NCBI RefSeq assembly: GCF_004118155.1
Contig: NZ_SAIQ01000001.1
Location: 1,302,001 to 1,366,000, forward strand
DNA: 64,000 nt
Origin: Edaphocola flava
Lineage (GTDB): Bacteria; Bacteroidota; Bacteroidia; Chitinophagales; Chitinophagaceae
Reading direction: 5' to 3'
The position numbers and the translations under genes were made by a program. Below are positions 1 to 64,000 of this stretch, piece by piece; position 1 is the first letter of the stretch, and each line of letters opens with the position of its first letter. Below the pieces are notes generated by a model, which saw nothing but the letters and a program-made list of their open reading frames with translations, was not told the origin of the DNA and did no database searches.

Positions 1-1029
1 ACTTATAATTTCACTTCAGAGAGCATGAAAGCTGGTTTGGGCATTCGGGTAAGCGGACTGTATTTCGGTACGGATGATGGTTTGGCTCTGCTGGGTGGTA
101 ACTCTGCAAAAGGAGCGAATTTCTACTTCGGACTGCAGGTGCCATTCCATAAGAAAAAACTGAAAGACAGTGATGGCGATAAAGTGTCTAACAAACTGGA
201 TAAATGTCCCGGAGAAGCCGGTATCTGGGCCAATATGGGTTGTAAACCTACCGACCGCGATAATGATGGTGTTGTAGACTCTGTAGATAAATGTCCTGAT
301 GTAGCGGGCCTGGCCAATACTCAAGGTTGTCCCGATGCTGATCTTGATGGTATAGCAGATGGTGAGGATTTATGTCCGAATGAGGCGGGTAGCGTAGCCA
401 CAAATGGTTGTCCTGACCGTGATGGTGATGGTGTTGCAGATAAAGACGACAAATGTCCTGATATAGCCGGCCTGGCACAGTTCCAGGGATGTAGCGATAC
501 TGATGGAGATGGTATTGCAGACTGGGAAGATAAATGTCCTAATAATGCAGGCCCTATAGCACAACAGGGTTGTCCGGATAGCGATAATGATGGTATCGCA
601 GACCACCTGGATAAATGCCCTACAGTACCGGGAACGGTGAATAACCACGGATGTCCTGAAGTACGTGCCGAGGTTAAAAAACGCCTGGCCTTCGCTGCCA
701 CAGCAATCCAGTTCGAAACCGGTAAAGCGGTGATTAAGAAAACATCTTACAAACTGCTGGATGAGATCGTTGCTATACTGAACGAGTACACGGATTACAA
801 CATGACCATTGATGGACATACTGATAATGTAGGTACTGCAGAACGTAACCTGGAGCTGTCTAAACAGCGTGCTGCTGCGGTTAAAGAATACTTTGTATCC
901 AAAGGTATTGCCGAAGGCAGACTGTCTACTAATGGCTACGGATTGGAAAAACCAAAAGCAAGCAATAAAACAGCCGCAGGCCGTGCACAGAACAGACGTG
1001 TAGAAATGGATCTCAAACTGGCTGACTAA
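1..1029 (+). CDS. OmpA-family outer membrane protein with TSP3 repeats (5' truncated)
   Basis: The reading frame is open to the first base, so the N-terminus (signal peptide and probably a beta-barrel) lies outside the window. What remains is a short barrel-like tail, then six calcium-binding thrombospondin type 3 repeats of about 26 residues (DxDxDGxxD...DxCP). A C-terminal OmpA peptidoglycan-binding domain follows, with the signatures DGHTDNVG and AQNRRVEM. In this family the C-terminal domain tethers the outer membrane to peptidoglycan and the TSP3 repeats act as a stiff Ca2+-dependent spacer. It converges on ftsZ across a shared hairpin terminator. Family assignment is firm; the specific role is unknown. 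Confidence 0.93.
   Translation, partial: TYNFTSESMKAGLGIRVSGLYFGTDDGLALLGGNSAKGANFYFGLQVPFHKKKLKDSDGDKVSNKLDKCPGEAGIWANMGCKPTDRDNDGVVDSVDKCPDVAGLANTQGCPDADLDGIADGEDLCPNEAGSVATNGCPDRDGDGVADKDDKCPDIAGLAQFQGCSDTDGDGIADWEDKCPNNAGPIAQQGCPDSDNDGIADHLDKCPTVPGTVNNHGCPEVRAEVKKRLAFAATAIQFETGKAVIKKTSYKLLDEIVAILNEYTDYNMTIDGHTDNVGTAERNLELSKQRAAAVKEYFVSKGIAEGRLSTNGYGLEKPKASNKTAAGRAQNRRVEMDLKLAD
166..654 (+). repeat. Six tandem TSP3-type coding repeats
   Basis: Six in-frame units of about 78-81 bp each encode an Asp-rich calcium loop followed by DKCP and a GC pair. Each unit carries two Cys, probably a disulfide within or between repeats. The DNA copies have diverged, so this is a protein-level repeat rather than a recent duplication. 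Confidence 0.85.
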
Positions 1030-1052
1030 TACAATTTTAATAAGTCTTAAAG

Positions 1053-1089
1053 ACGATAAAAGCCCCGGAATATCCGGGGCTTTTATCGT
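1053..1089. terminator. Bidirectional terminator between the ompA-like gene and ftsZ
   Basis: A perfect 17-bp inverted repeat (1053-1069 with 1073-1089) has a 3-nt loop and a GC-rich core, AGCCCCGGA. It is flanked by T-rich sequence on the right and A-rich sequence on the left, so it can stop transcription from both convergent genes. It probably ends the whole dcw operon. Confidence 0.9.
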
Positions 1090-1117
1090 TTTGTTTTAGT
1101 TAGAGAAAGGGTAGTAA

Positions 1118-2749
1118 TTAATCTGGCTTATTACCGTCCAGGAAAGTATTGATGGTGCTGATGTTTCCATTGCCACGCTCATCTACACGATAAGAAGATA
1201 AGAATGGTTTAGAGGATTCATCAATCGTCTCGTCTGTATTGCTGTTGCGGCGCATATACGCAGGTACATTCTCAATTTCCTCAGCATTATTGCCATGAAA
1301 GTTGAAGCTCATTCTTCTCAGGCGTTCTGCTCTTTCTTCCAGTATTTTCTTTTGCTCTTCGAAACGGTTGCGCTCTTCCATCTCATCAGGAGTCAGGTAG
1401 CGATCACCCATTTTCACACGGTTGTCAGCTGTAGGCTGCGCCGGTTGCGGCTGATATTGCGGCTGCGGAGCAGGAATCTCCTGGTTGCTTACTGTAGTAA
1501 TGGCCTGTGGTACATAGTCTACAGATTCTTCCGCCATTTTATTCGGCAGTTCCAGTTCAAAAGTATGAATCTGTTGTTCCGGTGCCGGTGGTGCAGCAGG
1601 CATATCCTCCTGTACCAGGCGCGGAGCCATAGGATCAACTGCCGGAGCAGGAGGCGCTACAGGAGCTGGTTCCGGGGCAACGGTCGCTACCGGGCTTGGT
1701 TCCGGTTGCAGGTTCATGATTACTTTTTCAGGCTCAGCTGCTTTTTGTTGCTTGGCAAGCTGGGCCATATTATCTTTAATTTCATTCTGGTGAAATCCGG
1801 TTGCAATAATGGTTACAGCGATCTCATCTCCCAGGCTTGGGTCATGACCCATACCTAAGATAATATCACAGTTATTACCAGCCTGATCCTGAACATATCC
1901 CTGGATGATATCCAGCTCGTCCAGTGTGTGCTCATGCTCACCTTGAGAAGAAGTTACATTCAGCAGGATCCATTTAGCTCCGGAGATGTCATCATCATTC
2001 AACAGAGGAGAGTTTAATGCTTCGGTTACCGCAGTATAAGCACGGTTTTCACCGCTTGCCTGTGCACTACCCAGAATGGCTACACCACCATTTTTCATAA
2101 CGGTTTGCACATCGTTAAAGTCAAGGTTTACACGACCGTCTACAGTGATCAGGTCCGTAATACACTTTGCAGCAGTAGCCAGGATATTATCCGCTTTTGC
2201 AAAGGCCTGAGTAAACGGCAGGTTGCCGAACTGCTGGCGCAGCTTGTCATTAGAGATGATCAGGATAGTGTCCACATGTTCTCTCATCGAAGCGATACCG
2301 TTCTGAGCCTGGTTCAGGCGCTTACGACCCTCGTAAGTGAAAGGCGTTGTCACGATACCTACGGTAAGGATACCCAGGTCACGACAAGTCTTTGCAATTA
2401 CAGGAGCCCCACCAGTACCAGTACCACCACCCATGCCGGCAGTAATAAATGCCATGCGCGTATTTACACTCAGGATTTTAGAGATCTCATCTATAGACTC
2501 TTCACCTGCTTGCTTGCCGATTTCAGGATTTGCACCTGCACCAAGTCCCTGTGTCAGGTGTGGCCCCAACTGGATCTTGTTTGGAATCGGGCTTTGCGCC
2601 AATGCCTGTGAGTCGGTATTACATACGATAAAATCTACGCCTTCTATTCCAAGAGTGTACATGGAATTCACCGCATTTCCGCCGCCTCCGCCTACACCAA
2701 TCACCTTGATGATGGAGGACTGATTTTTTGGAATTTCAAAATGTATCAT
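1118..2749 (-). CDS. ftsZ: Cell division protein FtsZ
   Basis: Tubulin-like GTPase that polymerises into the Z-ring at midcell. The GTP-binding signature GGGTGTG is at residues 107-113 and the synergy (T7) loop NLDFND at 208-213, so both halves of the intersubunit GTPase site are intact. The globular domain ends near residue 335. A Pro/Ala/Gln-rich disordered linker of about 180 residues follows, then a conserved-looking C-terminal peptide ending in TFLDGNKPD, the probable docking site for FtsA. At 543 aa it is long for FtsZ because of the linker. It is the last gene of the dcw cluster, 53 bp after ftsA. Confidence 0.98.
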   Translation of the reverse strand: MIHFEIPKNQSSIIKVIGVGGGGGNAVNSMYTLGIEGVDFIVCNTDSQALAQSPIPNKIQLGPHLTQGLGAGANPEIGKQAGEESIDEISKILSVNTRMAFITAGMGGGTGTGGAPVIAKTCRDLGILTVGIVTTPFTYEGRKRLNQAQNGIASMREHVDTILIISNDKLRQQFGNLPFTQAFAKADNILATAAKCITDLITVDGRVNLDFNDVQTVMKNGGVAILGSAQASGENRAYTAVTEALNSPLLNDDDISGAKWILLNVTSSQGEHEHTLDELDIIQGYVQDQAGNNCDIILGMGHDPSLGDEIAVTIIATGFHQNEIKDNMAQLAKQQKAAEPEKVIMNLQPEPSPVATVAPEPAPVAPPAPAVDPMAPRLVQEDMPAAPPAPEQQIHTFELELPNKMAEESVDYVPQAITTVSNQEIPAPQPQYQPQPAQPTADNRVKMGDRYLTPDEMEERNRFEEQKKILEERAERLRRMSFNFHGNNAEEIENVPAYMRRNSNTDETIDESSKPFLSSYRVDERGNGNISTINTFLDGNKPD

Positions 2750-2802
2750 AATAGATTTTTTTAATGGGGGTTAAGTAAAGTTGCTCTTTATACTACGATG
2801 GG

Positions 2803-4260
2803 TTAATTTAATTGTTGATCTTCATTTTCACTAAACAGCTCTTTGATGCTGTTTTTCAGCGTTCCGAAAATAGAAGCAACGCGTTGCGATACTTTTATTC
2901 CAGGGTTTTCTTTAGCTTCTTTAGGCTCTTGCAGCAGATCATCTTCTGCCTCAAATGCTTCTTCTGAAACAATATTGCTTGCAGCTTGTCTGGCTACAGG
3001 GTCCTGTGGCACCGGTGCGACTGGTGCTTCTGGTTGTACGGGCAGTTCAGTATTCTTCTGTCTGATCACGTGCGTAGTACTGTTGCTCTTCTCCAGATCC
3101 AGGTATCCTTTCAGGATAAGGCCGATACAGGTTGAGTACATAGGGTTATTCAATACCTCATCATAACCGCCGGACAGGTGTTCGGTAGGATAACCAATAC
3201 GGGTATTCAGACCGGTTTTGAACTCAGTCAGTTGTTTCAGGTGTTTCAGGCTGCTACCACCACCAGTCAGGATAATACCGCCATGCAGTTTCTTATCCAG
3301 ATCGTGTTGCTTCAGGTGATATACAACATATTCCAGGATCTCTTCCATTCTTGCCTGGATAATGTTAGACAAGGTTTTGGTAGAAAGATTTCTTGCAGGG
3401 AGTCCTTTCAGGCCAGGAATAGAAATATACTGGTTGCCGCTTGCTTCTTCAGCAATAGCAGAACCGAATTGTATTTTCAGTTGCTCGGCCTGTGCCTTCA
3501 GTACGCCCAGCCCGTTTTTAATATCATTCGTGATATTGGTACCGGCAAAAGGGATTACTGCAGTATGTTGCAGAATACCATCTACAAACACCGCCATATC
3601 CGTAGTACCACCACCGATATCCACAATTGCTACACCCGCTTCCAGGTCATCATCAGCCAGTACAGCCGATGCTGATGCCAGTGGTTGCAGTACCAGATCT
3701 TTAGTATACAGATCTGCGCTTTCTACGCAGCGCTGTATATTTTTGATCGCCGTTTTATCACCGGTAATGATATGGAAGTTGGCACCAAATTTAGTACCGT
3801 TCATACCGATTACGGAGCGCTCCGGGATATTGGTAATATTGTCTACAGAGAATTCTGTAGGAATAATATCAATAACCTCATCGCCTGCAGGGATATGTGT
3901 CTTGCGCTGGTCGCTCATCAGCATTTCAATCTCTTCTTTAGTGATAATCTGTTCAGAAGAGGTACGTACCCTGTCACCGCGTGAAGGGATACTTTTGATA
4001 TGCTGACCTGCGATGCCTACATAAACATTATGTATATCCAGGTTAGGATTATTTTCATGCAGGTTATCAATTGCTTTCTTAATCGATGTGATACACTGAT
4101 CCAGGTTCAGCACTACACCGTGACTCACGCCGTTTGACTCTGCTCTGCCGAATCCTATAATCTCGATTTTCCCAAAGTCGTTCTTTCTGCCTGCAATCGC
4201 TACGACTTTGGTGGTACCAATGTCCAGGCCTACAATGATGGGGTTCTCATTCTTATTCAT
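2803..4260 (-). CDS. ftsA: Cell division protein FtsA
   Basis: Actin-like ATPase that anchors FtsZ filaments to the inner membrane and passes signals to the divisome. The phosphate-1 loop GLDIGTTK lies near residue 11, the phosphate-2 loop DIGGGTTD near 216 and an adenosine motif LTGGGSS near 334. The inserted 1C (SHS2) domain lies between the first two. After an acidic, Pro-rich linker the protein ends in an amphipathic stretch (VASIFGTLKNSIKELF), the usual membrane-targeting helix of FtsA. At 485 aa it is somewhat longer than the E. coli protein because of the linker. Confidence 0.97.
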   Translation of the reverse strand: MNKNENPIIVGLDIGTTKVVAIAGRKNDFGKIEIIGFGRAESNGVSHGVVLNLDQCITSIKKAIDNLHENNPNLDIHNVYVGIAGQHIKSIPSRGDRVRTSSEQIITKEEIEMLMSDQRKTHIPAGDEVIDIIPTEFSVDNITNIPERSVIGMNGTKFGANFHIITGDKTAIKNIQRCVESADLYTKDLVLQPLASASAVLADDDLEAGVAIVDIGGGTTDMAVFVDGILQHTAVIPFAGTNITNDIKNGLGVLKAQAEQLKIQFGSAIAEEASGNQYISIPGLKGLPARNLSTKTLSNIIQARMEEILEYVVYHLKQHDLDKKLHGGIILTGGGSSLKHLKQLTEFKTGLNTRIGYPTEHLSGGYDEVLNNPMYSTCIGLILKGYLDLEKSNSTTHVIRQKNTELPVQPEAPVAPVPQDPVARQAASNIVSEEAFEAEDDLLQEPKEAKENPGIKVSQRVASIFGTLKNSIKELFSENEDQQLN

Positions 4261-4285
4261 ATCACAAAGATTTTTTTATGCTAAA

Positions 4286-5350
4286 CTATTTTTTATTATT
4301 AGGTTTATTTTTTTCGTTGGTATACTCGTACTTAGGTTTCGATGTGGTCGTCTTCGCACTTGGTTTAGTCAAGGGTTTCACTGCTTTTGGCTTTTCCGGA
4401 GCAGATTTCTTTACTGCTGCAGTTACAACTGGTTTCGCTGCTGCTTTTACAGGTGCAGGTTTGACCGGTTGCGGTTTTACGACAGGCTTTACTGCATCCG
4501 TGTGTTCTGCAGGTGCAGGAACCGGTTCTGTAATAGCTACCGAATTGGTATCTTTAGGTGGTACCCATCCAAATGTAGGACTGGCGACAACCTGGTTTCT
4601 GTAACGTATATCCAGGACTTCATATTTATTCCATCCTATCTTATTCGATACTTCACGGTAAAAAGAATACAGGTTCTTCAGTTTATCCGCTACACGTGTA
4701 GTATCTCCTATGATAATCTTCTGTTTGCCTATAGTAGTGTATGCATTGAAGTGATGTTCATTCACCACATCCAGTTGTGTAATCTGGCTGTTCCAGAAGC
4801 TGTCTGCTTTCAGTACCTCACTCATGTACACGATTTTCTTTTTCATTCCGGCATAAATACTGTCATTGGCAGCATGCGGCACATTGGTGAAAACCGTTAC
4901 CGGATATGCATATCGTTCGCTCAGTGGCATTTCAAAGCCCGCAGAATCAATATAGAAACTACGCCCTTCGCGGGTAAATAATCTCGCTACCGGTAAACGT
5001 TGTGTTACTTCTATATTCAGCTTACTGTTATTGTCCACATATACTTCTGCGCTTTTTACCCAAGGGTTCTGTTCTGCCAGTTCTTCTATATGGTTCAGGT
5101 CCAGGTCGGCAATGCTCTTGTTGAGAATATTGATATTCGTATTCGTTACAAAAAGCTTTTCTACATCCTTTTCCAGTAAAAAGTTTTCTTCTTCGCCCTG
5201 GTTCTGGAGGGTGACCTTAACCCCTTCAATCTTACGCTCCGCCTGCTTCTTCGTCGCGGCAAACAATACGCATGAGAAAGTAATCAACACCAGTGATCCC
5301 ACGATGAAGCGTTTTACTTTTCTTGCCGATATTTTTTTACCTGTTGACAT
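4286..5350 (-). CDS. ftsQ: Cell division protein FtsQ (POTRA-domain divisome protein)
   Basis: Single-pass inner-membrane protein with a short basic cytoplasmic N-terminus, one TM segment at about residues 14-31, a periplasmic POTRA domain at about 35-110 and a beta domain after it. FtsQ bridges early and late divisome proteins. Sequence is weakly conserved, so the call rests on topology and on its position between murC and ftsA. The C-terminal 100 residues are a Lys/Pro/Ala-rich low-complexity tail not found in proteobacterial FtsQ; it could bind the wall or simply be disordered. Confidence 0.88.
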   Translation of the reverse strand: MSTGKKISARKVKRFIVGSLVLITFSCVLFAATKKQAERKIEGVKVTLQNQGEEENFLLEKDVEKLFVTNTNINILNKSIADLDLNHIEELAEQNPWVKSAEVYVDNNSKLNIEVTQRLPVARLFTREGRSFYIDSAGFEMPLSERYAYPVTVFTNVPHAANDSIYAGMKKKIVYMSEVLKADSFWNSQITQLDVVNEHHFNAYTTIGKQKIIIGDTTRVADKLKNLYSFYREVSNKIGWNKYEVLDIRYRNQVVASPTFGWVPPKDTNSVAITEPVPAPAEHTDAVKPVVKPQPVKPAPVKAAAKPVVTAAVKKSAPEKPKAVKPLTKPSAKTTTSKPKYEYTNEKNKPNNKK

Positions 5351-5362
5351 GTATGCTTATAA

Positions 5363-6721
5363 CTATTTCTCTGATAATATTTTTCCTATAGGGGCCACCA
5401 GCTTATCAATATCACCTGCACCGGCTGTTATAAACAAATCCAGCGGAGCATTAGTTACATAAGACATTAATCCTTCCTTGCTCAGTATAGTTACATTAGG
5501 ATTGCCCATTTTACTTTTAATCATTGCTGCATCAACACCCTCGATCGGTAATTCTCTCGCAGGATAAATATCCAGCAGGATAATCTCATCAGCCATATCC
5601 AGTGCATGCGCAAATTCTGTAGCGAAATCGCGTGTACGGGTGAATAGGTGCGGTTGGAACGCAATGACGATTCTGCGTTTAGAGAACAGCGTTTTCGCAC
5701 TTTTAATCAATGCGGCCAGCTCTTCGGGGTGATGCGCGTAATCGTCTATATAAACAATCTTATCATTCTTAACGATATATTCAAAACGACGTTTAACTCC
5801 TTTGAAATTAGCTACTGCACTTTTAATCGCTTCATCCTCAATTTCCAGTTGCTTGGCAACCGCTATAGCCGCAATACAGTTCTCTACATTATGCATACCA
5901 CCAATATTCAGATGCACATCAGTCATGAAAATGCCATTTCCTTTTACATCGAAAATGTAGCTGCCGTTTTTCATCTGGATGTTATCTGCATAGGCATCTG
6001 CACCAGTATTCTGTAAGCTATAGCTTTTTTTATGCGCCCCTTTTAACTGAGCACCTTGTTTCAAACCATGTTTTTTGATCAGGGTGCCGTTCGGTTTAAT
6101 GTTGGCAGTATATTGTATATACGCTTCCTGCACCGCTTCCGGGGTACCGTAGATGTCCAGGTGATCAGCATCCATAGCCGTCAGTACTGCTACATCCGGT
6201 TTCAGCTTCAGGAAGCTTCGGTCATATTCGTCTGCTTCTATCACTGCTACTGCATTGTCGGAGCTCCAGTAATTGGTGTTATAATTTACTGAAATGCCAC
6301 CCAAAAATGCATTACAGCCATAACCGCTATCTCTCAGTATGTGACCAATCATAGTGCTGATCGTCGTTTTGCCATGGGTACCGGCAACAGTGATGGCAAA
6401 CATAGATTCTGTAATCCATTGCAATGCATCAGAGCGCTTGTACACAGGGTAATTATTAGCTCGGTACCAATTCAGGATTACATTATCCTGTGGTATGGCC
6501 GGTGTATAGATCACGACATCTACCTCTTTCTTCAGTTCTGTCTCTGAATCAGTATAAGTCACACCAATCTCTTCCTGCACCAGCTGACGGGTAAGATCGG
6601 TTTCTGTTTTATCATAACCGTTTACCTCCACGCCTCTTTGCTTAAAGAAGCGGGCCAGGGCACTCATGCCTATACCACCTATACCTACAAAATATACTTT
6701 CTTTATTGAGTCGATGTTCAT
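5363..6721 (-). CDS. murC: UDP-N-acetylmuramate--L-alanine ligase MurC
   Basis: Cytoplasmic Mur ligase that adds L-Ala to UDP-MurNAc with ATP, the first step of stem-peptide assembly. The N-terminal nucleotide-sugar fold starts with GIGGIGMS at residues 13-20, the ATP loop GTHGKTT is at 114-120 and the characteristic DDYAHHP motif is in the second half. Length (452 aa) is normal. It begins 4 bp after murG and ends 12 bp before ftsQ, consistent with translational coupling. Confidence 0.97.
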   Translation of the reverse strand: MNIDSIKKVYFVGIGGIGMSALARFFKQRGVEVNGYDKTETDLTRQLVQEEIGVTYTDSETELKKEVDVVIYTPAIPQDNVILNWYRANNYPVYKRSDALQWITESMFAITVAGTHGKTTISTMIGHILRDSGYGCNAFLGGISVNYNTNYWSSDNAVAVIEADEYDRSFLKLKPDVAVLTAMDADHLDIYGTPEAVQEAYIQYTANIKPNGTLIKKHGLKQGAQLKGAHKKSYSLQNTGADAYADNIQMKNGSYIFDVKGNGIFMTDVHLNIGGMHNVENCIAAIAVAKQLEIEDEAIKSAVANFKGVKRRFEYIVKNDKIVYIDDYAHHPEELAALIKSAKTLFSKRRIVIAFQPHLFTRTRDFATEFAHALDMADEIILLDIYPARELPIEGVDAAMIKSKMGNPNVTILSKEGLMSYVTNAPLDLFITAGAGDIDKLVAPIGKILSEK

Positions 6722-6725
6722 GATC

Positions 6726-7820
6726 TTAGTTTTTTTGATTTACTATATCTATCACAATGCGGGCAATGCGTTCGTCAGCATCTTTGATCGCTTCCTCTTT
6801 CAGGTTGCGGTGCATCTGCTGCTGCAGTGCTTCGTTGTTTAATAGCTGTAACAAGGTTCCTGCCAGTTGCAGCTGGGCTTCATCGTTTTTAATCATCAGG
6901 GCTGCATCTTTCCGGGTCAGGGAAAGGGCATTGCTGGTCTGGTGGTCCTCAGCCGCAAACGGATAAGGAACAAAGATTACCGGTTTGGCCACAATACAGA
7001 GTTCAGCAATAGCTAAGGCACCTGCACGGGATATCACCATATCTGCTGCTGCGTATGCCTGTTCCATCTGGCGGATGAAAGCATGTACCTTCACCTGCGG
7101 ATAATCGGCTGCTGCATTTACTGCTTCCTGATAGAATGGCTCTCCTGTCTGCCAGATGATCTGCAAGCCTGCGCTGGTCAGTAATTCCAGGTTGGCAGCA
7201 ATCGCTTCATTAATCGCTTTCGCCCCCAGGCTACCACCTACAATCAGCAATGTCTTTTGATGCTCGTTCAGTTCGAAGAAGCGTTTCGCCTCAACCGGAT
7301 CTATATTGGCTTGTGCAATGCTGGCACGCACCGGGTTTCCGGTCTTTATGATGGCATCCTTCGGAAAGAACTGTTCCATCTGGTCATAAGCCACGCAAAT
7401 GGCCTTTGCCTTTTTACCTAATATCTTATTGCTCTTCCCGGCAAAGGAGTTTTGCTCCTGGATCAGTGTCGGAATACCTGCTGCCTGTGCTGCATTCAGC
7501 ATAGGAAAACTGGCATAGCCACCAACACCAATCACGATGTCCGGGTTGAATGTTTTAATCAGTTCATTGGCCTTGCGGCGGCTCTTCCATAGCTTGAACG
7601 GAAGGGATAAGTTTTTGAGCCAGTTGCTTCTGTTGAGGCCGGCAATATCCAGCCCTACAATTTTGTATCCGGCCTGCGGCACCTTCTCCATCTCCATCTT
7701 GCCCTTTGCGCCTACAAACAAAACTTCCGTATCGGGACGTAAGCGCTGCAAGGCATTAGCAATTGCTACTGCCGGAAAGATATGTCCTCCTGTGCCTCCA
7801 CCTGCAATGATTACTTTCAT
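6726..7820 (-). CDS. murG: UDP-GlcNAc:lipid I N-acetylglucosaminyltransferase MurG
   Basis: Peripheral membrane GT28 glycosyltransferase that converts lipid I to lipid II on the cytoplasmic face. The N-terminal glycine loop GGGTGGHIFPA (residues 7-17) binds the lipid-linked acceptor. The second glycine loop GGSLGA and the UDP-GlcNAc-binding SRAGA motif follow in the C-terminal domain. Length (364 aa) is normal. It is separated by 3 bp from ftsW, so flippase/polymerase-side and lipid II synthesis genes are coupled. Confidence 0.97.
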   Translation of the reverse strand: MKVIIAGGGTGGHIFPAVAIANALQRLRPDTEVLFVGAKGKMEMEKVPQAGYKIVGLDIAGLNRSNWLKNLSLPFKLWKSRRKANELIKTFNPDIVIGVGGYASFPMLNAAQAAGIPTLIQEQNSFAGKSNKILGKKAKAICVAYDQMEQFFPKDAIIKTGNPVRASIAQANIDPVEAKRFFELNEHQKTLLIVGGSLGAKAINEAIAANLELLTSAGLQIIWQTGEPFYQEAVNAAADYPQVKVHAFIRQMEQAYAAADMVISRAGALAIAELCIVAKPVIFVPYPFAAEDHQTSNALSLTRKDAALMIKNDEAQLQLAGTLLQLLNNEALQQQMHRNLKEEAIKDADERIARIVIDIVNQKN

Positions 7821-7823
7821 ACG

Positions 7824-9026
7824 TTAATTGTTTTGAGCCGCAGCCAGGGCTTCTTTATCCCGCTGCTCTTTTTCAATTTGTTTTACCAATTGTTGTTTAC
7901 CTTCCATCTCATCTACGTAGCGGCTTACGCTCAGTATTACGCCTACTGCCATGGCCGTGAATACGATGGAAGATCCCCCTTTACTCACAAAGGGTAAGGT
8001 CTGACCGGTTACCGGCACCAGGTGCACGGCTACCGCCATATTGATCATGGCCTGGAAAACCAGGGTAAAACTCAATCCTATAGATAGAAATGCGCCGAAT
8101 GCATAGGGGCATCTCCTGAATATATTAATACTTCGCCAGAGGAACAGCAGATAGCAGAACATCAATGCACTTGCACCTATGAGGCCGTATTCTTCGATCA
8201 CAATGGCAAATACGAAGTCGGAATAAGGGTGCGGCAGGAAGTTCTTTGCATAACTGTTACCTGGTCCGCGACCGGTTAATCTTCCGTTCGCAATAGCAAT
8301 ATTTGCCTGATCTGTCTGATAGGTATCATCAGCATCGGCATTCTTGCCCATAAATACTTCTATACGCTTCTGCCACGTACCGCCACGACCTTTACCGGTA
8401 AGCTTGGATATGGCAAATATGCATAATACCAGTCCCAATCCGGCGACAATCAGCAGCAGGATGAACTTCATGGGTATACGGCCTATGAAGAACATAAAGC
8501 AGCAGGTAGCACCTAATAGCAATGCTGTAGACAGGTTTGCCGGAGCAATCAGTCCGCAGATAATCAGTACCGGTAACAGAACCGGGAAGAATCCTTTCCA
8601 GAAATTGCCGATTACTTTTTGCTTCAGGCTCAACTGGCGGGCCAGGAAGGTGAAAATGGCCAGCTTTGCTAAGTCTGATGTCTGTATCGTAACACCTACA
8701 AAAGGAATGGCGATCCAGCGTGACCCACTGTTCAGTTCTGTACCGAAGAACAGGGTATAGAGCAGTAAGGGTATACTCGCCAGGAACAGGTATACCGACC
8801 ATTTCATAAATCGGGTGTACTTGATCCGGTGAAAGATATATACCGTGGCTAAACCCAGTACTAAGTAAAATATCTGTGACAGTAAGAATTTGAACGGAGT
8901 TGTATTATGCTCCAGTGCCAGCCTGTCGGTGGTACTGTAGATCAAAAGCAGGCTGAACAGGGATAGAATGACTACCACTGACCAGATTACTTTATCTCCT
9001 TTTACTTGCTGCAACAACGCTTTCAT
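7824..9026 (-). CDS. ftsW: SEDS-family septal peptidoglycan polymerase FtsW
   Basis: Polytopic SEDS protein (about ten TM segments in 400 aa) that polymerises glycan strands at the septum together with its cognate class B PBP, here FtsI of the same cluster. Visible family features are the GRGPGNS loop near the centre and the C-terminal TGQTLPFVSKGGSS region. Its place between murD and murG argues for FtsW rather than RodA. The cytoplasmic C-terminus is short and charged. Confidence 0.95.
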   Translation of the reverse strand: MKALLQQVKGDKVIWSVVVILSLFSLLLIYSTTDRLALEHNTTPFKFLLSQIFYLVLGLATVYIFHRIKYTRFMKWSVYLFLASIPLLLYTLFFGTELNSGSRWIAIPFVGVTIQTSDLAKLAIFTFLARQLSLKQKVIGNFWKGFFPVLLPVLIICGLIAPANLSTALLLGATCCFMFFIGRIPMKFILLLIVAGLGLVLCIFAISKLTGKGRGGTWQKRIEVFMGKNADADDTYQTDQANIAIANGRLTGRGPGNSYAKNFLPHPYSDFVFAIVIEEYGLIGASALMFCYLLFLWRSINIFRRCPYAFGAFLSIGLSFTLVFQAMINMAVAVHLVPVTGQTLPFVSKGGSSIVFTAMAVGVILSVSRYVDEMEGKQQLVKQIEKEQRDKEALAAAQNN

Positions 9027-9060
9027 TCCTTACGGGCTTTATTTAATTTCTTATATTTTT

Positions 9061-10410
9061 TTACAAACCTTTTACGGCTTCTTTGAATTGATCTCCTCTG
9101 TCTTCATAATTTTTGAAGAGGTCAAAGCTGGCACAACCCGGAGACAGCAATACGATATCTCCTTTATCGGCCAGGGCATAGCTTGCATTTACAGCGTCTT
9201 TTGCACTTGCAGTATCTACTATTGTAGCGACCACACCATCAAATGCTTTATGAATAGGACTATTGTCAATACCCATACAAACAATTGCTTTCACTTTTTC
9301 CTGTACCAACTCCATAATTTCATTGTAGTTGTTACCCTTGTCCTGTCCGCCCAATATCAGTACCACCGGCTTTTTCATGCTTTCCAGTGCAAACCATACA
9401 GAGTTCAGGTTAGTACCTTTGCTATCATTGATAAACTCAACACCACGCACAGTAGCTACATATTCCAGACGATGCTCCAGCCCGTCAAAGGTTTCAAAAC
9501 AATCTCTGATCTTTTCTTTACGAATACCTGCTGCTCTTGCAGAAATACCTGCGGCCATAGAGTTGAATTGATTGTGTTTACCTTTTAATGCCAGATCATG
9601 CACAGTAGTCTTCATATCATCTCCCTCCCATTTAATGTGCATTTCATCATTATTCATATATGCTCCGTCCTGATTGTTAAGTAGGTGATCGCTCATTGTG
9701 ATATAAATTGTTCGTGGGTTAATAGTATTTTGTTCTAAGTATTTTATAGTTGCTTCGTCTTCCTGGTTCAGTATGAGGATATCATTTTCTTGCTGGTTTT
9801 CTGCTATCCTGAACTTGGCTGCGGCATACTTGTCGAAATTGTATTCGTAGCGGTCCAGGTGGTCTGGTGTTATATTCAGAATCATGGCTATATCCGGTCT
9901 GAAGGTCTTAATATCATCCAGCTGGAAACTGCTGATCTCTGCTACATACCATTCGGTAGGCTGCTCTGCAATCTGCTTGGCAAAGCTGTAACCGATATTA
10001 CCGACCATTGATACATCCAGTTTGTTTTGCTTCAGGATGTAATAGACCAGGCTCGTTGTGGTGCTTTTTCCGTTACTGCCTGTTATAGCAATGATCTTAC
10101 TGTCTCCCTTATGGCGGTAGGCCCATTCAATCTCACTGATCAGCTCTATACCTGCGGTCCTGATGGCTTTTATGATCGGTGCCTTTTCCGGTATGCCGGG
10201 ACTCTTGACGATCAGGTCAGCATTCAGAATCAGATCCTGTGTGTGCCCTCCGGATTCGTAAGCGATGTTATGTGCCTCCAGTTCGGCCCGGTAGCTTTCC
10301 TTGATCTGGCCAAAATCCGAGACGAACACATCGTACCCTTCTTTCTTAGCCAGGATTGCTGCGCCGTTTCCGCTCTCGCCTGCTCCTAATACAACAATAC
10401 GTTTCATCAT
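9061..10410 (-). CDS. murD: UDP-MurNAc-L-alanine--D-glutamate ligase MurD
   Basis: Mur ligase that adds D-Glu to UDP-MurNAc-L-Ala. An N-terminal dinucleotide-type fold (VVLGAGESGNG) binds the UDP substrate, the ATP loop GSNGKST is at residues 111-117, and NITPDHLDRY marks the central domain. Two adjacent ATG codons exist (10410 and 10407); either could be the start. Length (449 aa) is normal. It follows mraY by 9 bp and precedes ftsW by 34 bp. Confidence 0.96.
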   Translation of the reverse strand: MMKRIVVLGAGESGNGAAILAKKEGYDVFVSDFGQIKESYRAELEAHNIAYESGGHTQDLILNADLIVKSPGIPEKAPIIKAIRTAGIELISEIEWAYRHKGDSKIIAITGSNGKSTTTSLVYYILKQNKLDVSMVGNIGYSFAKQIAEQPTEWYVAEISSFQLDDIKTFRPDIAMILNITPDHLDRYEYNFDKYAAAKFRIAENQQENDILILNQEDEATIKYLEQNTINPRTIYITMSDHLLNNQDGAYMNNDEMHIKWEGDDMKTTVHDLALKGKHNQFNSMAAGISARAAGIRKEKIRDCFETFDGLEHRLEYVATVRGVEFINDSKGTNLNSVWFALESMKKPVVLILGGQDKGNNYNEIMELVQEKVKAIVCMGIDNSPIHKAFDGVVATIVDTASAKDAVNASYALADKGDIVLLSPGCASFDLFKNYEDRGDQFKEAVKGL

Positions 10411-10419
10411 TCTTTATAC

Positions 10420-11703
10420 TTATTGCAGTTTCATCGAAACGATACTCAGTACAGCCAGTAAAATACCAACGATCCAGAAGCGTGTTACGATTTTAGTTTC
10501 ATGATATCCCAGTTTCTGGTAGTGATGGTGCAATGGCGCCATTTTAAATAAGCGGTTCTCCTTTGCATATTCAAGACCATTCTTTCTTTTCTGATATTTA
10601 AAGTATCCTGTTTGCAGCAGCACTGAGAGGTTTTCTACCAGGAAAATGCCACAGAAAATAGGAATCAGTAATTCTTTTCTGATAATGATGGCCATACAGG
10701 CAATGATACCACCGAGTGCCAGGCTACCGGTATCACCCATAAATACCTGTGCCGGGTAGGTGTTGTACCAGAGGAAGCCAATACAGGCTCCCACAAAGGC
10801 ACCCATGAAAATGGATAACTCACCCAGGTTAGGAATATGCATGATGTTCAGATATTCGGCAAATACATAGTTGCCGGAGAGGTAGGCGAAAATACCTACG
10901 CAAACCCCTATGATTGCCGATACCCCTGTGGCCAGACCATCCAGACCATCGGTCATATTCGCGCCATTACTTACTGCAATGATGATGAAGGTGACAAATA
11001 TGATATATAATAACGGTGTGGTCCAGTTGATATTTTTATCTCCGAAAACCGAAGCGATCTTAGCAAAGCTGATCTCGTGGTTTTTATTAAACGGAACGCT
11101 GGTTACAGCCGATTGCACTTTCACATATTTTCTTACCCTGCCGTCATTTTCCTTGCGGAAGGTAGGCTCACCAATGATCTTCTCTGTATTGTTGTATAAT
11201 GTAGGTCTGCCATCCACTACTTCGCGGGTAGTCACTACGTGGCTGTTGAAGTACATCATTGACCCTATAATTATACCCAGACCTAATTGCCCGATTACTT
11301 TAAACTTACCTTTCAGGCCTTCTTTATTCTTTTTGAATACCTTAATGTAATCATCCAGGAACCCGATAATGCCAAGCCATACCGTACTGATCAGCATCAT
11401 AATGATATATACATTGCTGATGCGTGCAAACAGCAGTGTTGGTATCAGTATACCGGCAATGATGACCAGACCGCCCATTGTAGGCGTACCTTTCTTGGAT
11501 GTTTGTCCATCCAGGCCCAGCTCACGGATGGTTTCACCGATTTGCTTCTTTTGCAGAAACTTGATCACCTTCTTCCCGTAGATCATCGTAATGACCAATG
11601 ACAGGAGAATGGCCATCGATGTACGGAAGGTAATGAACTGAAAGACACCTGCGCCGCTCAGTCCGAATACTTCCCTTAGGTATGTGAATAAGTTGTAAAG
11701 CAT
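10420..11703 (-). CDS. mraY: Phospho-MurNAc-pentapeptide transferase MraY
   Basis: Integral membrane enzyme that transfers phospho-MurNAc-pentapeptide to undecaprenyl phosphate, giving lipid I. Conserved Asp motifs are visible: DDYIK near residue 117, [12 protein letters not shown] at about 249-260 and [12 protein letters not shown] further on. At 427 aa it is about 65 residues longer than E. coli MraY. The extra sequence lies at about residues 155-225, a polar, charged stretch between TM segments, probably an external loop. Confidence 0.97.
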
Positions 11704-11715
11704 TTTTCTATATAA

Positions 11716-13179
11716 TTATTTTTCCAATAGTTTAAACATTTCGAGGAGTACCTCACGGTCATCAAAATGATGGCGTACTCCTTTGATCTCCTGGTAGGTT
11801 TCATGACCTTTGCCGGCCACGAGTATTACATCATCTGCATGGGCCATACTTACTGCCGTTTTGATTGCGGCTTTCCGGTCACTGATGCGTAATGCTTTGC
11901 GCATCATACCTGGTGTAAGACCCGCTTCCATATCATCCAGTATCGCTTCAGGGTCTTCACTTCTCGGGTTGTCGGAAGTCAGGATCACCTTTGAGCTCAG
12001 TTCGCAGGCTACCTGTGCCATTTCTGGTCGTTTCAGTTTATCTCTGTCTCCGCCACAGCCAATCACGGTAATGATATTGGCCTGCTGACCGAATTGTTTT
12101 ATCGTAGACAATACATTCTGTAAAGCATCCGGCGTATGGGCGTAATCTATAATACCCAGTATTTTTTCGGTAGCAGAATGGTAGGTTTCAAACCTGCCTG
12201 CTGCTCCCTGCATATTGCTCAGGGCTGTCAGTACATCAATCTTATCCTGTCCGCATAATACTGCTGCACCGTATACGGCCAGCAGGTTATAGGCATTGAA
12301 CAGGCCCGACATACGGAAATGAACATCCTGTCCGTCCACATTCATCAGGAGGCCGGTCAGGTTATTTTCAAATACCTTGCCTTTGAAATCGCAGGGTACT
12401 CTTAAACCATATGCTTTCTTTGCCGCCTTAGTATTTTGCAACATCACCATACCGCGTTTATCGTCGATATTGGTCAGGGCAAATGTGCCTTTCGGCAAGT
12501 GGTCAAAGAACTGTTTCTTAACCCTTATATACTCATCAAACGTCTTATGATAATCGAGGTGATCATGCGTAATATTGGTAAAGATGCCTCCGCGGAAAGT
12601 GATACCTGTAATACGGTGCTGATGCACTGCATGGGAGCTCACTTCCATAAAAGCATACGTACAGCCGGCATCCACCATCTGGCGGAACAATGCCTGCAGA
12701 CTTACCGGATCGGGAGTAGTATGCGTAGAAGGAATAACATTTTCCCTTATCCTGTTCTCCACTGTAGATACCAATCCTGAAGGCTCATCCAGTTGATTAA
12801 ATAATTTATATAACAGTGTCGCAACACTGGTCTTTCCGTTCGTTCCCGTTACGCCCACCACCTGCAATTTGCGGGTAGGGTGGCCGTAAAATGCCGATGC
12901 CATCAATCCAATAACCGGGGCTACCTCATCCACCTGTATATAACATACTTCCAGATTTAAAATTTCCGGGAGCTCTTTACATACTATAGCTATTGCACCG
13001 GCTTCGATGACAGCTGGTATATACTGATGTCCGTCTGTTACCGTACCCTTCTGTGCAAAGAAAAGCATACCAGGAGCGGCCTTACGGGAATCAATCGTAA
13101 GACCATCTATAACAAGATCAGTACGGCCATGTATAGCCCGTACCGGAATGTCTTGTATGATTGCTGCTATGTTCTTCAC
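11716..13179 (-). CDS. murE: UDP-MurNAc-tripeptide synthetase MurE
   Basis: Mur ligase that adds the third residue of the stem peptide. The ATP loop TGTNGKTS is at residues 111-118. A DNPR motif near residue 400 is the signature of enzymes that add meso-diaminopimelate rather than lysine, so the wall is predicted to be mDAP-type. A dapA gene at the other end of the window fits this. Length (487 aa) is normal. It starts 1 bp after the ftsI stop, indicating tight coupling. Confidence 0.97.
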   Translation of the reverse strand: MKNIAAIIQDIPVRAIHGRTDLVIDGLTIDSRKAAPGMLFFAQKGTVTDGHQYIPAVIEAGAIAIVCKELPEILNLEVCYIQVDEVAPVIGLMASAFYGHPTRKLQVVGVTGTNGKTSVATLLYKLFNQLDEPSGLVSTVENRIRENVIPSTHTTPDPVSLQALFRQMVDAGCTYAFMEVSSHAVHQHRITGITFRGGIFTNITHDHLDYHKTFDEYIRVKKQFFDHLPKGTFALTNIDDKRGMVMLQNTKAAKKAYGLRVPCDFKGKVFENNLTGLLMNVDGQDVHFRMSGLFNAYNLLAVYGAAVLCGQDKIDVLTALSNMQGAAGRFETYHSATEKILGIIDYAHTPDALQNVLSTIKQFGQQANIITVIGCGGDRDKLKRPEMAQVACELSSKVILTSDNPRSEDPEAILDDMEAGLTPGMMRKALRISDRKAAIKTAVSMAHADDVILVAGKGHETYQEIKGVRHHFDDREVLLEMFKLLEK

Positions 13180-13180
13180 T

Positions 13181-15295
13181 TTAGCTGAGTTCTAGGTTAA
13201 TGGTTTGTCCTTTTTTATAATTACTGCCCGCAGGTATAGACTGCCGGTTTACGCTTCCTGCGCCACTGATGTGTACTTTAAGGCCGGCATTCTCTAACAG
13301 GTAGAGCGCCTCTTTAATACCCATTCCCACTACATCCGGTACTATATTTGTCTTCACTTCTTTCGAAGCAATTTTTAATTTATGTTGTGCATCATTCTGC
13401 AGGAACGAGAGCATTGCATTGCTGTTTTCCTGGTAAGCAGTATAACCCAGCATCTTCAGCAGGTACTGCAATTGGCCCGGAGGTGCTGCTTTTGCAACCA
13501 GCATTTTATCCTTGCCCAGTGAGTCAGCATCCACTTTCCAGCCACCGATCTTGGTGGTATAAAGCTTATCTGCAATGGCTTTAAATACCGGTACACCCAG
13601 TGCTGCACCATAATAAACACCATGTGGTTTAGAGCGGATCACCACTGCTATTGTATAGCGGGGCTTTTCTGCCGGGAAATATCCTACAAAAGAACCTTGC
13701 TTTACACCATCGGCATAGCTATAAAAAACATCACCGATCTTATCTGCTACCTGTGCGGTACCCGTTTTGCCTGCTGCGGTATAGAACGGAGATTGCGCTG
13801 CCTTGGCAGTACCCTCTCTCACCACGGCGCGGGTTACTTGCTGTAACTGCTTTATGGTAGATTCTTTACCTATTTTTTCAATGAGCACCTTTGGTTCGAT
13901 CTGACGGATCACTTTCCCATCTTCTTTAACCGCACTTACGAGGTAAGGTTGCATCATCTTACCATTATTGGCTACTGCATTGTACACCATACAAGTATGT
14001 AGTGGTGTGATCATGCTTTCATAACCGTAACCGATCCAGGGCAGAGAAGTGATTTTATTCCAGCTTTTGCTTTCCGGTGTTTTGATCAGCGGTTTGCGCT
14101 CGCCGGCCAGATCTAAATTCGTTTTTTGGTTTAAGCCCAGATGTTGCAAATGCTTGATATACTTCATCGGGTTATCATGATAATATTTGTTGACCAGGGA
14201 GGCAAAAGCCACATTGGACGACTGTGCAAAGGCTTTTTCTACCGTGATAGAACCTAATCCGCCATGATCGTCACGTACCGTCTGGGTACCGAAGCGCATT
14301 TGCCCACCGTTACAGTTTACCATAGTATTGGCATTGACATAACCGTCTTCCAGTAAGGCATAGAGCGACATCAGTTTGAATACCGATCCCGGTTCAGAAG
14401 GAATCATGGCATAGTTAAAGTCTTCCCAGTATTCGCCATTCTTCTGGCGACCCAGGTTAGCAATAGCCCTGATCTTTCCGGTCTCCACCTCCATCACAAT
14501 AGCCGTACCCTGCAGACACTCATACTGAGCCATAATATCATGCAGTGCATGTTCTGTTACTTCCTGTATGTCTATATCAATGGTTGATACAATATCATGT
14601 CCTTCTACCGCCTCAATCTCAGAACCCACAAGCGGAACCCACTGACCACCTACTTTGTGAATGATGCGGGTGCCTGTTCTGCCCGACAGGTCTGTATCGT
14701 AGCTCTTTTCCAGACCAATGATCTGAGCATTCTCTCTCCACAAACCAATGGTACGGTAAGCCAGCATACCATAAGGGTTCATTCGCTTCATCTGCGGTTC
14801 CGGCATAAAACCACCTTTATTTTTTGGCTTGCGCAATAAAGGCAGGTTGCGGATCAGCTGATAGTCATAATAGGCCACTTTGTTTTTAAGTGTCCAGTAT
14901 CGGCTTTTCCGGCGGAAACCCTCTTTCATTCTCTGTTTCAGCGAAGCGGCAGTCTCATCTTTGAGGATGGTAGCCAGTGCATCGCACAGTGTATCAACAT
15001 TATTGTAGAAGGTGTCTTTATTGATCACCGACAGGTCCATCTTCAGATCAAACTTCGGAATGGTTGCCGACAGGATCTTTCCTTCTTCTGTATATATATT
15101 ACCGCGGTCAGGATATAAGGTTTCAATATCAGAAAAAGAGCGGTTGGCCTGCGCCCTTAGTCGCTCTCCGTCATTGGCCTGAGTCATGCCCGCTTTAATG
15201 ACAATGGCAGCTCCCAATAGCACAATAGCACCAAAAGACAGGTTAACCCGTCTGCTGATGTCTCTTTTTACACTTGATTTTTGTTGTGCTGCCAA
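13181..15295 (-). CDS. ftsI: Septal class B penicillin-binding protein FtsI/PBP3 with PASTA domain
   Basis: Divisome transpeptidase that cross-links septal peptidoglycan and partners with FtsW. A single TM anchor lies at about residues 18-36, a pedestal/dimerisation region at about 55-230, and the transpeptidase domain carries SVFK (304-307, catalytic Ser), SSN (359-361) and KTG (510-512). The last 65 residues form a PASTA domain, starting at IVPDVVGM. A PASTA tail on FtsI is typical of Bacteroidota and Gram-positives but absent from E. coli. The gene starts 4 bp after ftsL. Confidence 0.96.
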   Translation of the reverse strand: MAAQQKSSVKRDISRRVNLSFGAIVLLGAAIVIKAGMTQANDGERLRAQANRSFSDIETLYPDRGNIYTEEGKILSATIPKFDLKMDLSVINKDTFYNNVDTLCDALATILKDETAASLKQRMKEGFRRKSRYWTLKNKVAYYDYQLIRNLPLLRKPKNKGGFMPEPQMKRMNPYGMLAYRTIGLWRENAQIIGLEKSYDTDLSGRTGTRIIHKVGGQWVPLVGSEIEAVEGHDIVSTIDIDIQEVTEHALHDIMAQYECLQGTAIVMEVETGKIRAIANLGRQKNGEYWEDFNYAMIPSEPGSVFKLMSLYALLEDGYVNANTMVNCNGGQMRFGTQTVRDDHGGLGSITVEKAFAQSSNVAFASLVNKYYHDNPMKYIKHLQHLGLNQKTNLDLAGERKPLIKTPESKSWNKITSLPWIGYGYESMITPLHTCMVYNAVANNGKMMQPYLVSAVKEDGKVIRQIEPKVLIEKIGKESTIKQLQQVTRAVVREGTAKAAQSPFYTAAGKTGTAQVADKIGDVFYSYADGVKQGSFVGYFPAEKPRYTIAVVIRSKPHGVYYGAALGVPVFKAIADKLYTTKIGGWKVDADSLGKDKMLVAKAAPPGQLQYLLKMLGYTAYQENSNAMLSFLQNDAQHKLKIASKEVKTNIVPDVVGMGIKEALYLLENAGLKVHISGAGSVNRQSIPAGSNYKKGQTINLELS

Positions 15296-15299
15296 TGTT

Positions 15300-15635
15300 T
15301 TACTTTTTTTCTACTGCTTTTATTTCAAAGGCCGGTTTGGATAAAGGAGCAATACCCAGGGATTTAGCCTGTTCGCTGATCTGTCTTTCCGAAGTGTAAT
15401 AGATCAGGCTGGCCTGTGCGTCCTTATAGCGCCAACGAACCTCTTTTAATTCTTTTTTCTTTTTTTCGATTTCTCTTGCCAGCGACAGTCCTTTATTGCT
15501 GTTAGAGATATACATTACTGCAAGTAAAGCCAGGAAGATCAGGTAGGGCACATTGAGCACCACCCCCCGGTAGGAGATGTTATCAAAGCGCTCTTTGATC
15601 GCATTTATTCTGTCTCTGACATTTGCTTCAGTCAT
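15300..15635 (-). CDS. ftsL: FtsL-like divisome protein
   Basis: Small bitopic protein (111 aa). It has a 25-residue cytoplasmic tail, one TM segment at about 29-45 and a periplasmic Lys/Glu-rich coiled coil at about 50-85 (EIEKKKKELKEVRW). FtsL with FtsB and FtsQ activates FtsWI. Sequence identity is low across the family; the call rests on size, topology and position between rsmH and ftsI, each 4 bp away. Confidence 0.85.
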   Translation of the reverse strand: MTEANVRDRINAIKERFDNISYRGVVLNVPYLIFLALLAVMYISNSNKGLSLAREIEKKKKELKEVRWRYKDAQASLIYYTSERQISEQAKSLGIAPLSKPAFEIKAVEKK

Positions 15636-15639
15636 ATTT

Positions 15640-16548
15640 TTATTTATCCATGTACTCCGCTATACGCAGGCGGGCACTTCTTGATCGGTTATTGTGTTCC
15701 AGTTCCTCTTCTGATGGCAGTACATCCTTCAGTACTTTGAAAGGATTCTCCATCGTCTTGCGGCCGAAAGCATCAGTAGTCACTTCGCTTAAGGTGCCGT
15801 TTTTCATCATCTTTTTAGTCAGGCGGTCTTCCAGTGAATGGAAGGTGATGATCGCCAGGCGGCCACCAGGTTTCAGGCAGTCTTTGGTCTGCTCCAGAAA
15901 CTGGCTCAATACCTCCATCTCCTGGTTTACCTCGATACGTAAAGCCTGGAATACCTGTGCCAGGTATCGGTTAGGCTTACCTTTGATGCAGGAGTCGATG
16001 GCATTTTTAAAACCCTCAATCGTTTTAATATCGCTGCTTTTTCTCTGCTCTACAATTGTTTTGGCCAGCGTACGTGCATTTCTGACTTCCCCGTATACTT
16101 CAAACATCTTATGCAGCTTTGCCTCACTGTAGTCACGGATAATGTCTGCAGCTGTTGTGTCCAGACGGTCATCCATACGCATATCCAGCGGGGCATCGAA
16201 ACGGATCGAAAAACCGCGGTCTGCTGTATCGAACTGGAAGGAGCTCACCCCGAGATCGGCCAGTATACCATCTACTTTAGAGGCCTGGTGTAACCTCAGG
16301 AAACGTTTCATATACTGAAAGTTTTCCTTTACCAGTATAAAGCGTTTATCATCTATTGCATTTTTCCATGCATCTTTATCATGGTCAAAAGCAATAAGTC
16401 TTCCGTTTTTGCCCAGTCGTTCCAGGATGGCCCGGCTGTGGCCGCCCCCGCCGAACGTACAATCGACGTAAACGCCATTGGGCTTGATGTCCAAGGCGTC
16501 AATACTCTCCCGGAGCAATACGGAAATATGATGATAAGCCTGCTCCAT
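15640..16548 (-). CDS. rsmH: 16S rRNA (cytosine-1402-N4)-methyltransferase RsmH
   Basis: SAM-dependent methyltransferase (MraW family) that modifies C1402 in the ribosomal P site. The SAM-binding loop DCTFGGGGHS is near residue 29, LADLGVSSFQFD follows, and the C-terminal segment ITFHSLEDR is the family signature. Length 302 aa is normal. As in most bacteria it is second in the dcw cluster, 7 bp after mraZ. Confidence 0.97.
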   Translation of the reverse strand: MEQAYHHISVLLRESIDALDIKPNGVYVDCTFGGGGHSRAILERLGKNGRLIAFDHDKDAWKNAIDDKRFILVKENFQYMKRFLRLHQASKVDGILADLGVSSFQFDTADRGFSIRFDAPLDMRMDDRLDTTAADIIRDYSEAKLHKMFEVYGEVRNARTLAKTIVEQRKSSDIKTIEGFKNAIDSCIKGKPNRYLAQVFQALRIEVNQEMEVLSQFLEQTKDCLKPGGRLAIITFHSLEDRLTKKMMKNGTLSEVTTDAFGRKTMENPFKVLKDVLPSEEELEHNNRSRSARLRIAEYMDK

Positions 16549-16555
16549 ATAAATA

Positions 16556-16996
16556 TTAATTAAATAATTCGTTTGCCAGATCCTCTTCTTCCTGTTGCTG
16601 CGCGGCGATATAAGCTTCTTTACTTGCCTTATCCCAGACTTCTACTTTATTGCCTTGTGCCCAGAAGATGATTTCTTTATTCAGTCCCGCATATTCCTGT
16701 AATGGTTTAGGGATCAGTATTCTGCCTGCGCTGTCAACTTCCAGAAGGTTAATGCCGTCCAGAAACAGGCGCTTGAATTTTTGTACTTTAGGATTGAAGG
16801 CACTCATTTCGTCCAGTTGCTGGCTTAATTTCTCCCATTCGCTCAAAACATACAAAGTCAGGCAGTTGTCTAATCCACGTTTTACGACATAGGTATGCAC
16901 GTCCGATTCCGGCAATTGCTTGCGGAAGTCAGCAGGGACGAGTAAGCGTCCTTTTGCGTCCATAGAAACCTTATATTCGCCGTAAACTGAGGCCAT
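16556..16996 (-). CDS. mraZ: Transcriptional regulator MraZ
   Basis: DNA-binding protein built of two tandem AbrB-like SpoVT/MraZ domains. The first carries the DAKGRLLVPADFR motif (residues 14-26) and the second DSAGRILIPKPL. In E. coli and mollicutes MraZ binds direct repeats upstream of its own gene and represses or activates the dcw operon. It is the first gene of the leftward cluster here. The repeats at 17134-17169 just upstream are candidate targets as well as DnaA boxes. Length 146 aa is typical. Confidence 0.96.
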   Translation of the reverse strand: MASVYGEYKVSMDAKGRLLVPADFRKQLPESDVHTYVVKRGLDNCLTLYVLSEWEKLSQQLDEMSAFNPKVQKFKRLFLDGINLLEVDSAGRILIPKPLQEYAGLNKEIIFWAQGNKVEVWDKASKEAYIAAQQQEEEDLANELFN

Positions 16997-17070
16997 TCAG
17001 GGTAATTTGAGAATTATGCTACAAAATAACACAAATTCCCACAATTTACCACTATACAGTTGTGTCTATT

Positions 17071-17169
17071 TTATCCACAATTTGGCATTGTTTAACATAT
17101 TGCAAATCAGCTAATTAACATTGAATATGAAAATGTGGAAAACACAAATGTGGATAATATTGTGGATAA
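17071..17169. promoter_or_regulatory. DnaA-box cluster in the mraZ/globin intergenic region
   Basis: The 9-mer TTATCCACA, the consensus DnaA box, occurs perfectly at 17071-17079 (+), 17149-17157 (-) and 17161-17169 (-). A one-mismatch copy, TTTTCCACA, is at 17134-17142 (-). About 0.5 perfect copies are expected by chance in 64 kb on both strands, so three in 99 bp is not random. The interval is AT-rich and lies in a 295-bp divergent region: the dcw cluster runs left and three genes run right. It may be a DnaA-controlled dcw promoter or part of a replication origin. The three minus-strand copies also read as TGTGGAWAA direct repeats, so MraZ binding is an alternative. Confidence 0.7.
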
Positions 17170-17291
17170 AATAGGGCGTTTTTAACACTGCTTTTACAAA
17201 CGGTGGTATTTTGTGTCTGTAGCTTGGTGGTAAATGGTGTTTTGCGGCCTCTGCAGGAATAAATCCGTACCTTTATAGGCAAAAAAATAGC

Positions 17292-17684
17292 ATGAAACCT
17301 GATATAGCAGTAGTAGAAGATATATGTTTGTTTGTAGATGAATTTTATGCCCGCGTAGGAAAGAATGAGCTGATCGGGCCTATTTTTAATGAAAAGCTGG
17401 AAGGCCATTGGGATGCGCATTTGCAGAAAATGTACCGTTTCTGGCAAACCATACTGTTACATGAGCATACCTACAGCGGCAGCCCTTTTCTGCACCATAT
17501 GAAACTGCCTATATATAAAGAGCATTTTAGTATCTGGCTCGATTTATTTCATCAAACAATTGACACGCATTTTGAAGGTCCTGTGGCAGAAGAAGCCAAG
17601 AGCAGGGCAGGCAAAATGGCGCTTATGTTTGAAGCAAAACTCGACTACCTGAGGAGCAATCCGGATACGATACCCCTCGTATAA
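17292..17684 (+). CDS. Group III truncated hemoglobin
   Basis: 130-residue truncated globin. The length, the start pattern (DIxxxEDIxxFVDxFYxRV) and the SPFLHHMKLP segment with a later HFSIWLDLF helix fit group III (Ctb/trHbP-like) globins, which bind haem and O2/NO; the His in HFSIW is the likely proximal ligand. It is the first gene rightward of the DnaA-box region and sits 15 bp before the ComF-type gene, so the two may be cotranscribed. A possible -7 element TACCTTTA lies at 17268-17275. The physiological ligand cannot be told from sequence. Confidence 0.9.
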   Translation: MKPDIAVVEDICLFVDEFYARVGKNELIGPIFNEKLEGHWDAHLQKMYRFWQTILLHEHTYSGSPFLHHMKLPIYKEHFSIWLDLFHQTIDTHFEGPVAEEAKSRAGKMALMFEAKLDYLRSNPDTIPLV

Positions 17685-17699
17685 GCTACACTACCTAAT

Positions 17700-18407
17700 A
17701 TGAAAAAACTAAAACACCACCTTTTACACCCTTTATTAGACATTCTTTTTCCTCAATATTGTACCGGCTGTGCGCAAACCTTGCATGCCGGAGAGGAGCT
17801 ATTGTGCCTTTCCTGCTTTGATAAGCTGCCCTTCACCGGCCTGGAGCAGATACCGGATAATGAAACGGATGTCCGTCTCTATGGAAAACTGGCTCATATG
17901 CACGCAGCACCGCTGCTATACTTTATAGAAGAAGGACTGGTGCAGGAGCTGATGCATCAGTTGAAATACCGCAACCGACCCGACCTGGGCATATTCCTCG
18001 GGAAGCTCATTGCTCATCGCTATGCCCGTACAGAATGGTTTAAGTCTATCGATATAATAGTACCTGTTCCGCTGCACCGGAAGAAAATGTATCGCCGTGG
18101 TTATAATCAGTCTGCGAGTATTGCAGCTGGTATATCGGCTGTAAGCGGCATCCCTGTTGCCGAAAAAGCGATTAAGCGAAGCATCAATACGGCATCTCAA
18201 ACGCATATGACTAGACTGGAGCGCCTGGAAAATGTTTCTGGTGCATTTGTTGCCGGACGACAAGTGCAGGCTCTGGCTGGTAAGCATGTATTGCTGGTCG
18301 ATGATGTGCTGACTACAGGGGCTACGCTGGCCGCCTGCGGCAATGCTATCCTGCAGCTACCGGATACAAGACTGAGTATCGCTACAGCTGCCCTGGCGAT
18401 AACATAG
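17700..18407 (+). CDS. ComF-family amidophosphoribosyltransferase-like protein
   Basis: 235 aa. An N-terminal four-Cys zinc knuckle (C21-x2-C24 and C36-x2-C39) precedes a type I phosphoribosyltransferase domain. The PRPP loop is LLVDDVLTTGATL near residue 198. In naturally competent bacteria ComF supports DNA uptake, and homologues are widespread in non-competent species with unknown substrate. No other competence gene is in the window. It sits between the globin gene (15 bp) and hutH (45 bp). Confidence 0.9.
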   Translation: MKKLKHHLLHPLLDILFPQYCTGCAQTLHAGEELLCLSCFDKLPFTGLEQIPDNETDVRLYGKLAHMHAAPLLYFIEEGLVQELMHQLKYRNRPDLGIFLGKLIAHRYARTEWFKSIDIIVPVPLHRKKMYRRGYNQSASIAAGISAVSGIPVAEKAIKRSINTASQTHMTRLERLENVSGAFVAGRQVQALAGKHVLLVDDVLTTGATLAACGNAILQLPDTRLSIATAALAIT

Positions 18408-18425
18408 TCATCTGGTTTTTTCGAT

Positions 18426-18433
18426 TATCTTTG
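18426..18433 (+). promoter_or_regulatory. Candidate -7 element for hutH
   Basis: TATCTTTG matches the Bacteroidota -7 consensus TAnnTTTG, 19 bp before the hutH ATG and just after the comF-like stop. It is followed by a run of ten A. No clear -33 TTG is seen at the expected spacing, so hutH may have its own weak promoter in addition to readthrough. Confidence 0.45.
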
Positions 18434-18452
18434 CGCAAAAAAAAAAGACCTG

Positions 18453-19928
18453 ATGAGAACACTTCCTCAACATTTGGAAATCAAAGATATTCCGCAATAC
18501 CTGTCCGATACCATCACCCTTTCAGAAGAAACACTTCAAAAGGTAAGAGCCAACAGAGCTTTCCTGGACAAGAAGATTGCCGGCGGGCAAACCTATTATG
18601 GTATCAATACCGGATTCGGTAGCCTGTGTAATGTGCGTATTGATGATGACCAGTTGAGCCAGCTGCAACAAAATCTGGTATGCTCTCATGCAACAGGATT
18701 TGGAGATGAAGTGCCTCAGGAGATTGTAAAAATCATGCTGCTGCTGAAGATTATGGGCCTGGGTCAGGGTTATAGTGGTATACATGAAGATACCATTCAG
18801 CGACTGGTTTATTTTTATAATAATGATATTTTACCGGTAGTATATGAGCAAGGCTCCCTGGGTGCATCCGGAGATTTAGCTCCTTTGGCACACCTGAGCC
18901 TGCCGTTGATCGGACAAGGCCTGGTATGGTATAAAGGCGAAAAGAAAGAAGCAATTGAAGTGCTGAACAGTCTGGGTGTAACACCGCTGACATTGAAAGC
19001 AAAAGAAGGCCTGGCTTTATTGAACGGTACACAGTTTATGAGCAGCTATGCAGTATATAATATGCTGGAAAGCCTGAAACTGCAGGACTGGGCTGATATG
19101 ATCGCGGCCATGTCACTGGATGCATTTGATGGTAAGATTGAGCCGTTTGCACATCCGGTACACCGTGTGCGCCCTCATGCAGGACAGATCAAAACTGCAG
19201 AGCAGGTACGTGCTATCCTGAAAGATAGTCCTATTCAGCAGGTTGCAAAAGTACAGGTGCAGGATCCGTATTCTTTCCGTTGTGTACCGCAGGTACACGG
19301 CGCTACAAAAGATACCGTAACCCATATTTATAATGTATTTGAAACAGAGATTAACTCTGTAACCGATAACCCTATTGTGTTTGAGGAAGAGGACATGATC
19401 ACCAGCGGCGGGAACTTCCATGGACAGCCTCTCGCACTGAACCTGGATTTCCTGGCTATTGCTATGGCTGAGCTGGGTAATATCTCTGAGCGCAGAACAT
19501 ACCTGCTGATCAGCGGACAGCGCAATCTGCCGGCTTTCCTGGCTAAGGATGCCGGACTGAACAGTGGTTTCATGATCGCACAATACAGTGCAGCAGCTAT
19601 TGTGAGCCAGAGCAAGCAATATTGTACACCTGCTTCTGTAGACAGCATCGTGAGCAGTAACGGACAGGAAGACCATGTAAGCATGGGTGCAAATGCGGCT
19701 ACAAAACTGAAAAAAGTGATCGATAATGTGCGTCGTGTATTGGCAGTAGAACTGATGTGTGCTGCACAGGCACTGGAGTTCAGAAGACCATTACAGTCAT
19801 CTGCAGCCGTAGAAAACTTGTTCGCAACATACCGTAAAGATGTAGCCTTTTATGATACTGATCGTTTGCTGCATACCGATATGATCAAATCAGAACAATT
19901 CTTGAAAAATAATACCGCGCAATGGTAA
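18453..19928 (+). CDS. hutH: Histidine ammonia-lyase (aromatic amino acid lyase)
   Basis: Tetrameric lyase that deaminates L-His to urocanate with the self-formed MIO cofactor. The MIO triad A138-S139-G140 lies in GSLGASGDLAPLAHLSLP. The substrate-selectivity pair is Ser78-His79 (CSHATG), as in bacterial HutH rather than phenylalanine lyases. Length 491 aa is normal. None of hutU, hutI or hutG is nearby, so it may not form a histidine-utilisation operon. A tyrosine or phenylalanine lyase role is less likely but not excluded. Confidence 0.92.
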   Translation: MRTLPQHLEIKDIPQYLSDTITLSEETLQKVRANRAFLDKKIAGGQTYYGINTGFGSLCNVRIDDDQLSQLQQNLVCSHATGFGDEVPQEIVKIMLLLKIMGLGQGYSGIHEDTIQRLVYFYNNDILPVVYEQGSLGASGDLAPLAHLSLPLIGQGLVWYKGEKKEAIEVLNSLGVTPLTLKAKEGLALLNGTQFMSSYAVYNMLESLKLQDWADMIAAMSLDAFDGKIEPFAHPVHRVRPHAGQIKTAEQVRAILKDSPIQQVAKVQVQDPYSFRCVPQVHGATKDTVTHIYNVFETEINSVTDNPIVFEEEDMITSGGNFHGQPLALNLDFLAIAMAELGNISERRTYLLISGQRNLPAFLAKDAGLNSGFMIAQYSAAAIVSQSKQYCTPASVDSIVSSNGQEDHVSMGANAATKLKKVIDNVRRVLAVELMCAAQALEFRRPLQSSAAVENLFATYRKDVAFYDTDRLLHTDMIKSEQFLKNNTAQW

Positions 19929-19948
19929 TATTGGGATATGAAATACTA

Positions 19949-19977
19949 AAAAGGGCGATCATTGCGATCGCCCTTTT
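19949..19977. terminator. Bidirectional terminator between hutH and etfA
   Basis: A 12-bp inverted repeat (19949-19960 with 19966-19977, core GGGCGATC) with a 5-nt loop. It is flanked by A-rich and T-rich tracts and sits between convergent hutH and etfA. Confidence 0.88.
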
Positions 19978-20000
19978 ATTATGTATAAACTATAAGGAAA

Positions 20001-20969
20001 TTATCCTTTAGCTTTTTTAACTGCTTCAGTTAATTTAGGTAATATCTCGAATGCATCGCCGATAATACCGTAATCAGCCGCTTTGAAGAACGGCGCTTCC
20101 GGATCTTTGTTGATCACAACGATCGTTTTAGAACTGTTCACACCCGCTAAGTGCTGGATAGCACCAGAGATACCAACAGCTACATACAGGTTAGGACGGA
20201 TTGTACCACCGGTCTGACCCACGTGTTCGTGGTGCGGACGCCAGTGTGCATCAGCTACCGGACGGCTACAAGCCAGGGTAGCATCCATAGCCTTAGCCAG
20301 ATCTTCCAGGATACCCCAGTTTTCAGGGCCTTTCAGACCACGGCCACCAGATACCACGCGCTCTGCTTCGCTCAATGGAACTTCACCTTTCACTACATCT
20401 TCAGATACAAATTTCACACCGAAATCAGCATCGTTTAAATCAGCAGAAAGCGCTTGTACGCTTGCAGTACCACCAACTTCTGCAGGAGCAAAAGTGTTTG
20501 GTGTCAGCCCGATTACTTTGATATCAGAAGTAATTTGTACATGAGCAAATGCCTTTCCGGAGAATACTGATTTCTTAACTGTAAATCCGTTGGCAGTGCT
20601 TGGGTAATCAACTGCACCAGCAACTAAACCAGCTTTCAGCTGAGCCGCAACCATTGGAGCCAGCGCTTTACCGTTGTTATTTGCAGAAGCGATGATCACT
20701 TTTGCACCGGTTTGGTTTGCCGCAGCGATGATCGCTTTGGTATATGCTTTAGCGTTGAAATGATTCAGACGCTCATCATTTACATGTAATACTTGCTTAG
20801 CACCATATGTACCCAGTGCAGCCAGTTCACTTTCCGCAGCAGCACCCAGTACTACAGCGATCACATCGCCACCTACCTGCTCTGCAGTTTTTGCGGCATA
20901 ATTGATTGCTTCAAAGGCATTCTTTTTGAATGTACCCTGAGCATGATCTACAAATACTAAAACAGACAT
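20001..20969 (-). CDS. etfA: Electron transfer flavoprotein alpha subunit
   Basis: The FAD-binding alpha subunit of ETF, which carries electrons from acyl-CoA dehydrogenases to the quinone pool. The C-terminal domain holds the FAD signature: VGISGAIQHLAG, then KDPEAPFFKAADYGI. Length 322 aa is typical of compact EtfA. It lies 63 bp downstream of etfB in the same orientation, so the pair is probably one transcript ending at the hairpin at 19949-19977. Confidence 0.97.
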   Translation of the reverse strand: MSVLVFVDHAQGTFKKNAFEAINYAAKTAEQVGGDVIAVVLGAAAESELAALGTYGAKQVLHVNDERLNHFNAKAYTKAIIAAANQTGAKVIIASANNNGKALAPMVAAQLKAGLVAGAVDYPSTANGFTVKKSVFSGKAFAHVQITSDIKVIGLTPNTFAPAEVGGTASVQALSADLNDADFGVKFVSEDVVKGEVPLSEAERVVSGGRGLKGPENWGILEDLAKAMDATLACSRPVADAHWRPHHEHVGQTGGTIRPNLYVAVGISGAIQHLAGVNSSKTIVVINKDPEAPFFKAADYGIIGDAFEILPKLTEAVKKAKG

Positions 20970-21032
20970 TTTATATATAAGTTTTTTTAGTTTGGATAAT
21001 TAAGGCCGGCGGCCCTATAACAAATTTAATAA

Positions 21033-21776
21033 TTACAGAACTTTAGCTTCGTTTTTCAGCGCAGCTACCAGCTCATCCATCTGATCGATAGTGAACAGTT
21101 TCACACCTTGTTTTGCAGGAGGCAGTTCGTAACTTACAATGTTAGTCAGTGTATCAGCAGCTACTGCCGGTACCACAGTCAGTGGCTTGGTACGGGCAGC
21201 CATAATACCACGCATGTTAGGGATACGAGGTTCCGCCATACCTTTCTGGCAAGCGATTACTACAGGGAAAGATGCCGTAGACGTTTCTTCTCCGCCTTCA
21301 ATCTCACGGGATACAGTTGCAGTGCCACCGCTTACTTCCAGTTTAGAAGCACTTCCGATATAGTTGTAGTCCAGTATACCAGCGATGCTGGCACCTACTG
21401 CGGAGTTGTTATAGTCGATAGACTCTTTACCAGTCAGTACGATATCATAACCGTTTTTCTGAACCAGGTCAGCGATCTGTGCAGCAATTGCATAAGGATC
21501 TGTGCTCTCAGCATCGATTCTGAATGCGCTGTCACCACCTAAGGCCAGGGCTTTACGGATGATGGCATCTGTAGACGCGTCACCAACGCTTACCAGGTGT
21601 ACTTCGCTGGCTGCACCACTTTCTTTCAGTTCCAGGGCACGTACCAGGGCATACATTTCATCATAAGGGTTAATGATGAATGTTACTCCTGCTTCATTAA
21701 ATTTACTGTTATTGTCCGTAAATGAAATCTTAGAAGTAGTATCCGGAGCTTTCGCAATACAAACTAATATCTTCAT
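21033..21776 (-). CDS. etfB: Electron transfer flavoprotein beta subunit
   Basis: The AMP-binding beta subunit of ETF (247 aa). It begins KILVCIAKAPDTTSKI, then carries ELKESGAASEVHLVSVGD and, in the middle, DIVLTGKESIDYNNSAVG, all typical of EtfB. It is first in the etfBA transcript. No acyl-CoA dehydrogenase or ETF:quinone oxidoreductase is in the window. Confidence 0.97.
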   Translation of the reverse strand: MKILVCIAKAPDTTSKISFTDNNSKFNEAGVTFIINPYDEMYALVRALELKESGAASEVHLVSVGDASTDAIIRKALALGGDSAFRIDAESTDPYAIAAQIADLVQKNGYDIVLTGKESIDYNNSAVGASIAGILDYNYIGSASKLEVSGGTATVSREIEGGEETSTASFPVVIACQKGMAEPRIPNMRGIMAARTKPLTVVPAVAADTLTNIVSYELPPAKQGVKLFTIDQMDELVAALKNEAKVL

Positions 21777-21818
21777 ATTTCGTTGTTTAGAATTATTAGA
21801 TTTAAATTAAATTTTGTG

Positions 21819-21826
21819 CAAATATA
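21819..21826 (-). promoter_or_regulatory. Candidate -7 element for etfBA
   Basis: Read on the minus strand the sequence is TATATTTG, a perfect TAnnTTTG, 43 bp upstream of the etfB start. A convincing -33 TTG at 19-21 bp is not seen; TTTA occurs roughly there. The same 187-bp divergent spacer must also hold the NlpC/P60 gene promoter. Confidence 0.5.
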
Positions 21827-21963
21827 GCACTTAGCCTATAATTAAACGGAGATAGTTTGCTATAAATGGCCGTGTTAAGGTATTGTAATGAAATTTTTAC
21901 ATTAACATTTATTTTACGCTTTTCCTCTTATCTTCGCCTCTTATCAAAAATAAAACCGAAAAA

Positions 21964-22632
21964 ATGCGTCAATTTTTAACCATTCTATCGGCTTGTATTA
22001 TCGGGTCAATAACAACAGCAAACGCGCAGCGTGCGCATCGAAATAATAACCAGATCGCTAGTGCGGAAGTTGAAGTAAGCAATGAGTCTTCAAGATTTAT
22101 CGAAGGCATCAGCATCAACACACCGACAGCAAAAAAGAATATATCTGTTAAAAATACGGTAGCAGTTAAAGACAAAACAACTCCTGCTCGTGTTACAACA
22201 GACGAGCCGGAACCTACGGTTAAAGAAAAAAGAGAAGCAGCAGAGAAGATCAAAGACGGTCTGCGCAAAAATACCGGTTTGTATTCCTTCATCCAGGATT
22301 GGTATGGTACGCCTTATCGCCTTGGAGGTACCACAAAGAAATCTATCGACTGTTCTGCATTCACCAGACAACTGTTTGCCGATGTATATGGTAAAACACT
22401 GGATAGAACTGCAGCGATGCAGTATATGATGACCAAACGTATTTACGAAAAAGAAGAACTGAAAGAAGGCGATTTAGTGTTCTTCAGCATCCATACCAAG
22501 CGCATCTCTCACGTAGGTGTATATTTAGGCAACGGAATGTTTGTACATGCTTCTTCCAGCCGTGGTGTAATGATCAGCGATCTGGACCAGGCTTACTGGA
22601 CCCGCTTCTATGCCGGAGCCGGACGTTACTAA
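21964..22632 (+). CDS. Secreted NlpC/P60-family (C40) peptidoglycan endopeptidase
   Basis: 222 aa with a cleavable signal peptide (about 1-21, ending NAQ), a low-complexity charged linker of about 85 residues, and a C-terminal NlpC/P60 domain. Catalytic residues are visible: Cys130 (SIDCSAF), His183 (ISHVGVYLG) and His195 (FVHASSS). The family cleaves D-Glu-mDAP or related bonds in wall peptides. Single gene, divergent from etfB. A hydrolase in wall turnover is the plain reading. Confidence 0.93.
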   Translation: MRQFLTILSACIIGSITTANAQRAHRNNNQIASAEVEVSNESSRFIEGISINTPTAKKNISVKNTVAVKDKTTPARVTTDEPEPTVKEKREAAEKIKDGLRKNTGLYSFIQDWYGTPYRLGGTTKKSIDCSAFTRQLFADVYGKTLDRTAAMQYMMTKRIYEKEELKEGDLVFFSIHTKRISHVGVYLGNGMFVHASSSRGVMISDLDQAYWTRFYAGAGRY

Positions 22633-22646
22633 TCAAAGAAATTTTA

Positions 22647-22693
22647 GCAATAAATAAAAGAGACACCAATTTGGTGTCTCTTTTATTTATTGC
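22647..22693. terminator. Bidirectional terminator between the NlpC/P60 gene and ahpD-like gene
   Basis: A long inverted repeat (22647-22667 with 22673-22693, more than 20 bp) with core AGAGACACC. It has A/T-rich lower stems on both sides, as expected for a hairpin serving both convergent genes. Confidence 0.9.
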
Positions 22694-22748
22694 AATATCT
22701 GGTTTTTGATAAACATGCCGATATCGCCCAATGAAAATAAAATAAGAT

Positions 22749-23336
22749 TTACAATACCTCAATAAGGCTCTTGATCACACCCACCAGGCGCACGCTTTCA
22801 AAGATCTTATGCTCTGTAACACCATGCTGTTTTACAGATGCTTCATGCGATTTGATACACATTTCACAGTTGTTCAGTGCAGAGACCATCAGGCTGGCCA
22901 GTTCAAAAAATGCCTTACCGGTTACCGGGTTCATCATGATGTTCATGCGTAATCCGGCCGGAGTATTGTTATAAATAGTGTTGTCCTGGAAATAATGCTT
23001 GAAGCGATAGAAGATGTTATTCGTATTCATCAGCGAAGTCAGCGCATACATTTCCGAGATTTCCTCCATAGTCGCTTCATTGGCCAGGGCCAGTTGCTCC
23101 AGTCCTGCCGCCAGTACCTCGTTACGATCGTTTGCTGCAACACAGATCGCCAGTAATAAAGCTTCCTTTTTAGTCAGGCTGGTATTCTTGTTCAATACTG
23201 TCAGTACATTCAATTTCAGATCCTTCAGATACTTACTGTCTGTAGCGGCCAGTTTATGCAGGGCAAAAGAACTATGATTGGTATCGATATTTAATTCGGT
23301 AAACAGGCTTTGTACTGTTTCGTGTACTATACTCAT
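22749..23336 (-). CDS. AhpD-like carboxymuconolactone decarboxylase-family protein
   Basis: 195 aa all-helical alkylhydroperoxidase D-type protein. The redox motif C157-x2-C160 with His164 (NCEMCIKSHEASVKQHG) is intact. In mycobacteria AhpD uses this CxxC to re-reduce AhpC. Here it lies directly downstream of an ahpC whose C-terminal CPCNWKKG resembles the mycobacterial enzyme, so the same pairing is likely. A hairpin between the two genes (23364-23400) may set their ratio. Confidence 0.92.
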   Translation of the reverse strand: MSIVHETVQSLFTELNIDTNHSSFALHKLAATDSKYLKDLKLNVLTVLNKNTSLTKKEALLLAICVAANDRNEVLAAGLEQLALANEATMEEISEMYALTSLMNTNNIFYRFKHYFQDNTIYNNTPAGLRMNIMMNPVTGKAFFELASLMVSALNNCEMCIKSHEASVKQHGVTEHKIFESVRLVGVIKSLIEVL

Positions 23337-23363
23337 ATTCCGTATTTTAAAAAGTTAGTGTAT

Positions 23364-23400
23364 AAGAATGGCTGTAAGATGTGCTCTTACAGCCATTCTT
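23364..23400 (-). terminator. Intercistronic hairpin between ahpC and the ahpD-like gene
   Basis: A 16-bp inverted repeat (23364-23379 with 23385-23400, core GGCTGTAAGA) with a 5-nt loop, 24 bp after the ahpC stop on the minus strand. The T-tract after it is poor, so it may be a partial terminator or an mRNA-stabilising stem rather than a full stop. Confidence 0.7.
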
Positions 23401-23423
23401 TGGTATTTAATCTATTATGGAGA

Positions 23424-24005
23424 TTAGTTGTTTGCCATTTGTGTGGTTAAGGTTTCTTCACCTTTTTTCCAGTTACAAGGACACAGCTCATCAGTTTGTA
23501 AAGCATCCAGAACACGCAGTACCTCGTCTACATTACGGCCTACGCTCAGGTCGTTGATGTTTACCCAACGGATTATACCTTGTGGGTCTACGATATAAGT
23601 AGCACGGTAAGCGATTTTCTCATCAGCCTGCAGGATACCCAGCTCATCAGCCAGAGATTTAGAAGTATCAGCTAACATAGGGAATTTCAGACCACGCAGA
23701 TCTTCGTGATCTCTTCTCCATGCCAGGTGTACAAATTCAGAGTCAGTAGAAGCACCGATCAGAACGGTATCTCTGTCAGAGAATTCACCATAAGCATTAT
23801 TGAAAGAGGCAATTTCAGTAGGACACACGAAAGTGAAGTCTTTCGGCCACCAGAACATTACCATCCATTGACCGGATGCGGTGTGAACAGCATTAGAAAT
23901 AGTTTCGAACTCTTTACCAGGTGCATCAGCGATCAGGGCATTAGCAGAAACGGCGATTTTCTTAAATTCAGGAAATTGGCTACCAACTGAGATTACTTTG
24001 TTCAT
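23424..24005 (-). CDS. ahpC: Peroxiredoxin AhpC
   Basis: 193 aa 2-Cys peroxiredoxin that reduces hydrogen peroxide and organic hydroperoxides. The peroxidatic Cys61 sits in FTFVCPTEIASF. Two C-terminal Cys (175 and 177, in ELCPCNWKKGEETL) include the resolving residue, an arrangement known from mycobacterial-type AhpC that uses AhpD. No ahpF is nearby. It is followed by the ahpD-like gene. No OxyR or PerR site could be recognised upstream. Confidence 0.96.
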   Translation of the reverse strand: MNKVISVGSQFPEFKKIAVSANALIADAPGKEFETISNAVHTASGQWMVMFWWPKDFTFVCPTEIASFNNAYGEFSDRDTVLIGASTDSEFVHLAWRRDHEDLRGLKFPMLADTSKSLADELGILQADEKIAYRATYIVDPQGIIRWVNINDLSVGRNVDEVLRVLDALQTDELCPCNWKKGEETLTTQMANN

Positions 24006-24156
24006 TGTTTAAATACTTTTTATGATTAATTTTTTTCTGGTGCAAATGTCCGACAATATTTAGAATTTGGGATTTAATTTTAATTATTCACATATAGGGA
24101 ATGTCAATTGGCCGGAAATAACGAATTTTTCTCATTTCTATTCCCAGTGAATAATG

Positions 24157-24164
24157 TAGTTTTG
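24157..24164 (+). promoter_or_regulatory. Candidate -7 element for the His-rich protein gene
   Basis: TAGTTTTG matches TAnnTTTG, 13 bp before the ATG at 24178. A -33 TTG is not evident. It could drive the gene and the TonB receptor behind it. Confidence 0.4.
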
Positions 24165-24177
24165 CACTGCGCTTTGT

Positions 24178-24537
24178 ATGTTTAAAAAAATGTTCCATAC
24201 ATTTCTGGCATTTGTGCTGGGCCTGGTAGTCTGTTTTTACGCCAGCCTTCAGGAGTATGCCCATACGTTTGAGCACCATCACGAAACCATAGACCATATC
24301 CATAACGATGGGGACAACTGTGGTCGTGATGCTTCCGGTCTGGCATTTGAGCAGTATCACCATCACTGTGATTACCTGACCCAGATGCTGCCTCATTTCA
24401 TCAAGGCAGAGACCAGTTACCATTTCGATATATGGGAAATAAAACGTTACGTCTCTTATCTGGAGCGTACTTATAACGTTTGGTTCGATAATGAACACTA
24501 CTCCTTCCGTCTGAGGGGGCCTCCTGCCCTGGCCTGA
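24178..24537 (+). CDS. Small histidine-rich membrane-anchored or exported protein
   Basis: 119 aa. An N-terminal hydrophobic segment (about residues 5-22) acts as anchor or signal. A His/Asp-rich stretch follows with HxxHHH-type clusters (EHHHETIDHIH, YHHHC) and two Cys, then a polar C-terminal half. The composition suggests metal binding (Zn or Cu) outside the cytoplasm. It lies just upstream of a TonB-dependent receptor of the kind associated with metal uptake in Bacteroidota, where small His-rich proteins are common companions. I do not recognise a named family. Confidence 0.75.
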   Translation: MFKKMFHTFLAFVLGLVVCFYASLQEYAHTFEHHHETIDHIHNDGDNCGRDASGLAFEQYHHHCDYLTQMLPHFIKAETSYHFDIWEIKRYVSYLERTYNVWFDNEHYSFRLRGPPALA

Positions 24538-24643
24538 TTTTCGTGTACAGGCTTAGTATTCTGATCTGTTACAGATTGGAATGACCTGAGGTTATGATAC
24601 CTCATGAAAGCTTATTTATTCAGACAATTTATTTTACAAGTAT

Positions 24644-26983
24644 ATGTTACGCATCAGCAGTAAACATATCAGCTTTGCTGTTATGTTGCTTCCTCTGTGC
24701 TTTACACCCAATACGGGTAATGCACAGAAGGTAAAGTGTAGCCTGGCAGTACCATTGGTGCTCCGGGATAAAAATACACAGGAACCCCTAATTGCCGCAG
24801 AGGTACGTACAGACAGGCAGGTCATACAATCTGACGAAAGCGGAGTGGCTATCCTGAACGGGATGTGTCCGCAAAGTAACGCACACCTTCACATTACCCT
24901 GGAGGGATATAAAGCGATAGACGAGACTATTGTAATCAGCAATGGCGATACCGTATATCTGAACATGTCTCCTGCAGCCAAAGACCTGAAAGAGGTACAG
25001 GTTGTAGGGCATAAGATGGAGGTGGCTACGCAGAATGCACAGTCTACCCTGTCTGGCACTGAGCTGCGCCGCCTCAAAGGCAATAATATTGCGGCCATGG
25101 CCAGTTCTGTGGCCGGGGTAACGATGTTACAGACAGGTGCATCTATTGCCAAGCCGGTGATAAACGGAATGAGTGGCAATCGTATCCTGATCCTTAATAA
25201 CGGTGTGCGGCAGGAAGGCCAGCAATGGGGAGCAGAGCATGCTCCGGAAATTGATGGCATGAATGCAGGTAGTATTACCGTTGTCAAAGGTGCGGAAGCG
25301 GTACGTTACGGACGTGATGCGATAGGTGGTGTGTTGGTCGTTAACCCGGAACCATTGCCCTATCACTTTCCAGGGATTCATGGTACGGCCAATCTTATCG
25401 GTGTAAGTAACGGGCAGAGGGGAACCAGTGGGCTGATGCTTAACGGAGCGCTGGGCAATAGCCAAAACTGGGCCTGGCGTCTGCAATCCAGTGTATCGCA
25501 GGGAGGTAACTACAAGACCCCTGATTATTACCTGGATAATACCGGTACGAAGGAGCTGAATTACTCTGCTGCACTAGGCTATAGTGTACATAAATGGAGT
25601 ATGGAGGGTTATTACAGCCATTACCGCAGCGAAATCGGAATATTCAAAGGTTCGCATATCGGCGATACGACCGATCTGAAAGCACGCATTGCCAATGGCA
25701 GGCCATTTGATGATGGCAGCTTTTATTATACCATAGATGCACCAAGACAAATAGTGCAGCATGACCTCGCTAAGCTGAAAGCCCATTACCATCTCAACGA
25801 ACAATGGAGTATGGATGCACAGTATAGTCTGCAGTATGACCGCCGGCAGGAATATGATATCCGCCGCGGAGGCAGAACGGGCATACCTTCTGTGGACCTG
25901 CAATTATATTATCAGGAGCTGAACCTTGATGCGGCGTATACCAATGGTAAAAAGTGGAGGGGAAATGTAGGGCTGAATGGCAGCATGGCGGTGAATAATA
26001 ATCAGCCAGACCTGTACACCGTGCCGCTGATCCCTAACTATGATACCCGTAACCTGGGTGCTTATGCACTGGCCCGCTACCTGGGCGAATCATTTACCCT
26101 GGAGGGAGGTCTGCGATATGACTACCAGTTATTGAATGCAGCCGGGTATGATGCCTCTAATCACCTCTATGGTGGAACCCATAATTATCAGAATATAAGT
26201 GCCTCAATAGGTGCCAGCTATATACCCGACAATCGCTGGAGACTGTCTACCAATGCAGCGACAGCCTGGCGTCCGCCTACGGTCAATGAGCTGTACAGTA
26301 CCGGCCTGCATCATGGTGCAGCGCAATATGAACTGGGCGACAGCAGCCTGCGCGCAGAGCAGAGTGTAAAATGGATGAATACCATTGCCTTCCAGAATAC
26401 CCGCAAAAACTTTTCTGTGGAGCTGGATGCTTATGTGCACTACTTCGATAATTATATATACCTCAACCCCTCGCTCACTTATTTTCAAAGTCTGAGAGGA
26501 GCCTTTCCGGTATTTAATTATAAAAGTACCAATGCACTCTTTACAGGACTGGATCTGACCGCGAAATACGACTTCAGTACACAATGGATTTATAGCCTGA
26601 AAGGAAGTACCATAAGAGCCAGGGATATCAGCAATGATCAGTACCTGCCTTTTATACCTTCTGACCGCATTACCCATAGTATTCGTTACGTTATACCGCA
26701 TATGTCCAAACCTGGACCTGTATATGCAGAGCTGGAACATGTTGCTGTAGCGAGGCAGACGCGTTATGAAGCCAACAGTGATTATGAGGCACCCCCAAAA
26801 GGGTATCAGCTGATCAATCTGCGTGCCGGCCTGGAATGGCCTGTAGGCAAGCAAACACTTAGTGTGGATGTCAGTGTAAATAACCTGACCAATCAATTAT
26901 ACAAAGACTATATGAACCGCTTCCGCTACTATGCGCATGATCTGGGCAGAAGTGTGGAGCTGCGTGTGGCATATAAATTTTAA
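24644..26983 (+). CDS. TonB-dependent outer membrane receptor (metal-uptake type)
   Basis: 779 aa. Signal peptide, a carboxypeptidase-regulatory-like beta-sandwich at about 40-110, a plug domain at about 130-230 (KPVINGMSGNRILILNNGVRQ is split between strands here), then a 22-strand-type barrel ending in Phe (VAYKF). The plug resembles receptors of the ZnuD-like group, where QWGAEHAPEID follows the plug loop. A His-rich protein gene precedes it and a lipoprotein of a family found beside such receptors follows by 28 bp. Uptake of zinc or another transition metal is the likeliest role; substrate is inference. Confidence 0.88.
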   Translation: MLRISSKHISFAVMLLPLCFTPNTGNAQKVKCSLAVPLVLRDKNTQEPLIAAEVRTDRQVIQSDESGVAILNGMCPQSNAHLHITLEGYKAIDETIVISNGDTVYLNMSPAAKDLKEVQVVGHKMEVATQNAQSTLSGTELRRLKGNNIAAMASSVAGVTMLQTGASIAKPVINGMSGNRILILNNGVRQEGQQWGAEHAPEIDGMNAGSITVVKGAEAVRYGRDAIGGVLVVNPEPLPYHFPGIHGTANLIGVSNGQRGTSGLMLNGALGNSQNWAWRLQSSVSQGGNYKTPDYYLDNTGTKELNYSAALGYSVHKWSMEGYYSHYRSEIGIFKGSHIGDTTDLKARIANGRPFDDGSFYYTIDAPRQIVQHDLAKLKAHYHLNEQWSMDAQYSLQYDRRQEYDIRRGGRTGIPSVDLQLYYQELNLDAAYTNGKKWRGNVGLNGSMAVNNNQPDLYTVPLIPNYDTRNLGAYALARYLGESFTLEGGLRYDYQLLNAAGYDASNHLYGGTHNYQNISASIGASYIPDNRWRLSTNAATAWRPPTVNELYSTGLHHGAAQYELGDSSLRAEQSVKWMNTIAFQNTRKNFSVELDAYVHYFDNYIYLNPSLTYFQSLRGAFPVFNYKSTNALFTGLDLTAKYDFSTQWIYSLKGSTIRARDISNDQYLPFIPSDRITHSIRYVIPHMSKPGPVYAELEHVAVARQTRYEANSDYEAPPKGYQLINLRAGLEWPVGKQTLSVDVSVNNLTNQLYKDYMNRFRYYAHDLGRSVELRVAYKF

Positions 26984-27011
26984 ACCAATCATTCAAAAAT
27001 CAAATTCAAAA

Positions 27012-27566
27012 ATGAAAAATAATATTATAAAAATAGGAACCGCAATCGCTTTACTGGCCGTTATTACCTTCGCATCCTGTAAAAAGAATGATCCGAAACC
27101 AAATAACCAGAACGAGGAATATGATGCCATTAAAATCAGCTTTATCAAACTCGATACAAATGGTAGTGAAACCACAGATACAACCACTGTAGGATTCAAT
27201 GCCAGCGGGGTAGCCAGTCCCTCCAACCTTGATCTGGAAAGCCATCAGCAATACAGAATGCTCATCAATCTTTTTGCAAGTGGAGAGAACATCAACCAGG
27301 AAATTATTGATGATGCTGCGGAACATAAATTCTTCTTCTTCGCCAACCCTTCTACCGGTGTCGGAAGCTATGTGTATAATGATGGCATAGGCCTGGATGG
27401 TAAGATTGAAATTGATGGCCATACCACATTTAACCTGCAGGTATTGCTGCGTCATGGTCTGGACAAAACACATCCTGATGCACAGGCATACAATAGCCCT
27501 AACTACCAGAATGCAGGTGGTAATAATGACCTGAATGTAAACTTCAACATCACTCCCGGTCATTAG
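27012..27566 (+). CDS. Receptor-associated lipoprotein
   Basis: 184 aa. The start at 27012 was chosen because it gives a clean lipoprotein signal with the lipobox FASC (Cys23); an upstream in-frame ATG at 26931 would overlap the receptor gene and spoil the signal. The mature part is a small beta-rich domain with DDAAEHKFFFF, a repeated Gly/Asp pattern and LRHGLDKTHP. It resembles lipoproteins encoded next to zinc-type TonB receptors in other Bacteroidota. Probably an outer-membrane surface or periplasmic partner of the receptor. Function not established. Confidence 0.82.
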   Translation: MKNNIIKIGTAIALLAVITFASCKKNDPKPNNQNEEYDAIKISFIKLDTNGSETTDTTTVGFNASGVASPSNLDLESHQQYRMLINLFASGENINQEIIDDAAEHKFFFFANPSTGVGSYVYNDGIGLDGKIEIDGHTTFNLQVLLRHGLDKTHPDAQAYNSPNYQNAGGNNDLNVNFNITPGH

Positions 27567-27592
27567 TGGAATACGGAACCGGAGCACATAAC

Positions 27593-27622
27593 AAGGGCCG
27601 CAATGCAATATTTGCGGTCCTT
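27593..27622 (+). terminator. Terminator after the receptor-lipoprotein operon
   Basis: An 11-bp stem (27593-27603 with 27612-27622, one G-T pair) with an 8-nt loop followed by TATTTTTTG. It closes the 24178-27566 gene group. Confidence 0.88.
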
Positions 27623-27680
27623 ATTTTTTGAATAGCCTGTTAATTTCATATAATAAATTCATTCTTAGCATGCTAAACTC

Positions 27681-27688
27681 TATTTTTG
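27681..27688 (+). promoter_or_regulatory. Candidate -7 element for the barrel protein gene at 27710
   Basis: TATTTTTG matches TAnnTTTG, 21 bp before the chosen ATG at 27710. No matching -33 TTG at the usual distance. Confidence 0.4.
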
Positions 27689-27709
27689 CCAGTAAATAAT
27701 ATCTGTTTT

Positions 27710-28531
27710 ATGAGAAAAATTGCATTTCTACTTACATCCCTTATTGCAGCAGCACCTGCCATACATGCACAGGAGGCCCCTTACCAGAGCTCCGGAGACT
27801 ATGGTATCGATACCAAAAAGGTGCGCTTTGGTGCATATGTTGCCCCTACCATGGCATGGATGCGCGCAACATCAAAATCTGACGATAATAAAAACTACAA
27901 TATTGCTAATGATGGCTCCAAGGTTGGTTTTACCTATGGCCTGATGGCAGAATACTACTTTGAAGATAACTATGCAATCGTAACCGGTCTGCAGATGACA
28001 AATGGTGGTGGTAAAATGTCTATGCAGCGTGTAAGCTCTGTTGCAGAAGCCAATACTATTCAGAAAGCCTCATTCCAGTACAATATGGCCTACATGGAGA
28101 TTCCGGTGGGTATTAAGCTGAGAACCGATCCGGTGGGTAATATGCGTTTCTTCGGACAGGTAGGGCTGACATTGGGTATAAACGTAGCCAAAAAAGCATC
28201 TTACGACCTGGATTATTACGATTCAGACACTAAAATACAGGCTATTTCTAAAGAGAAAGATAAGCTGACCTCTTCTGCTACCTTCAGTACAGCAGTTGCT
28301 CCAGCAATGCTGTCTATGAATATCGGTATCGGTGCCGAAATTCCGTTTACCAATAAAGTAGCAGGTTATGTAGGACTCTTTTTCAACAACGGTTTCCTGC
28401 CGGACGCAACCAGTCCGCAGAATTATGAACTGTATGATAATGCGAACAATAAGATTAACGTAAACAGTACCTTTAAAGACGGTAACGTACGATTCAACAA
28501 TTTCGCTTTACGTTTAGGCGTTTTCTTCTAA
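27710..28531 (+). CDS. Outer membrane beta-barrel protein (PorT-like fold)
   Basis: 273 aa. The ATG at 27710 gives a standard signal peptide ending IHAQ; an earlier in-frame TTG at 27686 overlaps the putative -7 element. The mature protein alternates hydrophobic and polar residues in short strands with Gly-rich turns (GLQMTNGGGKMS, GLTLGINVAKK) and ends ALRLGVFF, the pattern of 8-10-strand barrels of the outer membrane protein beta-barrel group in Bacteroidota. Stand-alone gene between two terminators. Ligand unknown. Confidence 0.85.
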   Translation: MRKIAFLLTSLIAAAPAIHAQEAPYQSSGDYGIDTKKVRFGAYVAPTMAWMRATSKSDDNKNYNIANDGSKVGFTYGLMAEYYFEDNYAIVTGLQMTNGGGKMSMQRVSSVAEANTIQKASFQYNMAYMEIPVGIKLRTDPVGNMRFFGQVGLTLGINVAKKASYDLDYYDSDTKIQAISKEKDKLTSSATFSTAVAPAMLSMNIGIGAEIPFTNKVAGYVGLFFNNGFLPDATSPQNYELYDNANNKINVNSTFKDGNVRFNNFALRLGVFF

Positions 28532-28555
28532 ACAAAACAGACCATAAAAAATTAT

Positions 28556-28588
28556 AAAGGGAGCAGATACGAAAGATCTGCTCCCTTT
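28556..28588 (+). terminator. Terminator after the barrel protein gene
   Basis: A 13-bp perfect stem (28556-28568 with 28576-28588, core GGGAGCAGAT) with a 7-nt loop followed by a T-rich stretch. Confidence 0.9.
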
Positions 28589-28654
28589 TCGTTTTAGTTA
28601 TTAAGAAATATCTGATATATTCTATACCTTACCGGTAATTAATCACACTGTTTT

Positions 28655-29539
28655 ATGAAAAAGGGGCTTATTTATATCTGTATAATGATGCTGTTGCAGC
28701 ATACAAGCGTCTGGGCTAAAGAGCAGCGCATGGAAAAAATACTGCTTAGTACTGCACTGAAAGAGCAAAAGATAACCCTGAAAGGTATCAGTACTACTGA
28801 ACCTTATAATGGCAAGGGCCTGCGCATTACCATTGAGAATATTACCCGGGAGAACCTCCTGCTGGTGATAGATTCCGCTATTATTATGCGACCCGAAAAT
28901 GCAGAAAACCAGAACCTGATTATCGGGGGTACGGAACTGCTGGCCATAAATGCCGGCAAACCCCGCATCCTGGAGTTACAGACCTATTGCGGAGAAAGCG
29001 ATGATCAGGCACCGGTGGCCGGTCATCCCTACCACTTCGAAAGTACAGGCAGCAGCAACATGGGTAAAGTACTGGCATTTGTAAAGGCCAATGCGGTGAG
29101 TAATGATATGGCCCAGCATGCTGTTTGGGTATTGACCAATAAGCACAGCCTGAGCGATGTCTATGATTACAATAATCCTGAATTATCACGTAAGCTGGTA
29201 GCGTATATGGGACAGCTGCTTGGCCTCGATGCACCGCAGTACTTTACCGTAAAAGAGATTAACGCCATTCAGGGAGCCGCAGTGCGGCCTGATAAAACAT
29301 TGAAATTGGTAGCCAATCTCCAATGGACCTTAAGTGCGCCGGAAAAATTATCGTTGAGTATCTACAATGACAAAAACGAACGTGTCGCCTCTTATTTTAC
29401 CGGAAAGGATTTTGTCAAAGGTCGCTACGACCTGAATGCTTCTTTTGAAACGATCGATTATCCTTCAGGAGATTATACCATACGCCTGCAGACGAATACG
29501 CAAGAAGTATTGAAGGAGATTAAAGTGCGATTAGAATAG
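28655..29539 (+). CDS. Secreted protein of unknown function
   Basis: 294 aa with a signal peptide (about 1-21, ending VWAK). I do not recognise the family. Residues about 30-110 look beta-rich and include one Cys in LQTYCGESDDQAP. The middle (about 130-195) is helical, with VWVLTNKHSLSDVY followed by a charged stretch. The last 90 residues resemble an Ig-like/FlgD-type or sorting-domain-like sandwich (LSLSIYNDKNERVASYF, PSGDYTIRLQT) but lack the KxxxYPNP start of a true T9SS signal. Monocistronic by spacing. Confidence 0.75.
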   Translation: MKKGLIYICIMMLLQHTSVWAKEQRMEKILLSTALKEQKITLKGISTTEPYNGKGLRITIENITRENLLLVIDSAIIMRPENAENQNLIIGGTELLAINAGKPRILELQTYCGESDDQAPVAGHPYHFESTGSSNMGKVLAFVKANAVSNDMAQHAVWVLTNKHSLSDVYDYNNPELSRKLVAYMGQLLGLDAPQYFTVKEINAIQGAAVRPDKTLKLVANLQWTLSAPEKLSLSIYNDKNERVASYFTGKDFVKGRYDLNASFETIDYPSGDYTIRLQTNTQEVLKEIKVRLE

Positions 29540-29609
29540 ATTATAAATGGTTGATTGTCAAAATATAATGACAATGCTCGCATGAGGTACGATTGGCTGG
29601 TTCATTGAT

Positions 29610-29617
29610 TAATTTTG
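29610..29617 (+). promoter_or_regulatory. Candidate -7 element for the DUF4198 gene
   Basis: TAATTTTG matches TAnnTTTG, 28 bp before the ATG at 29645. A TTG lies 14 bp upstream, shorter than the usual 19-21 bp spacing. Confidence 0.4.
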
Positions 29618-29644
29618 CAGCTCACCAATTTAAAAATTATAACA

Positions 29645-30340
29645 ATGAACTTCAGATCTTTAGCCATTACGTTGCTTTTAGTGATCACGCAACTCTTTGC
29701 TCATGCACATACCATCTGGATAGAAGCATCTAATAAAGGACAGATAGGGAAAGAACAGCAGGTTAAAATATTCTTTGGTGAGTACAGCGATGGAAAACCT
29801 ACTAAAACAGCAAAATGGTTTTCAGACCTGAAAGACTATAAACTGATGATGACCGCCCCGGATGGCAAAGTTACGGAGCTGAACAAAAATCAGGACTCTG
29901 CATTCTATTTTGCAAACTTCACACCGGATCAGGAAGGTGTATATACTTTCTGGCTGGATCATGAGGTGAAAGATGTATTTAAAGACATGAAAATCACCTA
30001 TACTGCCGGTACCTATGTTTCGGTGAAAGGCAAGCAGCAGACCATTGTTGGAAAAGGCCGCTACCAGGTGATGTTGCCCAATGCTCAGAAAGGTAATGCC
30101 CTTATCGTTTTGAAAGATGGAAAGCCACATGCAGGAGCAACCGTAAACCTGGAGCAGGTGGGTAATAAAGACGGTATACAGGTACAAACCGATAAGGACG
30201 GTAAGCTGGTATTGCCTAAAGGACTGAAAGGAAACTACCTGCTGGAGCTGTCTACACCTACCAAAGTGGATAATGGTATGCATAACGGTAAAGAGTACAA
30301 AACGCATTACCTGAATTATACTTATTTATTGGAACTGTAG
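29645..30340 (+). CDS. DUF4198-family periplasmic protein
   Basis: 231 aa. The ATG at 29645 gives a signal peptide ending FAHA; the in-frame TTG at 29615 would add ten residues before it. The mature N-terminus HTIWIE, the Gly-x-Tyr-Val-like turn YTAGTYVSVKG and the carboxypeptidase-like C-terminal half (HAGATVNLEQ, TDKDGKLVLPKGLKGNYLLEL) fit the DUF4198 family. Some members accompany nickel/cobalt or TonB-dependent metal uptake. It lies 2 kb from the receptor-lipoprotein group, but not in the same operon. A metal link is inference. Confidence 0.85.
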   Translation: MNFRSLAITLLLVITQLFAHAHTIWIEASNKGQIGKEQQVKIFFGEYSDGKPTKTAKWFSDLKDYKLMMTAPDGKVTELNKNQDSAFYFANFTPDQEGVYTFWLDHEVKDVFKDMKITYTAGTYVSVKGKQQTIVGKGRYQVMLPNAQKGNALIVLKDGKPHAGATVNLEQVGNKDGIQVQTDKDGKLVLPKGLKGNYLLELSTPTKVDNGMHNGKEYKTHYLNYTYLLEL

Positions 30341-30390
30341 GGTAGAAAAATGCCGTTAAAAACCTTTATTTTTACGCAAATTTTATCTTA

Positions 30391-31716
30391 ATGAAAGTTA
30401 TCGTAGTCGGAACCGGATACGTAGGATTGGTGACTGGAGCCTGTTTGGCAGATGTGGGGGTAGAAGTGTGCTGCATTGATATAGATGTGCAAAAAACAGA
30501 AAATCTTAAGAAAGGCATATTGCCTATATATGAACCGGGGCTGGATGTTATTGTAAAAAATAATTTCGAGAGAGGAAGGCTAACCTTCAGTACAGACCTG
30601 TCTGCACATATCAAAGGTGCTGATGCGATCTTTATCTGTGTAGGAACCCCTCCGGGAGAGGATGGCAGTGCCGACATGAAATATGTATTGCAGGTAGCCT
30701 CAGACATCGGCAGCAGTATCGAAGATTATGTACTGGTAATTACCAAGAGTACCGTACCGGTTGGTTCTTCGCATAAAGTACGCAAAGCCATTTCGGACCA
30801 GCTTCAGGCAAGAGGTGCTCAGATCGATTTCGATGTAGCGTCCAATCCTGAATTTCTTAAAGAGGGCGCAGCGATAAAGGACTTTATGAGCCCCGATCGT
30901 ATTGTGGTAGGTATAGACAGTGATCGTGCCAAAGAAGTGATCGATACGATCTACAAACCGTTCCTGTTAAACGGTTACCGTATCCTGTATATGGATATTC
31001 CATCTGCAGAGATGACCAAGTATGCTGCTAATGCTATGCTGGCCACCCGCATTTCTTTTATGAATGATGTGGCCAATCTCTGTGAGCTGGTGGGTGCCAA
31101 TATTAATCATGTACGTAACGGAATCGGTACTGATCCGCGCATTGGCAAGAAGTTTCTGTATGCCGGTGTAGGTTATGGAGGTTCCTGTTTTCCGAAAGAT
31201 GTAAAGGCATTGATCCAGATTGGACTGGAACATAATAAACCCATGCGTTTACTGGAATCGGTAGAAGCCATTAATGAAGACCAGAAAACGGTATTGTTTG
31301 AAAAAATATCCCGCTATTTTGATCATCAGCTGGCCGGAAGGACAATTGCCGTTTGGGGTTTAGCCTTCAAGCCGAATACTGATGATATGCGTGAAGCACC
31401 ATCGCTGGTACTGATCGAAGCATTGACCCGGGCCGGAGCCAGGGTAAGGGCATTTGATCCGGTAGCTGTTGCAGAAGCCAAACATTTATTGGGAGACAAT
31501 GATAAGGTACATTTCTGTGATGATGTGTATGAAACAGTTGAGGAGGCAGATGCTATAGCGCTCGTTACAGAATGGAACGAATTCCGACTGCCTAACTGGG
31601 ACAAAATCAAAGAAACCCTGAAGACTGCAGTAATCTTCGACGGTCGTAATATCTATGATGATGTGCAGCTGGCTAAGGATGGATTCACCTATTTCGGAAT
31701 CGGTAACAGGGGCTAG
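30391..31716 (+). CDS. ugd: UDP-glucose 6-dehydrogenase
   Basis: 441 aa NAD-dependent enzyme that oxidises UDP-glucose to UDP-glucuronate for surface polysaccharides. The NAD-binding loop GTGYVGLVTG spans residues 7-16, the thioacyl-forming Cys266 is in GYGGSCFPKD, and WGLAFKPNTDDMREAPS marks the C-terminal domain. UDP-N-acetyl-mannosamine dehydrogenases share the fold, but FPKD and the overall length fit Ugd best. No polysaccharide cluster is visible around it. Confidence 0.95.
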   Translation: MKVIVVGTGYVGLVTGACLADVGVEVCCIDIDVQKTENLKKGILPIYEPGLDVIVKNNFERGRLTFSTDLSAHIKGADAIFICVGTPPGEDGSADMKYVLQVASDIGSSIEDYVLVITKSTVPVGSSHKVRKAISDQLQARGAQIDFDVASNPEFLKEGAAIKDFMSPDRIVVGIDSDRAKEVIDTIYKPFLLNGYRILYMDIPSAEMTKYAANAMLATRISFMNDVANLCELVGANINHVRNGIGTDPRIGKKFLYAGVGYGGSCFPKDVKALIQIGLEHNKPMRLLESVEAINEDQKTVLFEKISRYFDHQLAGRTIAVWGLAFKPNTDDMREAPSLVLIEALTRAGARVRAFDPVAVAEAKHLLGDNDKVHFCDDVYETVEEADAIALVTEWNEFRLPNWDKIKETLKTAVIFDGRNIYDDVQLAKDGFTYFGIGNRG

Positions 31717-31717
31717 C

Positions 31718-31749
31718 TTTGGGTGTTTAAGCATATTTACGTAAATTTG
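31718..31749 (+). promoter_or_regulatory. Bacteroidota-type promoter of adk
   Basis: TTTG at 31718-31721, a 20-bp spacer and TAAATTTG at 31742-31749 match the housekeeping-sigma consensus of this phylum (TTTG-N19/21-TAnnTTTG) exactly. The -33 element starts 2 bp after the ugd stop codon, so adk is transcribed independently. Confidence 0.8.
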
Positions 31750-31777
31750 TCACCGCATCGTTAAAAACAGTACATAT

Positions 31778-32362
31778 ATGTTCAATCTTATTCTCTTTGG
31801 TCCTCCCGGAAGCGGAAAAGGCACACAATCTACCAATCTGATCCAAACGTACGGTTTGCAGCACCTGTCTACCGGCGATCTGCTGAGAGACGAAATCAGC
31901 CGTGAAACAAACCTGGGTTTAGAGGCAAAGAAATTTATGGATGCAGGGCAGCTCGTTCCGGATGCAGTAGTGATCGGCATGATCGGTTCCAAACTGGACG
32001 AACACCCTAATACAAGAGGTTTCATTTTTGACGGATTCCCGCGTACAACTGCACAGGCAGAAGCATTAGATAACCTGCTGGCTCTGAAAAAGACAAATAT
32101 CTCTGTATTATTGTCTCTGGAAGTACCTGAGGAAGAACTGAAGCAACGCCTGGTACTGAGAGGCGAGGTATCTGGCCGCAGCGACGATAATGAAGAAGTA
32201 ATTCAGAAACGTATTGCAGAATATAAAGCCAAAACAGAACCGGTAGCGAACTACTATGAGACTCAGGGTAAACTGGAGCGTATCAAAGGTGTGGGTACTA
32301 TCGAAGAGATCTTCGGTCTGTTACGCAACCAGGTAGAAAAGTTCATTTTACCGCAAGAATAA
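31778..32362 (+). CDS. adk: Adenylate kinase
   Basis: 194 aa P-loop kinase that interconverts ATP + AMP and 2 ADP. The P-loop GPPGSGKGTQ is at residues 7-16, the AMP-binding region STGDLLRDE follows, and FIFDGFPRTTAQAEALD precedes a short LID (RGEVSGRSDDNEEVIQKR). The short LID without zinc Cys is the form usual in Bacteroidota. It has its own promoter and its own terminator before obgE. Confidence 0.97.
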   Translation: MFNLILFGPPGSGKGTQSTNLIQTYGLQHLSTGDLLRDEISRETNLGLEAKKFMDAGQLVPDAVVIGMIGSKLDEHPNTRGFIFDGFPRTTAQAEALDNLLALKKTNISVLLSLEVPEEELKQRLVLRGEVSGRSDDNEEVIQKRIAEYKAKTEPVANYYETQGKLERIKGVGTIEEIFGLLRNQVEKFILPQE

Positions 32363-32425
32363 AGCAAGAATTACGGTAATATAACCGGGAATTAAAAATA
32401 ATATAGCATCTTTGCAAAAAGAACT

Positions 32426-32458
32426 CAATAAAGCCTTCTGAGAAAGAAGGCTTTATTG
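32426..32458 (+). terminator. Terminator after adk
   Basis: A perfect 14-bp stem (32426-32439 with 32445-32458, core AAAGCCTTCT) with a 5-nt loop. The stem ends only 16 bp before the obgE start, so the hairpin is also in the obgE leader if any transcript reads through. Confidence 0.85.
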
Positions 32459-32474
32459 TTGAAATTGGGTGATT

Positions 32475-33470
32475 ATGGAAAAAGCGAATTTTGTTGATTA
32501 CATCCGGATCTTTTGCCGTTCCGGAAAGGGAGGCGCCGGTAGTATGCACTTTATGCGTACTAAATTTAATGCGAAAGCCGGTCCTGACGGAGGTGACGGC
32601 GGTCGTGGTGCGCACATTATTCTGAGAGGGAACAGCCAGCTCTGGACATTGCTGCACCTGCGTTATTATAAAAATGTACTGGCAGAGAACGGTGAGAATG
32701 GTAGTGGTAATAACAGTAGCGGAAGACAAGGTAAAGACATTATCATAGAAGTGCCTTTAGGTACCATTGCAAAAGATGCAGAGACTGGTGAGATAGAAGC
32801 CGAGATACTGGAGCATGGTCAGGAAGTGATCTGGGTAAGAGGTGGTCGTGGAGGCCTGGGTAACTCTAACTTTAAGTCTGCAACCAACCAGACGCCGGAG
32901 TATGCACAACCGGGTGAGATGGGTGTAGAAGGATATAAATACCTTGAGTTGAAAGTACTGGCAGATGTAGGTCTGGTAGGGTTTCCCAATGCAGGGAAGT
33001 CTACTTTATTGTCGACAATCTCGGAAGCAAAACCTAAGGTAGCGAACTATGCCTTTACTACACTGACACCTAACCTGGGTATCGTTCCGTACAGAGATCA
33101 CTTATCTTTCTGTATGGCCGATCTGCCGGGAATTATTGAAGGTGCTGCAGAAGGTAAAGGTCTGGGTCATCGATTCCTGCGCCATATCGAGCGCAACTCC
33201 GTATTATTGTTCCTGATACCGGCGGATAGTGACAATCATCGTAAAGAATTTGAAATCCTGTATAACGAACTGGAAAAATATAATCCGGAACTGTTGCACA
33301 AGAAGATGATCATCGCCATCAGTAAAAGCGATATGCTGGATGATGAACTGAAAAAAGAGATTGCTAAAGAGCTGCCGGAGCATATACCGCACTTATTCTT
33401 CTCTTCTGTAACCCAGCAAGGGGTAATGCAGTTAAAAGATGTGTTGTGGCAGGCCTTAAATGAAGCATAA
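32475..33470 (+). CDS. obgE: GTPase ObgE/CgtA
   Basis: 331 aa Obg-family GTPase linked to 50S ribosome assembly and stress signalling. The N-terminal glycine-rich Obg fold ([21 protein letters not shown]) spans about 1-160. The G domain has G1 [10 protein letters not shown]3 DLPGII and G4 SKSD. It lacks the C-terminal OCT domain found in some Gram-positive homologues. The ATG at 32475 is preferred over an in-frame GTG two codons upstream because it matches the usual start of the family. Confidence 0.96.
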
Positions 33471-33483
33471 TAGTATAATCAAT

Positions 33484-33524
33484 AATTAAAAATAGCGTAC
33501 CAGCATGGTACGCTATTTTTAATT
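33484..33524. terminator. Bidirectional terminator between obgE and the lipocalin gene
   Basis: A 19-bp perfect stem (33484-33502 with 33506-33524) around a GCA loop with core TAGCGTACCA. The right arm includes the lipocalin stop codon (33519-33521), so this gene is terminated at its own last codon. The same GCGTACCA core recurs at 43575-43604. Confidence 0.9.
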
Positions 33525-34061
33525 ATGCTCTACCCAGATCAGGTCTTCGGTCATATAACCAATGCTTCTGGCCAGCTTAAGATATTGCTGTTTGATATTT
33601 TCAGGTATGGAAGGGGTGCGGGATAAGATCCAGAGATAATCCAGGTTCTCACCTGCAACCAGTGCATATTGATAGTCCTTGTCTAAGGCTATTACATTAT
33701 AACCCGAATAGAAAGGGCCGAAGAATGATACTTTCAATGCTGCCGTTGTATCATCTTCACGGAACTTTGCTTTGCCGGTCGAGGACTTGAACTTGCCTGC
33801 AGTTGTATCATACCCGCGATTAAATACCCTTATTTTTCCATCATCACGAAGGCTGTACTCTGCAGTGACATTGTTCATGTTTTTTTCGAAACGGTAGTCA
33901 AAGCGGGCTATCTCATACCATTTACCCAGGTACTTTTCTTTATTGAAGTTAGTAATCGGTTGGGCTTTTGCAGGTTTTTGAGCCTTTACATTATTATAGA
34001 GCAGTAAGCCACCGACTACAGCCCCCAGGCCACCAATAAGCCAGATTTTGCGATTATTCAT
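33519..34061 (-). CDS. Lipocalin family protein (Blc/apolipoprotein D-like)
   Basis: 180 aa. An N-terminal TM anchor or uncleaved signal (about 6-25) precedes a bacterial lipocalin domain with the GxW motif in KYLGKWYEIARFDYRFE and later YNVIALDKDYQYALVAGE and LWILSRTP. Bacterial lipocalins of this type bind fatty acids or lysophospholipids in the envelope. E. coli Blc is an outer-membrane lipoprotein; there is no lipobox Cys here, so this one is probably held in the inner membrane or exported. Confidence 0.92.
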   Translation of the reverse strand: MNNRKIWLIGGLGAVVGGLLLYNNVKAQKPAKAQPITNFNKEKYLGKWYEIARFDYRFEKNMNNVTAEYSLRDDGKIRVFNRGYDTTAGKFKSSTGKAKFREDDTTAALKVSFFGPFYSGYNVIALDKDYQYALVAGENLDYLWILSRTPSIPENIKQQYLKLARSIGYMTEDLIWVEHN

Positions 34062-34124
34062 AACATTGGTTTTGGTCTTTTACGAAAGTAGACCATATTC
34101 TTAAATAACATGTTATAGGAAATC

Positions 34125-34382
34125 TTAAAATTTATGCTCTTCTTGTTCTGAGTCTTTTACGCCGGATAGAAAATTTATAGTTCCTGTTTTCCATTTTGAA
34201 GAGGCCCAGCGTATACCAAAATACAGACCCAGTAAGCCAGATAATGTTGCCGCAAAGAGGTTAAAACCCGCTGGTAGCTTGTAATAACAAATGGCCGCAG
34301 CAATTGCGCCCATAAGTATGGGAGATAGAGCAATACGGAGCCAGCCTATAACCTCAATGCACCATTCTGTAATACGGATCAT
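34125..34382 (-). CDS. Small two-TM membrane protein
   Basis: 85 aa from the ATG at 34382, chosen because an in-frame upstream start (34442) runs into the T9SS gene terminator and adds an implausible Tyr/Cys-rich leader. It has two hydrophobic segments (about 17-32 and 38-55), a WASSKWK stretch and an acidic Glu-rich tail ending EEHKF. No family recognised. It lies 63 bp upstream of the lipocalin gene in the same direction, so the two may be cotranscribed. Confidence 0.6.
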   Translation of the reverse strand: MIRITEWCIEVIGWLRIALSPILMGAIAAAICYYKLPAGFNLFAATLSGLLGLYFGIRWASSKWKTGTINFLSGVKDSEQEEHKF

Positions 34383-34428
34383 AATTGTTTCGATGTAGCA
34401 GTAAAGACATAAATCTATATAAAAATAA

Positions 34429-34456
34429 AAAAGGATCGTCAATTGACGATCCTTTT
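34429..34456 (-). terminator. Terminator after the T9SS cargo gene
   Basis: A perfect 28-bp palindrome centred on AATT with arms of AAAAGGATCGTCAA. On the minus strand it is followed by a T-rich tract. It lies 22 bp past the stop of the 34479-35288 gene. Confidence 0.88.
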
Positions 34457-34478
34457 AATGAGGTATTAACTGTTAAGC

Positions 34479-35288
34479 TTATTTAGCGATGTTGAATTTG
34501 CTAACTGCTTTTGCGTTGTCAGTGATCAGTTCGATAGTGTACATACCGTTGTTCAGGCTGCTCACATCTACTTTTAAAGATTGTTTACCTGCAGCTTGCT
34601 TACCGAAAGATTGAGTGTAAACTTGACGGCCAGTAACATCTAATACTCTTACAGATGCTTCAGTAGCAGCTTTGAAAGTATAGTCGAAGTTTACTTCGTT
34701 TACAGCAGGGTTAGGATATACGCTGATAACTTCTTTTGCCAATTGAGTTTCTTTGATTGAGTTTGGATTACCAAAAGTGATAGTGTAACCGATTACGTTG
34801 TTGCTACCAGTAGTGAATTCACCAGTAGTGTTATCGATACCATCATCATTGAATAAACCATTTTGATCAAATCCGTAGATGCTTACTACAACTGTATCTA
34901 AAGAGTTAGTATTCCATTTTACAATAACTTGCTCAGTAGAAGTGCTACCTGCAGCGCTACCTTGGATAACTGGGTAGATTAAAGTATCAGATGCGCCAGA
35001 AGCCAGAGTCAGATGCTCTTCAGCACTTAAAGTGTAGCTGTTACCAGTAGATGCGCCTGTGAAACATCCGTTCAGACCTACAACGATAGTGTCAGTTGGA
35101 ACGATTGCATTAGGACCATTGTTAGTAACGATAGCAGCAATGTAGAAGGTATCACCTGCATTCAGATTTGCATAAGTAGCAGCTGGTTGAGGGAAATAAG
35201 GATTAATTTCCAGGTCTGCATTTTTTTGTGCGTTTGCGCCTGTAACGAATGCACCTAATAATGCAAGGCTTGTAAAGATTTTTTTCAT
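34479..35288 (-). CDS. T9SS type A sorting domain-containing protein
   Basis: 269 aa. Signal peptide ending ANAQ, an N-terminal beta-sandwich rich in Asn, Thr and Gly (CARDB-like, with one internal Cys), and a C-terminal type A sorting domain of about 75 residues that starts ISVYPNPAVNE and ends SKFNIAK. The domain sends the protein through the type IX secretion system to the cell surface. The mature part has no enzyme motif, so it is probably structural or adhesive. It has its own strong promoter and terminator. Confidence 0.93.
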   Translation of the reverse strand: MKKIFTSLALLGAFVTGANAQKNADLEINPYFPQPAATYANLNAGDTFYIAAIVTNNGPNAIVPTDTIVVGLNGCFTGASTGNSYTLSAEEHLTLASGASDTLIYPVIQGSAAGSTSTEQVIVKWNTNSLDTVVVSIYGFDQNGLFNDDGIDNTTGEFTTGSNNVIGYTITFGNPNSIKETQLAKEVISVYPNPAVNEVNFDYTFKAATEASVRVLDVTGRQVYTQSFGKQAAGKQSLKVDVSSLNNGMYTIELITDNAKAVSKFNIAK

Positions 35289-35320
35289 GCTTTTTCTGTT
35301 TAAATAATTTTTTTGAGCCC

Positions 35321-35351
35321 CAAATATAGAAGCTTTTTCTGGAGTGGCAAA
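35321..35351 (-). promoter_or_regulatory. Bacteroidota-type promoter of the T9SS cargo gene
   Basis: On the minus strand TTTG (35351-35348), 19 bp, then TATATTTG (35328-35321) match the phylum consensus at both boxes and in spacing. The -7 box ends 32 bp before the ATG at 35288. Confidence 0.8.
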
Positions 35352-35479
35352 GGCTTTTATATACCGTGATTGTTAAAGTGCAATGAATAGTATGTTTTAT
35401 TTATTTAAACAATTCTGCATCTGTGCGACAAGATTATTATCAGGGAAGCCGTAACTTTATGGCCTAAAAAAATCGAATA

Positions 35480-37615
35480 ATGAATACTACTCAATTATTG
35501 GTATGCATCGCCGCAGCAGGAGCTGCAGCCGGTTGTAATACTGCTAAAAAGAGCCAGACGGCCGACTATAAAGCTATGAATAATCCGTTTTTTGCAAAGA
35601 GCCCATTACAATATCAGGCACCACAGTTTGATAAAATCAAAACAGAACATTTCAAACCTGCATTTGATCTGGGCATGAAGATACAGAATGAAGAAATCGC
35701 TAAAATAGCGGCTGATAAAGAAGCGCCAACTTTTAAAAATACGATACTCGCACTGGAATTAAGTGGAGCTGTATACAAGCGCGCGCTGAGTGTATTCTAC
35801 AACTTTACCAGTGCCAATACCAGTCCTGAAATTCAGGCACTGGAGCAGGAATATGCACCGAAGTTTTCTGCACATAAAGATGGTATCTACCTGAACGAGG
35901 CTTTGTTTGCACGCATCAGCAAACTGTACGGCAACCGCTTCTCGCTGGGTCTGGATAATGAAGATAAAAAACTGCTGGAGTATTACTATGAGCAGTTCAC
36001 TATGGCCGGTGCCAATCTTTCTGCTTCCGCTAAAGAGCAGATGAAAAAACTGAATGAGCAGGAAGCAGGTCTGATCGCCAGTTACACGTCAAAGCTTCTT
36101 GCGGCCCGTAAGGCCGGAGGTGTATTTTTTGACCAGGCATCAGAACTGGATGGCCTGAGTGCAGAAGAGCTGGAGGCAGCACATAATGATGCAAAAGCAG
36201 CGGGTAAAGAAGGTAAGTACTTATTGGCACTGCAGAACACAACACAGCAACCATTACTGCAAAATCTTAAAAACCGCGCTACCCGCGAAAAGCTTTATAA
36301 AGCTTCATGGACCCGTGCAGAGAAAGGTGATGCTAACGATACCCGCAGCCTGATCGAACAGATTGCAAAACTGCGTTTGCAGAAAGCAAAGCTGATGGGT
36401 AAACCAAACTATGCTGCCTGGAAACTACAGGATCAGATGGCAAAAACGCCAGAAGCTGCAGAAGAAATGCTGAAACAGATAGCCACTCCTGCAGTAACGA
36501 AAGCCCGTAAAGAAGCACAGGCATTGCAGGAACTGATCGATCAGCAGAAAGGCGGATTCAAACTGGAGCCATGGGACTGGAACTTCTATGCAGAACAATT
36601 GCGTAAAGCACATTATGACCTGGATGAAAGTGAGATCAAGCCTTACTTTGAAGTGACTACTGTTCTGGAGAAAGGGGTATTCTTTGCGGCTGAAAAATTG
36701 TATGGTGTTACCTTCAAGAAACGCTCCGATATTCCGGTATACCATCCTGATGTAGTGGCTTATGAAGTGTTTGACAGAGATGGTAAATCCATTGCGATTT
36801 ATTACCTGGACTTCTACACCCGCGATAATAAATCCGGTGGCGCATGGATGAGCAATTATGTAGATCAGTCTTATGTGCTGGGGCAGAAACCGGTTATTGT
36901 AAATGTATTCAACTATCAGAAGCCGGCTCCCGGCCGTCCTTCTCTGATCAGTTATGATGATGTGACCACTATGTTCCATGAGTTCGGACACTCTATTCAC
37001 GGACTGTTTGCCAGCCAGAAATATGTATCTCTGTCCGGAACTTCCGTTGCGAGAGACTTTGTAGAGTTCCCTTCTCAGATCAACGAACATTGGGCACTGG
37101 AGCCAAGTGTATTGAAAAATTATGCACTCCATTACCAAACCAAACAACCGATTCCGGAAGCCCTGGTTGCTAAAATGAAAAAAGCAGCTACGTTTAACCA
37201 GGGATATAATATGACCGAGCTGGCGGCAGCAGCAGCACTGGATCTGGAATGGCACAGCATTACTGATGAAAGCCAGGTAACCAGCGCCAATGACTTTGAA
37301 CGTAAAGCACTGGAGCATGTAGGCCTGCTGGTGTCTGAAGTGCCTCCGCGCTACCATTCACCATATTTCCTGCATATCTGGGGTAATGGGTATTCTGCAG
37401 GTTACTACGCCTATATCTGGTCAGAGATCCTGGATAATGATGCTTACGATTGGTTTAAAGCCAATGGCGGACTAACCCGTGCTAACGGTGACCGCTTCCG
37501 TCAGTATATCTTATCTGTAGGTAATACCATAGACCTGAACGATGCCTTTAAAAATTTCACCGGGCATAAAGCAGATATCAAACCATTGTTACGTAACCGT
37601 GGATTTATCGATTAA
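35480..37615 (+). CDS. M3-family zinc metallopeptidase lipoprotein (Dcp/oligopeptidase type)
   Basis: 711 aa. A lipobox AAGC (Cys19) makes it a lipoprotein. The HExxH zinc motif is HEFGH at residues 500-504, followed by SIHGLFA and the third ligand region about 25-30 residues on. Length and the TTMFHEFGHSIHG signature fit peptidyl-dipeptidase Dcp. Envelope-located Dcp-like lipoproteins are common in Bacteroidota and degrade oligopeptides. Single gene, terminated by the hairpin at 37634-37672. Confidence 0.95.
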   Translation: MNTTQLLVCIAAAGAAAGCNTAKKSQTADYKAMNNPFFAKSPLQYQAPQFDKIKTEHFKPAFDLGMKIQNEEIAKIAADKEAPTFKNTILALELSGAVYKRALSVFYNFTSANTSPEIQALEQEYAPKFSAHKDGIYLNEALFARISKLYGNRFSLGLDNEDKKLLEYYYEQFTMAGANLSASAKEQMKKLNEQEAGLIASYTSKLLAARKAGGVFFDQASELDGLSAEELEAAHNDAKAAGKEGKYLLALQNTTQQPLLQNLKNRATREKLYKASWTRAEKGDANDTRSLIEQIAKLRLQKAKLMGKPNYAAWKLQDQMAKTPEAAEEMLKQIATPAVTKARKEAQALQELIDQQKGGFKLEPWDWNFYAEQLRKAHYDLDESEIKPYFEVTTVLEKGVFFAAEKLYGVTFKKRSDIPVYHPDVVAYEVFDRDGKSIAIYYLDFYTRDNKSGGAWMSNYVDQSYVLGQKPVIVNVFNYQKPAPGRPSLISYDDVTTMFHEFGHSIHGLFASQKYVSLSGTSVARDFVEFPSQINEHWALEPSVLKNYALHYQTKQPIPEALVAKMKKAATFNQGYNMTELAAAAALDLEWHSITDESQVTSANDFERKALEHVGLLVSEVPPRYHSPYFLHIWGNGYSAGYYAYIWSEILDNDAYDWFKANGGLTRANGDRFRQYILSVGNTIDLNDAFKNFTGHKADIKPLLRNRGFID

Positions 37616-37633
37616 GTCAAGTGATTATGCTTT

Positions 37634-37672
37634 AATAGTAAAGGGGTGCCTTGCCGGCACCCCTTTACTATT
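37634..37672 (+). terminator. Terminator after the M3 peptidase gene
   Basis: A 17-bp stem (37634-37650 with 37656-37672, core AAGGGGTGCC) with a 5-nt loop and a run of T after it. Confidence 0.93.
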
Positions 37673-37785
37673 TTTTAAAAAACAGTTCATTAACGAATTA
37701 TTATATCCGGCTGACTAAACTTGTTAATACAATACACGTCTATGTATCATAATTGATTTGCAAAAACTTGTATAAATACTAAACG

Positions 37786-39321
37786 ATGAGAAACATACTT
37801 CAAAAATACAGAACACTGGCTTTAGGCACTGCCCTGGGAATGGCGGCTTTGATCGCAACCGGTACTAAAGCAAGCGCCCAGTATAACGACGACTATAATT
37901 ATAACAACAATTATAATAACGGATATAATAATAACAATGGGTACAACAATGGTTATAACCAGGGTGGTTACCAGGACGATAATTATAATAACAATGGGTA
38001 CAATAGTTATAACAATGACTATATGGCCTTCTATAATGACCTTGCCCCTCACGGACAGTGGTTCAGAGATCCGCAGTACGGTATGGTGTGGAGCCCGCGC
38101 GTAGGTCGTGATTTCTCCCCATATCAGACTAACGGTTATTGGGCTATGACTCAGTACGGTAATACCTGGATGAGTAATTACTCCTGGGGATGGGCCGCCT
38201 TCCACTATGGAAGATGGACGTATGATTCCTATTATGGCTGGATCTGGATTCCTGGGAATGAATGGGGGCCGGCATGGGTAAACTGGCGTAGCGGTGGCGG
38301 ATATTATGGCTGGGCTCCTTTAGGTCCTGGCGTTTCTATCAGCATGTCATTCGGCTTCAATGCTCCTATGAACTGGTGGACATTCGTTCCGATGTCTAAT
38401 ATTTACTACACAGGAGGCTATAACCGTTATTATAACCGTGGTAATGTCTATAATATCTATAACAACACTACCGTTATCAACAACTATAACAACTACGGTG
38501 GCAGAAATTACATTGTAGGACCAAGCCGTGGTGATGTAGAACGTTCTGTACGCAGATCTGTTACAGTATACAACCTGTCTGATCGTAATGGCGGAGGCCG
38601 CAGTTATGTAAGAGGTGGAAATATCGAAATGTACCGTCCTAATGTAAATAATATTGTGCGCAGTACCAATGCAAGAAGCATTGACACCCGTAATGTTAAA
38701 ACCATTAACAGAGGGGACCGAGCCAATCCCGGACAAGGAACACAAAATCCGGTAAGAAACAATAATAATAATGGTGTACGTACACCTGGCAATACAAATA
38801 GTTATGACCGAGGTAATCGTCCTGATCCACAGATGAATAATGGTGGCTATCAACGCAGAACAGATGCTCCGGCACCTAACCGTAGTGTAACACCTACTCC
38901 TGCACCGGCTCCGAACAGGATGATGGATAACAATAATAATCGTATAGATCGTTCAAGAGAGGTGCGTATGCAGCAACCACAACCGCAGCAGCAGGCGCCA
39001 AACAGAATGATGGACAATAATAATAATAACCGTATTGACCGTTCAAGAGAAGTGCGTATGCAACAGCAACAGCCGGCTCCGGCACCTCAGCGTATGAGTC
39101 AGCCTGCGCCATCAAGAAGCTATGACCGTGCTCCGCAGTCAATGCCACAACGCCAGCAAGCTGCACCGGCACCGCAACGTCAGGTAAGTCCTGCGCCACA
39201 GCGCCAGCAATTTGAATCAAGACCTGCTCCTTCTATGCAACGCTCGGCTCCGGAACGCTCATCCGGCAACAGCGCTCCTTCAAGAGGCGGTGGAAATATG
39301 GACAGAGGTTTCAGACGTTAA
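37786..39321 (+). CDS. DUF6600-type secreted protein with Asn/Tyr-rich and Pro/Gln-rich low-complexity arms
   Basis: 511 aa. Signal peptide ending ASAQ, an Asn/Tyr/Gly-rich segment (about 27-75), then a compact Trp/Tyr-rich domain (about 78-200) of the DUF6600 type, with repeated WTYDSYYGWIWIPG and WAPLGPGVSIS patterns. A long Arg/Asn/Pro/Gln-rich tail to the C-terminus follows. In this family the tail is often disordered and could bind the wall or polysaccharide. Two near-identical copies of a 20-residue segment (38914-38970 and 39001-39060) show recent expansion of the tail. Function unknown. Confidence 0.85.
   Translation: MRNILQKYRTLALGTALGMAALIATGTKASAQYNDDYNYNNNYNNGYNNNNGYNNGYNQGGYQDDNYNNNGYNSYNNDYMAFYNDLAPHGQWFRDPQYGMVWSPRVGRDFSPYQTNGYWAMTQYGNTWMSNYSWGWAAFHYGRWTYDSYYGWIWIPGNEWGPAWVNWRSGGGYYGWAPLGPGVSISMSFGFNAPMNWWTFVPMSNIYYTGGYNRYYNRGNVYNIYNNTTVINNYNNYGGRNYIVGPSRGDVERSVRRSVTVYNLSDRNGGGRSYVRGGNIEMYRPNVNNIVRSTNARSIDTRNVKTINRGDRANPGQGTQNPVRNNNNNGVRTPGNTNSYDRGNRPDPQMNNGGYQRRTDAPAPNRSVTPTPAPAPNRMMDNNNNRIDRSREVRMQQPQPQQQAPNRMMDNNNNNRIDRSREVRMQQQQPAPAPQRMSQPAPSRSYDRAPQSMPQRQQAAPAPQRQVSPAPQRQQFESRPAPSMQRSAPERSSGNSAPSRGGGNMDRGFRR
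38914..39066 (+). repeat. Internal duplication in the low-complexity tail
   Basis: Two copies (from 38914 and from 39001) encode NRMMDNNNN(N)RIDRSREVRM with only synonymous changes and one extra Asn codon. They are separated by a Gln/Pro-rich spacer. An AAT/AAC run within each copy is a likely slippage site. Confidence 0.8.
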
Positions 39322-39356
39322 GAATAAGAGATGAAATAATCATTTGGAAAACACTG

Positions 39357-39392
39357 AAAAACGATAAATAATTTAGGTTATTTATCGTTTTT
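39357..39392 (+). terminator. Terminator after the DUF6600 gene
   Basis: A 15-bp A/T-rich stem (39357-39371 with 39378-39392, core ACGATAAATAA) with a 6-nt loop and a T run to the right. Confidence 0.85.
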
Positions 39393-39487
39393 TTGTTCCA
39401 TAATCATTAATATTGTGAGGCGTTGACAGAGCGTCTGTTGGCACAGTTGGGAATTTTAAAAAAAATTTAGAAAATATTAGCAAAGGC

Positions 39488-39518
39488 TTTGCATTTCTAA
39501 AAGAAAGTTATATTATTG
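39488..39518 (+). promoter_or_regulatory. Promoter of gldJ
   Basis: TTTG at 39488-39491, a 19-bp spacer and TATTATTG at 39511-39518. The -7 box has one mismatch to TAnnTTTG. It is preceded by an A/T-rich stretch and lies 56 bp upstream of the ATG. Confidence 0.65.
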
Positions 39519-39574
39519 TATCGCTTTTCGGTATATTTTTTATCGAAACAATGTAAAATAAACATTAATAACAG

Positions 39575-41092
39575 ATGAAAAGAGCACTATTTGGTATTAG
39601 TTTGCTAAGTGTAGGTTTCGCTACAGTATTGACATCATGTTCTTCTAATAAAGGAAGAGGAGTTTCCGAAAAGACGGGCTGGAACTACAATGACTCTCGT
39701 TTGGGTGGTTTTTCTGCTGCGCAGAATTACAAGGGTATGCAAACCGGTCCCGGATTAGTATTTATCGAAGGTGGTAGCTTTGTAATGGGACAAACGGATG
39801 AAGATCTGTATTATACAAAAAACAACACTCCACGCAGGGTAACTGTTTCTTCTTTCTATATGGATGAAACCGAAGTAGCAAACGTACACTACCGTGAATA
39901 TATTTACTGGTTACAACGTGCTTATGGTGCCGATTATCCGGATGTGGTAGATGCTGCTAAACCAGACGAAACAGTTTGGCGCTCTTCTTTATCATACAAC
40001 GAGCCTTACGTTCAATACTACTTCAATCACGCTGCATACGATCAGTATCCTGTAGTAGGCGTTACCTGGGATCAGGCTAACGATTATGCTAAATGGCGTT
40101 CTGACAGGGTGAACGAGCAAATCCTGATGAAAAACGGATTGCTGAAGAAAAACCCTAACCAGGTGAATGAAGATGTATTTACTTCTGAAACATACGTAAA
40201 CGGTCAGTACCTGGGTTCTCAGGGTCGTACCAAGCAAAGAGATCTGGATCCTACAGGTTCCGGTTCAAGACCAACCAACTATGCTGATGGTATGTTACTG
40301 CCTAACTACCGTCTGCCAACAGAAGCAGAGTGGGAATTTGCTGCACTGGGTGCAATCGCAAACAACCCTTCTCCTCGCAGCAAACGCAGCCGTGGTGAAG
40401 AAGCTTTTACAGATCGTCAATCCAACACATGGGGTGATATCCGTTCAGTAAGATACCAGGAGAAAAATGCTCAGAAAGGTGAAATGCTGGCTAACTTCAA
40501 ACGCAAAAGCGGAGACTACGGTGGTGTTACCGGTGGTCTGAATGATAACTCTTTCGGTCCTGCTGATGTACATAAATACTTACCGAATGCTAACGGTTTA
40601 TATAACATGGCGGGTAACGTAAACGAGTGGTGTATGGATGTTTACCGTGCAACTTCTTTACAAGACTTCAGCGATTATCGTCCTGTTGTAGGTGGTGAGA
40701 AATTCACTAAAAGAAAAATCGAAAGCGATTACACCATCACTGAAAAAGATAGCTTAGGTCGCGAAGTAAGAGTTGATATCGATTCTACAGACTTAGTTGG
40801 TCAATACAACAGAGATTACAAGAAAGCAGATAACAGAGATGTTCTGGAAAATGAAGGCCAATACCGTTACGATTATGGCAGACAAAGCCTGATCAACAAT
40901 GATAGCCGTGTAATCAAAGGTGGTTCATGGAGCGACAACTACTACTGGTTAAGCCCTGGTACAAGACGTTTCCAACAAGCAAATCAACCAACTGCTACTA
41001 CAGGTTTCCGTTGTATCATGGACAGATTAGGAAGCACTATCTTAGATGCTCCTTCTGGAAACTCTTTCAAAGCGTCAAAAAAACGTAGATAA
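39575..41092 (+). CDS. gldJ: Gliding motility/T9SS-associated lipoprotein GldJ
   Basis: 505 aa. Lipobox LTSC (Cys22), then a formylglycine-generating-enzyme-like (SUMF1) domain with GPGLVFIEGGSFVMG near residue 60, YPVVGVTWDQANDYAKWR and NMAGNVNEWCMDVYR. The N-terminal TGWNYND and the DETEVANVHYREYIYWL block fit GldJ better than GldK, another SUMF1-type lipoprotein of the same machinery. GldJ is an outer-membrane lipoprotein that stabilises the motor and secretion proteins of gliding bacteria. The other gld/spr genes are not in this window. Confidence 0.88.
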   Translation: MKRALFGISLLSVGFATVLTSCSSNKGRGVSEKTGWNYNDSRLGGFSAAQNYKGMQTGPGLVFIEGGSFVMGQTDEDLYYTKNNTPRRVTVSSFYMDETEVANVHYREYIYWLQRAYGADYPDVVDAAKPDETVWRSSLSYNEPYVQYYFNHAAYDQYPVVGVTWDQANDYAKWRSDRVNEQILMKNGLLKKNPNQVNEDVFTSETYVNGQYLGSQGRTKQRDLDPTGSGSRPTNYADGMLLPNYRLPTEAEWEFAALGAIANNPSPRSKRSRGEEAFTDRQSNTWGDIRSVRYQEKNAQKGEMLANFKRKSGDYGGVTGGLNDNSFGPADVHKYLPNANGLYNMAGNVNEWCMDVYRATSLQDFSDYRPVVGGEKFTKRKIESDYTITEKDSLGREVRVDIDSTDLVGQYNRDYKKADNRDVLENEGQYRYDYGRQSLINNDSRVIKGGSWSDNYYWLSPGTRRFQQANQPTATTGFRCIMDRLGSTILDAPSGNSFKASKKRR

Positions 41093-41121
41093 GACCAAGA
41101 TGGCAACATCTTTACCATATA

Positions 41122-41150
41122 AATACCCCTTCCGTTCAGGAAGGGGTATT
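41122..41150 (+). terminator. Terminator after gldJ
   Basis: A 12-bp stem (41122-41133 with 41139-41150, core ATACCCCTTCC) with a 5-nt loop followed by CTTTTATAT. It lies 26 bp before the ATG of the next gene, which therefore needs its own promoter or leaky readthrough. Confidence 0.88.
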
Positions 41151-41175
41151 CTTTTATATATAAACCCCTATACTC

Positions 41176-41970
41176 ATGAAATGTATGACTTTATCAGCAG
41201 CATTCTTAATGGTAGCCCCATTGGTAGTCACAGCACAGGACTCCAGGCAGGAAAGTATACAGAAAGAGGCGCTTAATTGTGCACAGCAGTACAATTATAA
41301 CACCAACATGCGCGCCTGGCAGGATTGCCTGGATAAGGGCCTTGCACAGGATAGTACGATTGCATATCTATGGCAGCAGAAAGCTATGCCTTATTTCAAA
41401 TGCCGTAAATATGAGGTAGGTATGGGCTATCTTGATAAAGCAGTACATTATGACCGGGAGCGGTGGCTGCCTTACAGGGGTTTTATCAAGTGCATATTTC
41501 AGAAGAATTATGCCGGAGCCATTGCAGACCTGGAAGCCTGTATTGCTGACTATGGAAATGGCTATGTTATGGATCACACATATGCCTTTTATATAGCCAT
41601 CAGTCAGCTGCAGCTAAATCGTTTTGCAGAGGCAGAAGTGTTGTTGCGTAACTATACGGAAGAGCAGGAAGCCAAGCGCGGTAAGGACCGGGTACACCAC
41701 CTGGGCCTGTTTTACTGGGGTATTGCACAATTTGAATTGGGTAATATGGATGAGGCACTAAAACATTTTAATGAAGCCCTGCGCTTATATCCTAATTTTC
41801 CGGATGCGGCATACTACCGTGCGGTATGTCTTAATAGGCAAGGAGCCCCGGCAGAGGAGGTCGAGAAGCTCTACAACAAGGCGGTAGAAGATGCGAAGAA
41901 TGGATATACGATAAATGAAGATAATGCTATTTATGAAACCTATCCTTACCAGGTTCGTTGGCCAAAATAA
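41176..41970 (+). CDS. Secreted TPR-repeat protein
   Basis: 264 aa. Signal peptide ending VTAQ, then several tetratricopeptide-like helix pairs. The clearest are YEVGMGYLDKAVHYD (about 76-90), FAEAEVLLRNYTEEQE and MDEALKHFNEALRLYPNFPDAAYYRAV (split by short turns). Such repeats mediate protein contacts. It lies just after gldJ, but the intervening terminator argues against a simple operon. The stop codon is inside a 25-bp hairpin. Confidence 0.82.
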   Translation: MKCMTLSAAFLMVAPLVVTAQDSRQESIQKEALNCAQQYNYNTNMRAWQDCLDKGLAQDSTIAYLWQQKAMPYFKCRKYEVGMGYLDKAVHYDRERWLPYRGFIKCIFQKNYAGAIADLEACIADYGNGYVMDHTYAFYIAISQLQLNRFAEAEVLLRNYTEEQEAKRGKDRVHHLGLFYWGIAQFELGNMDEALKHFNEALRLYPNFPDAAYYRAVCLNRQGAPAEEVEKLYNKAVEDAKNGYTINEDNAIYETYPYQVRWPK

Positions 41971-42011
41971 ATAAGGGGACTCATATTGAGTCCCCTTATT
42001 TATTTTGGCCA
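41959..42011. terminator. Long bidirectional terminator between TPR gene and symporter gene
   Basis: A perfect 25-bp stem (41959-41983 with 41987-42011) with a 3-nt loop TAT and core GGGGACTCA. The left arm contains the last codons and the stop (41968-41970) of the TPR gene. The symporter gene ends 6 bp to the right. Confidence 0.93.
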
Positions 42012-42016
42012 GCTTT

Positions 42017-43549
42017 TTATGCTACTTTGATGGGCAGATTAGCCTTATGGCTTACGATCAGTAAGCCCAGGAAGGTAATCATGCCATTAATAATAATCAG
42101 TTCAACACCGATGGCGTAATGGCTATAAGCTGAAACAAGCGCATTGATGATATAAGTGAGCACAGGAGCCAGCAGCGTTACCGTTAGAATAGCATACTTG
42201 CGGTCGATCTGCCTTTTGGTAAATATACCGAAAGCAAATAAGCCCAGTAAGGGTCCGTAGGTATAGCCAGCAACCTCCATAATGAGGTATACAATCGACT
42301 TATTGTTGATGGCTTTAAAGATCATGATCAGTACAAAGAAGAGTACTGTGAAAATCAGGTGGATACGGATTCTTAGCTTCTTTTTCTGACTTTCTGTTTT
42401 AGCAGTATCTTCATTAAGCTTCAGCAGGTCTACACAGTAAGAGCTGGTTACCGCCGTTAAGGCACCATCTGCAGAAGGAAAGAGTGCCGAGATCAGCCCG
42501 ATGATGAAAATAACCGAAATGATCATAGGGAAGTGCCCTTGCAGGGATAGTGCCGGGAACAGGTCATCTCCCATTACACTGGCGCCGCCGGAGCCCAATA
42601 CAAATCCTTTGTCGATATAATGTCCGCCTTGCTGCTGCGCATATAAATACAGTAAACCACCCAGGAAGAGAAACGCAAGATTCACGATCAGCAAAATGCC
42701 GGCAAAACTGAGCATATTCTTCTTGGCATTACGCAGATTATTAACCGAGATGTTTTTTTGCATCATCTCCTGGTCCAGTCCGGTCATCGTAATGGTAATG
42801 AACATACCCCCCAGGATCGTTTTCAGGAAATAGGTTTTGGCGTTCATGTCCAGGTTCAGTACGCGGGTATAAGCCTTTTCCTGCAATTGACCGAAAGCCT
42901 CACCGGCAGATAGATCCAGGGAGTGCAGGATATAAATAATACAGGCAATAAGACTGATGATCATGAAAGAAGTCTGCAGGGTATCAGTAATAACAATAGT
43001 CTTCACCCCGCCTTCAAAGGTGTATAAAAGCACCATCAAAAGCAATACCAGTGAGGTGACCCAGAATGGCACGCCCAGGGGCTCCAGCAGGAAGATCTGC
43101 AGCACATTAACCACAAGGTACAGTCGCGCTGTTGCACCGATGCTACGGGATATAATGAAGAAAATAGAACCGATCTTGTGTGCTTCCACATTAAACCGCT
43201 TGCCGAGATAAGTGTAGATCGATGTCAGGTTCATCCGGTAATAAAGCGGGAGCAGTACTGCCGCTACGATAAAGTACCCGATGAAGAAACCGATCACCAT
43301 CATATAGTACTCAAAACCACCATAGGGATACATGCCCGAAGTCATTTTGCCTACCGTGCCCGGTACCGAAATAAAAGTAACACCACTCAAGCTGGTACCG
43401 ATCATACCGAAGGCAACCAGCATCCAGTTACTGTTGCGGTTACCGATAAAAAACGATTCATTATTAGAGTTGCGTGCTGTATAAAAGGAAACACCCAACA
43501 GCAGCGCAAAATAGGCCAGAATGATCAGCAGAAGTAAAGTTGCATTCAT
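42017..43549 (-). CDS. Sodium:solute symporter (SSS family)
   Basis: 510 aa from the ATG at 43549; an in-frame upstream start (43696) would run through the preceding terminator and barrel gene and adds an implausible leader. About 13 TM segments, beginning NATLLLLIILAYFALLLG, and the SSS core GVTFISVPGTVG are visible. SSS transporters couple Na+ entry to uptake of sugars, amino acids, sialic acid or similar; the substrate cannot be read from the sequence. It is preceded on the minus strand by the hairpin at 43575-43604. Confidence 0.93.
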   Translation of the reverse strand: MNATLLLLIILAYFALLLGVSFYTARNSNNESFFIGNRNSNWMLVAFGMIGTSLSGVTFISVPGTVGKMTSGMYPYGGFEYYMMVIGFFIGYFIVAAVLLPLYYRMNLTSIYTYLGKRFNVEAHKIGSIFFIISRSIGATARLYLVVNVLQIFLLEPLGVPFWVTSLVLLLMVLLYTFEGGVKTIVITDTLQTSFMIISLIACIIYILHSLDLSAGEAFGQLQEKAYTRVLNLDMNAKTYFLKTILGGMFITITMTGLDQEMMQKNISVNNLRNAKKNMLSFAGILLIVNLAFLFLGGLLYLYAQQQGGHYIDKGFVLGSGGASVMGDDLFPALSLQGHFPMIISVIFIIGLISALFPSADGALTAVTSSYCVDLLKLNEDTAKTESQKKKLRIRIHLIFTVLFFVLIMIFKAINNKSIVYLIMEVAGYTYGPLLGLFAFGIFTKRQIDRKYAILTVTLLAPVLTYIINALVSAYSHYAIGVELIIINGMITFLGLLIVSHKANLPIKVA

Positions 43550-43574
43550 TTGTGTATAAACAAAAAAGTAAATG

Positions 43575-43604
43575 AAAAGCGTACCATATGTCTGGTACGC
43601 TTTT
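43575..43604 (-). terminator. Terminator after the barrel protein gene at 43621
   Basis: A 12-bp stem (43575-43586 with 43593-43604, core AGCGTACCA) with a 6-nt loop, 16 bp after the stop of the barrel gene on the minus strand. Its core matches the hairpin at 33484-33524. It lies only 25 bp before the symporter ATG. Confidence 0.85.
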
Positions 43605-43620
43605 ATATAGGTAAAATAAA

Positions 43621-44307
43621 TTAGAAGCCGATACCAAACCCGATAACCGGTTGTATCGATCCGTAGTACGGACTGGCAACAGTACCCTGGTACCATCCGT
43701 TGGAAGAAGTTACCGTTTTAATCGTCTGGTTTTGCAGTACATCGTAGTACAATCCTATGTACATACTGATGCGCTCAGATACAGGCAATCTGTATCCGGC
43801 ACCCACAAGCAGAGAAGGAAGATCATACCTGATGCTAACCTTTTCCTTGCCCGATCCGCCGGCTATCCGTGCAGCATCTGTCCAGCGGGTATTGGAGAAG
43901 TGATGCTCATATTGCACCTGCACAAAAAACTGATTAAAAATGTTATATCTGACCCAGGCTCCGGGAGATACCATAGATGACTGTAGTGCAGATATTTCGA
44001 AACGGTTGGTTGTGGTGTTGTAATACTCTTTGTACTTTCCGTCTCTGTAATAGAGATAGCCCAGGCTTACACCGGCCAGCAGATTATTGGTCAGTTTATA
44101 GCCTACCATAGGGGAAATGCCTGCCATAAAAGTGCTGTTGGCAAAGCCCAGAGATAAACCACCACCGATGACAATACGTTGCGGATCAAAACCCGAAGCA
44201 TTATTTTTAGGTTTACTGTTATGGCCACCGCTGCTGTAGCGCTCCTGCGCCTGGCTGGCCGAAAGTCCGAGCAATAATCCTGCAAGAACAAATAGTATTT
44301 TCTTCAT
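43621..44307 (-). CDS. Outer membrane beta-barrel protein
   Basis: 228 aa. Signal peptide ending ASQAQ, a short Gly/Asn/Lys-rich linker, then strands with Gly-Tyr turns (GGGLSLGFANSTFMAG, GYKLTNNLLAGVSLGYLYYRDG, YRLPVSERISMYIGLYYD) and a terminal GFGIGF ending in Phe, the usual outer-membrane insertion signal. It lies 30 bp downstream of the POT transporter gene in the same direction, so a common transcript is likely. Confidence 0.85.
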   Translation of the reverse strand: MKKILFVLAGLLLGLSASQAQERYSSGGHNSKPKNNASGFDPQRIVIGGGLSLGFANSTFMAGISPMVGYKLTNNLLAGVSLGYLYYRDGKYKEYYNTTTNRFEISALQSSMVSPGAWVRYNIFNQFFVQVQYEHHFSNTRWTDAARIAGGSGKEKVSIRYDLPSLLVGAGYRLPVSERISMYIGLYYDVLQNQTIKTVTSSNGWYQGTVASPYYGSIQPVIGFGIGF

Positions 44308-44337
44308 GGTTCTTAATTTATAACAGATCTTCTATAC

Positions 44338-46017
44338 TTATCTAACGCCTTTTTCCTTCATTACCTGATTCAGCCACTTTAATAAAACAAATCCTATGGC
44401 TGCAGAGACCAGTAATAGTCCGCAGTTAACAATAAAGAAATTCGCTTTATTATCGTACTGGTACCAGGTATTGGCCAGGATACCGCTTAATTTATTACCG
44501 ATTGAAGTGGAGAGGAAAAATCCTCCCATCATCAGGGCTGTAAGACGGGATGGGCTCAATTTAGATACCAAAGATAAGCCCATTGGACTTAAAAACAGCT
44601 CTCCGACCGTAATAACTCCATAACAGCCAATCAGCCATAATGCAGATACTTTCTCCATACCATTATTGCTGTAGTATACGGCAGCTACCATGACCAGCGC
44701 GGACAACGCGGAGATAAACATACCCCAGGCAATTTTGGCCGGCGTGGTCGGTTCCCGCTTCCTGCGGCGCAGCATTGAGAAGAAGGCTACGACAAGCGGC
44801 GTCAGCGAAACAACCCAGAACGGATTTATAGACTGGAACAGCTCCGTATTCATCACCGAGATCGGCTGACCATCGGTCGGGATACTTTCCGGACGTGCAT
44901 TTTTGAAATATACATCATGATCTACTACCTTAATCACTTTGCCCAGCTCATCTTTCTGTGCACGGAACTGGTAATCGTACAGGGTTACCGTATCTTTTAC
45001 AGAAGGTACTTTTTCTGCCAGGTATAATTTATTGGCCGCATCTTCCACACCGCCGGTTACCTGACGATCGGTATAGTATTTGGCCCAACGGGTCAGTACC
45101 GTACCATTTTGTTTAAACACCGCCCAGAACATAATGCTTACCGCAAATATGGCCAGCAGGGCAGCAATAGGTCTCTTATCACTACCGGTAGCGCGTGCAT
45201 ACAGGCTGATGAAGAAAATAATGACAGGGATACAGGCAAAAATGAAGGCATCCGAACTATCACTACCAAAGATATTATTCGGGATCATCCAGCCTAAAGC
45301 ACCAACCACGATGGCCGGCAGGAATACGTACAGCAATACCTGGCTGATGCCCACGTCACCTTTTTCAGTAGGCTTCAGGATATTGGCATGACGATAATGC
45401 TTCAGTCCGATAGTGAATACCAACAGGCCCACAAACATACCTACACCTGCAGTAAGGAAAGCTGCACTCCATCCGTATTTGTTACGCATAAAGGCTGCGA
45501 TGATATTACATACAAAAGCACCAATGTTGATACCCATGTAGAAAATGTTGAACCCCGCATCCTTCTTGTCTTTATACTGTTCTTCAGAATAAAGATTACC
45601 CAATAGTGTAGAGATACTGGGTTTGAAGAATCCGTTACCGATTACAATGAGGGCAATAGAGGTAAAAAATGCGCCCTCCTGGTGAATGCTCAGGCCCATA
45701 TAACCCAGGCCCATCAGTACGCCACCAATATACACAGAATTAATATAGCCCAGTTTACGATCGGCCAGGAAGCCACCGAGGAATGGGGTCAGGTATGTAA
45801 ATGCAATAAAAGTGCCGAAGATGTCTTCTGCTTTCACATCAGGGAACTGCCAGCCACCGCTTTTAGTATCGATCATGTACAGCAGGAATATACCCAGCAT
45901 CAGGTAATATCCGAATCGTTCCCACATCTCTGTAAGGAAGAGGAAAGGTAAGCCCTTTGGGTGATTTTTGCCCTGGGTAGCCGGTCGGCCGCCGGAGGTA
46001 TCATTTGTAGTCGCCAT
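44338..46017 (-). CDS. POT-family proton-coupled oligopeptide transporter
   Basis: 559 aa MFS protein. The proton-coupling ExxERF motif is at residues 30-35 (EMWERF) and the FNIFYMGINIGA block at about 156-167 fits the POT signature. TM segments follow the 6+6 plan. A polar segment of about 85 residues (about 312-398) interrupts the C-terminal half, longer than in E. coli DtpA. It imports di- and tripeptides by proton symport. The barrel gene at 43621 follows by 30 bp. Confidence 0.94.
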   Translation of the reverse strand: MATTNDTSGGRPATQGKNHPKGLPFLFLTEMWERFGYYLMLGIFLLYMIDTKSGGWQFPDVKAEDIFGTFIAFTYLTPFLGGFLADRKLGYINSVYIGGVLMGLGYMGLSIHQEGAFFTSIALIVIGNGFFKPSISTLLGNLYSEEQYKDKKDAGFNIFYMGINIGAFVCNIIAAFMRNKYGWSAAFLTAGVGMFVGLLVFTIGLKHYRHANILKPTEKGDVGISQVLLYVFLPAIVVGALGWMIPNNIFGSDSSDAFIFACIPVIIFFISLYARATGSDKRPIAALLAIFAVSIMFWAVFKQNGTVLTRWAKYYTDRQVTGGVEDAANKLYLAEKVPSVKDTVTLYDYQFRAQKDELGKVIKVVDHDVYFKNARPESIPTDGQPISVMNTELFQSINPFWVVSLTPLVVAFFSMLRRRKREPTTPAKIAWGMFISALSALVMVAAVYYSNNGMEKVSALWLIGCYGVITVGELFLSPMGLSLVSKLSPSRLTALMMGGFFLSTSIGNKLSGILANTWYQYDNKANFFIVNCGLLLVSAAIGFVLLKWLNQVMKEKGVR

Positions 46018-46121
46018 AGATAAAGTAAATGATTAGCTTGCTAAAATAATAAAATAACGCTAAAAAGCCCGAAATATACGGTCGGTTCAGGTACGATGAT
46101 CTTTTTGCCAGCTTTTTTACC

Positions 46122-46129
46122 TAACTTTG
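46122..46129 (+). promoter_or_regulatory. Candidate -7 element for the SNF2 helicase gene
   Basis: TAACTTTG matches TAnnTTTG, 30 bp before the ATG. A TTTG lies 14 bp upstream, too close for a canonical -33, so only the -7 box is supported. Confidence 0.5.
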
Positions 46130-46159
46130 TCGCTTGCTTTTTTTTGACCAATTTATATC

Positions 46160-49100
46160 ATGTCCTTACCCGAAATACTGAAACATATTTATCACAATGC
46201 AACCGATGAAGTAATCCGAAGAGGAAAGAAAATATTTCATACTTCCGGGGTGCAAATGCTGGAAAACGATCCGTTGACCGAACAGGTGGCGTTTCGTGTG
46301 CGGAATGATGTGTATAACAATTTCTACAAGGTAACGATCAGTAACTACCTGCAACCGGGTAAATTATCTATGCGTTGTCAGTGTCCTTATAACATGGGAC
46401 CTGTATGCCGCCACCAGGCCGCAGCCTTATTCCAGTTGAACGATCTGCTGCAAAGCGGATTTTTCGAACATGCCCATATTGATTATAACCAGGAGCATAC
46501 TACTGTACGTATGCGCCAGATCACGGCCAACTTTTTAAAACTATTCTCTTCAGAATCCATTACTGCTATTGCAGAAGACTGGTATGCCGAGAATCGTATT
46601 AACATCATCGAAGCACAGGACGAAGCCGTAAGAGCAGAGGTGATTGATGATGAGTCCCGTAAATTTACGGTAATCATCAAGCAGAACGAGGAGCGCTATT
46701 TTGACACCTCCTGTAGCTGTGCCGAAAAGAACTACCCTTTATGTATCCATAAAGTGTCTGTCTTCCTGGAGATCCTGTATAAACATGGGGCTAATTACTT
46801 TAGTTCTCTGCGCAACTGGGATACGCAGAAAAATAAGCTTCTGGCGCTCTACGGATATACGGTTGATGATGACCTGACCGGGAAGTTTGAATTCTCCTAT
46901 CACGAAGGCAAACCTTTCCTGCGTGTTCTGGATAAAACAATCAAGAAACTGGACTTTAATGCCGCAGGCAAACCTGTAGCGCCGGAGCCGGTTAAGGAAG
47001 CAACTTCTTCAATAAGAGAAGAGCGTAAGAAGCTGGGTGTGCTTATCCGCAACATCAGTGATTACTATCCATACACTTCTTTCGACCTGGTAGCCGGTGT
47101 GCCTACTGCCGAGGGAGATGCGTATGAGCGAAATATAGAGCCGGTACTGTATAATCAGTACATTGATCCTATCTTCCTTGATGACCGGGAGAAGATCCTC
47201 ATTACGGCATTGCGTAAGCAAAGCCCCGACGAGCTGGTAAAATGGCTGAAGAAAAACTCGCCTTTCGGAGATTTCCTGGATGGTGTGGACAAAGATCTGC
47301 GCAATAATCCGAACAATGATCTGAAGCAACAGGTATGGGACTTTACCATTCCGCGCTATCAGCGACTGTTTGCACAGTATAAAGATTATCCGTTTATCTA
47401 TTACGCCCGCAAAAAGGACAGCCTGAAACCGGCAGACCTGGTTAAGTGTGCCTTTAGTGAACAAGTGTTTACGGCGCATATTGATGTAAAACCATTTAAA
47501 ACGGGTGTAAATGTCTCCCTGCAGATCTCTATCGCAGACCAGATATTGAATATAGATGAAGTAGAATTACTGAACGCAGGTCTGGTATTGTATAAAAATA
47601 CTTTTCATACGATCGGTAATATAGATACTATTGATATCATCGCGAAGTTTGATAAATCCGGCGTGATGTATATTGGTAAAGCAGAATGGAGCAAGTTTCT
47701 TGAAGAAACACTGATGCCGCTTTCTGCAAAAACAACTATACACTTCCACGAGAAATTGCAGGAACGTGTGGTAGCCGAAGAGCCTAAATACAAACTGTAC
47801 CTGAAAGAGTCTGACAAGATGATGGCCTTTAAACCGGCCTTCTCTTATGCCGGTATCGAAAAACACTGGCTGGATACTTCTTCGGCAGTAAGTGCCCGTA
47901 ATGGTAAAGTAGTGGTGTATGAGCGTAACGAAGCCTCAGAGCAGACCTTCCTCAACCTGCTGCGTTACCTGCACCCTTCTATGCAGGAGAGTCGTAAATC
48001 TCAGTCCTTTCTGTTGCTGGCAACAGAAGCACTTAAAGGTAGCTGGTACTTCCATTTTATGGATACCCTTAAGGAGCAAAATGTAGAGATCATCGGTTAC
48101 GAAAACCTGAAACAAATGCGCATCAATCCGCATAAGCCGATCACCAATCTGAATATGAAGAGCGGTATCGACTGGTTTGATGTAGAGCTGACGGTATCCT
48201 TTGGCGACCAGCAGGTGACCGTCAATGAGGTAAAGAAAGCTCTAAGCAAGAAGCAAACATACGTGCAGCTGAAAGATGGCAGTATGGGTTTATTCACCGA
48301 TGAGTGGATGGACAAATATGCCCTGATGCTGAAGCTGGGACAGGTGAAGGACGGAAGTGTACGCCTGAAAAAATTCCACTTCTCTGCGCTGGAAGGCCTG
48401 CAGGAAGAACTGGGACCAAATGAAGAATTGCAGGATCTGTATGAGAAAAAAGAGCGCCTGATCAATTATGAATTTGATGAGACAACACCGGCAGAAATCC
48501 CGGATAATGTACATGCTACATTAAGACCATATCAGCAGGCTGCATTCAAATGGATGACCTTCCTGAATGAGACCGGTTGGGGTGGTATCCTGGCAGATGA
48601 TATGGGTCTGGGTAAAACCCTGCAAACACTGACCTTCATGCAATCATACCAGAACAAACAACCGGATTCCAAATTCCTGGTTATTTGTCCTACGTCCCTG
48701 ATGCATAACTGGTCCAGTGAGATTAAGAAATTTACCCCTGACCTGAAAAGCATGATGCACCATGGTTCGAAGAGAAACAGCAAAGTGTCTGACTTTGATC
48801 CGTTCCATGTAATCATTACCACATACGGTACATTGCGTAGCGATATCAAAATGCTGCAGCAGATCAACTTTGATTATGTGGTGATGGATGAATCGCAAGC
48901 GATTAAGAACCCGATATCACTCGTGGCCAAAGCGGCATTGCAACTGCAATCCAAAAACCGTCTGGCATTGAGTGGTACTCCGGTACAGAATAATACATTT
49001 GACCTGTATGCACAGATGAACTTCCTGAACCCGGGTATGTTCGGCTCTATCGACTTCTTCCGTAATGAATTTGCGACGCCGATTGATAAGAACCAGGAGG

Positions 49101-49909
49101 AAGAGGTGAAAGTGCAGCTGCGTAAAATGATCCATCCGTTCCTGTTGCGCCGTACCAAAGAGCAGGTAGCACCTGATCTTCCGGAAAAAGTAGAAACCGT
49201 ACTCTTCTGTGAAATGGGTACCAAGCAAAGGAAAATATACGATGCATACCGTTCCGAATATCGCTCCAAGATCCTGGGTGAGATTGAGGCAAAAGGTATT
49301 GAGCGTGCACAGATGAGTATCCTGCATGGTCTGATGAAATTGCGTCAGATCTGTGACTCACCGGCTATCCTGAATGAAGCAGAGAAATTTGAAAACCACT
49401 CTGTGAAAATCGATGAACTGGTGCGTGAGATCAGTGAGAATACAGGTAACCACAAGGCCCTAATCTTCTCTCAGTTCCTGGGTATGCTGGGACTGATCCG
49501 TGATCAGCTGGAGAAACTGGGTATCCCTTATGTGTATTTCGATGGTGGTACTTCAATGACCGAAAGAGAGAAAGCCATCAACGAGTTCCAGAACAGTGAC
49601 GATTGCCGTGTGTTCCTGATCTCCCTTAAAGCAGGTGGTGTGGGGCTGAACCTTACCGCAGCCGATTATGTATACATCGTAGACCCTTGGTGGAACCCTG
49701 CAGTAGAGCAGCAAGCCATTGACCGTACGCACCGTATCGGGCAGACCAAGAGCATCTTTGCCTATCGCCTGATCTGTAAGGATACGATCGAGGAAAAAAT
49801 CATGATGTTACAGGAGCGTAAGCTGAACCTGGTAAAAGACCTGATTGCCGATGATAGTGGCTTCCTGAAAAAATTGACCAAAGAAGATATCTCTTACTTA
49901 CTGAGTTAA
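46160..49909 (+). CDS. SNF2-family DEAD/DEAH-box helicase with tandem SWIM zinc fingers
   Basis: 1249 aa. Two SWIM-type zinc fingers of identical spacing lie near the N-terminus: C73-x-C75-x7-C83-x-H85 and C185-x-C187-x7-C195-x-H197. A long middle region of about 550 residues follows, then the SNF2 ATPase core with Walker A DDMGLGKT (Lys819), DESQ box (910-913) and the C-terminal helicase lobe (GGVGLNLTAADYV, DRTHRIGQ). SNF2 proteins are dsDNA-translocating motors that remodel protein-DNA complexes, e.g. RapA at RNA polymerase. Single gene with its own terminator. Precise role unknown. Confidence 0.93.
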   Translation: MSLPEILKHIYHNATDEVIRRGKKIFHTSGVQMLENDPLTEQVAFRVRNDVYNNFYKVTISNYLQPGKLSMRCQCPYNMGPVCRHQAAALFQLNDLLQSGFFEHAHIDYNQEHTTVRMRQITANFLKLFSSESITAIAEDWYAENRINIIEAQDEAVRAEVIDDESRKFTVIIKQNEERYFDTSCSCAEKNYPLCIHKVSVFLEILYKHGANYFSSLRNWDTQKNKLLALYGYTVDDDLTGKFEFSYHEGKPFLRVLDKTIKKLDFNAAGKPVAPEPVKEATSSIREERKKLGVLIRNISDYYPYTSFDLVAGVPTAEGDAYERNIEPVLYNQYIDPIFLDDREKILITALRKQSPDELVKWLKKNSPFGDFLDGVDKDLRNNPNNDLKQQVWDFTIPRYQRLFAQYKDYPFIYYARKKDSLKPADLVKCAFSEQVFTAHIDVKPFKTGVNVSLQISIADQILNIDEVELLNAGLVLYKNTFHTIGNIDTIDIIAKFDKSGVMYIGKAEWSKFLEETLMPLSAKTTIHFHEKLQERVVAEEPKYKLYLKESDKMMAFKPAFSYAGIEKHWLDTSSAVSARNGKVVVYERNEASEQTFLNLLRYLHPSMQESRKSQSFLLLATEALKGSWYFHFMDTLKEQNVEIIGYENLKQMRINPHKPITNLNMKSGIDWFDVELTVSFGDQQVTVNEVKKALSKKQTYVQLKDGSMGLFTDEWMDKYALMLKLGQVKDGSVRLKKFHFSALEGLQEELGPNEELQDLYEKKERLINYEFDETTPAEIPDNVHATLRPYQQAAFKWMTFLNETGWGGILADDMGLGKTLQTLTFMQSYQNKQPDSKFLVICPTSLMHNWSSEIKKFTPDLKSMMHHGSKRNSKVSDFDPFHVIITTYGTLRSDIKMLQQINFDYVVMDESQAIKNPISLVAKAALQLQSKNRLALSGTPVQNNTFDLYAQMNFLNPGMFGSIDFFRNEFATPIDKNQEEEVKVQLRKMIHPFLLRRTKEQVAPDLPEKVETVLFCEMGTKQRKIYDAYRSEYRSKILGEIEAKGIERAQMSILHGLMKLRQICDSPAILNEAEKFENHSVKIDELVREISENTGNHKALIFSQFLGMLGLIRDQLEKLGIPYVYFDGGTSMTEREKAINEFQNSDDCRVFLISLKAGGVGLNLTAADYVYIVDPWWNPAVEQQAIDRTHRIGQTKSIFAYRLICKDTIEEKIMMLQERKLNLVKDLIADDSGFLKKLTKEDISYLLS

Positions 49910-49929
49910 TATATTTTGATCTGAACCTT

Positions 49930-49954
49930 AAGGGAGTGCCGTCGGCACTCCCTT
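49930..49954 (+). terminator. Terminator after the SNF2 helicase gene
   Basis: An 11-bp stem (49930-49940 with 49944-49954, AAGGGAGTGCC) with a GTC loop followed by a run of seven or more T, a textbook intrinsic terminator. Confidence 0.95.
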
Positions 49955-50055
49955 TTTTTACATGTACATTATCCCGGAAATGTTAAACATTGCCGGACAA
50001 GAATATAAATTTCAGAAAAGCCGTATTCCAGCCTTCGGTTTTAAGCTTTTCACCC

Positions 50056-50063
50056 TAAATTTG
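50056..50063 (+). promoter_or_regulatory. Candidate -7 element immediately before the merR start
   Basis: TAAATTTG matches TAnnTTTG. It lies only 4 bp before the ATG at 50068, so transcription would start at or after that codon. Either the mRNA is leaderless, the start is the second ATG (50077), or this is a chance match. Confidence 0.4.
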
Positions 50064-50067
50064 TACT

Positions 50068-51420
50068 ATGAGCCAAATGCCCACACTTTTTGACGATGAG
50101 GAATACTTTATCCCTCAACCACAGAAAGAAGTAAAGAAAAATACACCCAAAAAAGGAAAGAAAGTAACAGAGCCGGAAGCACCTGCTGAACCGGAAGAAG
50201 AAGTCGTATCCGAAATTGTAGCTGAGATGGTATCGGAAGCAGAACCGGTTGAGGAAATCCCTGCGGCTACCATTGCGATAGAGACAGAAGCACCTGCGGT
50301 AGAGGAAACAACCGTAGCAGAAGAAATCTCTACAGAGGCAGACCCCGTAGCAGAGGAGCCTTCTATCGCGATACAAGAAGAGGAAGAAATAACCATAGAA
50401 GAAATCATTGCAATAGAAGAAGAGGTGCCTGCAGAGGAGCCGGAGCCTGTAGCGATCAGTGATGAAGAGTCTGCCCTAATCGAGGAGACAGCAGAGGAGG
50501 AATTAATCGCTATTGAAGCAGCTGATGATATGCCTGCCGAGGAAGTAACTGTATCGGAAACTGAGGAAGAAATTGTACCAGAACCGTCAGAACCTTTGAC
50601 TGAAGAGGCCGCTGATGCAATAGAGGAAGAAGACCTGTCTGCGGAAGCAGAAATGACAGCACCTGATACTTTCGAAATAGAAGAGAAGATTACAGAAACG
50701 GAAACAGAAGAAGAAAGCGAAACGGAAGCGATTGGCTTGGAGGAAAAACCTGAGGAAACGGAAGCGATAACCGAACAAATCACTTTCGAAGTTCCGGAAA
50801 TTGAAGAAGAGACTACACAACAGGAAATCTCTATTGCCCCGATAAAAGAAGAACCGGTCGACAACCTGGATAAACTGATGTTTACCGAGATGATCGCACT
50901 GGACTATACCGCTTATGCCGGGCTCAGCTTTGAGCCGGGAGCCGCCCCTGTGGTGGAATCCAAAGAGGCCGAGCAAGAAAGCAAACCGGAGCAGGATGTA
51001 ACGGAAGAACCGATCATTGCTGAAGAGGACGGGCAGCCATGGAAAGAAAGCCTGGTCGCAACCGAACCGGAAGCAGAGGCGCAAACAACGGCCTTACCGG
51101 AATTCGATCTGGAGAATAAATATTACACCATTGGTGAAGTAGCGCAGATGTTTGGGGTTAATGTCTCTCATATCCGATTCTGGACTACAGAGTTCAGCCT
51201 GAAAGTACGTACTACGCGCAAAGGCGATCGTCTTTATAATCCGGAGAATATCGGGAAACTACGCCTGATTCATCACCTGGTAAAAGAAAATAAGCATACC
51301 ATTAAAGGAGCCAAAGAGCAATTAAAAGCCCGTAAACAGGCCATTAATGCACAGGTAGACCTGAAAGATAAATTATCCTCACTGAAAGCACAACTGGAAA
51401 GGATTAAGCGAAATTTATAG
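50068..51420 (+). CDS. MerR-family transcriptional regulator with a long acidic N-terminal extension
   Basis: 450 aa, far longer than usual MerR proteins (about 110-150). The MerR HTH is C-terminal: YYTIGEVAQMFGVNVSHIRFW starts at residue 352 and is followed by LYNPENIGKLRLIHHLV and a coiled-coil tail. Residues 1-350 are low-complexity, dominated by Glu, Ala, Thr and Pro, with no recognised domain except a short hydrophobic stretch (LDKLMFTEMIALDY) near 272. The acidic arm could bind partners, hold the HTH off DNA or be a flexible spacer. It is 1 bp from the following amidohydrolase gene. Confidence 0.85.
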   Translation: MSQMPTLFDDEEYFIPQPQKEVKKNTPKKGKKVTEPEAPAEPEEEVVSEIVAEMVSEAEPVEEIPAATIAIETEAPAVEETTVAEEISTEADPVAEEPSIAIQEEEEITIEEIIAIEEEVPAEEPEPVAISDEESALIEETAEEELIAIEAADDMPAEEVTVSETEEEIVPEPSEPLTEEAADAIEEEDLSAEAEMTAPDTFEIEEKITETETEEESETEAIGLEEKPEETEAITEQITFEVPEIEEETTQQEISIAPIKEEPVDNLDKLMFTEMIALDYTAYAGLSFEPGAAPVVESKEAEQESKPEQDVTEEPIIAEEDGQPWKESLVATEPEAEAQTTALPEFDLENKYYTIGEVAQMFGVNVSHIRFWTTEFSLKVRTTRKGDRLYNPENIGKLRLIHHLVKENKHTIKGAKEQLKARKQAINAQVDLKDKLSSLKAQLERIKRNL

Positions 51421-51421
51421 T

Positions 51422-52585
51422 ATGAAGTATTATAGTGCAGCGCACATTCATGATGGGAGAGACTGGGTCGCAGATCCGGAGCTGGTACTGGCATTTGATG
51501 AGGACAACATTTTTACCGGATATGTATCCCGCTCGGGACTGGAACCCGATCAGGTACAAGAGCTCGATGGAATTTTATGCCCGGGTTTTGTCAATGCACA
51601 TTGCCACCTGGAGTTGTCCCACACCAAAGGTATGATTCCCGAACATACCGGATTGGTTACCTTCCTGGGCAAGGTAGTATTTAACCGTGCGGCTGACGAG
51701 CAAAGCAAACTTCATGCCATTGAAATAGCGATGGCGGCGCTGGAAGCATCCGGTTGTATTGCAGTTGGAGACATAGCCAATACGGAGGACCTGCTGCATT
51801 TACGCCTGCAGGGCAATATGCACGTGCATACGTTTGTAGAGACTATGGGCTTTATCCCGCAGACCGCAACACAACGTATGGCATTCCCGGAGCAGGTACA
51901 CCGTAGCTATGCTGCACAGACAAGTCATCCCAAAGGATATGTACTGAGGCAGTCCATTGTACCGCATGCACCCTACTCCGTTTCGGATAAGTTATTTGAG
52001 CTCATCGATGATTTTGAACCGGGTAGCCTGCTGTCGATCCATAATGAAGAGACACCTGCGGAGAACCAGTATTTCATAGAGAAAACCGGGGAAATGAAGG
52101 AACTGTATAAAACACTGAATATTGACGATACTTACTTTCAGCCTTCAGGAAAAACATCCTTACAAACATATCTCCCATACATTAAGCAGCCACATGATCT
52201 GTTGCTGGTGCATAATACCTGTATAACAAACGAAGACCTGGCTTACCTGGATCAGTATAATGGAAATGTATCACTCTGTCTGTGCCCTAATGCCAACTGG
52301 TATATAGAGCGTGCCTTACCGGATATACCGGCAATGATGGCTTCGGGGCATAATATCTGTCTCGGAACCGATAGTCTCGCCTCCAATCATGACCTGAATA
52401 TTTATGGGGAAATACAGAAGATAAAAGAACATTACCCGCAGATCGCACTGTCTGAGCTACTATCCTGGGCCACGATGGGTGGTGCCAGAGCTTTACAGCT
52501 GGATCATATTATCGGATCGTTCGAACCGGGTAAAAGACCCGGTCTGGTACAGATCCACGAAGAAGTATCTAAAAGAATTATGTAG
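51422..52585 (+). CDS. Amidohydrolase (cytosine/adenosine deaminase-like superfamily)
   Basis: 387 aa TIM-barrel metal-dependent hydrolase. The first metal motif is H60-x-H62 in GFVNAHCHLELSH, and the later metal or proton-relay Asp317 is in LGTDSLASNHDLN. The pattern fits SsnA/MtaD-like amidohydrolases (deaminases or aminohydrolases on small ring compounds). The N-terminal composite beta domain is split around the barrel. It starts 1 bp after the MerR gene, so it may belong to the same transcript and perhaps the same regulon. Substrate unknown. Confidence 0.88.
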   Translation: MKYYSAAHIHDGRDWVADPELVLAFDEDNIFTGYVSRSGLEPDQVQELDGILCPGFVNAHCHLELSHTKGMIPEHTGLVTFLGKVVFNRAADEQSKLHAIEIAMAALEASGCIAVGDIANTEDLLHLRLQGNMHVHTFVETMGFIPQTATQRMAFPEQVHRSYAAQTSHPKGYVLRQSIVPHAPYSVSDKLFELIDDFEPGSLLSIHNEETPAENQYFIEKTGEMKELYKTLNIDDTYFQPSGKTSLQTYLPYIKQPHDLLLVHNTCITNEDLAYLDQYNGNVSLCLCPNANWYIERALPDIPAMMASGHNICLGTDSLASNHDLNIYGEIQKIKEHYPQIALSELLSWATMGGARALQLDHIIGSFEPGKRPGLVQIHEEVSKRIM

Positions 52586-52757
52586 CAGAAGACTCGTCTT
52601 CTGCTTTTTTGTTTTTGATGGCATCCATCAGTGCATCATGTCGCTCTTTGAGTCGCTCATGTCGTGCCGCCTTTCTTGCCGCACTCTTCTGACTCATGTA
52701 AGAGAAGACCCCGTATGCAAAAAGAATAGCCAGTAATATCAGCAGGTTCCAGCCCAT
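52578..52757 (-). CDS. Small single-TM membrane protein (59 aa) downstream of recR
   Basis: An ATG at 52757 opens a 59-codon frame to a TAA at 52578-52580. It begins MGWNLLILLAILFAYGVF, one hydrophobic segment of about 18 residues, followed by a positively charged, Ala/Lys/Arg-rich helix (SAARKAARHERLKERHD) and an acidic Glu/Ser tail. It starts 9 bp after the recR stop, in the same direction, so a recR operon is likely. Its last three codons overlap the end of the convergent amidohydrolase gene by 8 bp, and the amidohydrolase terminator lies within its coding sequence. No family recognised. Confidence 0.6.
   Translation of the reverse strand: MGWNLLILLAILFAYGVFSYMSQKSAARKAARHERLKERHDALMDAIKNKKAEDESSAT
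52584..52605 (+). terminator. Terminator after the amidohydrolase gene
   Basis: A 10-bp stem (52584-52593 with 52596-52605, AGCAGAAGAC) with a 2-nt loop and a T run after it. It overlaps the amidohydrolase stop codon and the C-terminal codons of the opposite-strand small protein. Confidence 0.8.
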
Positions 52758-52766
52758 AAAGCAGTA

Positions 52767-53381
52767 TTAATGTTGTAATACATCTACCGGAAGACGTTTC
52801 GCAATCGCCTTGCCCAGCGTAATTTCATCTGTATACTCCAGTTCACCGCCAAAGGCTATACCACGGGCAATGCCAGAGATGAGTACATTAGTTCCCTTTA
52901 GTTGCTTGCCGATATAGTACACCGTAGTATCCCCTTCGATCGTAGGGCTTAAAGCCATAATGATTTCTTTCGGCTGATGTTGCTTTACCCGCTCCACCAG
53001 CTGACTGATGTATAGCTGATCGGGACCTATTCCTTCCAGGGGAGATAATAATCCGCCGAGAATATGATATACACCGCTGAACTGGCCCGTATTTTCAATA
53101 GTGATCAGGTCGCGGAAGTTCTCTACTACACAGATCAGTTCCTTGCTGCGGGAAGGGTTCTCGCAGATGCTGCATATATCTGTATCGGCAATATTGTTGC
53201 ATTCTTTGCAGAAACGGATATCATCACGCATACGCTGTATCCGTTCCGTAAACATACTGGTCACCTCTGGTTGTTCTTTCAGCAAATGTAATACCATGCG
53301 CAGGGCCGTCTTTTTCCCGATGCCCGGCAGTTTACAAAAAGCTTCTACAGCATCTTCTATCAGTTTAGAGGTAAAAATCAT
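52767..53381 (-). CDS. recR: Recombination protein RecR
   Basis: 204 aa. N-terminal helix-hairpin-helix (LPGIGKKTALRM), a four-Cys zinc finger CKECNNIADTDICSIC at about 57-72 and a Toprim domain (ICVVENFRDLITIENTG, then HILGGLLSPLEGIGPDQL). RecR with RecO and RecF loads RecA onto gapped DNA. Length is typical. It is the first gene of a short leftward unit with the small membrane protein. Confidence 0.97.
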   Translation of the reverse strand: MIFTSKLIEDAVEAFCKLPGIGKKTALRMVLHLLKEQPEVTSMFTERIQRMRDDIRFCKECNNIADTDICSICENPSRSKELICVVENFRDLITIENTGQFSGVYHILGGLLSPLEGIGPDQLYISQLVERVKQHQPKEIIMALSPTIEGDTTVYYIGKQLKGTNVLISGIARGIAFGGELEYTDEITLGKAIAKRLPVDVLQH

Positions 53382-53521
53382 TGGAGGTATCTAAAAATCG
53401 TAGTAAATATTCGTTTATATATAAATAGTACTGCAAAAATATTCAATTTAACAAGATCAAATACCAATATTTTCTGTCTGTACTGGATAAATAATGTAAT
53501 TTGCCAATATTAAATAAATTT

Positions 53522-55633
53522 GTGATAGTGAATTGGGTTTTGACTCGTTTTAGCAAACCGATACTTTTCTTACTCGTATTTCTGTGTTCCTCCATACCTT
53601 ATATGTCGGCACAAGATGCCAGACCGGTAAAGGTACTCTTCTTATTAGATGGTTCCAGCAGTATGCTGGATAACTGGCAGCCGAATATACCTCGTTTTAC
53701 GGCCGCCAGCAGCATTATACTGCGCGTGGTAGACAGCATTCAGAAGGTCAATCCTTCTGTAGAATTTGCCGTAAGGGTATTTGGTCACCAGTATCCTTCT
53801 TTGGAAAAAAACTGTTACGATACGCGTTTGGAAGTGCCATTTTCTGCCCGAAATCTGGAGCAGATCAGGGCGAGACTGCGTTATATTTCTGCGCGTGGCG
53901 TATCGCCTATTGCCTGGTCATTGGAGCAGGCTGCAGCATCTGATTTTGTAAACAGTGATCGTTATGCATACAGCATTATCCTGGTCACCGATGGTGGCGA
54001 AAGTTGCGGCGGTAATGTTTGTGAAACCGTACAGAAGCTACTGAGCGACCGCATCACCTTCAAGCCTTATATCCTGAGCCTTGTTGACTATGCAGCGCTT
54101 AAAGGAGAATATGACTGTTTCGGAAAATTCCTGACTGTTGCCAATCCCAACCAGATCGGTCCGGCGGTAAGAACAATCGTCGAGGATAATAAATTAATGT
54201 TTGAGCGCAATGACGGTAACCTTGTAAAAACCCGACTGGAAACACCAGAAGATACGACCGGGAGAAATCATGCTCCTACAGAACTCGTAAATCCTGATGC
54301 TGCAAAGAGAGCCGCATTGGAGAAAATGCTCATTTATCTGAAAGTGCCTACGGGCTCGAGCCAGATCAGCCCTATTCCGAGCAAGTGGTTCAATAAGATG
54401 GCCATACAAAGTAAAGCCATAAAACCACCTGTAGCCAAAGCAAGAGACTATAAACCTACCTGGCCAAAGCTGAACCTGCCGGATGATGCACCTGTTCCGG
54501 TTGCAGTGAATCATTCCGTAATGCCGTTGATAGACATGAAGCGATTGAATCTGAAGCGCAGCAACACTAAGCTGGTTAAATCCAAAGCAGTCGCCAGCCG
54601 CGTAAAACCATTCTGGACAAAGATCAATTTTGCCGGAGAAGAAGAGCCTTTGCCGAAGGTAGCCCTGATCGGGATCAAGCCTTTGCCTAAAATCAAACGC
54701 ATACCAAACCTGATCGTATTTCCGGAGGCTAAACCCACCCGCTTGATGGCGAAAATGGTTGCAATCAAATTTGCCCCGGAAGAGCCTCAGCCCGTAGTTG
54801 TCGTTCCTAAGCCACAACCGGTGCAGCAACAGCCGGCACCTCAGCCTAAAAAAGCTACACCACCTGCAGTGAAAGAAGATGCCCCCGTTACCGTTGTTAG
54901 TCAGAAATCTGAAGAAACAAAAGTACTGGTGTACTTCACCAATGGCAAAGGGAAGTTTTATAAAACAGAACCGAAGATTGACTTCTATGATGTGAATGCA
55001 AAGAAAGTGGTACAATCCAGTTTCCGTCTGGTTAATAAAGCGACTGGAGAACCGGAACCGATAAAGATTCAGCCGGGTACCTACCAGATTACCAAGCCTG
55101 GTACTTACTTTAAATCTTCTACAGTTAAGATCGAAGCCAATACAACGGACAAAATAATTGTAACCGTGAGCAGCGGCTCTATCAAATTCCAGTATAAAGG
55201 CAATAAAGATCGTCCGGTAAAAGAATACACTGCGCTGGTCAGCAACCGCTTTGAAGTAATGCCGGTGGTAAAGCAGTCCTGCGATGAGCTGCTGGAATAT
55301 GAGCCTGGACGCTATCATGTAGAAATCAATACCCTGCCGATAACCATGGCCTATATACCAGAACTGAATTTTATGCAAATGCATATTATTGAAATTCCGG
55401 AGCCGGGCACCATGCAGATTGCCAATTCAGGCTTCAGAGGCAAAGTACAGTTTCATTACCTGCACGGTAATAGTTATGAACCCTTTTATGATATGGAACT
55501 TAATGGCAAACCCCAGGATCAGAAAGCAGACTTCCTGCCTGGTCTGTATCGGGTGTACTTCTTCAAAGACGGAGAAGAGCAGATGAAGGAGTTTCAGATT
55601 TTTACTAAAAAAACTACAAACATCGAATTATAA
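53522..55633 (+). CDS. Secreted von Willebrand factor A-domain protein
   Basis: 703 aa from a GTG at 53522, chosen because it gives a signal peptide ending SAQ. No ATG lies in the right place; TTG at 53501 and GTG at 53528 are alternatives. The vWA domain has a full MIDAS (D43-x-S45-x-S47 in LLDGSSSM, then GVSPIAWSL and VTDGGESCGG) at about 33-215. A Lys/Pro-rich middle with semi-repeated LPK(I/V)-type segments follows, then a C-terminal beta-rich region of about 230 residues. The product is probably periplasmic. It precedes an orphan histidine kinase by 6 bp, suggesting a sensing partner. Confidence 0.8.
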   Translation: MIVNWVLTRFSKPILFLLVFLCSSIPYMSAQDARPVKVLFLLDGSSSMLDNWQPNIPRFTAASSIILRVVDSIQKVNPSVEFAVRVFGHQYPSLEKNCYDTRLEVPFSARNLEQIRARLRYISARGVSPIAWSLEQAAASDFVNSDRYAYSIILVTDGGESCGGNVCETVQKLLSDRITFKPYILSLVDYAALKGEYDCFGKFLTVANPNQIGPAVRTIVEDNKLMFERNDGNLVKTRLETPEDTTGRNHAPTELVNPDAAKRAALEKMLIYLKVPTGSSQISPIPSKWFNKMAIQSKAIKPPVAKARDYKPTWPKLNLPDDAPVPVAVNHSVMPLIDMKRLNLKRSNTKLVKSKAVASRVKPFWTKINFAGEEEPLPKVALIGIKPLPKIKRIPNLIVFPEAKPTRLMAKMVAIKFAPEEPQPVVVVPKPQPVQQQPAPQPKKATPPAVKEDAPVTVVSQKSEETKVLVYFTNGKGKFYKTEPKIDFYDVNAKKVVQSSFRLVNKATGEPEPIKIQPGTYQITKPGTYFKSSTVKIEANTTDKIIVTVSSGSIKFQYKGNKDRPVKEYTALVSNRFEVMPVVKQSCDELLEYEPGRYHVEINTLPITMAYIPELNFMQMHIIEIPEPGTMQIANSGFRGKVQFHYLHGNSYEPFYDMELNGKPQDQKADFLPGLYRVYFFKDGEEQMKEFQIFTKKTTNIEL

Positions 55634-55639
55634 TATCAT

Positions 55640-56611
55640 ATGATCCGGTTTGCGAAATTTATATATGTGTTCATTTTTTTGTACACCGTAGCAGCATTGC
55701 TGTTCTGGGGGCATAGCCTCAATGTACAGAGCCAGGTGATCTATGATCACGAGCGGCGTGAGCTGCGCAGTACTATTGATTCTGTGGTAAACCCCGTGCC
55801 GTACAAAATGGGCGAGACAGCCATTCTGGAGCGTTTTAATTCCAGGAGCCGTCAGTACCTGGGAGAGGGTATCACCTTCCTCGCTATTATCCTGATCGGC
55901 GCCGGAATCGTATATACTGCTTTAAGACGTACGCAGTTACTGTCCAAGCAGCAGCACAACTTTATGCTCTCGATTACCCATGAGCTGAAATCTCCTATTG
56001 CCGCTATTAAACTGAATTTGGAAACGATCAATAAGCGAAAACTTTCCGAAGAGCAGTTGCGTACTTTGCTGGGTCGCAGTGTAAAGGAAACCAACCGTTT
56101 GAACGATCTGTGTAATAACCTGCTGCTGGCCTCCCAACTGGAGAGCAGCCAGTTCAAATCAGCATCAGACCGCATCAATCTGACCGGCATTGTTAAAGAA
56201 GAACTGGAGCAATACATCGATCGCAATACACATTCCTTCCTGCTCGATATCAAACAGGATAGCTTTATTGTCGGTGACCGTATATTATGGAAGCTGGTGG
56301 TGAGCAACCTTATTGAGAATGCCTGTAAGTATAGCGAACCCGACTCCCTCATTACCGTACGCCTGAATCGCACCGACGATCAGTGGGTACTGCAGGTGGC
56401 AGACAGGGGCGCGGGTATAAAAGATGAAGAGAAAAGCAAGATCTTCCAGAAGTTTTATCGTGTCGGCAGTGAAGAATCACGCATTGCCAAAGGTACCGGA
56501 CTGGGGCTGTACATCATTGCCCAGATCGTAGACCGTCATAAAGGTAATATTGTGGTGAGAGATAACGAGCCGGTCGGTAGTATATTCGAGATTACCATTA
56601 ATGCCGCATAG
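55640..56611 (+). CDS. Sensor histidine kinase
   Basis: 323 aa. Two TM segments (about 7-25 and 78-95) frame a 50-residue periplasmic loop. The DHp helix carries the phospho-acceptor His114 (SITHELKSP), and the ATPase has the N box (NLIENACKYS), G1 (DRGAGI), F (KFYRVG) and G2 (GTGLGLYI). No HAMP or PAS is evident. The gene lies 6 bp after the vWA protein and no response regulator is encoded nearby, so its partner is elsewhere or the system is atypical. Confidence 0.9.
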   Translation: MIRFAKFIYVFIFLYTVAALLFWGHSLNVQSQVIYDHERRELRSTIDSVVNPVPYKMGETAILERFNSRSRQYLGEGITFLAIILIGAGIVYTALRRTQLLSKQQHNFMLSITHELKSPIAAIKLNLETINKRKLSEEQLRTLLGRSVKETNRLNDLCNNLLLASQLESSQFKSASDRINLTGIVKEELEQYIDRNTHSFLLDIKQDSFIVGDRILWKLVVSNLIENACKYSEPDSLITVRLNRTDDQWVLQVADRGAGIKDEEKSKIFQKFYRVGSEESRIAKGTGLGLYIIAQIVDRHKGNIVVRDNEPVGSIFEITINAA

Positions 56612-56632
56612 CCCTTTAAAAGAACAACAGAT

Positions 56633-57571
56633 TTGAAAAAAGCATTGATACAAATGCACCTCGCGGTGCTCTTATGGGGATTTACCGGTATTCTCGGACG
56701 GCTGATAACCCTTTCTGCACCGGTACTGGTCTGGTATCGTATGGGGCTTACCGCCTTGTTTATAGGTATCATACTCAGCTACCGCAAGCTATGGCAGAAA
56801 GTAAGTGCTGTGGATATGCGTAAAATCATCGGTATCGGTTTGCTCTTTGCAGTACACTGGGTCGCTTTTTATGCTTCGATCAAACTGGCCAATGCTTCGA
56901 TAGCCCTGGTATGCCTTTCTACCGCCAGTGTGTTTACCGCAGTACTGGACCCCTTATTAAACCGTAAAAAAATTAATCCACTGGAGGTAGGCCTCAGCCT
57001 GATCGCCATACTGGGCGTATACTTCATTTATGCCATGTACCCGGCAGAGGAAAGCAACCCTGCAGCTGTGCATACTATGGAGAACTTTCCACTGGGCCTG
57101 GGTCTGGGCATCCTGGCATCGGTGATCAGTGCGATCTTTACCGTATTCAATAAACCGCTGACCAGTAAATATGAGCCCCGCTTACTTGTGTTTTATGAAA
57201 TGCTCACCGGCTTTATCTTTCTGACATTGCTTGCTCCTTTGTATTTGTATCAGTATCCCGGAGAGAAGGTGCTTCCGATGGACTGGGATATAGTATGGAT
57301 ATTCTGCCTGGTATATTTCTGTACCGTAGTGGGTCAGTCGCTGGCTATGAGTGCGCTAAAGCATTTGTCTACCTTTACCGTAACCTTCTCCGTAAACCTC
57401 GAACCGGTATATGGCATCATTCTCGCCTTTATATTTTTTAAAGAACACGAGCAGCTGTCAGGAGGTTTTTATGTTGGTATGGGATTGATAGCCCTTTCTG
57501 TATTGCTGCAGGTAACCCTGCTGATCAGGAACAGCCGGAAACAGAAAATGCTGGCTGCGCAACCGAGGTAA
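56633..57571 (+). CDS. DMT-superfamily (EamA) transporter
   Basis: 312 aa with ten TM segments in two EamA repeats. The TTG at 56633 is taken as start because it yields KKALIQMHLAVLLWGFTGILG, the family-typical beginning; an ATG at 56654 would cut seven residues. A basic tail follows the last TM. EamA proteins export metabolites or amino acids, but substrate cannot be told. It follows the kinase gene by 21 bp and may share its transcript. Confidence 0.88.
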   Translation: MKKALIQMHLAVLLWGFTGILGRLITLSAPVLVWYRMGLTALFIGIILSYRKLWQKVSAVDMRKIIGIGLLFAVHWVAFYASIKLANASIALVCLSTASVFTAVLDPLLNRKKINPLEVGLSLIAILGVYFIYAMYPAEESNPAAVHTMENFPLGLGLGILASVISAIFTVFNKPLTSKYEPRLLVFYEMLTGFIFLTLLAPLYLYQYPGEKVLPMDWDIVWIFCLVYFCTVVGQSLAMSALKHLSTFTVTFSVNLEPVYGIILAFIFFKEHEQLSGGFYVGMGLIALSVLLQVTLLIRNSRKQKMLAAQPR

Positions 57572-57644
57572 GCGCCTTATATTTAGAAAAATAGTGCTTT
57601 CTTTGTGCTAATATTGTAATTGTATATTTTAAGAAAAGAAATAG

Positions 57645-59918
57645 ATGAAAAGGAAACTAATCAGGTTTATGTGGACGATATTCGTTGTGGGTATTGTACT
57701 CTTTGCCGCTATCATCTTTGGAATTGAAAAAGGCTATATGGGTGAGATGCCTTCTATGGAAGAGCTGGAGAACCCTTCCGCTGCAACTGCATCGGAAATC
57801 TATGCTGATGATAAAAGCCTTATCGGTAAATACTATATCCTGAACCGTTCTAACTCTACCTACGATGAGATCTCTAAAAATGTTACCAATGCACTGATTG
57901 CGACGGAAGATTTCCGTTTCGAAGAGCATTCCGGTATCGATGGTGTTTCTGTACTGAGAGCGGTTTTATTATTAGGAAAGAAAGGTGGTGGTAGTACCAT
58001 TACGCAACAATTAGCCAAGAACCTCTTCCCAAGAGAAAATCCTTCCTTCTTCCAGCTGCCGTTTGTAAAGCTGAAAGAGTGGGTTATGGCCGTAAAGCTT
58101 GAGCGTAACCTGACCAAGAAAGAGATCATTACCCTGTACCTGAATACAGTTCCGTTTGGTGATAATACTTATGGAATCAAAAATGCATCCCTCACCTTTT
58201 TTAATAAAAACCCGGATAAGCTTTCTGTAGAAGAAGCTGCTGTATTAGTAGGTATGCTGAAAGGCAATACCCTGTATAATCCACGCAGAAACCCGGATAT
58301 CGCATTGGAGCGCCGCAATATCGTGATAGACCAGATGCAGAAGTATAACTACCTGACCGCGTCTGAAGCACAATCTTATAAAGCCAAACCACTGACACTG
58401 GATTATAACAAGCTGGTACAATCAGACGGACTGGCTCCTTATTTCCGCCAGATTGTAGAGCAGGAAGTGAAGAAATGGTGTAAAACCCATACCAAAGAAA
58501 ACGGAGAGCCTTACAATATCTACAAAGACGGATTAAAGATCTATACAACCATTGATCCTCTGTTACAGCAATACGCAGAAGAAGCAGTCGATGAGCAGAT
58601 GAAACAACTGCAACGATTATTTGCATCACAGGCACAGATCAGAAGCGGCTCTATCTGGAAACAGGAACAGCCTGCACGGGTACTGAAGCGCCATATGGAA
58701 TCTTCGGACCGCTACAAAACAATGAAGGATAACGGATTTTCTGAAAAAGAAATCGAGAAAGCATTTAATACCAAAACCCGCATGACCGTGTTCACCTGGT
58801 CCAATAAAGACCATGAAAAGGATACGACCATGACCCCGATCGATTCGATCAAATACATGCGTTCATTCATGCAGGCAGGCTTCCTTGTAATGGATCCTAT
58901 GACCGGAGAGATCAAAGCCTGGGTCGGAGGTATCAGTCATGAATTCTTTAAGTACGACCACGTAAACCTGGCTACAAAACGCCAGGTAGGTTCTACGATT
59001 AAGCCATTGCTGTATTGCCTGGCCGTAGACAATGGTTATTCGCCTTGCGATAATGTAAGCACTGCAGCACAGAAGTTTGCAGGGCAGGCTAAATTATACA
59101 ATGCCGGTGGCAGTAAGAACGGAAGCATGTCTATGCAGTCTGCATTGGCAAAATCTGTCAACAATGCCTCTCTGTATTTGTTGAACCAGACGGGTATCCG
59201 TTCGTTTATTGAGTTTTCACAGCGATGCGGTATCAGCAGCACGATGCCGGAATTGCCATCTATCGCACTGGGTGCCTCAGAGATTTCTTTATACGAAATG
59301 TTATGGGCATACACCATGTTCCCTACAGGGGGTATCAATACGCAGCCGCGTTTCCTGGTGAAGATCGAAGATCGTAACGGGAATGTACTGGAAAACTTTG
59401 CACCGGTGCAGAAAGAGATCATCAACTCCAATACAGCATATAAAATGGTGAAAATGATGGAAGGGGTAGTAGATCATGGTACAGCGCATCGCCTGAAAGG
59501 TCGCTTTGGCCTGAGCGGAGATATCGGTGGTAAAACGGGTACAACCAACGGACAAGCCGATGCCTGGTTTATCGGGTATACACCAGAACTGCTGGCCGGA
59601 GCCTGGGTAGGTAATGATGACCGCTTCCTGCGCTTCAACAGTACCGCATTGGGTCAGGGTGCCGCAGCGGCATTGCCGGTATGGGGTTATTTCTTCCAGA
59701 AAGTATATAACGATCCTAGATCGAAATATAAAAACGGGCTGAAATTCACCGAACCGGAAGGCTTCAATTTCTGTGGAGACTCTTATGGCAGCAGTGCCGG
59801 CGGTGGTACCAGTTACTATGAGCAGGAATATGAAGTGCAGCGTACTACAGAAGAAGACGATACCACTGAAGAGGGCGATATCATAGAGATGATGCCTAAT
59901 ACAGATCAGTTCCAGTAG
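57645..59918 (+). CDS. Class A penicillin-binding protein (PBP1A type)
   Basis: 757 aa bifunctional enzyme. One TM anchor (about 9-27), a GT51 glycosyltransferase domain with catalytic Glu88 in TEDFRFEEH and GGGSTITQQLAKNL, then a transpeptidase domain with STIK (Ser450, Lys453), SVN (504-506) and KTG (630-632). It polymerises and cross-links peptidoglycan outside the divisome. The C-terminus ends in an acidic, Glu/Thr-rich tail of about 45 residues with no PASTA domain. It converges on clpP across a 56-bp palindrome. Confidence 0.95.
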   Translation: MKRKLIRFMWTIFVVGIVLFAAIIFGIEKGYMGEMPSMEELENPSAATASEIYADDKSLIGKYYILNRSNSTYDEISKNVTNALIATEDFRFEEHSGIDGVSVLRAVLLLGKKGGGSTITQQLAKNLFPRENPSFFQLPFVKLKEWVMAVKLERNLTKKEIITLYLNTVPFGDNTYGIKNASLTFFNKNPDKLSVEEAAVLVGMLKGNTLYNPRRNPDIALERRNIVIDQMQKYNYLTASEAQSYKAKPLTLDYNKLVQSDGLAPYFRQIVEQEVKKWCKTHTKENGEPYNIYKDGLKIYTTIDPLLQQYAEEAVDEQMKQLQRLFASQAQIRSGSIWKQEQPARVLKRHMESSDRYKTMKDNGFSEKEIEKAFNTKTRMTVFTWSNKDHEKDTTMTPIDSIKYMRSFMQAGFLVMDPMTGEIKAWVGGISHEFFKYDHVNLATKRQVGSTIKPLLYCLAVDNGYSPCDNVSTAAQKFAGQAKLYNAGGSKNGSMSMQSALAKSVNNASLYLLNQTGIRSFIEFSQRCGISSTMPELPSIALGASEISLYEMLWAYTMFPTGGINTQPRFLVKIEDRNGNVLENFAPVQKEIINSNTAYKMVKMMEGVVDHGTAHRLKGRFGLSGDIGGKTGTTNGQADAWFIGYTPELLAGAWVGNDDRFLRFNSTALGQGAAAALPVWGYFFQKVYNDPRSKYKNGLKFTEPEGFNFCGDSYGSSAGGGTSYYEQEYEVQRTTEEDDTTEEGDIIEMMPNTDQFQ

Positions 59919-59925
59919 AAAATAT

Positions 59926-59981
59926 ATACATTATACAAAGAGGGCCGGCTCAATTGAGCCGGCCCTCTTTGTATAATGTAT
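59926..59981. terminator. Bidirectional terminator between the PBP1A gene and clpP
   Basis: A perfect 56-bp palindrome (two 28-bp arms meeting at AATT). The core is AGGGCCGGCTCAA and the outer arms are A/T-rich. One of the strongest hairpins in the window, placed for both convergent genes. Confidence 0.95.
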
Positions 59982-59995
59982 TCCGTAAATCGGGA

Positions 59996-60640
59996 TTACA
60001 GTTTCTCAATAATACCATCTACGATACCATACTCAATCGCAGATTGCGCATCCATCCAGTAGTCTCTTTCCAGGTCCTTAAGTACTTTTTCATAAGGCTG
60101 ACCACAGTTTTCAGATAAGATTCTGGCACCCAGTTCTTTTGTTTTCTGAATCTGAGTCGCATGGATTTCCAGATCGGCACTTACCCCTCTGAAATAACCA
60201 CCCAGGCTAGGCTGGTGAATCATTACCTCACCACTAGGAAAGATAAATCTTCTGCCTTTGGTACCGGCACTCAGCAGGATAGAACCCATACTGGCAGCCA
60301 ATCCCATACAGATCGTGCTTACAGGAGATTGGATCATTTTCATGACATCATGAATAACCATTCCGCTGGTTACTACACCACCAGGGCTGTTGATAAAGAA
60401 ATTGATCTCTTTGCCTGGTTGATCCGCATCCAGTAATAAAAGGCGGTTTACGATATCTTTAGCGGATTTGTCCTCTACAGGACCCCATAAATAAATATTA
60501 CGATTTTTGAAAAACAGTTCTTCCTGTTTCTTAGCCCACATGCCGGTAGGGTTTTGATCTACCTGAGGTTTTTCTTCTTCTTCCTCTTCTTCCTCGTCTT
60601 CCATGCGGATGCTCCACTGATGCAATTTATGAGCGTTCAT
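59996..60640 (-). CDS. clpP: ATP-dependent Clp protease proteolytic subunit (second copy)
   Basis: 214 aa. The Ser-His-Asp triad is intact: Ser117 (GLAASM), His142 (IHQPS) and Asp193 (ERDYW). The His-Asp spacing is 51 residues, two more than in the neighbouring copy and in E. coli ClpP, because of an insertion after HQPS. The N-terminus carries a run of Glu and Asp residues (about 14-24) absent from the upstream copy. It follows that copy by 22 bp. ClpP forms a tetradecamer with ClpX or ClpA/C unfoldases, none of which is nearby. Confidence 0.95.
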   Translation of the reverse strand: MNAHKLHQWSIRMEDEEEEEEEEKPQVDQNPTGMWAKKQEELFFKNRNIYLWGPVEDKSAKDIVNRLLLLDADQPGKEINFFINSPGGVVTSGMVIHDVMKMIQSPVSTICMGLAASMGSILLSAGTKGRRFIFPSGEVMIHQPSLGGYFRGVSADLEIHATQIQKTKELGARILSENCGQPYEKVLKDLERDYWMDAQSAIEYGIVDGIIEKL

Positions 60641-60662
60641 GTATCAATAATTTAAAAGGTTT

Positions 60663-61364
60663 TTAAACAGTTTTTTTGACTTTGCGAGGGTTAGTCATCA
60701 GAACCTCATCTACGATTCCATATGCTTTAGCCTCTTCTGCCAGCAACCAATAATCTCTCTGGCAATCCTCTTCGATTTTTTCGTAAGGCTGACCGGAGTG
60801 TTCGGATAAAATAGTGTACAGATTTTGTTTTATTCTTTTGATCTCCTTAACGGTGATCTCGATGTCTGTAGCCTGTCCACCGATAGCACTGCTTGGCTGG
60901 TGCAGCATAATACGACTGTGGCGTAGCGCAGTACGTTTGCCCTGCGTTCCGGCACACATCAGTACTGCTGCCATACTTGCCGCCATACCGGTACAAATAG
61001 TCGCAATATCAGGTCCAATCACCTGCATCGTGTCATAAATACCCAGACCGGCATATACACTACCACCAGGACTGTTGATATACATCTGTACATCACGGGA
61101 ACGGTCCACGCTCTCCAGGAAAAGCAACTGAGCCGTAACGATATTAGCTACATAATCATTAACCGGTTCTCCCATAAAGATGATCCGGTCCATCATCAGA
61201 CGGCTGAATACGTCCATAGAGGCCACATTCATAGGGCGCTCCTCTATAATGTACGGAGTAAGAGCAGTAGGGTCAGCACTTACGTGCGCCGCATAACTAT
61301 CAAAAGTATTACTGCTGATGCCCTGATGTTTTATCGCATATTTTCTAAATTCTTTAGGATCCAT
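60663..61364 (-). CDS. clpP: ATP-dependent Clp protease proteolytic subunit (first copy)
   Basis: 233 aa. Triad Ser130 (GMAASM), His155 (LHQPS) and Asp204 (QRDYW), with the same spacings (25 and 49) as E. coli ClpP. An N-terminal extension of about 45 residues precedes the core. With the second clpP 22 bp downstream it forms a tandem pair that could build homo- or hetero-oligomeric rings. The pair is transcribed from the promoter at 61393-61424. clpX is not adjacent, unlike in many bacteria. Confidence 0.96.
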   Translation of the reverse strand: MDPKEFRKYAIKHQGISSNTFDSYAAHVSADPTALTPYIIEERPMNVASMDVFSRLMMDRIIFMGEPVNDYVANIVTAQLLFLESVDRSRDVQMYINSPGGSVYAGLGIYDTMQVIGPDIATICTGMAASMAAVLMCAGTQGKRTALRHSRIMLHQPSSAIGGQATDIEITVKEIKRIKQNLYTILSEHSGQPYEKIEEDCQRDYWLLAEEAKAYGIVDEVLMTNPRKVKKTV

Positions 61365-61392
61365 ATGTAAATACGTTTTTATCTAATCCTTA

Positions 61393-61424
61393 CAAATATC
61401 AAACCAAATAACAAGAATGCCAAA
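61393..61424 (-). promoter_or_regulatory. Promoter of the clpP pair
   Basis: On the minus strand TTTG (61424-61421), 20 bp, then GATATTTG (61400-61393). The -33 element and spacing are canonical; the -7 box has one mismatch to TAnnTTTG. It lies 28 bp before the first clpP ATG. Confidence 0.7.
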
Positions 61425-61619
61425 TTTGCAGTGTTTAGGTATTGTTAGACCTTATGGTAAACCTTTACAGGCAGGAAAATGCATGTCATACCTCATTGGA
61501 ATGTGCAATTTAAATATGTAATATTGTTGTATTTCATTAAGGCTTCCATCCGGGGCAGGCTTTACACTTTATAAGACACAGTAAATGCCTGATCATGCAC
61601 AATATACCAAGATATGTAG

Positions 61620-61627
61620 TACATTTG
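61620..61627 (+). promoter_or_regulatory. Candidate -7 element for accA
   Basis: TACATTTG matches TAnnTTTG, 23 bp before the accA ATG. No -33 TTG at the expected distance. The rest of the 286-bp clpP/accA spacer shows no other clear signal. Confidence 0.5.
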
Positions 61628-61650
61628 CACATTAAACATCAGTCGAAACT

Positions 61651-62604
61651 ATGCAGTTTTTGGATTTTGAAAAGCCTATTGAAGATTTAAATCAGCAATT
61701 AGAAAAGCTTAAGGCCCTGGCGGAGAAAAATAATGTAGATATGTCTGCATCTATTTCCGAACTGGAGACCACAATTGATAAAACAAGAAAGAACCTTTAC
61801 GCTAATCTCACTCCATGGCAACGTGTACAGCTGAGTCGTCATCCTGAGCGTCCTTATACCTTATACTATATCAGTCAGATCTGTGATAAGTTTACAGAAC
61901 TGTTCGGCGACCGTAATGTTGCAGATGATAAAGCTATAGTAGGCGGATTTGCAGAGATCGGTGGAGAGCATGTTATGCTGATCGGTCATCAGAAAGGAAC
62001 CAATACGAAACAACGCCAGCTGCGTAATTTCGGTATGGCCAATCCTGAAGGATACCGTAAAGCACTGCGCCTGATGAAGATTGCAGAGAAATTTAACCGT
62101 CCTATCGTAACCCTGATCGATACTCCGGGAGCCTTTCCTGGTCTGGAAGCAGAGGAGCGCGGACAGGGAGAGGCGATTGCCCGTAACCTGTTTGAAATGA
62201 TCAACCTGAAAGTTCCGGTGATCTGTATCATTATCGGTGAAGGTGCATCCGGTGGCGCTTTAGGTATCGGTATCGGCGACAAAGTTGTGATGCTGGAAAA
62301 TACCTGGTACACCGTAATTTCTCCGGAAAACTGCTCTACGATCTTGTGGCACAGCTGGGATTTCAAAGTGAAAGCCGCAGAGCAATTGAAATTAACCTCA
62401 AAAGATATGTCTTCTTTCGGTCTGGTAGATGACGTGATTGCAGAACCGGAAGGTGGTGCACACAATCAACCGGAAGCAATGGCAGAATCGTTGAAGAAAT
62501 ATATCCTGGATACTATCAAGACCCTGTCTAAAATCGCTCCGGAAAAACGTATTGAACAAAGAATTGAGAAATTCTCCAATATGGGCTTCTACGAAGAATT
62601 ATAA
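61651..62604 (+). CDS. accA: Acetyl-CoA carboxylase carboxyltransferase subunit alpha
   Basis: 317 aa. With AccD it transfers CO2 from biotin to acetyl-CoA in fatty-acid synthesis. The family marks are visible: [17 protein letters not shown] near 55, the GHQKGT and [11 protein letters not shown] stretches, and [12 protein letters not shown] in the carboxylase core. Length is normal. It is the first of three rightward genes (accA, dapA, pssA) spaced by 23-40 bp. Confidence 0.97.
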
Positions 62605-62644
62605 GCATATCCGTTTTAAAAAACCATACCCAATTTATTATTAA

Positions 62645-63514
62645 ATGATGTTTAAAGGTACAGGTGTAGCATTAGTCACACCTTTTAAAAAAGACCAATC
62701 TGTTGATTTTGACGCATTACGCAAACTGGTAGACTTCACTATCGATGGCGGTGTAGATTTCCTGGTAGCCTTAGGTACTACCGCAGAGACACCTACATTG
62801 ACCAAGGCAGAGAAGCTGGAAGTATTAGATTGTATCCTGAAACATAATAATAAACGAAAGCCTGTTGTATTAGGCCTGGGTTCCAATAACACACAAGAGC
62901 TGCTGGAAAGCCTCAGCCATTACCCGATGCAGGATGTAGACGGTATCCTGAGCGTGGTTCCTTATTATAACAAACCTTCTCAGGAAGGATTGTTCCAGCA
63001 TTTCAGCGCATTGGCAGAAGCAACTGACAAACCGATCATCCTGTACAATGTACCGGGCAGAACGGTTGCCAATATGTTGCCTGCTACTACTTTGCGTCTG
63101 GCCAATAAATACAAACACATCGTTGCGATCAAAGAAGCCAGTGGCAATATGGCGCAATGTATGGAACTGGTGCAAGGTGCGCCCGACCACTTCGCTGTTT
63201 TATCTGGCGATGATAACCTGATCGTGCCACAACTGTCTATCGGTTTCCACGGAGTGATCTCCGTAGCGGCAAACAGCTTCCCGGTAGATTTCTGTGCTAT
63301 GGTGAATGCCGGAATACAAGAAGACTTCGTTACTGCGCGTAAGCTGCACTACAAATTACTGAAGGGTATTGACCTGCTGTTTGCAGAAGGTAATCCGACC
63401 GGTGTAAAATATGTTTTACACAAGTCTGGTCTTATGGAAAACGTATTGCGCCTGCCTTTAATTGCAGCCAGCGAAAGCCTGAGTCAGCAACTGGACCAAT
63501 ATCTCAACGCTTAA
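62645..63514 (+). CDS. dapA: 4-hydroxy-tetrahydrodipicolinate synthase
   Basis: 289 aa class I aldolase-type TIM barrel that condenses pyruvate with aspartate semialdehyde on the lysine/meso-DAP route. The Schiff-base Lys163 lies in IVAIKEASG, and GTTAETPTL and YNVPGRTV hold other active-site residues. Two adjacent ATG codons exist (62645 and 62648). It supplies mDAP for the wall predicted from the MurE DNPR motif, and lysine for protein. Confidence 0.96.
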   Translation: MMFKGTGVALVTPFKKDQSVDFDALRKLVDFTIDGGVDFLVALGTTAETPTLTKAEKLEVLDCILKHNNKRKPVVLGLGSNNTQELLESLSHYPMQDVDGILSVVPYYNKPSQEGLFQHFSALAEATDKPIILYNVPGRTVANMLPATTLRLANKYKHIVAIKEASGNMAQCMELVQGAPDHFAVLSGDDNLIVPQLSIGFHGVISVAANSFPVDFCAMVNAGIQEDFVTARKLHYKLLKGIDLLFAEGNPTGVKYVLHKSGLMENVLRLPLIAASESLSQQLDQYLNA

Positions 63515-63537
63515 CCCAATCAAGAAGCTTTCTTTAG

Positions 63538-64000
63538 ATGAAGCATTTGCCTAATATCCTTACTTTATGTAACCTGGTTTGCGGCTGTGTCGCCGTTACC
63601 TTTATCCTGGGTGCATATCCCGAACTGAAAACAGTAACAGGGGAAACATTCTTCCCGGTTATGGGGGCACACAAACTGGTGTACGGTAGCATATTTATCT
63701 TGCTGGCCGCACTGTTTGATGTACTGGACGGACTGGCCGCACGTGCCTTAAATGCCCAGTCTCCGATCGGTAAGGACCTGGATTCACTGGCAGATGTAGT
63801 CTCTTTCGGAGTAGCGCCTGCAATGATTGTATACCAGTTATTATGGATGGCCCTGATGTCAGAACCTAAAGCAATGAGCGTAAGTCCGCTGGCTACTCTG
63901 CCTGCTTTCCTGCTGCCTTGCTTCGGTGCCCTGAGACTGGCCCGCTTCAATCAAAACAATAAAGCACAGTCTGCATACTTTAGCGGTATGCCTATCCCGG
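63538..64000 (+). CDS. pssA: CDP-diacylglycerol--serine O-phosphatidyltransferase (3' truncated by window)
   Basis: The frame is open to the window end (154 codons seen). It carries the complete CDP-alcohol phosphotransferase motif D-G-x2-A-R-x8-G-x3-D-x3-D (DGLAAR, then GKDLDSLAD), here with the start NILTLCNLVCG typical of PssA. The enzyme makes phosphatidylserine from CDP-diacylglycerol and serine in the inner membrane, the precursor of phosphatidylethanolamine. It is 23 bp from dapA. Confidence 0.9.
   Translation, partial: MKHLPNILTLCNLVCGCVAVTFILGAYPELKTVTGETFFPVMGAHKLVYGSIFILLAALFDVLDGLAARALNAQSPIGKDLDSLADVVSFGVAPAMIVYQLLWMALMSEPKAMSVSPLATLPAFLLPCFGALRLARFNQNNKAQSAYFSGMPIP

Follow-up and report, generated by a model that had tools for sequence, protein, structure and literature searches.

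A predicted DnaA/MraZ composite operator, conserved across Chitinophagaceae, at the head of the dcw operon

Three perfect DnaA boxes crowd into the spacer upstream of mraZ in this Edaphocola flava genome, and they raise the question of what reads them and to what effect. A sequence-only reading of the locus had offered three answers: a DnaA-controlled promoter of the dcw (division and cell wall) operon, part of oriC, or binding sites of MraZ. The DNA analysed here is a 64-kb stretch (the window; G000:C1:1302001-1366000) from a draft genome of 15 contigs totalling 3.54 Mb, whose closest named relatives are Edaphocola aurantiacus (MraZ 99% identity) and Taibaiella, in the family Chitinophagaceae of the Bacteroidota. 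Its relevant features, in window coordinates, are the following.

1118-16548, minus strand: remainder of the dcw operon, comprising rsmH (mraW), ftsL, ftsI, murE, mraY, murD, ftsW, murG, murC, ftsQ, ftsA and ftsZ
16556-16996, minus strand: mraZ, the operon's first gene (PF02381, E 7.8e-31)
16997-17291: intergenic spacer between mraZ (minus) and the divergent globin-like gene (plus)
17022-17029, minus strand: inferred promoter-like -7 element, TTATTTTG, near the Bacteroidota TAnnTTTG
17029-17052, minus strand: predicted MraZ operator, GTGG/GTGG/GTGT in 10-bp steps
17042-17044, minus strand: possible -33 TTG
17066-17081 and 17159-17174: left arm (around the proximal box) and right arm of a perfect 16-bp inverted repeat
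17071-17079: proximal DnaA box, exact match, TTATCCACA on the plus strand and TGTGGATAA on the minus strand toward mraZ
17134-17142, minus strand: distal DnaA box 1, TTTTCCACA, one mismatch, a variant of the canonical TTWTCCACA
17149-17157, minus strand: distal DnaA box 2, exact TTATCCACA
17161-17169, minus strand: distal DnaA box 3, exact TTATCCACA
17292-17684, plus strand: truncated-globin-like gene, the divergent neighbour (PF01152)

The exact copies of TTATCCACA at 17071 (+), 17149 (-) and 17161 (-) lie where the sequence-only reading had placed them, as does the one-mismatch copy at 17134 (-), and the minus-strand copies follow one another at the claimed steps of 15 and 12 bp. The window contains no exact copy beyond these three; the chance expectation, which had been put at about 0.5 per window, comes to ~0.45 when computed from the 25 exact copies in the genome. 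Since a reversed control word also occurs 25 times, this whole-genome count reveals no enrichment, and the overall frequency of the box is ordinary; only the local cluster is unusual. That cluster is the tightest among the 25 exact copies, and any triple within 90 bp arises in 1/200,000 random placements of 25 boxes. Leftward from the spacer run the 13 genes of the dcw operon, mraZ first and ftsZ last, and to its right the globin-like gene, a ComF-like phosphoribosyltransferase gene and an aromatic amino acid lyase gene precede the next minus-strand gene, which bears out the original count of 13 and three. Two further sequence features of the locus are a C-terminal PASTA domain in the operon's FtsI (13181-15295, minus strand) and, on the globin side of the spacer, two copies of GGTGGTAWWTKGTGT 24 bp apart (17202-17240, plus strand) that resemble the MraZ repeats in the opposite direction.

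An alignment of relatives' mraZ upstream regions, which the sequence-only reading had proposed as a check, finds the boxes conserved in nearly all leaders of the family. We aligned leaders from 71 family genomes on mraZ and dropped one near-identical leader, leaving 70 of common ancestry, so that the counts given here are not independent of one another. Counted without a prior motif, the top two 9-mers upstream of -75 were TTATCCACA (40/70) and TTTTCCACA (37/70). Exact TTATCCACA is found in 42 of the 70, as against 0.4 in dinucleotide shuffles, and a copy with up to one mismatch in 69, as against 6.9. Across the 71 loci the density of exact boxes is 2.97/kb within the 280 bp that precede mraZ, as against 0.013/kb in flanking DNA, a 226x difference. 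The proximal site, as TGTGGAWAA, is exact in 63/70 leaders and within one mismatch in 68/70.

Conservation extends from the words to their arrangement. Toward mraZ, the leaders run from one or more distal TTATCCACA-type boxes through an opposite-facing proximal TGTGGAWAA to GTGG repeats that end in TTATTTTG, words of the latter type being present in about 49/70 leaders family-wide. The proximal box starts 54 bp upstream of the promoter-like TTTG in the window, and this same distance is kept in 55 of 68 leaders, with 53 bp in another 10, while the distance from the proximal box to the start codon (ATG) varies from 77 to 97 bp; a fixed distance to TTTG beside a variable one to the start codon places the constraint on the promoter and not on the gene.

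Among the 66 leaders with a proximal box at most one mismatch away from TGTGGATAA, 59 have inverted TTATCCACA-type boxes further upstream; in these 66, 87 boxes face the proximal box and 1 is oriented the opposite way. The facing-to-proximal distances cluster at 78-82, 89-94, 100-103 and 112-116 bp, and are periodic at 11.0-11.2 bp with a circular strength R of 0.64, compared with 0.35 for the 99.9% null over all periods tested, a comparison that overstates confidence because the null treats leaders as independent despite their kinship. The window's own distal distances are 63, 78 and 90 bp, of which the 78 bp of distal box 2 and the 90 bp of distal box 3 fall in the first two of these recurring classes; distal box 1, also in facing orientation, is retained in the same-genus genomes L043 and L044. 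That the distal boxes face the proximal one at steps of the helix suggests that DnaA molecules touch one another through a loop or a short oligomer.

Between these boxes and mraZ lies a second, separate module. The predicted operator repeats at 17049-17052, 17039-17042 and 17029-17032 overlap the core promoter, and nearly all leaders of the family and of the class have 10-bp GTGG repeats at this position. MraZ is described as binding repeats before dcw (Eraso 2014 and Fisunov 2016, as cited in PMC8475190), and the MraZ boxes of E. coli and Mollicutes, in the account given there, are direct repeats upstream of mraZ that the GTGG-type repeats here resemble (PMC8475190). The DnaA boxes are an addition to that known layout.

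A candidate reader of the boxes is encoded in the genome. The domains of its DnaA (490 aa) match DnaA proteins of solved structure, and the box-reading domain IV is conserved and intact, retaining RQIAMYL and FGKRDHTTVIH; the consensus given for DnaA of B. subtilis is TTATNCACA (PMC4447404). Consensus boxes near a putative promoter-like element, whose distance from the start of the proximal box is 54 bp, are thus accompanied by family-wide conservation upstream of mraZ (68/70 within one mismatch) and by the protein expected to bind them. Of the three original options, the DnaA-controlled dcw promoter is therefore the one that conservation across the family strongly supports as a prediction, and we consider it likely that the spacer is a composite DnaA/MraZ operator and promoter driving the 13-gene dcw operon that ends in ftsZ.

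We infer that DnaA occupies these boxes and that the boxes act on dcw transcription. DnaA would bind the proximal TGTGGATAA and the inverted upstream TTATCCACA/TTTTCCACA boxes, whose helical position with respect to the promoter is fixed, and MraZ, bound to the GTGG repeats that overlap the core promoter, would act as a repressor, closing a negative feedback loop. A transcription start a few bases after TTTG would centre the proximal box ~55-60 bp upstream of it. Proteins bound ~55-60 bp upstream of a start often activate, and the position of the box accordingly favours activation as the probable sign of regulation. Bound DnaA would most likely contact RNA polymerase, or form a small oligomer or loop between the distal and proximal boxes. 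Transcription of the dcw operon would then depend on how much DnaA is present or on which nucleotide it carries, and a rise in DnaA activity ahead of initiation could determine how much FtsZ and wall enzyme the cell is supplied with.

Among the alternatives, the one that survives best, although we still judge it improbable, is that the boxes serve mainly as a DnaA sink or reactivation site that lies at dcw by chance and tunes free or ATP-bound DnaA, not dcw itself. The spacer is a cluster of strong boxes away from oriC, it is the genome's tightest exact-box cluster and holds more exact boxes than the oriC candidate described below, and the distal arrays with weaker boxes look like titration arrays. 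In this it is like datA, DARS and the DnaA-box clusters of B. subtilis, all chromosomal clusters of strong DnaA boxes off oriC, for which we know of no fixed promoter distance. A sink, however, could do without a constant 53-54 bp to the promoter, without strict polarity and without 11-bp phasing, nor need it stay at mraZ in nearly every member of the family while the neighbouring gene changes.

That the boxes belong to MraZ, as outlying GTGG copies of its operator, is very unlikely. The idea, raised in the sequence-only reading, draws on the GTGG common to boxes and operator repeats, and on the dominance of GTGG repeats in the leaders of the class's other families. The 10-bp GTGG-type direct repeats next to mraZ are nevertheless those at 17029-17052 and not the TTATCCACA boxes: the operator advances in 10-bp steps, while the proximal-box GTGG lies 26 bp from the first MraZ repeat, out of that register, and the distal copies step by 12 and 15 bp in the opposite orientation. 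The base after GTGG also differs: every conserved proximal box has A there, and most MraZ repeats have G or T. The distal word is an exact DnaA consensus. Register, orientation and base preference together led us to discard MraZ as the reader of the boxes.

Exact boxes in an AT-rich spacer, together with a local skew dip within the window, could also mark part of oriC. GC skew was read along a single contiguous stretch of 400 kb and in scattered samples of 20 kb. Within the contiguous 1.00-1.40 Mb of C1, the cumulative minimum, which the sequence-only reading would have taken as support for oriC had it lain at the spacer, falls near 1.105 Mb, the skew being mostly negative before ~1.1 Mb and mostly positive after. 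The switch at ~1.08-1.105 Mb is thus well apart from the spacer at 1.319 Mb, and a better candidate for the chromosome's main origin-like box array sits at that switch: C1:1082618-1083391, an intergenic region of 72% AT, holds one exact box along with numerous copies at one or two mismatches, 236 kb from the mraZ spacer. We place oriC there, a placement that is well supported and, because the skew is weak and partly sampled, not proven. All five genus genomes match the region at least in part; of the two closest, one does so at 96% identity over the whole query and the other over ~390 bp at 77% plus ~100 bp at 81%, and in two more distant ones only ~70 bp at one end match. The dip inside the window, for its part, fits 13 genes running left against replication. 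With the skew switch and an oriC-like box cluster 236 kb away, the oriC option is refuted for this genome, and we hold it to be highly improbable that the spacer is part of the origin; dnaA, too, is on another contig than the spacer.

The oriC candidate (L005:2618-3391) has an ABC transporter gene on one side and a hydrolase or PHA-synthase-like gene on the other. A second pair of exact boxes, at C1:1067140 and 1067198, was set aside on account of its apparent location within coding sequence. Sampled skew was noisy in two complete relatives, G108 and G118. The record of G108, a one-contig family genome, begins ~1.4 kb from mraZ and has dnaA 1.5 Mb away; its submitters may have taken the mraZ spacer for oriC. 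Software that looks for origins by counting exact DnaA boxes could likewise select this spacer.

Control of the divergent globin-like gene instead of dcw, suggested by the spacer the two share, can be dismissed, since that gene adjoins mraZ in only 5/71 family loci and yet the boxes stay at their fixed distance from the mraZ promoter, to which they most likely belong.

DnaA at division genes has precedents, and the DnaA/MraZ operator predicted here differs from each. In B. subtilis, DnaA occupies the promoter of ftsL (Goranov 2005, reviewed in PMC8203912), a dcw-type division gene, as we predict for mraZ; that case comes from a different phylum, and the review, in the sections available, mentions neither a composite with repeats for MraZ nor a fixed spacing nor conservation throughout a family. 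In Caulobacter, DnaA acts at ftsZ, mipZ and gcrA (Hottes 2005; Fernandez-Fernandez 2011, both reviewed in PMC8203912) and, according to the same summary, serves as an activator linking initiation to ftsZ. Activation in our case is favoured by box position, and the Caulobacter site, as reviewed, is at ftsZ itself, whereas here it stands at the head of an operon ending in ftsZ. DnaA boxes within the dcw cluster are found in E. coli as well, there inside ftsQA and, as that review reports, without effect on ftsZ (PMC8203912), so that DnaA boxes can lie close to division genes and yet not regulate them. We found no literature on DnaA boxes in connection with the dcw cluster or with phylogenetic footprinting in Bacteroidetes, and none on a DnaA/MraZ composite operator or on Bacteroidota DnaA sites at dcw, in a search that was thin on subscription journals; within the portions of the literature it reached, the composite operator does not appear to have been described.

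The significance of the arrangement lies in predicted DnaA sites kept at near base-pair precision across nearly all sampled family genera at the head of an ftsZ-ending operon; owing to that precision, a link between replication and division is directly testable by point mutation in tractable members. The start of chromosome copying and the division of the cell may be controlled by one switch at the dcw promoter. A broader proposition, on which we regard the balance as even, is that DnaA in Chitinophagaceae is dedicated to regulating the whole division and cell-wall operon, by way of an operator that is phased with the helix and that it shares with MraZ; replication initiation would then be wired directly, at the level of transcription, to the supply of FtsZ.

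The arrangement itself is largely confined to Chitinophagaceae. The complete form is present in 1/67 leaders from other families of the class and in 0/20 from the order's other families. In the same 67 leaders, exact TTATCCACA occurs in 6 (0.2 expected), a one-mismatch copy in 34 (5.8 expected) and the proximal TGTGGAWAA in 9 (0.1 expected). A related word, TTWTYAACA, is found in 37/67 leaders of other Bacteroidia (2.6 expected), usually ~11 bp before the first GTGG repeat, and may correspond, across the class, to the proximal box. With such kindred elements in the equivalent place elsewhere in the Bacteroidia, the operator may have had an older form common to the whole class.
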